Below, piece after piece: positions 1-28,153 of a DNA stretch of 28,153 nt. The first letter of the stretch is position 1, and every line of letters begins with the position of its first letter. Source of the DNA: a virus. The position numbers and the translations under genes are program-made. Under the pieces are notes generated by a model. The model had not been told where the DNA came from and made no database searches. It worked only from the letters and a program-made list of their open reading frames with translations. The stretch spans positions 1 through 28,153 of IMG/VR virus record IMGVR_UViG_3300042923_000321. One strand, given 5' to 3'.

Positions 1-2
1 GC

Positions 3-332
3 ATTGACGAAAAACTGACGCAATACGGTTTTCATAAAGAATCGTTGGTGTCACAACACGTAAAGGCGGGGACCGCCTGGGGACATGATTTTGAGTGCTT
101 GAACGACCTGGATTTAGACACCCTTTGTCGCTATCTGTATGCCCCGGATACGGTAGAGATTGAAATGACGGTTGATGAGCGGTTATTGAATCACTTCGAC
201 AATGCTACCCTTTATGATGAAAGTTTCGTGTATGAAGGACAAGAAGCTAAAGCATTCAAACGCGGCATGAGAACAGCGCTAAAAATCATAGGCAGACAAA
301 CGCCAGGTATCACATGGGATGGTGATAAGTAA
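3..332 (+). CDS. Hypothetical protein, 5'-truncated by window edge
   Basis: The reading frame is open from the first bases of the window, so the gene begins upstream; at least 109 residues are present. The first in-window start codons (TTG at 45, GTG at 48) have no ribosome site in front of them and are probably internal. The product is acidic and soluble, with no signal peptide or membrane segment. The C-terminal part contains a basic helix (around YEGQEAKAFKRGMRTALK). I do not recognise the family. Its stop codon abuts the ATG of the next gene (TAAATG), so the two are probably translationally coupled. Frame and stop are clear; function is unknown. Confidence 0.6.
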   Translation: MDEKLTQYGFHKESLVSQHVKAGTAWGHDFECLNDLDLDTLCRYLYAPDTVEIEMTVDERLLNHFDNATLYDESFVYEGQEAKAFKRGMRTALKIIGRQTPGITWDGDK

Positions 333-1016
333 ATGGATCACATGTATGATGACTACTTCCCGGAGCCGCGAGAGCATGAAGAAGAGGTCACAGCTCTGAT
401 CGGAGCTATTCGCGGGGCGGTTAAGGCGGATATCCAAAATGAATTGGATAAGCTCCGCAAAGAGAACGCGAAGCTCCAAGAGATTAAAACCCGCATGCAG
501 GACATTGACCGGGAACACCGCCGTAAAATCAGCGAGCTGGAGCAAGCGAAATCAACGGTTCTGCAAGACGTTCGCCGGGAAAGACTTCATACTCTTATGA
601 AGAACCTGGGGCATGAGATTTTCGGCATTACTTACAATTATGTGTACGGCGAAAAGTGTGATAAATGTGACAAAAACAGATACGTACATTTCAAATCGCC
701 AAGTGATAAGGACATGTACGAAGAATGTGAATGTAAAACAAATAATCGCGCTATGGTATTTAAACCAGTATCACACGTAACTTGTGCAGTCGATTTAGAA
801 CGGGGAGGTACCGTTTTTTACAAGCCATACGACCACAAAGAAAATTACTTCGTTGAGGATTCTAGCAGTAATGTGAGGAATATCGCCAAAGATGACGAGA
901 CATTCGAAGAAATAAAATCATCAGCGGGTTGGTACAGCAATGTGAGTTTCAAAACAGAAGTACGGGCTTTAGAATTCTGCGCTTGGCTGAACGATCAAAA
1001 ATTAAGGGAGTGGTAG
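333..1016 (+). CDS. Coiled-coil protein with a cysteine-cluster (putative zinc-binding) domain
   Basis: This is a 227-aa soluble protein. Residues about 33-88 are highly charged with heptad-like spacing and probably form a coiled coil. A cysteine cluster follows: C109 and C112 (CDKC), then C132 and C134 (CEC), a plausible four-ligand metal site. The C-terminal third looks globular and mixed alpha/beta. The ATG directly follows the upstream stop; a G-rich stretch (GGATGGTG) ends about 8 nt before it, so re-initiation is likely. An ATG at codon 4 is an alternative. The gene is followed after 3 nt by the beta-helix gene. I do not recognise a family; the zinc site is inferred from Cys spacing only. 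Confidence 0.65.
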   Translation: MDHMYDDYFPEPREHEEEVTALIGAIRGAVKADIQNELDKLRKENAKLQEIKTRMQDIDREHRRKISELEQAKSTVLQDVRRERLHTLMKNLGHEIFGITYNYVYGEKCDKCDKNRYVHFKSPSDKDMYEECECKTNNRAMVFKPVSHVTCAVDLERGGTVFYKPYDHKENYFVEDSSSNVRNIAKDDETFEEIKSSAGWYSNVSFKTEVRALEFCAWLNDQKLREW

Positions 1017-1019
1017 CCG

Positions 1020-2225
1020 ATGGTTGTATCTTTAACGGATTATCAAAATCTTGTCAGTAACCAGGATCAACCGCGCGAGTTGTGGGATTGGACAGCGGCG
1101 TTCAACGCACTTATGCGGCACAATGATATCGTTGTTCTTATCCCGCCTGGAAGCTACTTCATGAGGTATCCCGAGAAGATCAACAAGACCAAACACATAT
1201 CAGGTTTCGGCGCTACCCTTAACATGTATGGCATTATCCAAATTCATGCCGATGATTGCGATATTGTTGGCGTGACTTTTGACGGGACAGGCTCAGGCAT
1301 TCGAAGCACCGAACACGCTATGATCCTGGAGAACGCCAATAATATCAGGATCGACCGTTGCACCTTCCGAAACGTTCGCAAAAACGGAATCCAGTTTTCT
1401 AATAATGGGCGTTGCTCCTGGGTGTGGATTGAGAAGTGCCACTTCGAAAACATTGGGTATAACGTGCTGGACCCGAGCGCCCAGGGCATAGGTATATCAA
1501 TACAGAACGCCGACCATGTCCGCATACGTGACTGTGACCTGGGCGACACTTACGGGCAGGGTGCTATCCAGGCTGTGAGGACGTATGATTTGTTGATTGC
1601 CGATTCCGAGATAAACAGAACGGCGTACCGGGGGATTAATATCTATGGTAACAACGTTGATCCGTATGATTTCATCCGTGACGTGCAGATAACGAACGTC
1701 AAAATCCGATATTGCGGTCACCACAACTTCACACCTAAAGGCATGGCAACGAACGGGATTTTCGTTCGCAATCCAGCCGGGAAAGTGGAAGATGTCAAAA
1801 TTCGTGACTGTACGATTGAGTACGTGGGCGAAAATTGCCTAGAAGGATCATTCGAAGCCTACAACAACACCCTGCGTTATTCCGGCTATTACGACCGATT
1901 CTCGACCGTCTCCAAGGAACTTGTTTATCTCCATAGCGGGGCGATATTTACGCACAACAAGTTGGCGTTCGGGAAAGAAGAAGGGGTCAAGATGTACGAC
2001 TCTCGCCGCGACATCATTGTCCAGGGGAACATGATCTGGGATTGTGGCATGGCTGAGATTTATGTCCATGCGAACGGTGAAGGTCAGGTGATTGAGAATG
2101 TCAGCCTGCTGAATAACATCATCCTGCACCGGGAGCGAATCAATATTAAGCCGATTGAAATCATCGCGAACAACGGTGGAATTGTCAGAAATATAACCAG
2201 TGAAAACAGCCTGGTCAAAATTTAG
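1020..2225 (+). CDS. Right-handed parallel beta-helix protein (pectate-lyase-like fold)
   Basis: This 401-aa protein opens with the signature of pectate-lyase-3-type proteins: a helix with LWDWTAAFNAL, a strand ending VVLIPPGSYF, then ISGFGATLNMYG. From about residue 75 to 395 it consists of roughly 22-residue rungs of the type NNIRIDRCTF, DHVRIRDCDL and EDVKIRDCTI, with Asn/Asp turns and stacked small hydrophobics, as in a parallel beta-helix. Such proteins often cleave or bind polysaccharide and serve as phage depolymerases or tailspikes. There is no signal peptide and no obvious virion-docking N-terminal domain. The start follows an AGGGAG site. The gene lies on the strand opposite the tail genes, so a virion role is unproven. 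Confidence 0.75.
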   Translation: MVVSLTDYQNLVSNQDQPRELWDWTAAFNALMRHNDIVVLIPPGSYFMRYPEKINKTKHISGFGATLNMYGIIQIHADDCDIVGVTFDGTGSGIRSTEHAMILENANNIRIDRCTFRNVRKNGIQFSNNGRCSWVWIEKCHFENIGYNVLDPSAQGIGISIQNADHVRIRDCDLGDTYGQGAIQAVRTYDLLIADSEINRTAYRGINIYGNNVDPYDFIRDVQITNVKIRYCGHHNFTPKGMATNGIFVRNPAGKVEDVKIRDCTIEYVGENCLEGSFEAYNNTLRYSGYYDRFSTVSKELVYLHSGAIFTHNKLAFGKEEGVKMYDSRRDIIVQGNMIWDCGMAEIYVHANGEGQVIENVSLLNNIILHRERINIKPIEIIANNGGIVRNITSENSLVKI

Positions 2226-2237
2226 GAGGTGCGATGA

Positions 2238-2396
2238 ATGATACACCAGGAACAAGAATGTCCGGGAGATTGGGACAGCACTATCGAAACAATCGGGAAA
2301 AGTGCTTTCGGCTGGTACATGGATGGGGATACACTTGAAAATATCATATTAATCGAACATTGCCCCTTCTGTGGGATCGAACTCAAAACACTTTAG
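2238..2396 (+). CDS. Small CPxCG zinc-ribbon-like protein, 52 aa
   Basis: This short gene is preceded by a consensus AGGAGGT (2224-2230) 7 nt before the ATG at 2238. An out-of-frame ATG at 2234 is too close to that site and gives only a short unrelated peptide. The product ends with HCPFCGIELKTL; a CPxCG knuckle near the C-terminus is common in tiny phage proteins of Bacillota. A further Cys sits at residue 8, so a complete zinc site would need C8 or a partner protein. It ends 3 nt before the terminator hairpin and is probably the last gene of the leftmost operon. Function is unknown. Confidence 0.6.
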   Translation: MIHQEQECPGDWDSTIETIGKSAFGWYMDGDTLENIILIEHCPFCGIELKTL

Positions 2397-2399
2397 ACC

Positions 2400-2421
2400 A
2401 AGCCCTCCGGGGCTTTTTTTT
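2400..2421 (+). terminator. Rho-independent terminator after the leftmost + operon
   Basis: AAGCCC (2400-2405), the loop TCCG (2406-2409) and GGGCTT (2410-2415) form a 6-bp stem that runs into an uninterrupted T tract to 2421. It directly follows the stop of the CPxCG gene and separates it from the FtsK-type operon. Confidence 0.85.
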
Positions 2422-2483
2422 ATGCCTTTAGGAATATCTGTTACATGGGCACATACATATAGAGCAAAGGGAGGTTGATGGGC

Positions 2484-2696
2484 ATGACATTCACTTACAC
2501 ACCGTTTATCAAGTTGGCGGCGGTCGGGATCACTGCACATGTAATTGAACGCAAGTTAGAACGAGCTGGTCACGGTCACAAGGTCATTTTCGTTCGCATG
2601 GCTACATATGTAAGCTGTGCGCTCATTGCATGGGCAGAATGGAACGTAGCGCTTCGCTCTTTAGGTCACGTATTCGGAATACATGCGGGTTGGTAA
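2484..2696 (+). CDS. Small hydrophobic protein, 70 aa
   Basis: I chose the ATG at 2484 because GGGAGG (2469-2474) lies 9 nt upstream; the TTG at 2475 and ATG at 2478 overlap or crowd that site. Two moderately hydrophobic segments (about residues 5-20 and 38-55, the latter YVSCALIAWAEWNVAL) flank a basic stretch (ERKLERAGHGHK), so it may be a small inner-membrane protein. It sits upstream of the FtsK-like gene, separated by an AT-rich gap. A partner of the translocase is possible but is inferred from position only. The family is not recognised. Confidence 0.5.
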   Translation: MTFTYTPFIKLAAVGITAHVIERKLERAGHGHKVIFVRMATYVSCALIAWAEWNVALRSLGHVFGIHAGW

Positions 2697-2705
2697 CACA
2701 TACAG

Positions 2706-2744
2706 ATAATTATGTAATGAACTATGTAGTAATAATCATGTAAT
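2706..2744. repeat. Three direct ATGTA(A/G)T repeats upstream of the FtsK-like gene
   Basis: ATGTAAT (2712-2718), ATGTAGT (2724-2730) and ATGTAAT (2738-2744) recur at 12- and 14-bp steps. The outer two extend to ATAATTATGTAAT and ATAATCATGTAAT (12 of 13 identical). They lie in the only AT-rich non-coding gap of the + strand region (2697-2803). They could be operator half-sites or iterons for the downstream operon. Low sequence complexity makes chance repetition possible. Confidence 0.4.
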
Positions 2745-2803
2745 ACGAGCATAAAGTGTTGATAAGTCAATAAAAATCTAAAATGTTAGGAGCTACGCGA
2801 ACG

Positions 2804-4036
2804 ATGGTGAGCGGAGGGACGATTGGGTTGGTCGCGGCGGCGAAGCTCGCCGGGGCAACCGGGGCGGCATTGGGCGCATTTGCCATGTATAGAAGCATGC
2901 CGGATAGGGCACTACGTCGGAAGCTGGATAGCTTGTTCAGGACTGGGGATGTGTACTTGCGGTCCTATGGTTACAAGAAACGGGAAATGCGGAGTTACCC
3001 GAGCATCAAAAGAGTGACGATGTACCTTAACCGAATGGAAGCAGTCTTTTCTATACCCGTCGGCATGGACCCCGATGTAATCGCCAATAATGATTGGTTG
3101 TTCAAACAAGTTTTCGGAGCGGATGTTGAGCTTGACCCAAGTGACGACCAGCGAACGTTTGTCCTCAAGGTTTACCCTGGGACATTGGCATCATTCGAAT
3201 ATGACCTTGAGCTTGTACGTGAAATGGCTGAGGGGGTCCGGTTGCCGATTTACGCCGGACGTGATCGGACGGGTGATATCATGTACGACATGGTGGAAAA
3301 CCCTCACCTTTTGATTGCGGGGGAAACGGGGTCAGGGAAGTCGGTTGCGCTCCGTTCCATCATCACAACTTTGGTCAACTTGGCAGGGGATCGGATGGAG
3401 TTGTATTGTGCTGATCTGAAAATGTCTGAATTCCATTTGTTCAAGGGTGTTGCTCGTCAGGTGGTCACCGATGCTGTTGAACTTAACCGGATATTGCTTC
3501 ACATTGACCGGGAGTTGAAAGCCAGGGGGAAACAGCTTGAAGAATGCGAGGTCGCTCACATCGACGAATTGCCTGCATTTGATCGACCAGACTATATTGT
3601 CCTGGCAATCGATGAAGTGGCCTTGCTCAAAAAAGAGAAGGGGATCATGGACATCATTGAGAAGATAAGCGCGATAGGCAGGGCGTTGGGTGTGTTCTTG
3701 ATCCTGTCCATGCAACGTCCAGACGCTACCATCCTGGACGGTAAACTAAAGAACAACCTCACAGTCCGAATGGGATTCCGTCATGCCGACGATACGAACA
3801 GCCGCATTACGTTGGATAGCGGGGAAGCGGCTCAGATCAAGAACAAGGAAAAGGGGAAATTCGCGCTCAAGCTTGACGGTATAAAGTTCGTGCAAGGGCC
3901 ATTCCTTTCTATCCCGGATGCTCGGTCATTGCTGGAGCCATTCAAGCGCGAAGACTCAGAACCGCCACCAGGCACACCAGATTCCCTGCTGTTGGTTCCA
4001 GAAGAAGAATTCAAGGAATGGGAGCTGATCGGATGA
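2804..4036 (+). CDS. FtsK/SpoIIIE-family DNA translocase ATPase
   Basis: This is a 410-aa membrane-anchored ATPase. A hydrophobic N-terminal segment (about residues 5-27) is followed by a linker domain and then the RecA-like motor. The Walker A is GETGSGKS at residues 173-180, and the Walker B is VLAIDEVALL with D270/E271. LSMQRPDATILDG and the following MGFRHADD strand are typical of the family. There is no C-terminal gamma/KOPS-reading domain. It resembles the short FtsK-like proteins of phages and of ICEBs1 (ConQ-type) rather than cellular FtsK. An upstream ATG at 2783 lies before the AGGAG site (2788-2792), so the ATG at 2804 is the better start. The stop overlaps the next start (ATGA). 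The probable role is ATP-driven DNA movement at the membrane; the substrate is unknown. Confidence 0.85.
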   Translation: MVSGGTIGLVAAAKLAGATGAALGAFAMYRSMPDRALRRKLDSLFRTGDVYLRSYGYKKREMRSYPSIKRVTMYLNRMEAVFSIPVGMDPDVIANNDWLFKQVFGADVELDPSDDQRTFVLKVYPGTLASFEYDLELVREMAEGVRLPIYAGRDRTGDIMYDMVENPHLLIAGETGSGKSVALRSIITTLVNLAGDRMELYCADLKMSEFHLFKGVARQVVTDAVELNRILLHIDRELKARGKQLEECEVAHIDELPAFDRPDYIVLAIDEVALLKKEKGIMDIIEKISAIGRALGVFLILSMQRPDATILDGKLKNNLTVRMGFRHADDTNSRITLDSGEAAQIKNKEKGKFALKLDGIKFVQGPFLSIPDARSLLEPFKREDSEPPPGTPDSLLLVPEEEFKEWELIG

Positions 4037-4641
4037 ATACGCGAGATAAGGCCATCCTGGACGATCTGAGAAGGTTCCGGTGTTTGACAAGGGATGATAT
4101 TGCGGAATTACACTTTTCGCACACCAAGCACCCAGTCACACATACCAATACAGTCCTCAAGCGCCTGCGTAGGGACGGGTTAATCAAGTGTTCGACCGAA
4201 CGCATCAAGTATGTGTACTTCCCAGGTGAAAGCAAAATGAAGACAGACAGCCAGAAAATGAACCATTTCCTTGCAATCGCTCAGTTCTTTCGGGAGATAC
4301 GGGCGCATGAGCAACCACGGATATTTGAGGTGGAACCGAAGATAGGTCCGCAAGGTTTCGCGGAGCCGGATATATTCACGATATGGAAAGGCATGGCCTT
4401 TTTTGTGGAGGTTCAGCGAACAGTGTACACGGATAAGGTCATGCAACTGAAATTAGACAGGTATGAGTCTTTCTATAATTCCGGCGCATGGCAACGGGAA
4501 TCATGGCAACCGCCTGAAAAGAAGATATTCCCGAACATATGGATTATAGGGGAAGGTAATTACAAGGTTGTTAACAGGCCGTTCCGTGTCTTACAGGACG
4601 ACATACCGGGTCTGATTGCCAAGATACCTAAGAGGGGATGA
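4033..4641 (+). CDS. Replication-relaxation family protein (Replic_Relax-like)
   Basis: This 202-aa protein has an N-terminal winged helix (about residues 5-62), seen as ILDDLRRFRCLTRDDIAEL, a recognition-helix region and VLKRLRRDGLIK. The C-terminal domain has the pattern E101, PD at 112-113, then EVQ at 126-128 and a later basic helix. That architecture matches the replication-relaxation proteins of plasmids and Bacillus phages. The start at 4033 overlaps the translocase stop (ATGA) and has GGGAG 8 nt upstream; an earlier in-frame ATG at 4018 is less well placed. The tight coupling suggests it works with the translocase, for example by recognising or processing DNA. The biochemical activity of the family is poorly defined. 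Confidence 0.75.
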   Translation: MNTRDKAILDDLRRFRCLTRDDIAELHFSHTKHPVTHTNTVLKRLRRDGLIKCSTERIKYVYFPGESKMKTDSQKMNHFLAIAQFFREIRAHEQPRIFEVEPKIGPQGFAEPDIFTIWKGMAFFVEVQRTVYTDKVMQLKLDRYESFYNSGAWQRESWQPPEKKIFPNIWIIGEGNYKVVNRPFRVLQDDIPGLIAKIPKRG

Positions 4642-4648
4642 TTTGACG

Positions 4649-5071
4649 ATGAAGAAAATGATTATGTTTATTTTGGGTATTGGTTTATTGTTGGGGACCA
4701 TCGCATGTAATCAGGCTGTTGAAGGGGAGGGCGATACAGTGAACGCGAGTATGGTTATTGATCATCTGATTAACGAGGGCTTGGAAGCTGTAGACAGCCG
4801 GGATATGAATCAGAAAGACTATGGACCGTTACCGATGGTAGCGACCAGCGCCCAGGTGTTCAAGTTGCCGACCATTGGCGAAGGTATCACGGGTCATGTA
4901 TTTGTTTTTGAAAGCCAGGAGGACATGAAGAAGGTCAAAGAGGTTTACCAGCAATACGCCGCAATGGTTCCGGTGTGGTTGTTCGAACACGGCAATATCC
5001 TACTGCACCTGTCGGGTCAGGTCGATGAAGAGAATGCAATTGATTATGAAGAAGCATTGATTCGACTATAA
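4649..5071 (+). CDS. Phage-encoded lipoprotein, 140 aa
   Basis: The N-terminus is a textbook lipoprotein signal: MKKM, a hydrophobic core, then GTIAC with the lipidated cysteine at residue 20. The mature part (about 120 aa) is acidic and soluble and would sit on the outer face of the cytoplasmic membrane. The ATG at 4649 lies 11 nt after GAGGGG (4633-4637); an in-frame TTG at 4643 is closer to the site and is an alternative. It is the last gene of the + operon and ends 3 nt before the bidirectional terminator. Phage lipoproteins in such positions can block superinfecting DNA (as Ltp of TP-J34 does), but no homology to Ltp is evident, so that role is only a hypothesis. Confidence 0.75.
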   Translation: MKKMIMFILGIGLLLGTIACNQAVEGEGDTVNASMVIDHLINEGLEAVDSRDMNQKDYGPLPMVATSAQVFKLPTIGEGITGHVFVFESQEDMKKVKEVYQQYAAMVPVWLFEHGNILLHLSGQVDEENAIDYEEALIRL

Positions 5072-5073
5072 AC

Positions 5074-5120
5074 AAAAAAAAGACCACACCCCGCCATCTC
5101 TACGGGATTGTGGTCTTTTA
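5074..5120. terminator. Bidirectional intrinsic terminator between convergent operons
   Basis: An A-rich run leads into GACCACA (5082-5088), which pairs with TGTGGTC (5109-5115). It is extended outward by AAAA/TTTT and inward by CCCG (5090-5093)/CGGG (5103-5106) across a small internal loop. The stem is flanked by T on both strands, so it can stop the + lipoprotein operon and the minus-strand late operon. Confidence 0.9.
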
Positions 5121-5126
5121 CTTTTC

Positions 5127-5157
5127 GAGGACTCAGTTTGGCAATCTGAGGAACCTC
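5127..5157. other. Imperfect hairpin next to the bidirectional terminator
   Basis: GAGG (5127-5130)/CCTC (5154-5157) and CTCAG (5132-5136)/CTGAG (5146-5150) can form a stem with a 9-nt loop and a small internal bulge. There is no T tract. It falls in the 3' untranslated part of the late operon and might aid termination or protect mRNA ends. Confidence 0.4.
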
Positions 5158-5194
5158 TCTGGCACTAATGGTTGACCCCATATTATCATGGTGA

Positions 5195-5563
5195 CTAACG
5201 TTTGTACACCTTCGTTTCTTGTTCGTCAAAATCATGCACCAGGTTGTTCCTCCCGGCTTGCCGCTTTGTATACACAGCGTACAGGATGAACACCAGGGAA
5301 GCCATCAGGACAAATTCCCTTAGCTCATTGCTCCATGCGTAATGCTCCCCATAAAGCTGGTTGAGCCTTCCCCAAACGAGCTGAATCACCAATACGGCGG
5401 TTGCGGCATCGTTAACGGATATAGCCCGGACCAAGAGGTTCCTAGACCTTTTTCCGTTCGATCCCTTGACCGTAAAGAAAAAATGAAAGCTACCCAGGGC
5501 GCAAAGGATCACAAGCACTTCCAAGAACAACAAAAGAATGTCATTCGCGTCTAAAATCGGCAT
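5195..5563 (-). CDS. Putative membrane protein with three transmembrane segments, end of lysis cassette
   Basis: This 122-aa protein has hydrophobic spans at about residues 10-30, 53-70 and 84-103, separated by short basic loops, and a charged C-terminal tail. The start at 5563 has GAGGGGG 6 nt upstream; a start two codons earlier (5569) would directly abut that site. It is the final gene of the late operon and overlaps the previous small gene by 23 nt. Position suggests an accessory lysis, immunity or membrane-modifying role. I do not recognise the family. Confidence 0.55.
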   Translation of the reverse strand: MPILDANDILLLFLEVLVILCALGSFHFFFTVKGSNGKRSRNLLVRAISVNDAATAVLVIQLVWGRLNQLYGEHYAWSNELREFVLMASLVFILYAVYTKRQAGRNNLVHDFDEQETKVYKR

Positions 5564-5714
5564 AACCATCCCCCTCTTCGATACCGGAAGAATCTAAGTC
5601 CAACATCCTTTCGACATCCAACTCCATTTTCTTGCGAAGGGCTTTCATCTTACGGGCTTCATCTTCCATTCTGTCCGGTTTAGGGGCCTTGAAAATCCGT
5701 TCAAGAAGCTTCAT
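5541..5714 (-). CDS. Small charged helical protein, 57 aa
   Basis: The ATG at 5714 is preceded by a near-perfect AAAGGAGGG with about 8 nt spacing, which makes this more likely than the longer GTG-started frame. The product is almost entirely charged helix (EDEARKMKALRKKMELDVERM) with an acidic tail and no membrane segment. It overlaps the genes on both sides. Function is unknown; it belongs to the lysis-end cluster by position. Confidence 0.55.
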   Translation of the reverse strand: MKLLERIFKAPKPDRMEDEARKMKALRKKMELDVERMLDLDSSGIEEGDGYADFRRE

Positions 5715-5934
5715 CGCTCCGGCCCTCCTTTGCAACACTTCTACCACTCATAAGGACCGTGATACTCTTTTGAAGTTCAATGCGCTCTTGTTGGGTTTGG
5801 TCCGCCGCCGCATTCATGCGATCTTGCAACTTATCAAGTTTTCGGGTTTGGTGAATAAGGGCGAGCGTGAGGAGTACGCACACAATAACGAGCGGTTCAC
5901 CCGAGAAGAATTTGACCAGGGCATCCATGGTCAT
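5701..5934 (-). CDS. Small holin-like protein: one transmembrane helix plus coiled coil (BhlA/XhlA-like layout)
   Basis: This is a 77-aa protein with one hydrophobic span (about residues 14-28, LVIVCVLLTLALIH). A long charged helix rich in K, Q, R and E follows, probably a coiled coil. That layout (N-terminal membrane helix, cytoplasmic coiled coil) is shared by BhlA/UviB-type and XhlA-type holin-associated proteins. The ATG at 5934 overlaps the stop of the preceding holin gene (ATGA); an ATG two codons later (5928) is better spaced from the AGGG upstream. It could be a third membrane component of lysis. Homology cannot be claimed from the layout alone. Confidence 0.55.
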   Translation of the reverse strand: MTMDALVKFFSGEPLVIVCVLLTLALIHQTRKLDKLQDRMNAAADQTQQERIELQKSITVLMSGRSVAKEGRSDEAS

Positions 5935-6215
5935 TCACCCTTGGTGTTGCCTAATCTCTTTTTGATTGTCTCATATGCGCCCGTACCGGACAGGCCGGAC
6001 AGAACACCAGCCCAAACCCGCAAGATAGGTTCCGCATCGGTGAAAGGATACAATCCCAGGGCCAGTGATACACCGACCACAACACTGATTGCCGGAAGGA
6101 TGTTCTTAGGCACGTTGAACATGTTTTTGATCGCTTCAACCACGAATGGGGAAACAACTGCAATGATGGATGCTAGTAATAGGACACTTGTCAAAAGGTC
6201 TTCATTCAGTTTCAT
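5931..6215 (-). CDS. Phage holin, A118-like family
   Basis: This 94-aa protein closely follows the pattern of Listeria phage A118 holin. A first hydrophobic span leads to VVSPFVVEAIKNMFNVPKN. A second is LPAISVVVGVSLALGLYPFTD, and a third contains VWAGVLSGLSGTGAYE, followed by a charged C-terminus. Holins of this type form lesions in the cytoplasmic membrane that release or activate the endolysin. I prefer the ATG at 6215 because AAGGGGG lies 9 nt before it; the ATG at 6221 overlaps the endolysin stop (ATGA) and is only 3-4 nt from that site. A dual start, as known for some holins that make an antiholin, is possible. Confidence 0.75.
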   Translation of the reverse strand: MKLNEDLLTSVLLLASIIAVVSPFVVEAIKNMFNVPKNILPAISVVVGVSLALGLYPFTDAEPILRVWAGVLSGLSGTGAYETIKKRLGNTKGE

Positions 6216-6217
6216 GA

Positions 6218-6553
6218 TCATTTACCCCCTTTGGATGTAGCCAGTCCCAATCGGTGCAGGATAACAAGCATCTTGGCAACCACTGGACCGACTTTCTTGT
6301 CCGTGATTACCGGACTGGAACCATCGATAGCTAATGTGTTGGCGAATGCGTCAACGGCTTCCTTGGCCCACGCCGGGACATCTGTACTTTCCAGCTTGTC
6401 AACTCGCTCAACCAACTTTTTAAGCAAGTTCCCTTGTTCCTGCATCCCCTTTTTAAGAACGTCCTTGCTGTTGGTCAATGCGTCAACGTCTTTGCGAAGT
6501 GTCTCGTTCTCTTTTCTCAAGTTGATCAATTCCTGTTTCTCTGTCGCGCTCAA
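6218..6553 (-). CDS. Candidate internally initiated C-terminal fragment of the endolysin (111 aa)
   Basis: Within the endolysin frame, GGAGGTGG (6559-6566 on the minus strand) precedes an in-frame TTG (codon 385) with correct spacing. The start sits exactly at the M23/coiled-coil boundary. Translation from it would give the coiled coil and terminal AWAKEA-type module alone. Several Bacillota phage endolysins are known to make such cell-wall-binding fragments from internal starts. This is a prediction from the ribosome site only. Confidence 0.4.
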   Translation of the reverse strand: MSATEKQELINLRKENETLRKDVDALTNSKDVLKKGMQEQGNLLKKLVERVDKLESTDVPAWAKEAVDAFANTLAIDGSSPVITDKKVGPVVAKMLVILHRLGLATSKGGK

Positions 6554-7705
6554 CTCGTCCACCTCCGTTTTAGGTAAGTTTGCGGCATAATAATCCTTTA
6601 GGTACTGGGTCGGCTCCAATACCCCGGCTTCGGTTGCTGTGTATCCAAAAGAAGGAGATGCAACCTTCCGAACCTCATAATGTAGGTGATTCCCCGCGCT
6701 CGCCCCGGTGTTGCCTTGGTTACCGATCTGATCACCCTTCGCCACCACTTGACCCACTTTGACTGTGGCGGCGGAGAGGTGGGCATATACATGTAGCCTG
6801 CCTGCATTGTCTTCAATGGCTACCGTGATTCCGTAGTTACCAAATCCCGAGCCAGGCGCACCATCTTTTGCATGCCGGACCGTACCTCCTGCGAATGCAT
6901 ACAGCGGACCGTTTCCAGGAGTCGTTACCAGGTCAACGCCCCGGTGAAACTTCTGCTTCCCAGTGATCGGATGTTTCCGCATCCCGAAAGGACTTGTTAA
7001 CCTAAACCCTTCAAATGGATTAGACACCGTTACACCACCCTTTCCATAACGTTCCCTCAAATCCTCATACGTCCCGTCGTACTCATTTAAATCAACGTAG
7101 CCGGAAACGCCGCTCACTTTGCGTGTGCCGCCCGGTAGATACCCGCCCTTCTGTCCGTCGCTGTACTGCCAAAAACGCCACCTGGACCATTTTCCGATGT
7201 CCTCCGGCCTGTTTAAGCTGTAACGAGCAACCCAGATATCATATTCCCCGCTTAGCCCACTCAATTTCTCAGCGAACGATTGTGAGGTGTAAAGGATGGG
7301 TCTTGCCCCGGTTAGACGTTCGACCTCCAACAAAAAAGCCCGCGCAATTGTTGTAATCGCGGCAGGCCCTAAATTATGTCTGTTGTCCTCGTAATCTAAC
7401 ACTGGCGGAAGTTCAAAGTAATCCTTTCCACCCAGTCGATTGTACTCTGTAGCCATGTTCTGGGCTTCCTGCTTTGCGTCTGACGAATTTTTGGCTACCA
7501 GGTAATGATATAGACCCACCAGTAAACCGGAAGATTTAGCACCCCTCACATTCTCTTCTGCGCGGTTATCCTTCATGTTCTGACCTTCGCTAGACTTAAC
7601 AAAGGCAAACCTGATCTGGTCGGCGGCTACTTTACTCCATTCAACCATTCCGTTGTGGTGGGAAACGTCAATCCCCTGGGCGTTCGCCTTGTTCCTTTCC
7701 TGCAT
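6218..7705 (-). CDS. Bifunctional endolysin: GH25 muramidase + M23 metallopeptidase + C-terminal targeting region
   Basis: This 495-aa enzyme has two catalytic domains. Residues 10-220 are a GH25 lysozyme: GIDVSHHNG with D13, PPVLDYEDN with D104 and E106, and VDLNEYDG with D205. They would cut the glycan strands. Residues 232-372 are an M23/LytM-type zinc endopeptidase with H254 and D258 (HRGVD), H309 (YAHL) and H340/H342 (GNHLHYE), all expected ligands present; it would cut peptide cross-links. Residues 385-440 form a charged coiled coil, and the end (PAWAKEAVDAF...AIDG) resembles short wall-binding modules of phage lysins. There is no signal peptide, so export depends on the holins. AAAGGAG precedes the ATG, which lies inside the holin gene (38-nt overlap). 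Confidence 0.93.
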   Translation of the reverse strand: MQERNKANAQGIDVSHHNGMVEWSKVAADQIRFAFVKSSEGQNMKDNRAEENVRGAKSSGLLVGLYHYLVAKNSSDAKQEAQNMATEYNRLGGKDYFELPPVLDYEDNRHNLGPAAITTIARAFLLEVERLTGARPILYTSQSFAEKLSGLSGEYDIWVARYSLNRPEDIGKWSRWRFWQYSDGQKGGYLPGGTRKVSGVSGYVDLNEYDGTYEDLRERYGKGGVTVSNPFEGFRLTSPFGMRKHPITGKQKFHRGVDLVTTPGNGPLYAFAGGTVRHAKDGAPGSGFGNYGITVAIEDNAGRLHVYAHLSAATVKVGQVVAKGDQIGNQGNTGASAGNHLHYEVRKVASPSFGYTATEAGVLEPTQYLKDYYAANLPKTEVDELSATEKQELINLRKENETLRKDVDALTNSKDVLKKGMQEQGNLLKKLVERVDKLESTDVPAWAKEAVDAFANTLAIDGSSPVITDKKVGPVVAKMLVILHRLGLATSKGGK

Positions 7706-8123
7706 CCTTGGTTTCTCCTTTCTTGTCCTTGCCGTTTACCTTCTCCTTCATAACTTCCAAAGCTTCCAGCAGGACACCCGGAACGGGCAACTTCATACGT
7801 GCGGCGTTCTCTGTCACGCTGATAATCTCATTGACCAAGTAAAACATGATTGCAACGTCCCTAGTGTAATGTGCGTCACCAAGGGTCAAATCGATGAAAT
7901 GGCACAACGTCACGATTGCGATTATCCCAAATTTCCTGAGTGTACCGTAGTAGTGTCTACGACTCTTTAACTTTCCTTCGATTGCGGCGGCACATATGCC
8001 AGTGATCCAATCAATCACGATAGCCGCTAATAGTAAGTTATACAAAGGCGTTCCCCCTCCGGGTAAAAAACCAAGGGTAGCCCCAAAAGCCGCCAAAGCT
8101 CCCTTGATGTCGTTTTCACCCAT
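7668..8123 (-). CDS. Phage holin, toxin-secretion/lysis (phi29/Cph1, holin_4_1-type) family
   Basis: This 151-aa protein shows the pattern of the toxin secretion/phage lysis holins: LLLAAIVIDWITGICAAAIEGKLKSRRHYYGTLRK is split over the first membrane span and loop, then FGIIAIVTLCHFID, and the conserved FYLVNEIISVTENAA near the end. The C-terminus is a hydrophilic, Lys/Glu-rich tail. The start at 8123 is supported by GGAGGT about 9 nt upstream; a longer GTG-started frame (8174) lacks a site. It is the first gene of the lysis cassette and its end overlaps the endolysin start. Confidence 0.88.
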   Translation of the reverse strand: MGENDIKGALAAFGATLGFLPGGGTPLYNLLLAAIVIDWITGICAAAIEGKLKSRRHYYGTLRKFGIIAIVTLCHFIDLTLGDAHYTRDVAIMFYLVNEIISVTENAARMKLPVPGVLLEALEVMKEKVNGKDKKGETKDAGKEQGERPGD

Positions 8124-8165
8124 TACCCCCCAACCTCCCCCTGAAACTCTTTCTTTTTCTATTGA

Positions 8166-8193
8166 GCTATACACCAGGACATTCCCCTATCAA
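8166..8193 (-). promoter_or_regulatory. Candidate sigma-A-type promoter for the lysis cassette
   Basis: On the minus strand TTGATA (8193-8188) is followed after 16 nt by TATAGC (8171-8166), about 35-40 nt upstream of the holin ATG. It lies in the 122-nt gap between fibre and holin genes, the widest non-coding interval in the late operon. The -10 match is 4 of 6, so this is tentative. Confidence 0.35.
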
Positions 8194-8245
8194 TGAATTT
8201 TCCTGGCAACGTCACACCCTTTCCCCCTGCTATCTATACTCTATG

Positions 8246-9985
8246 TCATACCCGGAATGCTTCCCATGTGATTGTGGAATTTGCTGTATTTGTTGAATAC
8301 ATTGGCAACTGAAAACCCTGATCCGACACCCACGCCTCATCAACGCCACCGTTAGCGCTGTTTTCGAACAATCTATAAGTTGAAACTGTAAAGGCTTCAA
8401 ACAGTTTGGTGAATGAGTAACCACCTGCGGAAAGACTGCCCCTGTCATAGATGCCGATCACAGATCTATCAGGACTGCCCTGAGAGTAAACTATGATCCG
8501 ATTAGGACGAAACGAGAGTCCAGTTACTGTTATTTTAAAACGATCGTAAGCCGGGTCTCCGTTTGGTAATGTGAATTTATGTTGGGTAGTTGTCCTGCTT
8601 ACTGTACCAGTTGCATATTTAGGCCCGGTCTGTATCGTGTTGACCTTGTCAATCAATGTAGGCCATGTGTCGGATGTGGATGCACTACCACCCTTGGCGT
8701 TAATGGCACCCACTATGCCGTTCTTAGCATCAACGCCAGATTGCTTTACCACTTCGTTTTGTTCGTACAATGCGCGGATATCGAATTCCTGTGTGTAAGG
8801 AATGTCAGCAGAGCCTTCATAAAATCCAATCCTAGAAAACCCTATATTGCTTCCGCCCGGATAGTTAGACACTACGAGTCTTATTTTTATTGCTGATACA
8901 CCTGTTGGTATATTTATTGCTGACGATTTCCGATGCCACCAAGTATTGGTATCAGCGGGAATGCTGTTGATTGTTTGATCGTTAGCAGCATTTTTAATCT
9001 CGATTGTAACTATAGCGTTAGGACCGCTATTGGAAGTGTGAAACATAGCTTGGAGATAGTGCGGACCCGGAAATACACCTATAACTTCTGAATCCAAAAC
9101 AGCGTACTGCCCAGATGCCACGGCCCCGTCCTGCGAGAAAAATCGTCCGACTGTGGGGTTTGTATAAACGGTCCATCCAGGAGTGACTTTGGTCCAATGT
9201 TGAAAATCCATTAACCCTGAACTGTTTTTAAGAAGATTAGCCCTATTTATCTGTGCAGGCGTGCGAAACTTAGCATCAGCTTGATTTTTAGCGTTAGTCT
9301 CCGCTGTGTTAGCTTTCGTCGTCGCGTCCGTAGCCGCCGCGCTAATAGCCGCCTGCCTAGCGTCACTCACGGCCTTTGCTGTCGCCGCAAGTGTTTGGCT
9401 CGTGCTGGTCGTGCTGTTGCTGAGCTGAACAACACCTTTTTGCGTTGTTGAAGCATCTTGAATAATGATCTGCGAGAATTTAGAATCAGTGTAGTCTTTT
9501 GCTGTCTGCATGGCTTCTTCCAAACCTTCGACCGTTGCGTAGATCAAAGACTCGTTTATAACAGCACTCACGTTAACCGACGAACCGACAAATACCAGGA
9601 CATCAAAAGTTTTTTCGATAACATCACTTCCGCCGCCTGGTGGAATGTAATCATCTGTATCCCCTGCGTTTGCATACCAATACAATATTTCCCCTTCGTC
9701 TGGATCGGTTGCGAAAATACCAATCTCCCGGAAGTAAAAACCCGTGGTTACATCTTGGTTTGTTAAATCAAAACCAATACTAGCCATATTCCCCGTATAA
9801 TTAAATCTGGTGAGGGGGTACGTTTTTTTGGCGCTAATTACATTTGTGAGCGGTCCGATTGATTGGTTTCCTAAGTTGCCGTCACCAATAACGGCCTTGG
9901 TGTATACCAGTTCAACCCCTGCCTGCGCTTTCGCTTGCAATGCACGTCCTTTGTTTGTCAAACCCTTAGCGCTGAATGAGGACAT
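8246..9985 (-). CDS. H: Tail fibre / receptor-binding protein (gpH position)
   Basis: This 579-aa protein is modular. Residues 1-150 match the N-terminal tail-attachment domain of phage fibres (SAKGLTNKGRALQAKAQAG...YFREIGIFATDP). Residues 180-206 carry a fibre repeat of the KGVVQLSNSTTSTSQTLAAT type. An Ala-rich coiled coil follows (about 207-240), then a region that looks like a jelly-roll carbohydrate-binding module (about 250-395). A linker with VDAKNGIVGAINAKGG leads to a C-terminal tip domain. It should form a trimeric fibre on the baseplate and recognise the cell surface. AAAGGGG precedes the start by 7 nt. No separate fibre-assembly chaperone gene follows. Confidence 0.88.
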   Translation of the reverse strand: MSSFSAKGLTNKGRALQAKAQAGVELVYTKAVIGDGNLGNQSIGPLTNVISAKKTYPLTRFNYTGNMASIGFDLTNQDVTTGFYFREIGIFATDPDEGEILYWYANAGDTDDYIPPGGGSDVIEKTFDVLVFVGSSVNVSAVINESLIYATVEGLEEAMQTAKDYTDSKFSQIIIQDASTTQKGVVQLSNSTTSTSQTLAATAKAVSDARQAAISAAATDATTKANTAETNAKNQADAKFRTPAQINRANLLKNSSGLMDFQHWTKVTPGWTVYTNPTVGRFFSQDGAVASGQYAVLDSEVIGVFPGPHYLQAMFHTSNSGPNAIVTIEIKNAANDQTINSIPADTNTWWHRKSSAINIPTGVSAIKIRLVVSNYPGGSNIGFSRIGFYEGSADIPYTQEFDIRALYEQNEVVKQSGVDAKNGIVGAINAKGGSASTSDTWPTLIDKVNTIQTGPKYATGTVSRTTTQHKFTLPNGDPAYDRFKITVTGLSFRPNRIIVYSQGSPDRSVIGIYDRGSLSAGGYSFTKLFEAFTVSTYRLFENSANGGVDEAWVSDQGFQLPMYSTNTANSTITWEAFRV

Positions 9986-10001
9986 CGTATAACCCCTTTC
10001 T

Positions 10002-10565
10002 TCAATTGATTTTTATCCGCTCGCCAACATGAGTACCAAAGCCGATGAACAAGTCCGTAACAGACTCTGTTTGCGAGAGGACAACCCGGTCAAGTCTGGA
10101 TGACAACCGCGTTACAGACTCGATAGCCCGAACAAACTCTTGTGCGCGGCTCTCGGTCACATCAGGGTTGTTCGTGACGACTTGGTAATGTCCCGGCTCT
10201 CCGTCGTACTCAAACCATTCTTGTACGTACCCTTCACCGAAAAGAATAGTAATCAAGCCCTCAATAGCGGCTGGTGTACCTTTGGAACGGTTCGTTTCGA
10301 CCGCCGATTTAAGAAGTTCTATCTTCTGCACCAGGGGCAAGGTGGAATCGTAATAAGCTAACTTGTAATCCCATGCTTTTGCGTCAGCTTCTGCATCAGT
10401 TATCTGTCCATAGTGCAAACGGCGGAAGAATGACAACTTTTCCACTCGATCATGCAAAGACCCGAGTTGTTCGTCCAATGATCGGCAAGCAGAAGAAATA
10501 TTAGGGTCTGCCTTGGCATTGTCGGGAAGTAGGTCGTATAAACTTATGTTTGCGAGTGTCTTCAT
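10002..10565 (-). CDS. I: Baseplate/tail protein I (P2 gpI-like)
   Basis: This 187-aa protein has the conserved start of tail protein I (LLPDNAKADPNI), the segment WDYKLAYYDSTLP, and KGTPAAIEGLITILFG, all typical of the family, and a length close to P2 gpI (176 aa). It would sit at the baseplate rim and link the wedge to the tail fibre. Its ATG overlaps the stop of gpJ (ATGA), and the fibre gene follows after 16 nt, the normal J-I-H order. Confidence 0.9.
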   Translation of the reverse strand: MKTLANISLYDLLPDNAKADPNISSACRSLDEQLGSLHDRVEKLSFFRRLHYGQITDAEADAKAWDYKLAYYDSTLPLVQKIELLKSAVETNRSKGTPAAIEGLITILFGEGYVQEWFEYDGEPGHYQVVTNNPDVTESRAQEFVRAIESVTRLSSRLDRVVLSQTESVTDLFIGFGTHVGERIKIN

Positions 10566-11692
10566 TCAGACAGCCCCCCATAAGTTACGTTGACCGCCGC
10601 TTCCCTTGCCACGCTTGTATCAGGGACGGGGGTGTACACCGGAAGTAATGACGTTTGATCCACCCTATGTGCTCCCGCCGCCATCACACGCCGAATAAGC
10701 TCAGACGGGTTTATGTCCCTGCCGAGCTTAGTTCGTTGCCAAAGGGTATAGTCCAACACCGCTTGATCAACCGCCGCTTTAATAGCTGTTTCCCTGGACA
10801 CATCACTGTCACTGATATAGTACGTCATGCCCAAGTCGTACTCGACAATATCGGGTGAAGTGACCGTAACCTTGTCCGTCAATGGTCGAATTTTACGTTC
10901 ATTCAGAACATTCGTCACCGCCGCGATGATTTCCGGTGTAGGCAGTTCCCCACCTTCGAGCAAAGGAACGACCGTAACCTCCATGTCGGAGGGACTCACT
11001 GCCTGAGCATCAACGATGGCTGAACTTGCGGTCTTGGCCCAATAGATGTATGCGTCTCGCGGTCCGGCTGTTGTGAAAGAGTCATTGGACAAACGGATTC
11101 GTTCCCGGTACGAATCATCGTCTTCTAGGTCTGCCCCGCCACCACTAGCGGTCAAGTTCGTAACCGTCTGTACATATGGGATGGGGTCAATAAGAGTGTT
11201 GATAACGCCAACCGCAAAACCGTTCCCGACCTCTCCCGGCTCAAGGCATCTTGCCACAACGTCAATTTGCACCTGCCCAGGGGCTAATGTAGCGTCTGCC
11301 ACTGTAGCGAAATACAATTCACCTTCCGAGTTATCGGGGCTTACCCTTGTGCCTGCTGGTATTGTCTGAGAGGTTACAATTGCCGTTGATAATGCAAATC
11401 TGAGTGTGGTTGTTGCATATGCGGCTGGTAGGCGTCCCGTTTTGGTGAAGTACCCCATGTAGTCCAGCAATGGGCCGTTTGCGAATGGCAATAACTCCGC
11501 CTTTGCTGTACGGTCAATCAACACATTTTGGAGAATGATGTACTTGCCAAGAGTGTTAAGGACGACCATAACAGGGTCTGCCCTGCCAAGAGAAATACCA
11601 GTTATGCCCTCGTAAAACAATTTAATGTCGTTCAATATCTTTTGTTCGTCCTGCTCAGTGAACTGGATGTCTGGAAGGTCAACCATAACCAT
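10562..11692 (-). CDS. J: Baseplate wedge protein J (gpJ/gp6-like)
   Basis: This 376-aa protein carries the family hallmarks: an N-terminal helical part, the IPAGTRVS turn (residues 111-118) followed by FATVAD, CLEPGEVGNGFA (149-160) and the acidic DDDSYRERIRLS (191-201). It would form the core of the baseplate wedge that switches state when the sheath contracts. The start overlaps the stop of gene W (TAATG), and AAAGGA lies about 11 nt upstream. It is longer than P2 gpJ (302 aa), as is usual in Gram-positive relatives. Confidence 0.93.
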   Translation of the reverse strand: MVMVDLPDIQFTEQDEQKILNDIKLFYEGITGISLGRADPVMVVLNTLGKYIILQNVLIDRTAKAELLPFANGPLLDYMGYFTKTGRLPAAYATTTLRFALSTAIVTSQTIPAGTRVSPDNSEGELYFATVADATLAPGQVQIDVVARCLEPGEVGNGFAVGVINTLIDPIPYVQTVTNLTASGGGADLEDDDSYRERIRLSNDSFTTAGPRDAYIYWAKTASSAIVDAQAVSPSDMEVTVVPLLEGGELPTPEIIAAVTNVLNERKIRPLTDKVTVTSPDIVEYDLGMTYYISDSDVSRETAIKAAVDQAVLDYTLWQRTKLGRDINPSELIRRVMAAGAHRVDQTSLLPVYTPVPDTSVAREAAVNVTYGGLSE

Positions 11693-12036
11693 TATGAATC
11701 AGTCCTTTCCACAAACTTTATATGAGCTTTTATTTTCCCTGATTCACTCGGATCGGTGGAAGGATCAGCAATATCAACACTAATGACTTGAACCCTCGGT
11801 TCCCCATCCTCGATTGCTTCGATCAATGCCGCTGGAAGGAGCACACGGGCGTATGTGGCTGGCTTGTCTATGATAGTACCATCCACGCCCAAGCTCCGGT
11901 CCATGACCATCATGTTTTTTCGCATGGTTGCGATGACCATAACGTTCTGTTTTAGTTGTTCAATCCCGGTCAAACCGAACCTGGTTACAGGCATGCCTGA
12001 ATTCGTGGTGGCGGTGACAGTGTGTATTGTAGGCAT
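11692..12036 (-). CDS. W: Baseplate wedge protein W (gp25-like)
   Basis: This 114-aa protein is almost the same length as P2 gpW (115 aa). It contains LTGIEQLKQNVMVIATMRKN, the helix and turn that in gp25-family proteins precede an arginine-rich loop, and SLGVDGTIIDKP. gp25-like proteins bind the first sheath ring to the baseplate and start sheath assembly. The gene begins with a TGATG overlap with the gpU-like gene and ends with a TAATG overlap with gpJ. Confidence 0.88.
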   Translation of the reverse strand: MPTIHTVTATTNSGMPVTRFGLTGIEQLKQNVMVIATMRKNMMVMDRSLGVDGTIIDKPATYARVLLPAALIEAIEDGEPRVQVISVDIADPSTDPSESGKIKAHIKFVERTDS

Positions 12037-12449
12037 CAGACGTATTCCTCCAAACTTATATCATGGGCGGCCTTGAGTAGATTCCCTTTATTGTCGATGT
12101 GCAACCAGTTCTGAGTAAGGCCGGATATGGACCATTTCCCTGTACCTAGGGGCTTACCTCCGATAACTAACGGTAGTACTTTACCATCCCTGCTATAAGC
12201 CAATAGTTTCTCCATCTCGACACGGGGATTCATACCGAGATTCACGTCAAGGATGATAGTAAATGACACCGTATCAAGCCCCGGTCCTAAGAATTGTTTT
12301 CGGGGCTTCTGTAGTATTAAATCACTGGTAGCCCACCTGTCAGACGAGACGCGTTGGAAATCTTGGATAGTTCTTACCTTGCGTCTATCTGTGCCAAATA
12401 CAGCTATAAATCCAACATCCCCCAAGCTACCCAAACCAGGCATTGCCAT
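12036..12449 (-). CDS. U: P2 gpU-like tail protein
   Basis: This 137-aa protein follows the GpU pattern: an early strand, a Phe-Gln-Arg-Val/Arg-Trp segment (DFQRVSSDRW), then KPRKQFLGPGLDTVSFTIIL, a helix KLLAYSRDGKVLPLVIG, and a C-terminal strand ending DISLEEY. P2 gpU is 159 aa. GpU is required for tail completion, although its exact place in the particle varies between descriptions. GAGGTGA stands 8 nt before the ATG. Its place between V and W differs from P2, where U lies next to X and D. Confidence 0.75.
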   Translation of the reverse strand: MAMPGLGSLGDVGFIAVFGTDRRKVRTIQDFQRVSSDRWATSDLILQKPRKQFLGPGLDTVSFTIILDVNLGMNPRVEMEKLLAYSRDGKVLPLVIGGKPLGTGKWSISGLTQNWLHIDNKGNLLKAAHDISLEEYV

Positions 12450-12463
12450 GTTTTATCACCTCT

Positions 12464-13003
12464 CTATAAGTTCGATGCCGAAACCGTTCCGCTAATGCTG
12501 AGGTTCCCGTCTATACTCACGTTGCCCTTGATGCTTGTCGTACCCTCAATCGTTACATTCGTGGCCTTTAAGATAACACTTTCCGCTTCTGCGGTTACAC
12601 TTTTGGCCTTTACTGTTACATTTTCAGGGCTTTCTATCACAGCCCCGCCCATAGACATGACGTTCAATATCTTCTTTATCGTGTCGTAATAAACGTAACT
12701 GCCATCTTCATACCAAGTCCCTTGTTGCCCTTCTTCCCCTGGTAGCACCTCGGAGTCGTAAAGCTTGCCAACACAGAATCCGTCAGACATGCCGTTTCCT
12801 AAAAATATGCAGGCTACGGTGTCACCAGGCTGGGGTATTCCGTTAGAAGCTCCGAGTCCTCCAGGATATATAACCGGGAGTAAATCAGAAACCATATCGT
12901 CACGGTCGGGGAATGTGGCAGTTATCATCCCTTCTTCTGCGTCAGACGTTGAACATATACCGACACGTACCAAGTTCTTAATAATCGATTCGATATCTGC
13001 CAT
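12464..13003 (-). CDS. V: Baseplate central spike protein V (gpV-like)
   Basis: This 179-aa protein has an N-terminal OB-fold domain (about residues 12-85, RVGICSTSDAEEG to GDTVACIFLGNG), a short linker with GTWYEDGSYVYYD, and a C-terminal beta-helical spike. The spike shows alternating V/S/T strands (ENVTVKAKSVTAEAESVILKA, then short IEG, IKG, IDG and ISG turns). It would be the trimeric tip that punctures the cell envelope. No HxH iron-binding apex motif is present. I chose ATG 13003, which overlaps the stop of gene D (TGATG), over the TTG one codon earlier. Confidence 0.85.
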   Translation of the reverse strand: MADIESIIKNLVRVGICSTSDAEEGMITATFPDRDDMVSDLLPVIYPGGLGASNGIPQPGDTVACIFLGNGMSDGFCVGKLYDSEVLPGEEGQQGTWYEDGSYVYYDTIKKILNVMSMGGAVIESPENVTVKAKSVTAEAESVILKATNVTIEGTTSIKGNVSIDGNLSISGTVSASNL

Positions 13004-14166
13004 CAATAACCCAACACCTTTCGTATTTCCAAACTGGTGGTATAGTTGGACCCCACGGAATGTTCAGATTTGACAATGAGGTACTTGCCATCGTAACGCC
13101 CCCACCCCTTAATGGTGATTGTGATCCCCGAAGCCAAGGTAACGTCACCAGCCAAAACCAAGCTCGCTACCCCTGCGTTTTTGTTCTGTTCGCGCAATTT
13201 GCTCTTCGCTAACCGTTGCGCTTCTGCAACCGAATCAACCTTCTGATTGATTTTAAGGACTGGACCAGTGACACCAGGTAATGTGTATTTACCTGTGATG
13301 ACTTGCGTTTTCCCCTTTTCTTTCTCCGCTTTTGCGGATATAGACATCAATGTAGGAGGTGGTAATTCCGGGTCAATAGGCACAGGTGTTTCGGTGGATG
13401 AACCGCCTTTTTTCTTTTTATCCTTGGCCTTCTTTTTCTTCTCGGGAGTGACCGTTGATTTATAGGTCACTACGCAAGATGAGTAAGCGGTCGTACTGCT
13501 GGACTCTGAAAATTTATAACTAATGACGGGTGTTTTCCCGTATTCTATTGTCTTGGCTGGTGGTCGCTTCTCATGTTCAGACTCATCATACAAAACAAGT
13601 TGTGAGCCGGACACTTTGAGCGCTATCCCTTCGTCGGTGCAAACCTTGTTCAAAAATGAAAAGTCGCTTTCCTCAGTTTGGTCCTGGCGTTCATATGTCG
13701 GGTTGATTTTCACCGAGTACATTAACTTTAACTTAGCGCGGTTTGCTATCTCCTGTGCTATTGCCCGGAGCTTAACCTTTTCCCACGACTTTGTACGCTT
13801 CTCGCGCATTGCAGGAGAACCGGATTGAGGGACGGACAACGCATTAATGGACGCAACGTGTGGCGGACCAGTCAAGTCCAGGCTGTCCACTTCAAATGCG
13901 CCGCAATTGATCTTACCTTTGTGCCCGGCCTTATCCCAGTCTGTAACAGATATTTCGGCTATGAGTCGGTCGCCATTCTTTGGAACCCACTCTTTAGTCC
14001 ATTTACGATCCCTGTCGTCCAGGTTAAGGGTGATCGTGTCCACCTCACCAGACGGGGAATCAGTGTATTTAAAATCGATAAGAAAGTCCTTCAACGCCTG
14101 CGTTATGTTCTTCCCTTGGTACTTTACAGCTACAGAAACCCGCCGACCGTTTTGGACGGTACTCAT
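13003..14166 (-). CDS. D: Tail hub protein, late control gene D family
   Basis: This is a 387-aa protein, the same length as P2 gpD. It has an N-terminal barrel, the segment CGAFEVDSLDLTGPP (88-102), the central DQTEESDFSFLNKVCTDEGIALK (split at about residues 162-184) that is highly typical of gpD/gp27-like hubs, and a C-terminal domain (from about 315) ending in SEHSVGSNYTTSLEIRK. It would connect the tail tube to the gpV spike. Residues about 242-272 are a low-complexity insertion, lysine-rich then proline-rich. It starts inside the end of gpX (ATGA) and ends over the gpV start. Confidence 0.9.
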   Translation of the reverse strand: MSTVQNGRRVSVAVKYQGKNITQALKDFLIDFKYTDSPSGEVDTITLNLDDRDRKWTKEWVPKNGDRLIAEISVTDWDKAGHKGKINCGAFEVDSLDLTGPPHVASINALSVPQSGSPAMREKRTKSWEKVKLRAIAQEIANRAKLKLMYSVKINPTYERQDQTEESDFSFLNKVCTDEGIALKVSGSQLVLYDESEHEKRPPAKTIEYGKTPVISYKFSESSSTTAYSSCVVTYKSTVTPEKKKKAKDKKKKGGSSTETPVPIDPELPPPTLMSISAKAEKEKGKTQVITGKYTLPGVTGPVLKINQKVDSVAEAQRLAKSKLREQNKNAGVASLVLAGDVTLASGITITIKGWGRYDGKYLIVKSEHSVGSNYTTSLEIRKVLGY

Positions 14167-14378
14167 ACCGACTCACCGCCAATCATCCAAGGCGGCAAAG
14201 TGTCCGCAACGTCCTCAGTAAATTCCGGCACATTCAGGACAATTCCAGCGGGGAAAATAACATACTCCCCGTATTCTGGATTGGCCCGGATAAGCTCAGA
14301 CATTCCCGCATATGATCCGGTGAGCCGGAAGGCAATCATGTCCCACATGTCACCTTGAATCGTGCTATATGTTATCAT
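14163..14378 (-). CDS. X: Tail protein X, LysM-like (P2 gpX)
   Basis: The ATG at 14378 is preceded by GAGAGGGTGAG and overlaps the tape-measure stop (ATGA), so it is preferred over an ATG 11 codons upstream inside the tape-measure gene. The resulting 71-aa protein is close to P2 gpX (67 aa). It shows the LysM-like pattern ending with AGIVLNVPEF, as in gpX proteins whose conserved end is AGxxLxLP. It probably sits at the hub beside gpD, whose start overlaps its stop. Confidence 0.85.
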   Translation of the reverse strand: MITYSTIQGDMWDMIAFRLTGSYAGMSELIRANPEYGEYVIFPAGIVLNVPEFTEDVADTLPPWMIGGESV

Positions 14379-16549
14379 CCGAAACTCACCCTCTCTTTTT
14401 GTCTTTGCCATTGCGCCATTTGTTGTTCAAAGCTTTGTTGACCTGTGGCCTGCGCCGCTTCAATATCCCTTTGGCTGGCGTTGCCCTGGATAATGATATT
14501 CGGGCTGTAATTGATGTTCATACCACCCCCGGATGGTGCTGGAGCATAACCCATACTGCGGTTTGCCGCATCCAACAACCCTCTGGATTTAGGCGAGTTA
14601 TTGTCCGGTATGATCCACTCAGGCGATTTACCTTCACCGACCCAAGCAAGCTCAGGTTTGTTTACGTATCCGCCTGTTGCATACCCGCCGACCGTTGGGA
14701 TTTTGGGTATGTCTACACCAATTTTCCCTCCACCCATGAAATCAGGGATATCGAAACTGATCCCGTTGGCTTTGTCGATAACCCAGTTCAGTCTTCCAAT
14801 GATCCAATTTACCGCGTCATTGAACGTTCCTTTGATGCTTTCGAATATCCCACCGAACCACCCAGTCAATCCAGAAAAGGCCGTTGTAGCCGAGTTGTAC
14901 GCTTCATTCCACCTTTCGGAGAACCAAGCACCCATGCCGCCCAACCAACCCTTTACGGAGGTCCAGAAATCCAAAACAGCCGTCTTGATCGCGCCCCAAT
15001 GACGAATAGCGATGACGATAGCCGCCACAAGCGCCCCGATACCCACAACAACCCATGTCATAGGGTTTGCGAGGAAGGCGGCGTTAAGGCCCCATTGCGC
15101 CAGCGTAGCGGCAACGGTTCCCGCGCGGAATGCAGTCATCAGTGTGTTAATAACTCCGATGACCTTGAGAGTATCAAAGGCGATTTTAGCGGCGGCGATA
15201 CCAGCCACTACCGGGACTAACACGTCCGCAATCTTGCCCCAGTTGTCTTTGATTACGTTGTAAAACTCTTTCGCCTTTTTAATGACGTACTGGATATCGT
15301 TCTGGATGTTGGCAAAGAACTTCTTGCCCTGCTTAGACGTGAACCATTTCGCCACATCTGAAAGCAACGGAAGGAGTTTCTTTCCTAAAGGCTGGATGAA
15401 ATCCATTTCAACGGAACGACCAATAGCCTGGAACGCCATGCCCAGGGTGTTGAATTTGACATTTTTGACGTTATCCATGGTCTTCCTGGTCTTATCGAAC
15501 TGACTACGGGCTTCACCCATGGCCTTGATCGCTTCATACTCCAAATCCTCAAACTGTGTACCGAACAAAGAGACACCAGCGGCGTTTCTCTTAATTGGGT
15601 CCTGTATCTTGGATAATGCTTGGAATATCTTCTGTGTGGCTTTCTTGGCGTTTTCCCCACCGCCTGCTACAGCACTTTCGAATTGTGCGGCGTTCAGGTT
15701 TAAAAGTTTATATCCTTCGTGCGTGGTCTTGGATTGGTCTTTGCTTCGTATGGTCAATTCTTTGATACTATCACCAATTTTGTCGAGCTGAAAAACACCA
15801 GATTCCGCGCCTGAACCGAACATATTGAACATATCGTCCGCATCGTAGCCGAGCTTTTTAAAGTAGACTGAGTATTCGGAAATACTATCAATCAACTCGT
15901 CGGACATGTTCAATCCGCCTTTCATACCCTGAGCCATGAGGTTATACGCTTCGTCCTGAGTGATACCAAACTGGCGTGTCATCTGGTCAGCGGCACGAAT
16001 GGACTGGGTAACGTCCTCTCCGAACACATCCCGGAACACAACTGCATTCCTGGTGGTTGATTTAAGTGCATCTCCTGAAAGGTCTGTGACCTGTTTGACG
16101 GTGGCGAGGGATCGGGTCAAATCGTCCCAGTTCTCACCGATGTTATCCCGGTAAAGGCTGGATGCTTGACCTTTTATCCCTTCCATTTCCTTGGCTGTTA
16201 GGGTGGTTGACGCTTGAAGTTGGGCCATACCCCCCTCAAACTCACCAACCAACCCTATAGCGTTCTGGAATCCGTCCACAATACCGCTCACAACCGCGTA
16301 TGCGCCTGTGTATTGCGCCACCCTAGCCAATATACTCATGAACCCTTTAGCGGCTCCCCTAGCTCTGTCGAACGCTCCACGGGTCCTGTTTGCGTCTTCT
16401 CCCGCTCTATTCGGACCCCTTGAGTTTTCAATTTCCCGTAATTGCCGCTGTAATTCTTCAATTTGTTGGTTAGCCGCCCCAAAATTCCGCCTGAAATCAG
16501 CGTTCATTTGAGCTTGGAGCCGGAAGGCTATTTCATAATCACTTGCCAT
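14375..16549 (-). CDS. T: Tail tape measure protein (TP901-type core)
   Basis: This 724-aa protein begins with a helical coiled-coil region (FRRNFGAANQQIEELQRQL). A conserved tape-measure core follows (about residues 85-340, with GDALKSTTRNAVVFRDVFGED and MGEARSQFDKT). Two hydrophobic stretches lie near residues 440-465 and 493-515 (NPMTWVVVGIGALVAAIVIAI), and a Gly/Pro-rich end contains ATGGYVNKPELAWVGEGKSPEW. It sets tail length and is extruded during DNA entry. At about 0.15 nm per residue the tail would be near 110 nm, which is only an estimate. AAGGGGGG precedes the ATG by about 8 nt, and the frameshifted chaperone ends immediately before it (TAGATG). Confidence 0.93.
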   Translation of the reverse strand: MASDYEIAFRLQAQMNADFRRNFGAANQQIEELQRQLREIENSRGPNRAGEDANRTRGAFDRARGAAKGFMSILARVAQYTGAYAVVSGIVDGFQNAIGLVGEFEGGMAQLQASTTLTAKEMEGIKGQASSLYRDNIGENWDDLTRSLATVKQVTDLSGDALKSTTRNAVVFRDVFGEDVTQSIRAADQMTRQFGITQDEAYNLMAQGMKGGLNMSDELIDSISEYSVYFKKLGYDADDMFNMFGSGAESGVFQLDKIGDSIKELTIRSKDQSKTTHEGYKLLNLNAAQFESAVAGGGENAKKATQKIFQALSKIQDPIKRNAAGVSLFGTQFEDLEYEAIKAMGEARSQFDKTRKTMDNVKNVKFNTLGMAFQAIGRSVEMDFIQPLGKKLLPLLSDVAKWFTSKQGKKFFANIQNDIQYVIKKAKEFYNVIKDNWGKIADVLVPVVAGIAAAKIAFDTLKVIGVINTLMTAFRAGTVAATLAQWGLNAAFLANPMTWVVVGIGALVAAIVIAIRHWGAIKTAVLDFWTSVKGWLGGMGAWFSERWNEAYNSATTAFSGLTGWFGGIFESIKGTFNDAVNWIIGRLNWVIDKANGISFDIPDFMGGGKIGVDIPKIPTVGGYATGGYVNKPELAWVGEGKSPEWIIPDNNSPKSRGLLDAANRSMGYAPAPSGGGMNINYSPNIIIQGNASQRDIEAAQATGQQSFEQQMAQWQRQKERVSFG

Positions 16550-17085
16550 CTACTTACCCCCTTCCCCTTCTTTTTGCGGAGGGTACAAAACAGAAATGGC
16601 ATCCTGCCACTCGTAAATCTCTTTGAACGTCTGTGTCAAGAAATACTCGACACTCGTTTTGAGATTCACGGCGCAAGATGCCGCAATTAGACGAACCTTT
16701 TTAGTGACTTCATCCTCGGGGTTTATTCCCCACCTAGCAAAAAACTCTGTACCCGCAACCCGATGGAAGTCGCATCCCTAGCGCTCAGGCTGGCGAAGAA
16801 CTGAACCGGGATACCCGCCGCTCTTGCCGCAACTGCCATTTGATAGGCAGTATTAAACGCCTTGACAGGTGTTGTAGAAGCGACTTGTTCCCCTACCATC
16901 TTCGTAAATTCCTTGTCGGCTTCCAGAAGGTCACCCAATTCAAGGCTATCAAAGTCCAAGTTCAAAGAGTGAATCTTATCCCCCATACGGTCGATAGGCT
17001 TTTTGAGCTGGAAAAAGTTCGGGTTAAAGCCCTCTGTTTCTGCAACCTCAGTTTCCGTTACTTGTTTTTCTTCCTTGTTACTCAT
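16550..17085 (-). CDS. Frameshifted tail assembly chaperone (gpE+E'-like fusion, 178 aa)
   Basis: After the slip site the -1 frame stays open for 62 codons (16738-16553) and stops with TAG directly before the tape-measure ATG. The extension (ARWGINPEDEVTKKV ... TQTFKEIYEWQDAISVLYPP) is a helical, well-formed protein sequence, as expected for the second half of gpG-T/gpE+E' chaperones. The fusion comprises 116 residues of the short form plus these 62. In lambda and P2 the long form recruits tail tube subunits to the tape measure and is absent from the virion. Coordinates span both frames; the mRNA needs a -1 shift at 16738-16744. Confidence 0.85.
16723..17085 (-). CDS. E: Tail assembly chaperone, short form (gpE/gpG-like)
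   Basis: This 120-aa protein lies between tail tube and tape measure, the fixed place of tail chaperones. It has a Lys/Glu-rich N-terminus, a central segment with FFQLKKPIDRMGDKIHSLNL, then LEADKEFTKM and helices with AFNTAYQMAVAARAAGIPVQF. AGGGAG precedes the ATG by about 9 nt. Ribosomes that do not shift stop at TAA 16723-16725, five codons after the slip site. Identification rests on position, size and the attached frameshift. Confidence 0.85.
   Translation of the reverse strand: MSNKEEKQVTETEVAETEGFNPNFFQLKKPIDRMGDKIHSLNLDFDSLELGDLLEADKEFTKMVGEQVASTTPVKAFNTAYQMAVAARAAGIPVQFFASLSARDATSIGLRVQSFLLGGE
16738..16744 (-). promoter_or_regulatory. Programmed -1 ribosomal frameshift site T TTT TTG
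   Basis: The minus strand reads AGT TTT TTG in the zero frame, which is a canonical X XXY YYZ heptamer. GGGG (16731-16728) and CCCC (16721-16718) can form a 4-bp hairpin 6 nt downstream, at a stimulatory distance. The new frame opens for exactly the stretch up to the tape-measure gene. Confidence 0.88.
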
Positions 17086-17111
17086 GTCGTCTTGCTCCCT
17101 TCAAATTTGTA

Positions 17112-17636
17112 TTAGGCCATGCCCAAATTTTTACGAATGTCGGAATTTGCGTCCTTACCGTTGATCCGGTAAATGTAATTCAGCTTGTCCAGCTCAAAAA
17201 TAGCCACGCCACCGATGAAGATTTTGATGTACGTCAACTCAAACTCAAGAGTCGTACCCGTGGAATCGTTCTTGGTCAGTGTGCCAAGCTCAAGGTTCTT
17301 AGGCAGGCCCCAAGCAACTACTTTCAACCCGTCATTGACAATCTTGGCCTGGCTGGAATCCCATGCTTGCTGTGACGCAAACATTTCAAGTTTGACCACG
17401 TCTGGTCCCATCATGGACAACACATCTTTACTGATCGTGTTGAATGCAATGCTGAACGTTTGGGAACCGAACATACCCGGTGTCGGGATTTCAAGGTTTC
17501 CGTAGATACCACCGCCGCCGATTTCGCTTGTCATCGCTTCAAAGCTCGGGAGAGTAACGTCACCGTTACCCAGTTGATTCTTCGTGCCTGCTACATAGAC
17601 CATATAGTCAGACAGTTTTTGTGGAATTTGTGGCAT
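17112..17636 (-). CDS. FII: Major tail tube protein (P2 FII-like)
   Basis: This 174-aa protein is nearly the length of P2 FII (172 aa). It shows the family opening, IPQKLSDYMVYVAGTKNQLGN split over residues 4-24, then DVTLPSFEAMTSEI and GGGGIYGNLEIPTPGMFG, and the late strand segment DKLNYIYRINGKD that resembles the end of FII proteins (tube subunits carry a terminal beta element). It would polymerise into the inner tube inside the sheath. AAAGGGAGG stands in front of the ATG. It follows the sheath gene directly, as in P2. Confidence 0.93.
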   Translation of the reverse strand: MPQIPQKLSDYMVYVAGTKNQLGNGDVTLPSFEAMTSEIGGGGIYGNLEIPTPGMFGSQTFSIAFNTISKDVLSMMGPDVVKLEMFASQQAWDSSQAKIVNDGLKVVAWGLPKNLELGTLTKNDSTGTTLEFELTYIKIFIGGVAIFELDKLNYIYRINGKDANSDIRKNLGMA

Positions 17637-17653
17637 GTCTTAACCTCCCTTTC

Positions 17654-19099
17654 CTATGCGAACAACGCCGCAATGTATGACGTGTCGTACTCGAACTCAC
17701 CATGAATGTCTTCCATAGGACTCGGTGGAGTCATGCGGAATCCGAACAAAACCTTGCCGTTGATCAAGTCATCTACGTTGTTCTTGGACTCGTCGAACGA
17801 TACTTGCCCACCAAGCAGATAGCCGGACGCTTGCAAGCCGTTAAACCAGACGTTTCCATCATCGACGATAGAGCCGATACTCCGGCGAATCATACGGCTA
17901 TCCACCCGCGCCCAGTAACGAGCGATAAAGTTGTTTTTAGCCCATGTAAACATACGGCGAACCGGGATGAATGTGCGTTGTGGGTCGGTGAAAGCAGGGT
18001 AAGCCGCTGTACGGGACCCCCAAACGGTGTATTCGCCTGAGAAATTCAAGGCGGTAACAATACCGTTGCCGTTCAAAATGTCGGCCTGCTCTTTGCCCAG
18101 GTACAACTCTGTGCCGTCTTCATAGACCAAACCGTCGATCATAGCTGGTTTATTGGATGGAGATTCAGCAGGAACACCGTCGTTATCCGCGTCTGTAGAA
18201 GCCATTGTACTAGCGATGATTGTAGACATGCGGTAAACGTCGCCCAGGTAAGTAGCTTTAGGGTATGCCAGGATGTATAACGGGTCTGTGAGTCCTTTGT
18301 CCTGCTTCCAATCCACAATATCCACGAACGGAACGGAAGCGTCCAGATCGATGATCGGGTTAGCTTCAAACACACCGTTAATCTTGCGAGCTTTTTCAAG
18401 CATGGCAGAAGCAACGAGTGGGTCAGAAGAAAAGCCAGGAGCGATAAGAACGTCCGGGATGACTTGGAAACGTTGGAATACCTCTTCCGTCAGTTCAAGC
18501 CCAGTACGCTTACCTGTCAACGCATCAGTACCGCCAATAATGTCAGTGACATCAACCAAGCTAGGGTCAAGCTTGCTGTAATCTACCGACAACGAGTTAG
18601 CGCCAGCCGGGATTGTTCCCGATTTCCTAACCACAATCTGAACGTTGCCCGAGTTGTCGTACAGTGCGGAATAATCCGTACCTGTGTATGTGGTCGTACC
18701 ATCTGCGGACTTAACCACAAGGCTGGAAAGCGTGATCCCTGCAACATTGATAATCACTCGACCGTTGACGATGGAAACCAACTGGTCCTCTACCGCTGTC
18801 GTATGAATAGCCGGGTCCAGAACGTTGATGAACGTTACAGGAGTTGTTTGGTGGTTGATAAACTGGGATTTCATCACTTCGCAAAGTGTGAAGGACTCCC
18901 AATCATCGGAGTAACCAAATGCCGCCACCGCTTCGTCCCAGTTCCGCGCCAAGATAGGCACGTTTACCGGAGCATTAGCGAACGTACTCATGTTAACTGG
19001 AGCCGTTCCGATGGCTACAATCCCAGTGAATAGCTCGCGCTCCTGTGCAGGAGGTGAATAAGGTTTTTCGCTTGCTGTAATACCGTGTGAATAAGCCAT
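17654..19099 (-). CDS. FI: Tail sheath protein (P2 FI-like)
   Basis: This 481-aa protein starts with the sheath-type MAYSHGITASEKP arm and FTGIVAIGTAPVN. It has a variable outer domain in the middle (about residues 85-230). The conserved C-terminal half includes KPAMIDGLVYEDGTEL, LNGNGIVTALNFSGEYTVWGSRTA, RRMFTWAKNNFIARYW and the terminal FGFRMTPPSPMEDIHGEFEYD. These are hallmarks of contractile sheaths. Its presence makes the phage a myovirus. P2 FI is 396 aa; the extra length fits an enlarged surface domain. The start has GGGGTG about 8 nt upstream. Confidence 0.96.
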   Translation of the reverse strand: MAYSHGITASEKPYSPPAQERELFTGIVAIGTAPVNMSTFANAPVNVPILARNWDEAVAAFGYSDDWESFTLCEVMKSQFINHQTTPVTFINVLDPAIHTTAVEDQLVSIVNGRVIINVAGITLSSLVVKSADGTTTYTGTDYSALYDNSGNVQIVVRKSGTIPAGANSLSVDYSKLDPSLVDVTDIIGGTDALTGKRTGLELTEEVFQRFQVIPDVLIAPGFSSDPLVASAMLEKARKINGVFEANPIIDLDASVPFVDIVDWKQDKGLTDPLYILAYPKATYLGDVYRMSTIIASTMASTDADNDGVPAESPSNKPAMIDGLVYEDGTELYLGKEQADILNGNGIVTALNFSGEYTVWGSRTAAYPAFTDPQRTFIPVRRMFTWAKNNFIARYWARVDSRMIRRSIGSIVDDGNVWFNGLQASGYLLGGQVSFDESKNNVDDLINGKVLFGFRMTPPSPMEDIHGEFEYDTSYIAALFA

Positions 19100-19102
19100 T
19101 CA

Positions 19103-19435
19103 TTACACCCCGCTTTCTTCAATCAGTTTGTAAACCAACCAGTATTCGCTACCTTCATCGCGAATGCCGCGACGAACTTCCAAGGACTCCAACAAATCTA
19201 CGAATAAAAATCGCACATCGGCGTTGTTGTCATAGATATCTTGGAAAGCTTTCGGAATGCCGCCCACATACGTAGCTCCGTGGCGTAGCGGCAACGTCTT
19301 GAGTGACGGACCAAGGTACACGAATGATTGGCGTTTAGCGCTTGTTGTATCGGCTTGAACTGCAATTTCTTTTGCCTTAGTAGCCGCCGAACTCTTGGTT
19401 GTCTTGGTTGTTTCTGTTTTTTGTTCCGTCTCCAT
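19103..19435 (-). CDS. Hypothetical protein at the head/tail gene junction, 110 aa
   Basis: The first 30 or so residues are a low-complexity Lys/Thr/Ala-rich arm (KTTKSSAATKAK). A compact domain follows with FVYLGPSLKTLPLRHGATY, a Phe-Gln-Asp-Ile-Tyr helix and DVRFLFVDLLESLEV. The ATG (19435) lies inside the upstream gene (59-nt overlap) and has AAAGGA about 9 nt before it. It lies between the tail terminator and the sheath, where contractile Gram-positive phages often carry a small unassigned gene. A role in tail completion or in sheath/terminator assembly is inferred from place only. Confidence 0.6.
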   Translation of the reverse strand: METEQKTETTKTTKSSAATKAKEIAVQADTTSAKRQSFVYLGPSLKTLPLRHGATYVGGIPKAFQDIYDNNADVRFLFVDLLESLEVRRGIRDEGSEYWLVYKLIEESGV

Positions 19436-20015
19436 AGAAATCAGTCCTTTCCATAATATTTGATACGATTGTCGGGATGATAAACGTTACGTCTGCGTCT
19501 GCAATCCAGTAAGGGTATTCCTGGTCTTCGTAGACAGTCACTAGCAACGGCTTTTGTACCTCAGCGGCATCACCAATGACTAAATCCTCAAGCAACGCCT
19601 GTCTGATCGTCTGGGCAAGATGCGTAACGTCCATATATCCACTGTGGTCATACGTCTTAACGCCGAATATCAACCGAACACTTGCTGTTGCCTGATCCCC
19701 AAGTTCTCCCTTTTCATCCGTCCAATCCAACAATCGAACGAGTACGAACGGATAAATCTTTTCATCCTCGTAAAATATCTTTTGAAGGTCGGGTTGCGGC
19801 TGAGGTTGTGGTATTACCTGGTTGTTGGGTGTCGGTGGTCTAACTCCAGGTACAGGCGAGGGCGGCGGGGTAACATTAGCTGTCTTGGCTGGGGGATAGC
19901 CAATGAACACCTGGGGTTGCCTGCGTCCGCCCTTGTCCTCTTCCCCGAATCGAAGTAATTCGGTTTTACCTTCGATGTATTCTTTCAGGACTTCAAGTAA
20001 TCTTGTCGGGGTCAT
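19377..20015 (-). CDS. Putative tail terminator / tail completion protein (lambda gpU position)
   Basis: This 212-aa protein has an N-terminal helix (LLEVLKEYIEGKTELL), a proline-rich segment at about residues 46-76 (PPPSP, PQPQPQP), then the core: YPFVLVRLLDWTDEKGELGD, ASVRLIFGVKTYD, YMDVTHLAQTIRQALLED and YPYWIADADVTFIIPTI. The alternating long strands with one amphipathic helix and the position after a gpZ-like protein fit a tail terminator, which caps the tube at the head-proximal end. It is longer than lambda gpU (131 aa) because of the proline-rich insertion. The start overlaps the previous stop (TAATG). The call is by layout and synteny. Confidence 0.65.
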   Translation of the reverse strand: MTPTRLLEVLKEYIEGKTELLRFGEEDKGGRRQPQVFIGYPPAKTANVTPPPSPVPGVRPPTPNNQVIPQPQPQPDLQKIFYEDEKIYPFVLVRLLDWTDEKGELGDQATASVRLIFGVKTYDHSGYMDVTHLAQTIRQALLEDLVIGDAAEVQKPLLVTVYEDQEYPYWIADADVTFIIPTIVSNIMERTDFYGDGTKNRNNQDNQEFGGY

Positions 20016-20593
20016 TACCTCACCAGCCTTCCAAGTTGCCTATCCAAGTCGTGGCTGAACCTCGCTCGGAATGTCGTTGCAAACGTCTCTTCCATTTCCT
20101 CGCGTATCTCATTGTTATTGAGCATGTACGGGATCGGCGGACCAAACAATTCCTTAATCGGCAACCTCTTTGTTGTGGAACGCTCGAATACCCCGACATG
20201 ACCACCCGCGCCAATCTTGGCAACGAATGCCCTTTTAAGCGTACGCTTTTGACCTTTCAAGACAGAAACTTTAACCCCGTCCCGTGGCTGTTTTGGAGCC
20301 ATCGGAATTTTAGGGTTCGTCTTGAATTTGATCAGCGGGAGTCCGCCCTGAGACTTCGATTTCAAGATTGCCGCCATCCCATCAGACCCAGCTTTCCTGA
20401 AAGTGAATGTGGAATTTACGTCTTTGGCCTTTATTTCGTAACGCTCCCTAACTTTCCGAACACCCGCCGTCCTTGCGGCGCTGGCTGAACGATTGATGGA
20501 AGATGTTACGGCCTTCTTGACCATGCCTTGCATTTTCTTAACATCCCTAGCGGTCCCTCTTAGATCGCTACGAATGCTGATAATCCCACTCAT
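20015..20593 (-). CDS. Z: Minor tail / neck protein (lambda gpZ-like)
   Basis: This 192-aa basic protein has exactly the length of lambda gpZ. It starts with a long helix containing MQGMVKKAVTSSINRSASAART, then VRKVRERYEIKAKDVNSTFTFRKA, typical of the prophage minor tail protein Z family, and ends with FATTFRARFSHDLDRQLGRL. It probably sits in the neck where tail meets head. The start overlaps the preceding stop (ATGA), and the end overlaps the tail-terminator start. Confidence 0.85.
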   Translation of the reverse strand: MSGIISIRSDLRGTARDVKKMQGMVKKAVTSSINRSASAARTAGVRKVRERYEIKAKDVNSTFTFRKAGSDGMAAILKSKSQGGLPLIKFKTNPKIPMAPKQPRDGVKVSVLKGQKRTLKRAFVAKIGAGGHVGVFERSTTKRLPIKELFGPPIPYMLNNNEIREEMEETFATTFRARFSHDLDRQLGRLVR

Positions 20594-20925
20594 GAGAAAT
20601 TACCAGATAATATGATTTTGATGATCCCGAATTCATTGGATACACCCGTCACCCGGTACACTCGATTGTCCAACAATGGCAATTGACCGTATGCGGGGAT
20701 ATATCCAAGTGCGTCGGGATCAACGTGTATCACAACATTGTCAGAAGCGACACCCTCAACGTATTGAAGCGGCTTCCCGTCCAATGTGAATGACTCGATA
20801 ATCATATTAACGTAGTACGGTTGCGGGTTTTGAGAATCGGAAGCCCAAACATGAACCTCCGAGAACTCATTTGGATTAGAGAAAACACGTTGTACATCAA
20901 TCTTCATTTGGTCCCGGAAGTTCAT
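20590..20925 (-). CDS. Head-tail joining protein (lambda gpFII position)
   Basis: This 111-aa, mainly beta-strand protein opens with FRDQMKIDVQRVFSNPNEFSE and contains VVIHVDPDALGYIPAYGQLPLLDNRVYRVTGV split over its second half. Size and location match lambda gpFII (117 aa), the stopper that closes the connector and receives the tail. AGGAGGT precedes the ATG at about 5 nt. It comes after the 65-aa gene and overlaps gene Z. Family assignment is by size, fold impression and synteny. Confidence 0.65.
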   Translation of the reverse strand: MNFRDQMKIDVQRVFSNPNEFSEVHVWASDSQNPQPYYVNMIIESFTLDGKPLQYVEGVASDNVVIHVDPDALGYIPAYGQLPLLDNRVYRVTGVSNEFGIIKIILSGNFS

Positions 20926-20935
20926 GGGCTACCTC

Positions 20936-21133
20936 CTACTCTTCTTCCTTGGCTTTCTTTGCGGCGGCTTCGGCTTTCGCCAATGCTTTGGCTTCCTGTT
21001 CCGGGTCTACGATAGCCCCGATGGAGATAAGGCGGTCAAGGTCCTTCTTTTCTACGCCCGTAGTTGGGAAGGTAACGCCCTTCTCGAAACGTTTACCGCT
21101 GTGACGAATGGTTGCTGTTGTTGTGTATGCCAT
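20936..21133 (-). CDS. Small capsid-associated hypothetical protein, 65 aa (lambda FI position)
   Basis: The N-terminal 45 residues form a short domain with ATIRHSGKRFEKGVTF and DLDRLISIGAIVDP, as in small phage proteins found beside the capsid gene in many Bacillota phages. The last 20 are an Ala/Lys/Glu-rich helix (EAKALAKAEAAAKKAKEEE). It lies just after the major capsid gene with a strong AAAGGAGG site, so it is probably well expressed. Its place equals that of lambda FI. No function can be read from the sequence. Confidence 0.6.
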   Translation of the reverse strand: MAYTTTATIRHSGKRFEKGVTFPTTGVEKKDLDRLISIGAIVDPEQEAKALAKAEAAAKKAKEEE

Positions 21134-21154
21134 GATTGTTTATCCTCCTTTGGA

Positions 21155-22195
21155 TTAAAGAACTTTAGCGACGAACCAGCCGTTAACGTTGTCCGGTACA
21201 CAGATAGGACGGGACAAGAATTGTACCTTGCGGCTTGGCGGCTCGATAGTAGTCAACACTTGCGGCGTGATACGACCTTGTACGAACTTAAAGTTGCCGT
21301 CCGTGTCCATGATCAAGTTAGCGCCATAGTGGAACGTGAACGGTTGTCCATCTGGCAACATAGCCAGGGTTCCAGCAGGGATGTAAGGAACAACATCGCC
21401 TTCTTCGTTCGTGTAGGAGTTGGTGTATGAGTAAACACTCAATCCAATTTGCGTCAGTGTGCCGTGGAAGATGACCCCATCTTGACGGATTTCCTGGTTA
21501 AGCTGTCCAGGAGTCAGTACCGCCGTGTTGTCTGTTTTGATCAACGCCAAGATTGTAGCGTGGCGCATGATCGCCGTGGCAACCTCTGCTGTTGTCAGAA
21601 TACGTGTAGGCGTTACCCCGCTACCGTTCATGACTCTAAGTTTCCATTCTTGCAGGAATGCCGAGATGTCGTTTTCTTGGTTGCTGAACAGATCGTCACC
21701 AGACAGAACTTCGTAGTTCTCAAAGTCCCAATCCAGAACTTGGTCAACACCTTCACCGATCTGCGTAACCTTACCTGTGAACATCAATTCCGCCAGTTGT
21801 TGAACCTCACGACGGGAGATTGTGGAGTTTAGGTCAACCAAGTCTTTAGCCACCAGGTCATTGTAACGTTCCTCTGGTGATTTAGGGTTGATCAGGTTTT
21901 CACCAGCTTGACGAACCTTCAAGTCGTGGCGTGTGATGATCCGCATAGGTTTCAGCAAAGCGGGTTTGTACTGCTTCGCGCTGAACCCTGTACGCAAGAT
22001 AACTTTACCTGGGAGAAGTTCGTTAACGTATGGAGCCAAAGGGCGGTGGCCCTTCATTGTTTGAATCTCGATTTCATCATCCGGGAAAGCTTCACCGACT
22101 TTGGAGAATGTATCCACCAGGTATGTGGAATCTTGCGGGAATGCTTCAACCACGCGGAACAGTGTCGGGAAATCGTATTGGTCGCTGTATGCCAT
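21155..22195 (-). CDS. E: Major capsid protein (lambda gpE family)
   Basis: This is a 346-aa protein, close to lambda gpE (341 aa). It has conserved features of the major capsid protein E family: the amino-terminal FPTLFRVVEAFPQDSTYLVD, LAPYVNELLPGKV, MRIITRHDLKVRQAGENL, then NSTISRREVQQLAELMFTGKV and the late AGTLAMLPDGQPFTFHYGA with GRITPQVLTTIEPPSRKVQFLS. It would form the icosahedral shell, assembled on the nested scaffold and stabilised by the decoration protein encoded just upstream. A strong AAGGAGG site precedes it. (E here is the lambda-type capsid gene, not the P2-type chaperone.). Confidence 0.92.
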   Translation of the reverse strand: MAYSDQYDFPTLFRVVEAFPQDSTYLVDTFSKVGEAFPDDEIEIQTMKGHRPLAPYVNELLPGKVILRTGFSAKQYKPALLKPMRIITRHDLKVRQAGENLINPKSPEERYNDLVAKDLVDLNSTISRREVQQLAELMFTGKVTQIGEGVDQVLDWDFENYEVLSGDDLFSNQENDISAFLQEWKLRVMNGSGVTPTRILTTAEVATAIMRHATILALIKTDNTAVLTPGQLNQEIRQDGVIFHGTLTQIGLSVYSYTNSYTNEEGDVVPYIPAGTLAMLPDGQPFTFHYGANLIMDTDGNFKFVQGRITPQVLTTIEPPSRKVQFLSRPICVPDNVNGWFVAKVL

Positions 22196-22209
22196 TTTTT
22201 ATATCCTCC

Positions 22210-22602
22210 TTATTTAACTACTCGTTTTGTGATAAGACCGATTTCGCGCATTTTAACTTCGTGCTGTGCCACTGTATCAGCGCCGCCGAACTTGAGAGCG
22301 TCGCGGTTGAACTCGCCATCCAGGTAAGCGGCGGCGCGGACATCCTTGGTCGTTGCGTCGATTTCTTCGTCTGCCAAGATGCAGTAAACCGTTTGTGTGC
22401 CGTCCGTTTTAGTGGAATCCACCGGAGCTGTGATTGGTGTCCCTGCGTACAGGTCCGCTTCACCCAACTGGGAAGAACGTCCGAGTACCGTACCGCGTGT
22501 CACGATACCGGAACCCGCTTTAACAATGATCGCTGTCATTACCTCGGGCTGTACTCCACCCGCAAATAACTGGTCGTATGGTCTGCTTTCGTATGCTGGC
22601 AT
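22210..22602 (-). CDS. D: Head decoration protein (lambda gpD-like)
   Basis: This 130-aa protein matches the head decoration family: AGGVQPEVMTAIIVKAGSGIVTRGTVLG split at the N-terminus, CILADEEIDATTKDVRAAAYLDGEFNR in the middle and a KMREIGLITKRVVK end. Lambda gpD is 110 aa. It binds as trimers on the expanded capsid and helps it hold packaged DNA. AAGGAGGT lies 8 nt before the ATG, one of the best sites in the window, in line with a need for hundreds of copies. (D here is the lambda head gene, distinct from the P2-type hub.). Confidence 0.9.
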   Translation of the reverse strand: MPAYESRPYDQLFAGGVQPEVMTAIIVKAGSGIVTRGTVLGRSSQLGEADLYAGTPITAPVDSTKTDGTQTVYCILADEEIDATTKDVRAAAYLDGEFNRDALKFGGADTVAQHEVKMREIGLITKRVVK

Positions 22603-22604
22603 GA

Positions 22605-22979
22605 TTATTTACCTCCTTTTTTTTGCATTGCCGCTGTGCGAGCGGCAAGGCTTGCAACAATCGCGTCTTGTTTTTCTTTGTCCGTCTGTTTAGCTGGTGG
22701 GGCTTGGTTAGCGACCGCATTCACACCGCTTTCTTCTGCGTCTGCTTGACGGTTGGCACCTTCTTGTGTTTGGCGTTGCGCGGAAGCTTGTACGATCTTC
22801 ATCGCTACATCTCCAGCAGTTTCTCCGCTCAGGATAGCCGCTTCAATAAATGGCTCTGCACCAGGTGCGCCTTTCATTGCGGATAGTGAGCTGATACGGT
22901 TACGCTCTGCTGTTACCGCCGCCTGCGAGATTGTGTCCACCAGTTCCGGGTGTTGTGCTAAAAGTTGGTCGTAAGTCAT
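22605..22979 (-). CDS. Nested capsid scaffold protein from internal start (lambda Nu3-like, 124 aa)
   Basis: Inside the protease frame, AAGGAGGG (22990-22997, minus strand) lies 10 nt before an in-frame ATG (codon 237), exactly where the Pro-rich linker ends and the helical domain starts (MTYDQLLAQHPELVDTISQA). The product would be a 124-aa helical protein rich in Ala, Gln and Glu, as expected of a scaffold. In lambda, Nu3 is made the same way within gene C. The ribosome site is as good as those of the main genes, so expression is likely. Confidence 0.7.
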   Translation of the reverse strand: MTYDQLLAQHPELVDTISQAAVTAERNRISSLSAMKGAPGAEPFIEAAILSGETAGDVAMKIVQASAQRQTQEGANRQADAEESGVNAVANQAPPAKQTDKEKQDAIVASLAARTAAMQKKGGK

Positions 22980-23687
22980 TTTTTCTTCGCCCTCCTTCGG
23001 GGTCTGTGTATTTGTTGGTGCGCTGGCTACTGGTTCAGGATCAGGCGGAGTTGCTTGCCCTGCTTGAACACCAGGAGCCAAGTTAGCTTGGATCAATTTA
23101 TCTTTGAAGCTGTTCAAGAAGTCGGCCGACATCAAAGGCAGTGTTGCGGAAGCCGCAACTTTCTCTGTTTGGGCGAACATCTTCTCGTCAGCAAAGCCCA
23201 ATTCAACGGCGCGATTAGCATCCAGGAATGTCGTTGCATCCATAAGCGCAATCAATTCCTCGCGCCCTATGCCCGTCTTGTCCTGGTAGGCGTTAACCAT
23301 GCCCTCGTCCACGCTGTTAAGCATCTGCGAACCTTCGTCATGGGCGTTTTTATTGCCGCCTGTGACTGTTGATGAACGATGGATCATCACTTGAGCTGTA
23401 GGAGCAATAAGAGATTTAGCGGCTCCACACAATGCAACGGAAGCGGCGGAAGCGGCTACGCCTACAACCTTAGCCGTAACCCTACCATGTTCTTTCAGTG
23501 CCGTGTAAATCTCGGAGCCTGCCCACACGTCACCACCTGGCGAGTTAATGTACAGTTCAACGTCTGTATCACCAGCCGCCGCCAGTTGATCGGAAATCAT
23601 TTTAGGCGTTGTGTGTTCAGCGTCGAACCACGCATAGAACCAAGCGTCATCATTTGAAACGATTGTCCCATAAAGGTTAATACGCAT
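22605..23687 (-). CDS. Head maturation protease (ClpP-like) with C-terminal scaffold domain
   Basis: This 360-aa protein has a ClpP/SppA-like protease in residues 1-185: LYINSPGGDVWAG (45-57), the nucleophile motif GVAASAAS with S80, and MIHRSS with H103. The acidic third residue is probably D150, though the usual acid position in this family appears to be occupied by Thr. Residues 205-235 are a Pro-rich linker, and residues 237-360 are a helical Ala/Gln-rich scaffold-like domain. It would process scaffold and portal during head maturation. The start overlaps the portal stop (TAATG). This matches the lambda C/Nu3 arrangement. Confidence 0.9.
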   Translation of the reverse strand: MRINLYGTIVSNDDAWFYAWFDAEHTTPKMISDQLAAAGDTDVELYINSPGGDVWAGSEIYTALKEHGRVTAKVVGVAASAASVALCGAAKSLIAPTAQVMIHRSSTVTGGNKNAHDEGSQMLNSVDEGMVNAYQDKTGIGREELIALMDATTFLDANRAVELGFADEKMFAQTEKVAASATLPLMSADFLNSFKDKLIQANLAPGVQAGQATPPDPEPVASAPTNTQTPKEGEEKMTYDQLLAQHPELVDTISQAAVTAERNRISSLSAMKGAPGAEPFIEAAILSGETAGDVAMKIVQASAQRQTQEGANRQADAEESGVNAVANQAPPAKQTDKEKQDAIVASLAARTAAMQKKGGK

Positions 23688-25318
23688 TAGTTTTGTTCAC
23701 CCCCTTCCTCGTCGTTGTCGCTATCATTTTCGTCTCCCTCTTCCAATGGTTCGGGAGGTGTAACCGGGGTTACCGCTGGTGTCGCTGTAGGTGAAGTTCC
23801 TTCGTTTATCCCCAGTTCCTTCATGCGCTCGTACTCATACGCTCTCTGTTCGACGTTATCCTCCCATGATCCGCCGTTGATCTCTGCGGACTCTCGGGTT
23901 GCGGTGCTGAGGTTGTTTTGCATACGTTTAACGGCGGCATCCACTTCCTTAGTTGGATCAAGCAATCCCTGAGAAGGTCCATGCCACTCGGCTTTTGTAT
24001 AGGCGGCAAAAATAGCCGGATCATCAAAGATGCCGGGTGCTTGGATTCTTCCTTTGGATACTGCTTCGACAAACCATTCTTCGTATATGGGTTGGCAGAA
24101 TGTTTTTGAAAGCCAAGCCCGGCGCATTCGATACATCTTCCAAGCTTCCAGGAGCGCCCCGCGGCTTGCTGAATAGGAGCTGGTGAACTGCTTGGTCAAT
24201 ATCTCATACGGTAGCTCTAAAGCCGCCGCAATCTGTTTCAGAATGGCACGAACGAACGCTTCAAAGTTAGGGTTTGGTCTGGTGGGGTCAGCGAATTCAA
24301 CCTTTTCCCCAGGCTCCAAATAGTTGACAGCCCCTTGCCCCATCTTGACCATGCCATCAGCACCAGGCACATCCTCGTAACCGTCTGTTTCAGGCGGACC
24401 CATGCCGCCACCTAACGGCCCATTGTCTGGATCGTTCTCACTCGTTACAAACACGGTGAACATGGACGTAATGACAGCGGCGTTAATCTCCGCGTCGGTG
24501 TACCTGTCCAAGAGCTTCAACGATTCGATGATTGGCGCGATGATCGGCACACCACGGCGTTGTCCTGGTCGCTCAGCTTCGAACAAGTGAAGGACATTCT
24601 TCCTCCCTGTCTTCGATCCGTACTTCTCAACCCGGACCCATTCTTTTCTCTGGATCGTGAACCCGTCTTCCCCTGGGTGGCTGTTGCTGAAATAGTAGGC
24701 CGAAACCATACCATCACCATCAACCTCCACACCGGATTGGATGTTGCTCAAATCTCTGCCATCATCCGGTGTATCGCATCGGTCAGACTCAACGAGGTTA
24801 ACCTTTAGGTCGTAAGTAGACCACGGCCGTTTGTAGCTCGGCATCAACGCGAACACATCACCACTCATGATCGTTGAAAGGAAAGCTAATGCTTCCAACT
24901 CGTAAAAATCATTAAGCCCGGCGGCATCGCACTTCGTCGTCTCAGCCCAGAGCGCCCATTCGCGGTTGATGGCGTCCCTCAGTTCCTTTGCTTGATTCTG
25001 GCTCATGCCCAAGAACTCGATATTAGGCGACGGGTTCAGTTTCAAGCCAGTCCCTACGATGTTTGTCCGCAAACCTTTGAGCGCGGCGGCTACAATGTCA
25101 CTGCCCATGAACAAGTCACGGGAGCGTTCACGCATCTTCGGAAGGTTAGCGTGTATGTCGGCGTTGGCATCCCCTCCGGCACTTTGCCATGTGACCATGG
25201 ACGACTTGCGGGTGCTGGCTCCATGCCTGCCATAACCCTTACCGTTACCGAACGGGCTGGATACTTTCATGTTTGCGTTGGCTGTCGGTGAGCGTCTTAC
25301 AATCTTCGCAACTGTCAT
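23687..25318 (-). CDS. B: Portal protein (lambda gpB family)
   Basis: This is a 543-aa protein (lambda gpB is 533). It carries the lambda-portal pattern RSRDLFMGSDIVAAALKGLR with TNIVGTGLKLNP (residues about 65-97), then INREWALWAETTKCDAAG, VESDRCDTP, the GQRRGVPIIAPII segment and LPYEILTKQFTSSYSASRGAL. The last 40 residues are proline-rich and then strongly acidic (EEGDENDSDNDEEGGE). It forms the dodecameric ring through which DNA is pumped. The ATG overlaps the stop of the gpW-like gene (ATGA). Confidence 0.95.
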   Translation of the reverse strand: MTVAKIVRRSPTANANMKVSSPFGNGKGYGRHGASTRKSSMVTWQSAGGDANADIHANLPKMRERSRDLFMGSDIVAAALKGLRTNIVGTGLKLNPSPNIEFLGMSQNQAKELRDAINREWALWAETTKCDAAGLNDFYELEALAFLSTIMSGDVFALMPSYKRPWSTYDLKVNLVESDRCDTPDDGRDLSNIQSGVEVDGDGMVSAYYFSNSHPGEDGFTIQRKEWVRVEKYGSKTGRKNVLHLFEAERPGQRRGVPIIAPIIESLKLLDRYTDAEINAAVITSMFTVFVTSENDPDNGPLGGGMGPPETDGYEDVPGADGMVKMGQGAVNYLEPGEKVEFADPTRPNPNFEAFVRAILKQIAAALELPYEILTKQFTSSYSASRGALLEAWKMYRMRRAWLSKTFCQPIYEEWFVEAVSKGRIQAPGIFDDPAIFAAYTKAEWHGPSQGLLDPTKEVDAAVKRMQNNLSTATRESAEINGGSWEDNVEQRAYEYERMKELGINEGTSPTATPAVTPVTPPEPLEEGDENDSDNDEEGGEQN

Positions 25319-25539
25319 CGGTCAAACGTGGTGAAGCCCCGCATTTTGCGTCTACCTCTGCCCTCGTATTGGTCAATGATCCTACCGTAATACCGGAGTT
25401 TTTCATTGACGACCGACATATCAGTTCGGGTTAATGATCTCCCGGCGATGCTGTAGGACGTTCCTGTTGCCAAAGCTCGCTCGGCTTCTTTCCAAAGTTG
25501 GTAATCCGCTTTTGCATCTTCGTAAGATGTAATAGGCAT
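25315..25539 (-). CDS. W: Small head-tail joining-like protein (gpW position, DUF6148-like)
   Basis: I chose the ATG at 25539 because a perfect AAGGAGGTGA stands 8 nt before it; a GTG at 25551 lies inside that site. The 74-aa product has LWKEAERALATGTSYSIAGR followed by LTRTDMSVVNEKLRYYGRII and a basic end, the layout of gpW and DUF6148-type proteins found between terminase and portal. Lambda gpW is 68 aa and plugs or extends the connector. Homology to gpW proper versus DUF6148 cannot be settled by eye. Confidence 0.75.
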   Translation of the reverse strand: MPITSYEDAKADYQLWKEAERALATGTSYSIAGRSLTRTDMSVVNEKLRYYGRIIDQYEGRGRRKMRGFTTFDR

Positions 25540-25564
25540 TCCACTCTTCACCTCCTTATGTTGG

Positions 25565-27469
25565 TTACAAGCTACTCGCTACATTTCTTCTCTTCTTTCG
25601 GACTGGAGTCGGCTTTCTCTTCTCCAATCCTGTCGGTTCAACCTTCGGCCCGTTAGGTTGCTGGTCGCGGGGCAGTGAAAGGTTAGGCCGGATGATCTCA
25701 AGGATGGCTCTGTTGTAAACAGCAAGGTCAAATGGCTCGTTTCGGTCCCTGATCTTGACCCATTTTTTGAGCCGGACCCCATCTTCCGTGACAACCTTCT
25801 GCGTTTCAGCAGTCAGGCCGAGGAAATATGAGTCATCATAACCCCTTCCATCGTCCGGGAAGTGGCAGTATTGCGGCCCTGGTGTGCTTATTTTCAGGCT
25901 TTCAAACACCTTAACCTTACCGTCATCGACCCCGATCTTGTACAAAACAGCCTTTTCTTCCGCCGTTTTCGTGTGTCCAGAAATGAAACTCACGTCCTGA
26001 GCGGTCTTGGCAGTCTTACCGACACCCTTGATTGCAGTGAAATACCTGTAGTTCCTCGGCCCGGTGAACTCGTATACCTCTTTGGTGTAGTGACCACCGG
26101 AGTCCATCGCCATGCCGACAATGCGGAACTCATGACCATCGTGTCCGAGCCAGGTACGACAAAGAAACTCGTCCAGTTGCTCCCAAATTCTCGGTCCGTC
26201 CAAGTCTCCACGTATCACCTTGTATTCAATTCTCCACGACTCTTTACCAGCGCCCCACCCAATGACCTCAACCTCAAAACGATCATCTTGGGTATCGACT
26301 GCGGCGGTCAGGAGCTTAACTCCCTCCGGTACTTCGCAACCATAAGTCTCACGGCGGGCCTTGATTGTCTTCTCGTCGAATCCTTTGAGCTTGGTTTCCC
26401 ACGGCTCACCCAGGACAGTGTTAACGAATACCTTCAACTTGTCCGGGCCTTCACGCTTCGCCACAAGGAACGCCTTGGCAATCTCTCGCCAGTCTGACCA
26501 CGGGCTTGCAAGTTGGTTAATGTGGAATCCACGGCGGGTGCTGTGCTTCTTGCGGGCTACCCACTCGCCTGCACCTCGCTTCCAGTCCTTTTCCTCGCCA
26601 AGAGCGCCACAATATGCACAAACATACTCGGCTTTAGTGACGATGAACTCCCCATCTTCCTCATGGAATTCATATTTAACCCCGCCAACACCGTTCTTGA
26701 GAGCGAAGCGAAGGGGTTGTTTGTCCCCGCAATGCGGACACGGCAAGTGCCATTGTTCCATGGTGCTGTTTGAATACAGCTCATAGATACGGGACGTGTC
26801 TTTATCGACCGGAGTAGAGACAAATAAGTGCCTGCGTTTCCGTTTGAACGTCTTGGTCCGGGCTGTCACCAGGTCAATCGGATCGCCCTCATTGCCGGAC
26901 GATGCCGGGAAACGGTCAACCTCGTCACAAAGTACAAGTTGAACAGGACGCGAGGAAAGGTTTGCCGCAACGTTGGCCCCGACAATAGCCAAGTACCCGC
27001 CGGGGAAAGACTTCTCGGATATGGTGTTACTGCTGTCCCTCGACTTGGTGGCCCCAACCTTTTCGGTGAGTGCCTTCGTGCTTTTAACCATCGGACTGAA
27101 TCGATTCTTGGAATATGACTCGACCATATCGTCCTTCGGTAGAACGTGAATGATCGGACAAGGGTCTTGGTCAATAAAAGAAGCCGTAACATTCATCAAG
27201 AACTCGGTTTTACCAACCTGAGCCGATGCCATGATTACGACTTCTTCCCAATCCTCTATGGAATCCATGATCTCGCGCTGATATTCCGCCCTGGCAGTAC
27301 GCCACGGGCCAGGCTCCGAGCTTGTTTCCGTGGTTAAAACCCTATTCTCATCGGCCCATTGGGACACGGTAAGCCTGCGTTTAGGCTCCCATTGCCGCAT
27401 AGCTCTCTGGAATAACGACAAGGTCTTCTCCTGGTAACACACTTTACATTCAAGTTCCGTCACTTTCAT
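25565..27469 (-). CDS. A: Terminase large subunit (lambda gpA family)
   Basis: This 634-aa packaging motor is close to lambda gpA (641 aa). The ATPase shows VIMASAQVGKTEFL (Walker A with K87/T88) and VQLVLCDEVDRFP (Walker B with D182/E183). A zinc knuckle of the gpA type follows: CPHCG at C244/C247 and CAYCG at C284/C287. The nuclease domain begins LLTAAVDTQDDRFEVEV (D392, D396) and includes MAMDSGGHYT. gpA enzymes cut at cos, so cohesive-end packaging is likely. The start overlaps the end of the small subunit by 20 nt. Confidence 0.95.
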   Translation of the reverse strand: MKVTELECKVCYQEKTLSLFQRAMRQWEPKRRLTVSQWADENRVLTTETSSEPGPWRTARAEYQREIMDSIEDWEEVVIMASAQVGKTEFLMNVTASFIDQDPCPIIHVLPKDDMVESYSKNRFSPMVKSTKALTEKVGATKSRDSSNTISEKSFPGGYLAIVGANVAANLSSRPVQLVLCDEVDRFPASSGNEGDPIDLVTARTKTFKRKRRHLFVSTPVDKDTSRIYELYSNSTMEQWHLPCPHCGDKQPLRFALKNGVGGVKYEFHEEDGEFIVTKAEYVCAYCGALGEEKDWKRGAGEWVARKKHSTRRGFHINQLASPWSDWREIAKAFLVAKREGPDKLKVFVNTVLGEPWETKLKGFDEKTIKARRETYGCEVPEGVKLLTAAVDTQDDRFEVEVIGWGAGKESWRIEYKVIRGDLDGPRIWEQLDEFLCRTWLGHDGHEFRIVGMAMDSGGHYTKEVYEFTGPRNYRYFTAIKGVGKTAKTAQDVSFISGHTKTAEEKAVLYKIGVDDGKVKVFESLKISTPGPQYCHFPDDGRGYDDSYFLGLTAETQKVVTEDGVRLKKWVKIRDRNEPFDLAVYNRAILEIIRPNLSLPRDQQPNGPKVEPTGLEKRKPTPVRKKRRNVASSL

Positions 27470-27986
27470 CTGCCTTCACGCCCCCAATCTGTCCGGGAGT
27501 GTACTTCGCAAGGCTTGAGAGAGCAACCTCTATCTCTTCGCGAACGATCTTCTCCACAACCTCCGGTGATTCATTGGCGGCATCGTCTGCAACCCTGCTT
27601 GCCACGGACAACAAACGCGACTTAGTGGTAAGTATCAGGTCTGAGAGCAACGCTTCAACTTCTCTCGCATCGTGAAGACGACCCTTCAATAGCTCGAGTT
27701 CCAGTTCGGCCTTCTCCGCTTTTGTTTTTTCGTGCAACGTCTTGAAGTCGATAAGCTTAGGCTTCTTGGAATCCTCTTTGCCGCCCATCACATGCTCAAT
27801 ATAATCTTGGATCGCTTGACCCAATGCGTACTTACCACGGGCGACTTGCTTGAGCGCCCCCTCATTGGTCAACTCATTAATCCACCGCGCTGTCTTGCCG
27901 ACCACACTCGCCAATTGCCCTGTTGTGATGATCTGTTCCTGGAACAACACTTTAGGTTCTTGCGCTTCCGTTTTTTTCTTTCTCAT
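27450..27986 (-). CDS. Nu1: Terminase small subunit (Nu1-like)
   Basis: This 178-aa protein is nearly the size of lambda gpNu1 (181 aa). Residues 18-64 form a winged helix with QIITTGQLASVVGKTARWINELTNEG in two helices and a wing (GKYALGQAIQDYI). Residues 84-110 are a charged coiled-coil-like helix (KTKAEKAELELELLKGRL), and the C-terminal half is helical. It should bind the cos/pac region and recruit the large subunit. GAGGG precedes the ATG at about 8 nt. It is the first gene of the late operon; the 167-nt segment upstream to the window edge has no convincing gene. Confidence 0.9.
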   Translation of the reverse strand: MRKKKTEAQEPKVLFQEQIITTGQLASVVGKTARWINELTNEGALKQVARGKYALGQAIQDYIEHVMGGKEDSKKPKLIDFKTLHEKTKAEKAELELELLKGRLHDAREVEALLSDLILTTKSRLLSVASRVADDAANESPEVVEKIVREEIEVALSSLAKYTPGQIGGVKADESDGT

Positions 27987-28070
27987 TACAACGCCCTCAC
28001 TTCCGTTTTAAGGCCCCTTTCATGCAAGGATATATAAATGGTGCATTATTCGAAGAAACTCGTTTAACAA

Positions 28071-28093
28071 GGCGCTCATTAAGCCTGAGTGCC
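28071..28093. other. Hairpin upstream of the terminase genes
   Basis: GGCGCTCA (28071-28078) can pair with TGAGTGCC (28086-28093) over a 7-nt loop; the stem is 8 bp with one G-T pair. It lies in the non-coding stretch before terS, where cos or pac elements are usually found. There is no T tract, so it is not a clear terminator. Confidence 0.4.
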
Positions 28094-28153
28094 ATAGAAG
28101 CGGAAGGGAAATTATAAAAATAAATCTGAACGGATTTCGGGATCGCGAGCACC

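What the first reader, a model, noticed from the sequence alone, without database searches (positions are those of the whole stretch)
2484..5071. FtsK-like ATPase + replication-relaxation protein + lipoprotein module resembling a coupling-protein/relaxase pair
Seen: a membrane-anchored FtsK-type ATPase with intact Walker motifs, translationally coupled (ATGA) to a winged-helix Replic_Relax-like protein. A lipoprotein follows and a small hydrophobic protein precedes, all between two terminators and opposite to the late genes. Known: ICEBs1 pairs a short FtsK-like coupling protein (ConQ) with a relaxase (NicK), and Streptomyces plasmids transfer DNA with one FtsK-like protein. Inference: the phage may carry a DNA-transfer or DNA-positioning module whose job in a phage is not established. 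It could act in prophage DNA segregation, entry, exit or defence.
Basis: partly seen in the sequence, partly recalled or inferred. Interest (0 to 1): 0.6.

Follow-up and report, generated by a model that had tools for sequence, protein, structure and literature searches.

The report
Phage DNA-motor and nuclease-fold gene pair
[quoted passage not shown] it resembles the DNA-handling half of a conjugation system, but its function has never been tested.

Summary
At 2783-4036 lies an FtsK/SpoIIIE-type ATPase (probable start 2804), overlapping by ATGA a 202-aa Replic_Relax protein (RR, 4033-4641), preceded by a small membrane protein (2484-2696). The pair is nearly obligate: in loci found through RR the ATPase is next upstream in 80/80 viral contigs and 75/80 host genomes; found through the ATPase, RR follows directly in 78/80 viral contigs. 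The small protein is a third core part; the lipoprotein is not conserved.

RR is a winged helix plus a PD-(D/E)XK-type fold (AF2 pLDDT 90.5); E101, P112, D113, E126, Q128, K140 are invariant in 109 diverse members. Papers place PF13814 with MOBC relaxases, which share this architecture. The ATPase model matches coupling protein TcpA and the FtsK motor about equally. A 12-13 bp repeat array precedes the operon in many relatives.

So 'coupling-protein/relaxase-like' is a fair working analogy, but ICEBs1 NicK is not the right relative, no secretion system is seen, and nicking or transfer is untested. Nearly all named hosts are spore-forming Bacillales, so vertical inheritance, including into spores, is a serious rival. 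FtsK and Replic_Relax near par genes in Bacillus phages were already noted in print.

The parts
2400..2423 (+). terminator-like hairpin with T run, upstream border of the module
   Evidence: terminator-like hits in this stretch are 4 against 2.5 expected, so weak on its own
2484..2696 (+). small membrane protein (70 aa), third core component; RBS AAAGGGAGG at 2466-2474
   Evidence: tblastn matches in 38 fetched loci, directly upstream of the ATPase; a Bacillaceae counterpart of about 100 aa occupies the same place; hhalign between the two groups P 1.7e-4, probability 49%
2706..2750 (+). candidate cis site: three tandem 13-bp units (ATAATTATGTAAT / GAACTATGTAGTA / ATAATCATGTAAT) ending in the core TAATACGAGC
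   Evidence: read from the sequence and repeat scan; the core agTAATACAAGC is the best de novo 12-mer in the Paenibacillaceae group. Function not tested
2783..4036 (+). FtsK/SpoIIIE-TcpA-type ATPase, 417 aa as called, probably 410 aa from ATG 2804
4033..4641 (+). Replic_Relax protein RR, 202 aa: winged helix (about residues 1-65) plus PD-(D/E)XK-type domain (about residues 95-175; E101, D113, E126-x-Q128, K140)
4649..5071 (+). lipoprotein-like ORF in the same operon; cargo, not part of the conserved module
   Evidence: phrog_8870; not conserved as a neighbour; unrelated lipoprotein ORFs sit directly behind RR in L101 and L106

Best explanation
The module is a DNA-processing and DNA-pumping machine that acts on the mobile element's own DNA. 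Proposed steps: RR binds the repeat array in front of the operon through its winged helix and probably nicks or opens the DNA with its PD-(D/E)XK-type domain; it hands the DNA to the adjacent FtsK/TcpA-type motor (hexameric by analogy); the small membrane protein ties the motor to the membrane; the motor moves the element's DNA across a membrane or closing septum. My best guess at the biological purpose is relaxase-plus-coupling-protein-like mobilisation of the element while it sits in the cell as a prophage, phage-plasmid or plasmid, using another element's secretion channel. Shown here: the predicted folds, the invariant residues, the near-obligate gene pair, the third gene and the repeat arrays. 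Inferred: DNA binding at the array, nicking, partner contact, membrane tethering and the direction and purpose of transport. The general machine reading is about 0.7 likely; the figure given below is for the mobilisation purpose.
For: Near-obligate pairing in both directions with overlapping or closely spaced reading frames. RR model: winged helix plus a fold whose best PDB matches are mostly PD-(D/E)XK nucleases (Bax1, McrBC complex, Can2/Cdn1, R.BspD6I), each with E > 0.001; D113 at the start of one strand and E126-x-Q128 at the end of the next is the usual PD-(D/E)XK order. Six putative active-site residues are invariant in 109 proteins below 90% identity. PF13814 is listed as the MOBC relaxase family (PMC5357655), and MOBC TraX is described as winged HTH plus restriction-endonuclease-like, with a binding site of five direct repeats apart from nic (PMC12857230). 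Motor: TcpA E 7e-24, FtsK E 2e-22. Repeat arrays before the operon. Presence on plasmids without phage genes in the parts viewed and on a phage-plasmid.
Against: No T4SS gene was recognised in the window proteins scanned or in the part of JNUCC32 examined. MOBC relaxases are reported with VirD4-type coupling proteins and never with TcpA in streptococcal IMEs (PMC5357655). Plasmid pLDW-2 carries this cassette beside its own MobQ relaxase and VirD4 protein. RR has Gln where the catalytic Lys of PD-(D/E)XK enzymes usually stands. A few RR genes stand alone on chromosomes (L130, L143, L155). The array could be just the operator of the operon. A phage already has a capsid for transfer.
Confidence: 0.4

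Rival explanations
1. Vertical inheritance: the motor and RR move or sort the element at division, above all into the forespore, as SpoIIIE does for the chromosome, or drive resolution of element multimers. RR supplies in trans the DNA-reading winged helix that FtsK/SpoIIIE carry as a gamma domain.
For: The ATPase has no gamma-like domain: its C-terminal 26 residues are disordered, while RR has a winged helix. Named plasmid hits are all in endospore-forming Bacillales genera as far as the listing shows; named genome hits too, with one odd record, Pseudoxanthomonas sp. J31. All 15 positive genomes of a class sample carry Spo0A. ParM/actin-like genes lie in the flanks of 11 of 88 non-redundant loci, and ParA or TubZ-like genes in others.
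Against: The Spo0A association is weak (326 of 399 genomes have it; p 0.045) and may only reflect host lineage. A nuclease fold with invariant residues is not needed for segregation. No sporulation promoter was identified.
Confidence: 0.3
2. Motor-nuclease pair of the HerA-NurA kind, used in DNA-end processing or in defence against other phages.
For: FtsK/HerA-superfamily motor next to a PD-(D/E)XK-type protein; HerA-NurA and HerA defence complexes are among the weaker fold matches of the motor.
Against: PADLOC gives no match for RR and only general ATPase matches for the motor (SspH, mad8, HerA). The motor is clearly closer to TcpA and FtsK than to HerA. The cassette often sits with plasmid maintenance genes, not in a recognised defence island.
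Confidence: 0.1
3. RR is a replication initiator, as its family name and PHROG label say, and the ATPase helps replication of the plasmid form.
For: PHROG calls the family 'replication initiation protein'; a paper groups Replic_Relax and FtsK as plasmid replication helpers (PMC9658697).
Against: Elements that carry the cassette have other replication genes: DNA polymerases and a toprim protein in JNUCC32, a replication protein in pNCT2_7, RepFR55 in the B. arachidis plasmid.
Confidence: 0.1

Closest known systems
TcpA coupling protein of pCW3 and the FtsK motor (FtsK/SpoIIIE superfamily)
   Same: Motor-domain fold (TcpA 6o1w E 7e-24; FtsK 6t8b E 2e-22), Walker motifs, one short ATPase per locus
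   Different: No gamma domain; weak or no membrane helix of its own, with a separate small membrane protein beside it; no Tcp transfer genes recognised
MOBC relaxases (TraX of pAD1, MobC of CloDF13), Pfam PF13814
   Same: Pfam family above cut-off; winged helix plus restriction-endonuclease-like fold; next to a motor ATPase; repeat array nearby (literature: PMC12857230, PMC5357655)
   Different: About 200 aa; E-x-Q where two distant PF13814 proteins have E-x-D; partner is FtsK/TcpA-like, not VirD4; no transfer ever shown
   Same: Order: short FtsK-like ATPase, then DNA-processing protein
   Different: NicK is a Rep_trans protein (PMC12857230); RR has no match to that family
FtsK plus Replic_Relax genes already annotated in Bacillus phages Novomoskovsk and Bolokhovo (PMC9658697); type IV secretion protein plus replication-relaxation gene in Thrax phages (PMC9703825)
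   Same: ATPase and Replic_Relax genes in temperate or plasmid-like phages, near par genes
   Different: Those papers give annotation only; in the passages read there is no analysis of fold, invariant residues, the third gene, repeat arrays or range
HerA-NurA
   Same: Motor of the same superfamily with a nuclease partner
   Different: Motor much closer to TcpA/FtsK; NurA is not among the RR matches listed

Membership tests
FtsK/SpoIIIE-TcpA ATPases | PF01580 match with Walker A and B | tested here: met
   (63.9 bits, cut-off 24); Walker A G180, G183, G185, K186, S187 and Walker B D277-E278 invariant
FtsK/SpoIIIE-TcpA ATPases | motor-domain fold of TcpA/FtsK | tested here: met
FtsK/SpoIIIE DNA translocases (full type) | C-terminal gamma winged-helix domain | tested here: not met
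   model ends in a disordered tail, residues 392-417
TcpA coupling proteins | N-terminal membrane helices | tested here: inconclusive
   one weak helix in the window and Paenibacillaceae members, none in most Bacillaceae members
MOBC relaxases | PF13814 above curated cut-off | tested here: met
   50.8 bits, cut-off 25.3
MOBC relaxases | winged helix plus restriction-endonuclease-like fold | tested here: met
   AF2 pLDDT 90.5; nuclease-fold and winged-helix matches, individually weak E-values
MOBC relaxases | acidic active-site residues | tested here: inconclusive
   E101, D113, E126, Q128, K140 invariant in 109 proteins, but direct comparison with TraX was not possible: PMC3746933 not held, CloDF13 record unusable for this
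MOBC relaxases | VirD4-type coupling protein as partner | tested here: not met
   partner is FtsK/TcpA-like in all intact pairs
MOBC relaxases | oriT with direct repeats | tested here: inconclusive
   repeat arrays exist before the operon; function unknown
MOBC relaxases | site-specific nicking and conjugal transfer | not testable with these tools
   needs experiment
ICEBs1-type MOBT (NicK) relaxases | Rep_trans (PF02486) domain | tested here: not met
   no such match in the Pfam scan
Known anti-phage defence systems | match of both proteins to PADLOC models | tested here: not met
   none for RR, only general ATPase matches for the motor

The most novel reading that the evidence does not exclude
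A so far unrecognised, self-contained DNA-transport cassette (membrane tether, TcpA/FtsK-type motor, MOBC-like DNA-processing protein and a cis repeat site) is shared by phages, phage-plasmids and plasmids of spore-forming Bacillales and lets a dormant phage genome travel either through a helper's conjugation channel or into the spore, as a second route besides the virion.
Probability: 0.25. Interest if true: 0.75.

Novelty: new variant of a known kind. Interest (0 to 1): 0.5.

Why it matters
The cassette is common in phages and plasmids of Bacillus, Priestia, Geobacillus, Paenibacillus and relatives, yet both genes carry uninformative or misleading names (cell division protein, replication-relaxation protein), and MOB-suite calls most of the plasmids non-mobilizable. 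If it mobilises DNA, many elements now counted as immobile are mobile and phages have a second transfer route. If it serves inheritance into spores, it would be an element-borne counterpart of SpoIIIE. Both ideas can be tested with one deletion.

Tried and rejected
ICEBs1-like ConQ-NicK: rejected, RR is not Rep_trans. Lipoprotein as a module member: rejected. Single-strand hairpin (oriT-like) at 2690-2800: no more stable than shuffles, z +1.12. Comparison with CloDF13 MobC: no usable MobC ORF recognised in the held record. pGIAK1, Thrax1, PBC2 and Cherry records: not held under the accessions tried. Francia 2013 paper: not held. RR by sequence against PDB: no match. Scan of genome contigs with the more diverse alignment A1 failed for lack of conserved stretches, so the narrower A3 was used. 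The TAC-N4-GTA array scan does not pick out the window's own array as its best site, so the window's array rests on its sequence and on the Paenibacillaceae motif. Sporulation link by Spo0A: only p 0.045. Mirror-tree correlation of the pair r 0.54 over 83 loci: compatible with co-inheritance, not decisive.

Full report
What is in the window. The window is a 28,153-base virus record. Its minus strand carries late genes of a contractile-tailed phage: terminase large subunit, portal, head protease, major head protein, tail sheath, tape measure, baseplate, tail fibre, holin and a GH25-M23 endolysin. On the plus strand at 2484-5071 lie four ORFs: a 70-aa hydrophobic protein, an FtsK/SpoIIIE-type ATPase, a Replic_Relax protein (RR) and a lipoprotein-like ORF. 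ATPase and RR overlap by ATGA at 4033-4036. An RBS at 2786-2792 lies inside the called ATPase ORF, so translation probably starts at ATG 2804 (inference from sequence).

Is the set real and conserved? Yes. Relatives of RR were sought in two collections without asking for the ATPase. In the 80 viral loci an ATPase of the same subfamily lies directly upstream on the same strand in 80 of 80 (99 of 99 when the window, L003 and the annotated plasmid and phage loci L004-L020 are added; these overlap in part, and some of L004-L020 came in through ATPase hits). In 80 loci of the genome collection it is intact in 75; L108 keeps only a fragment of the ATPase, and four have none. Starting from the ATPase, 78 of 80 viral loci have RR directly behind it and one more has it after a 0.6 kb interruption. 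Many of the viral loci are near-duplicates, so these counts are not independent events, but the species-level genome set says the same.

Third gene. The small upstream protein matches 38 of the fetched loci at the same position. Bacillaceae members have a protein of roughly 65-145 aa there; profile comparison of the two groups covers the two hydrophobic stretches (P 1.7e-4, probability 49%). In the Bacillaceae members the ATPase mostly lacks any N-terminal membrane helix, so the membrane contact probably comes from the small protein. The lipoprotein is not conserved; L101 and L106 have unrelated lipoprotein ORFs at that spot, so it looks like a cargo slot.

Structure. The AF2 model of RR (pLDDT 90.5, pTM 0.86) shows an N-terminal winged helix and a C-terminal domain. 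The best PDB matches of the whole model are mostly PD-(D/E)XK nucleases (Bax1, McrBC complex, Can2, Cdn1, R.BspD6I small subunit) and winged-helix regulators, none below E 0.001; that these proteins are PD-(D/E)XK enzymes is my own knowledge. R4, D5, R44, Y62, K75, H78, E101, P112, D113, E126, Q128 and K140 are invariant in 109 proteins that are less than 90% identical. D113, E126 and Q128 stand where PD-(D/E)XK enzymes have D, E and K. From my own knowledge, BglII is an active enzyme with Gln in place of Lys; I did not check this here. The ATPase model (pLDDT 87.0) matches TcpA of pCW3 first (E 7e-24) and FtsK motor structures next (E 2e-22, with slightly higher TM-scores), so it cannot be assigned to one of them. 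It has no gamma domain.

Literature. PF13814 is treated as the MOBC relaxase family, with VirD4 and never TcpA partners, in streptococcal IMEs (PMC5357655). MOBC relaxases are related to PD-(D/E)XK restriction endonucleases; TraX has a winged HTH and binds five direct repeats 70-120 bp from nic (PMC12857230). A paper on Bacillus pumilus phages already notes Replic_Relax and FtsK genes near plasmid segregation genes (PMC9658697), and Thrax phages carry a type IV secretion protein next to a replication-relaxation protein (PMC9703825). A review suggested that FtsK/SpoIIIE of B. cereus phages may act in DNA translocation or sporulation (PMC4113786). The pair as such is therefore not a discovery; its fold, third gene, near-obligate linkage, cis repeats and range are, as far as these searches show, not described.

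Candidate cis site. Between the small gene and the ATPase the window has three 13-bp units followed by TAATACGAGC (2706-2750). De novo motif search finds agTAATACAAGC as the best 12-mer in the Paenibacillaceae group (score 69.8, shuffled 33.6) and, with ribosome-binding sites masked, AcCaagGtAgCtAC in the Bacillaceae group (126.6, shuffled 41.2). SpaA1 has many TACC(A)AGGTA-type palindromes, often at 12-bp steps, before the operon. A scan for TAC-N4-GTA clusters, a motif chosen after seeing the first loci, puts the strongest cluster of a locus in the region upstream of the ATPase in 70 of 99 loci (about 12 expected; redundant set), and in 29 of 80 genome loci (8.7 expected), 11 of 16 among strong clusters. 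Some genome loci duplicate viral ones. The array may be an RR binding site, a centromere, or simply an operator.

Who carries it. Named plasmid hits listed are Priestia, Bacillus, Geobacillus, Parageobacillus, Brevibacillus, Paenibacillus, Sutcliffiella, Mangrovibacillus, Anoxybacillus, Cytobacillus and Pontibacillus, with a tail of records not listed by name. Genome hits are Bacillales, except one record labelled Pseudoxanthomonas, probably contamination (inference). Two phages name Staphylococcus (SpaA1) and Stenotrophomonas (TS-12) as host. Carriers include ordinary plasmids (pBM400, pNCT2_7), a conjugative plasmid that also has MobQ and VirD4 genes (pLDW-2), a phage-plasmid (JNUCC32; its first 11.7 kb were not viewed) and prophage-like loci. 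ParM-like genes lie in the flanks of 11 of 88 non-redundant loci, in several directly upstream (ALP_N matches).

Conclusion. The module works most like the DNA-processing and DNA-pumping half of a mobilisation system: a MOBC-like protein plus a TcpA/FtsK-like motor plus a membrane part. It fails one MOBC feature (VirD4 partner), and nicking and transfer are untested, so I do not file it as a MOBC mobilisation system. Vertical inheritance, including into spores, is nearly as likely on present evidence.

Noticed in passing
L130, L143, L155 (RR at about 5998-6609): Chromosomal stand-alone RR genes without ATPase, each followed by an XRE-type regulator gene; the active-site residues are kept.
   Followed up: partly
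L023, L025, L027, L028, L030, L034, L036, L046, L109 upstream of the cassette: Actin-like (ParM/ALP) gene, mostly with a small ParR-like gene behind it, directly ahead of the cassette.
   Followed up: partly
window 4649-5071; L101 6662-7213; L106 6655-7200; L021 6416-6721: Lipoprotein-like ORFs recur behind RR without being conserved, like a cargo slot; possible superinfection-exclusion genes (guess).
   Followed up: no
L006, L019, L148, L153, L163, L173, L174 upstream of the operon: A second conserved element containing ATAGGCTATTAACACGAAAGC in some Bacillaceae loci.
   Followed up: no
L109 (record named Pseudoxanthomonas sp. J31): The contig carries a Paenibacillus-type cassette; probably contamination of that genome.
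   Followed up: no
window 1020-2225: Right-handed beta-helix protein (tail-spike-like) on the plus strand, away from the late genes on the minus strand.
   Followed up: no
PLSDB typing of plasmids with the cassette: MOB-suite of 147 RR-carrying plasmids non-mobilizable; this cassette is probably not recognised by it.
   Followed up: no
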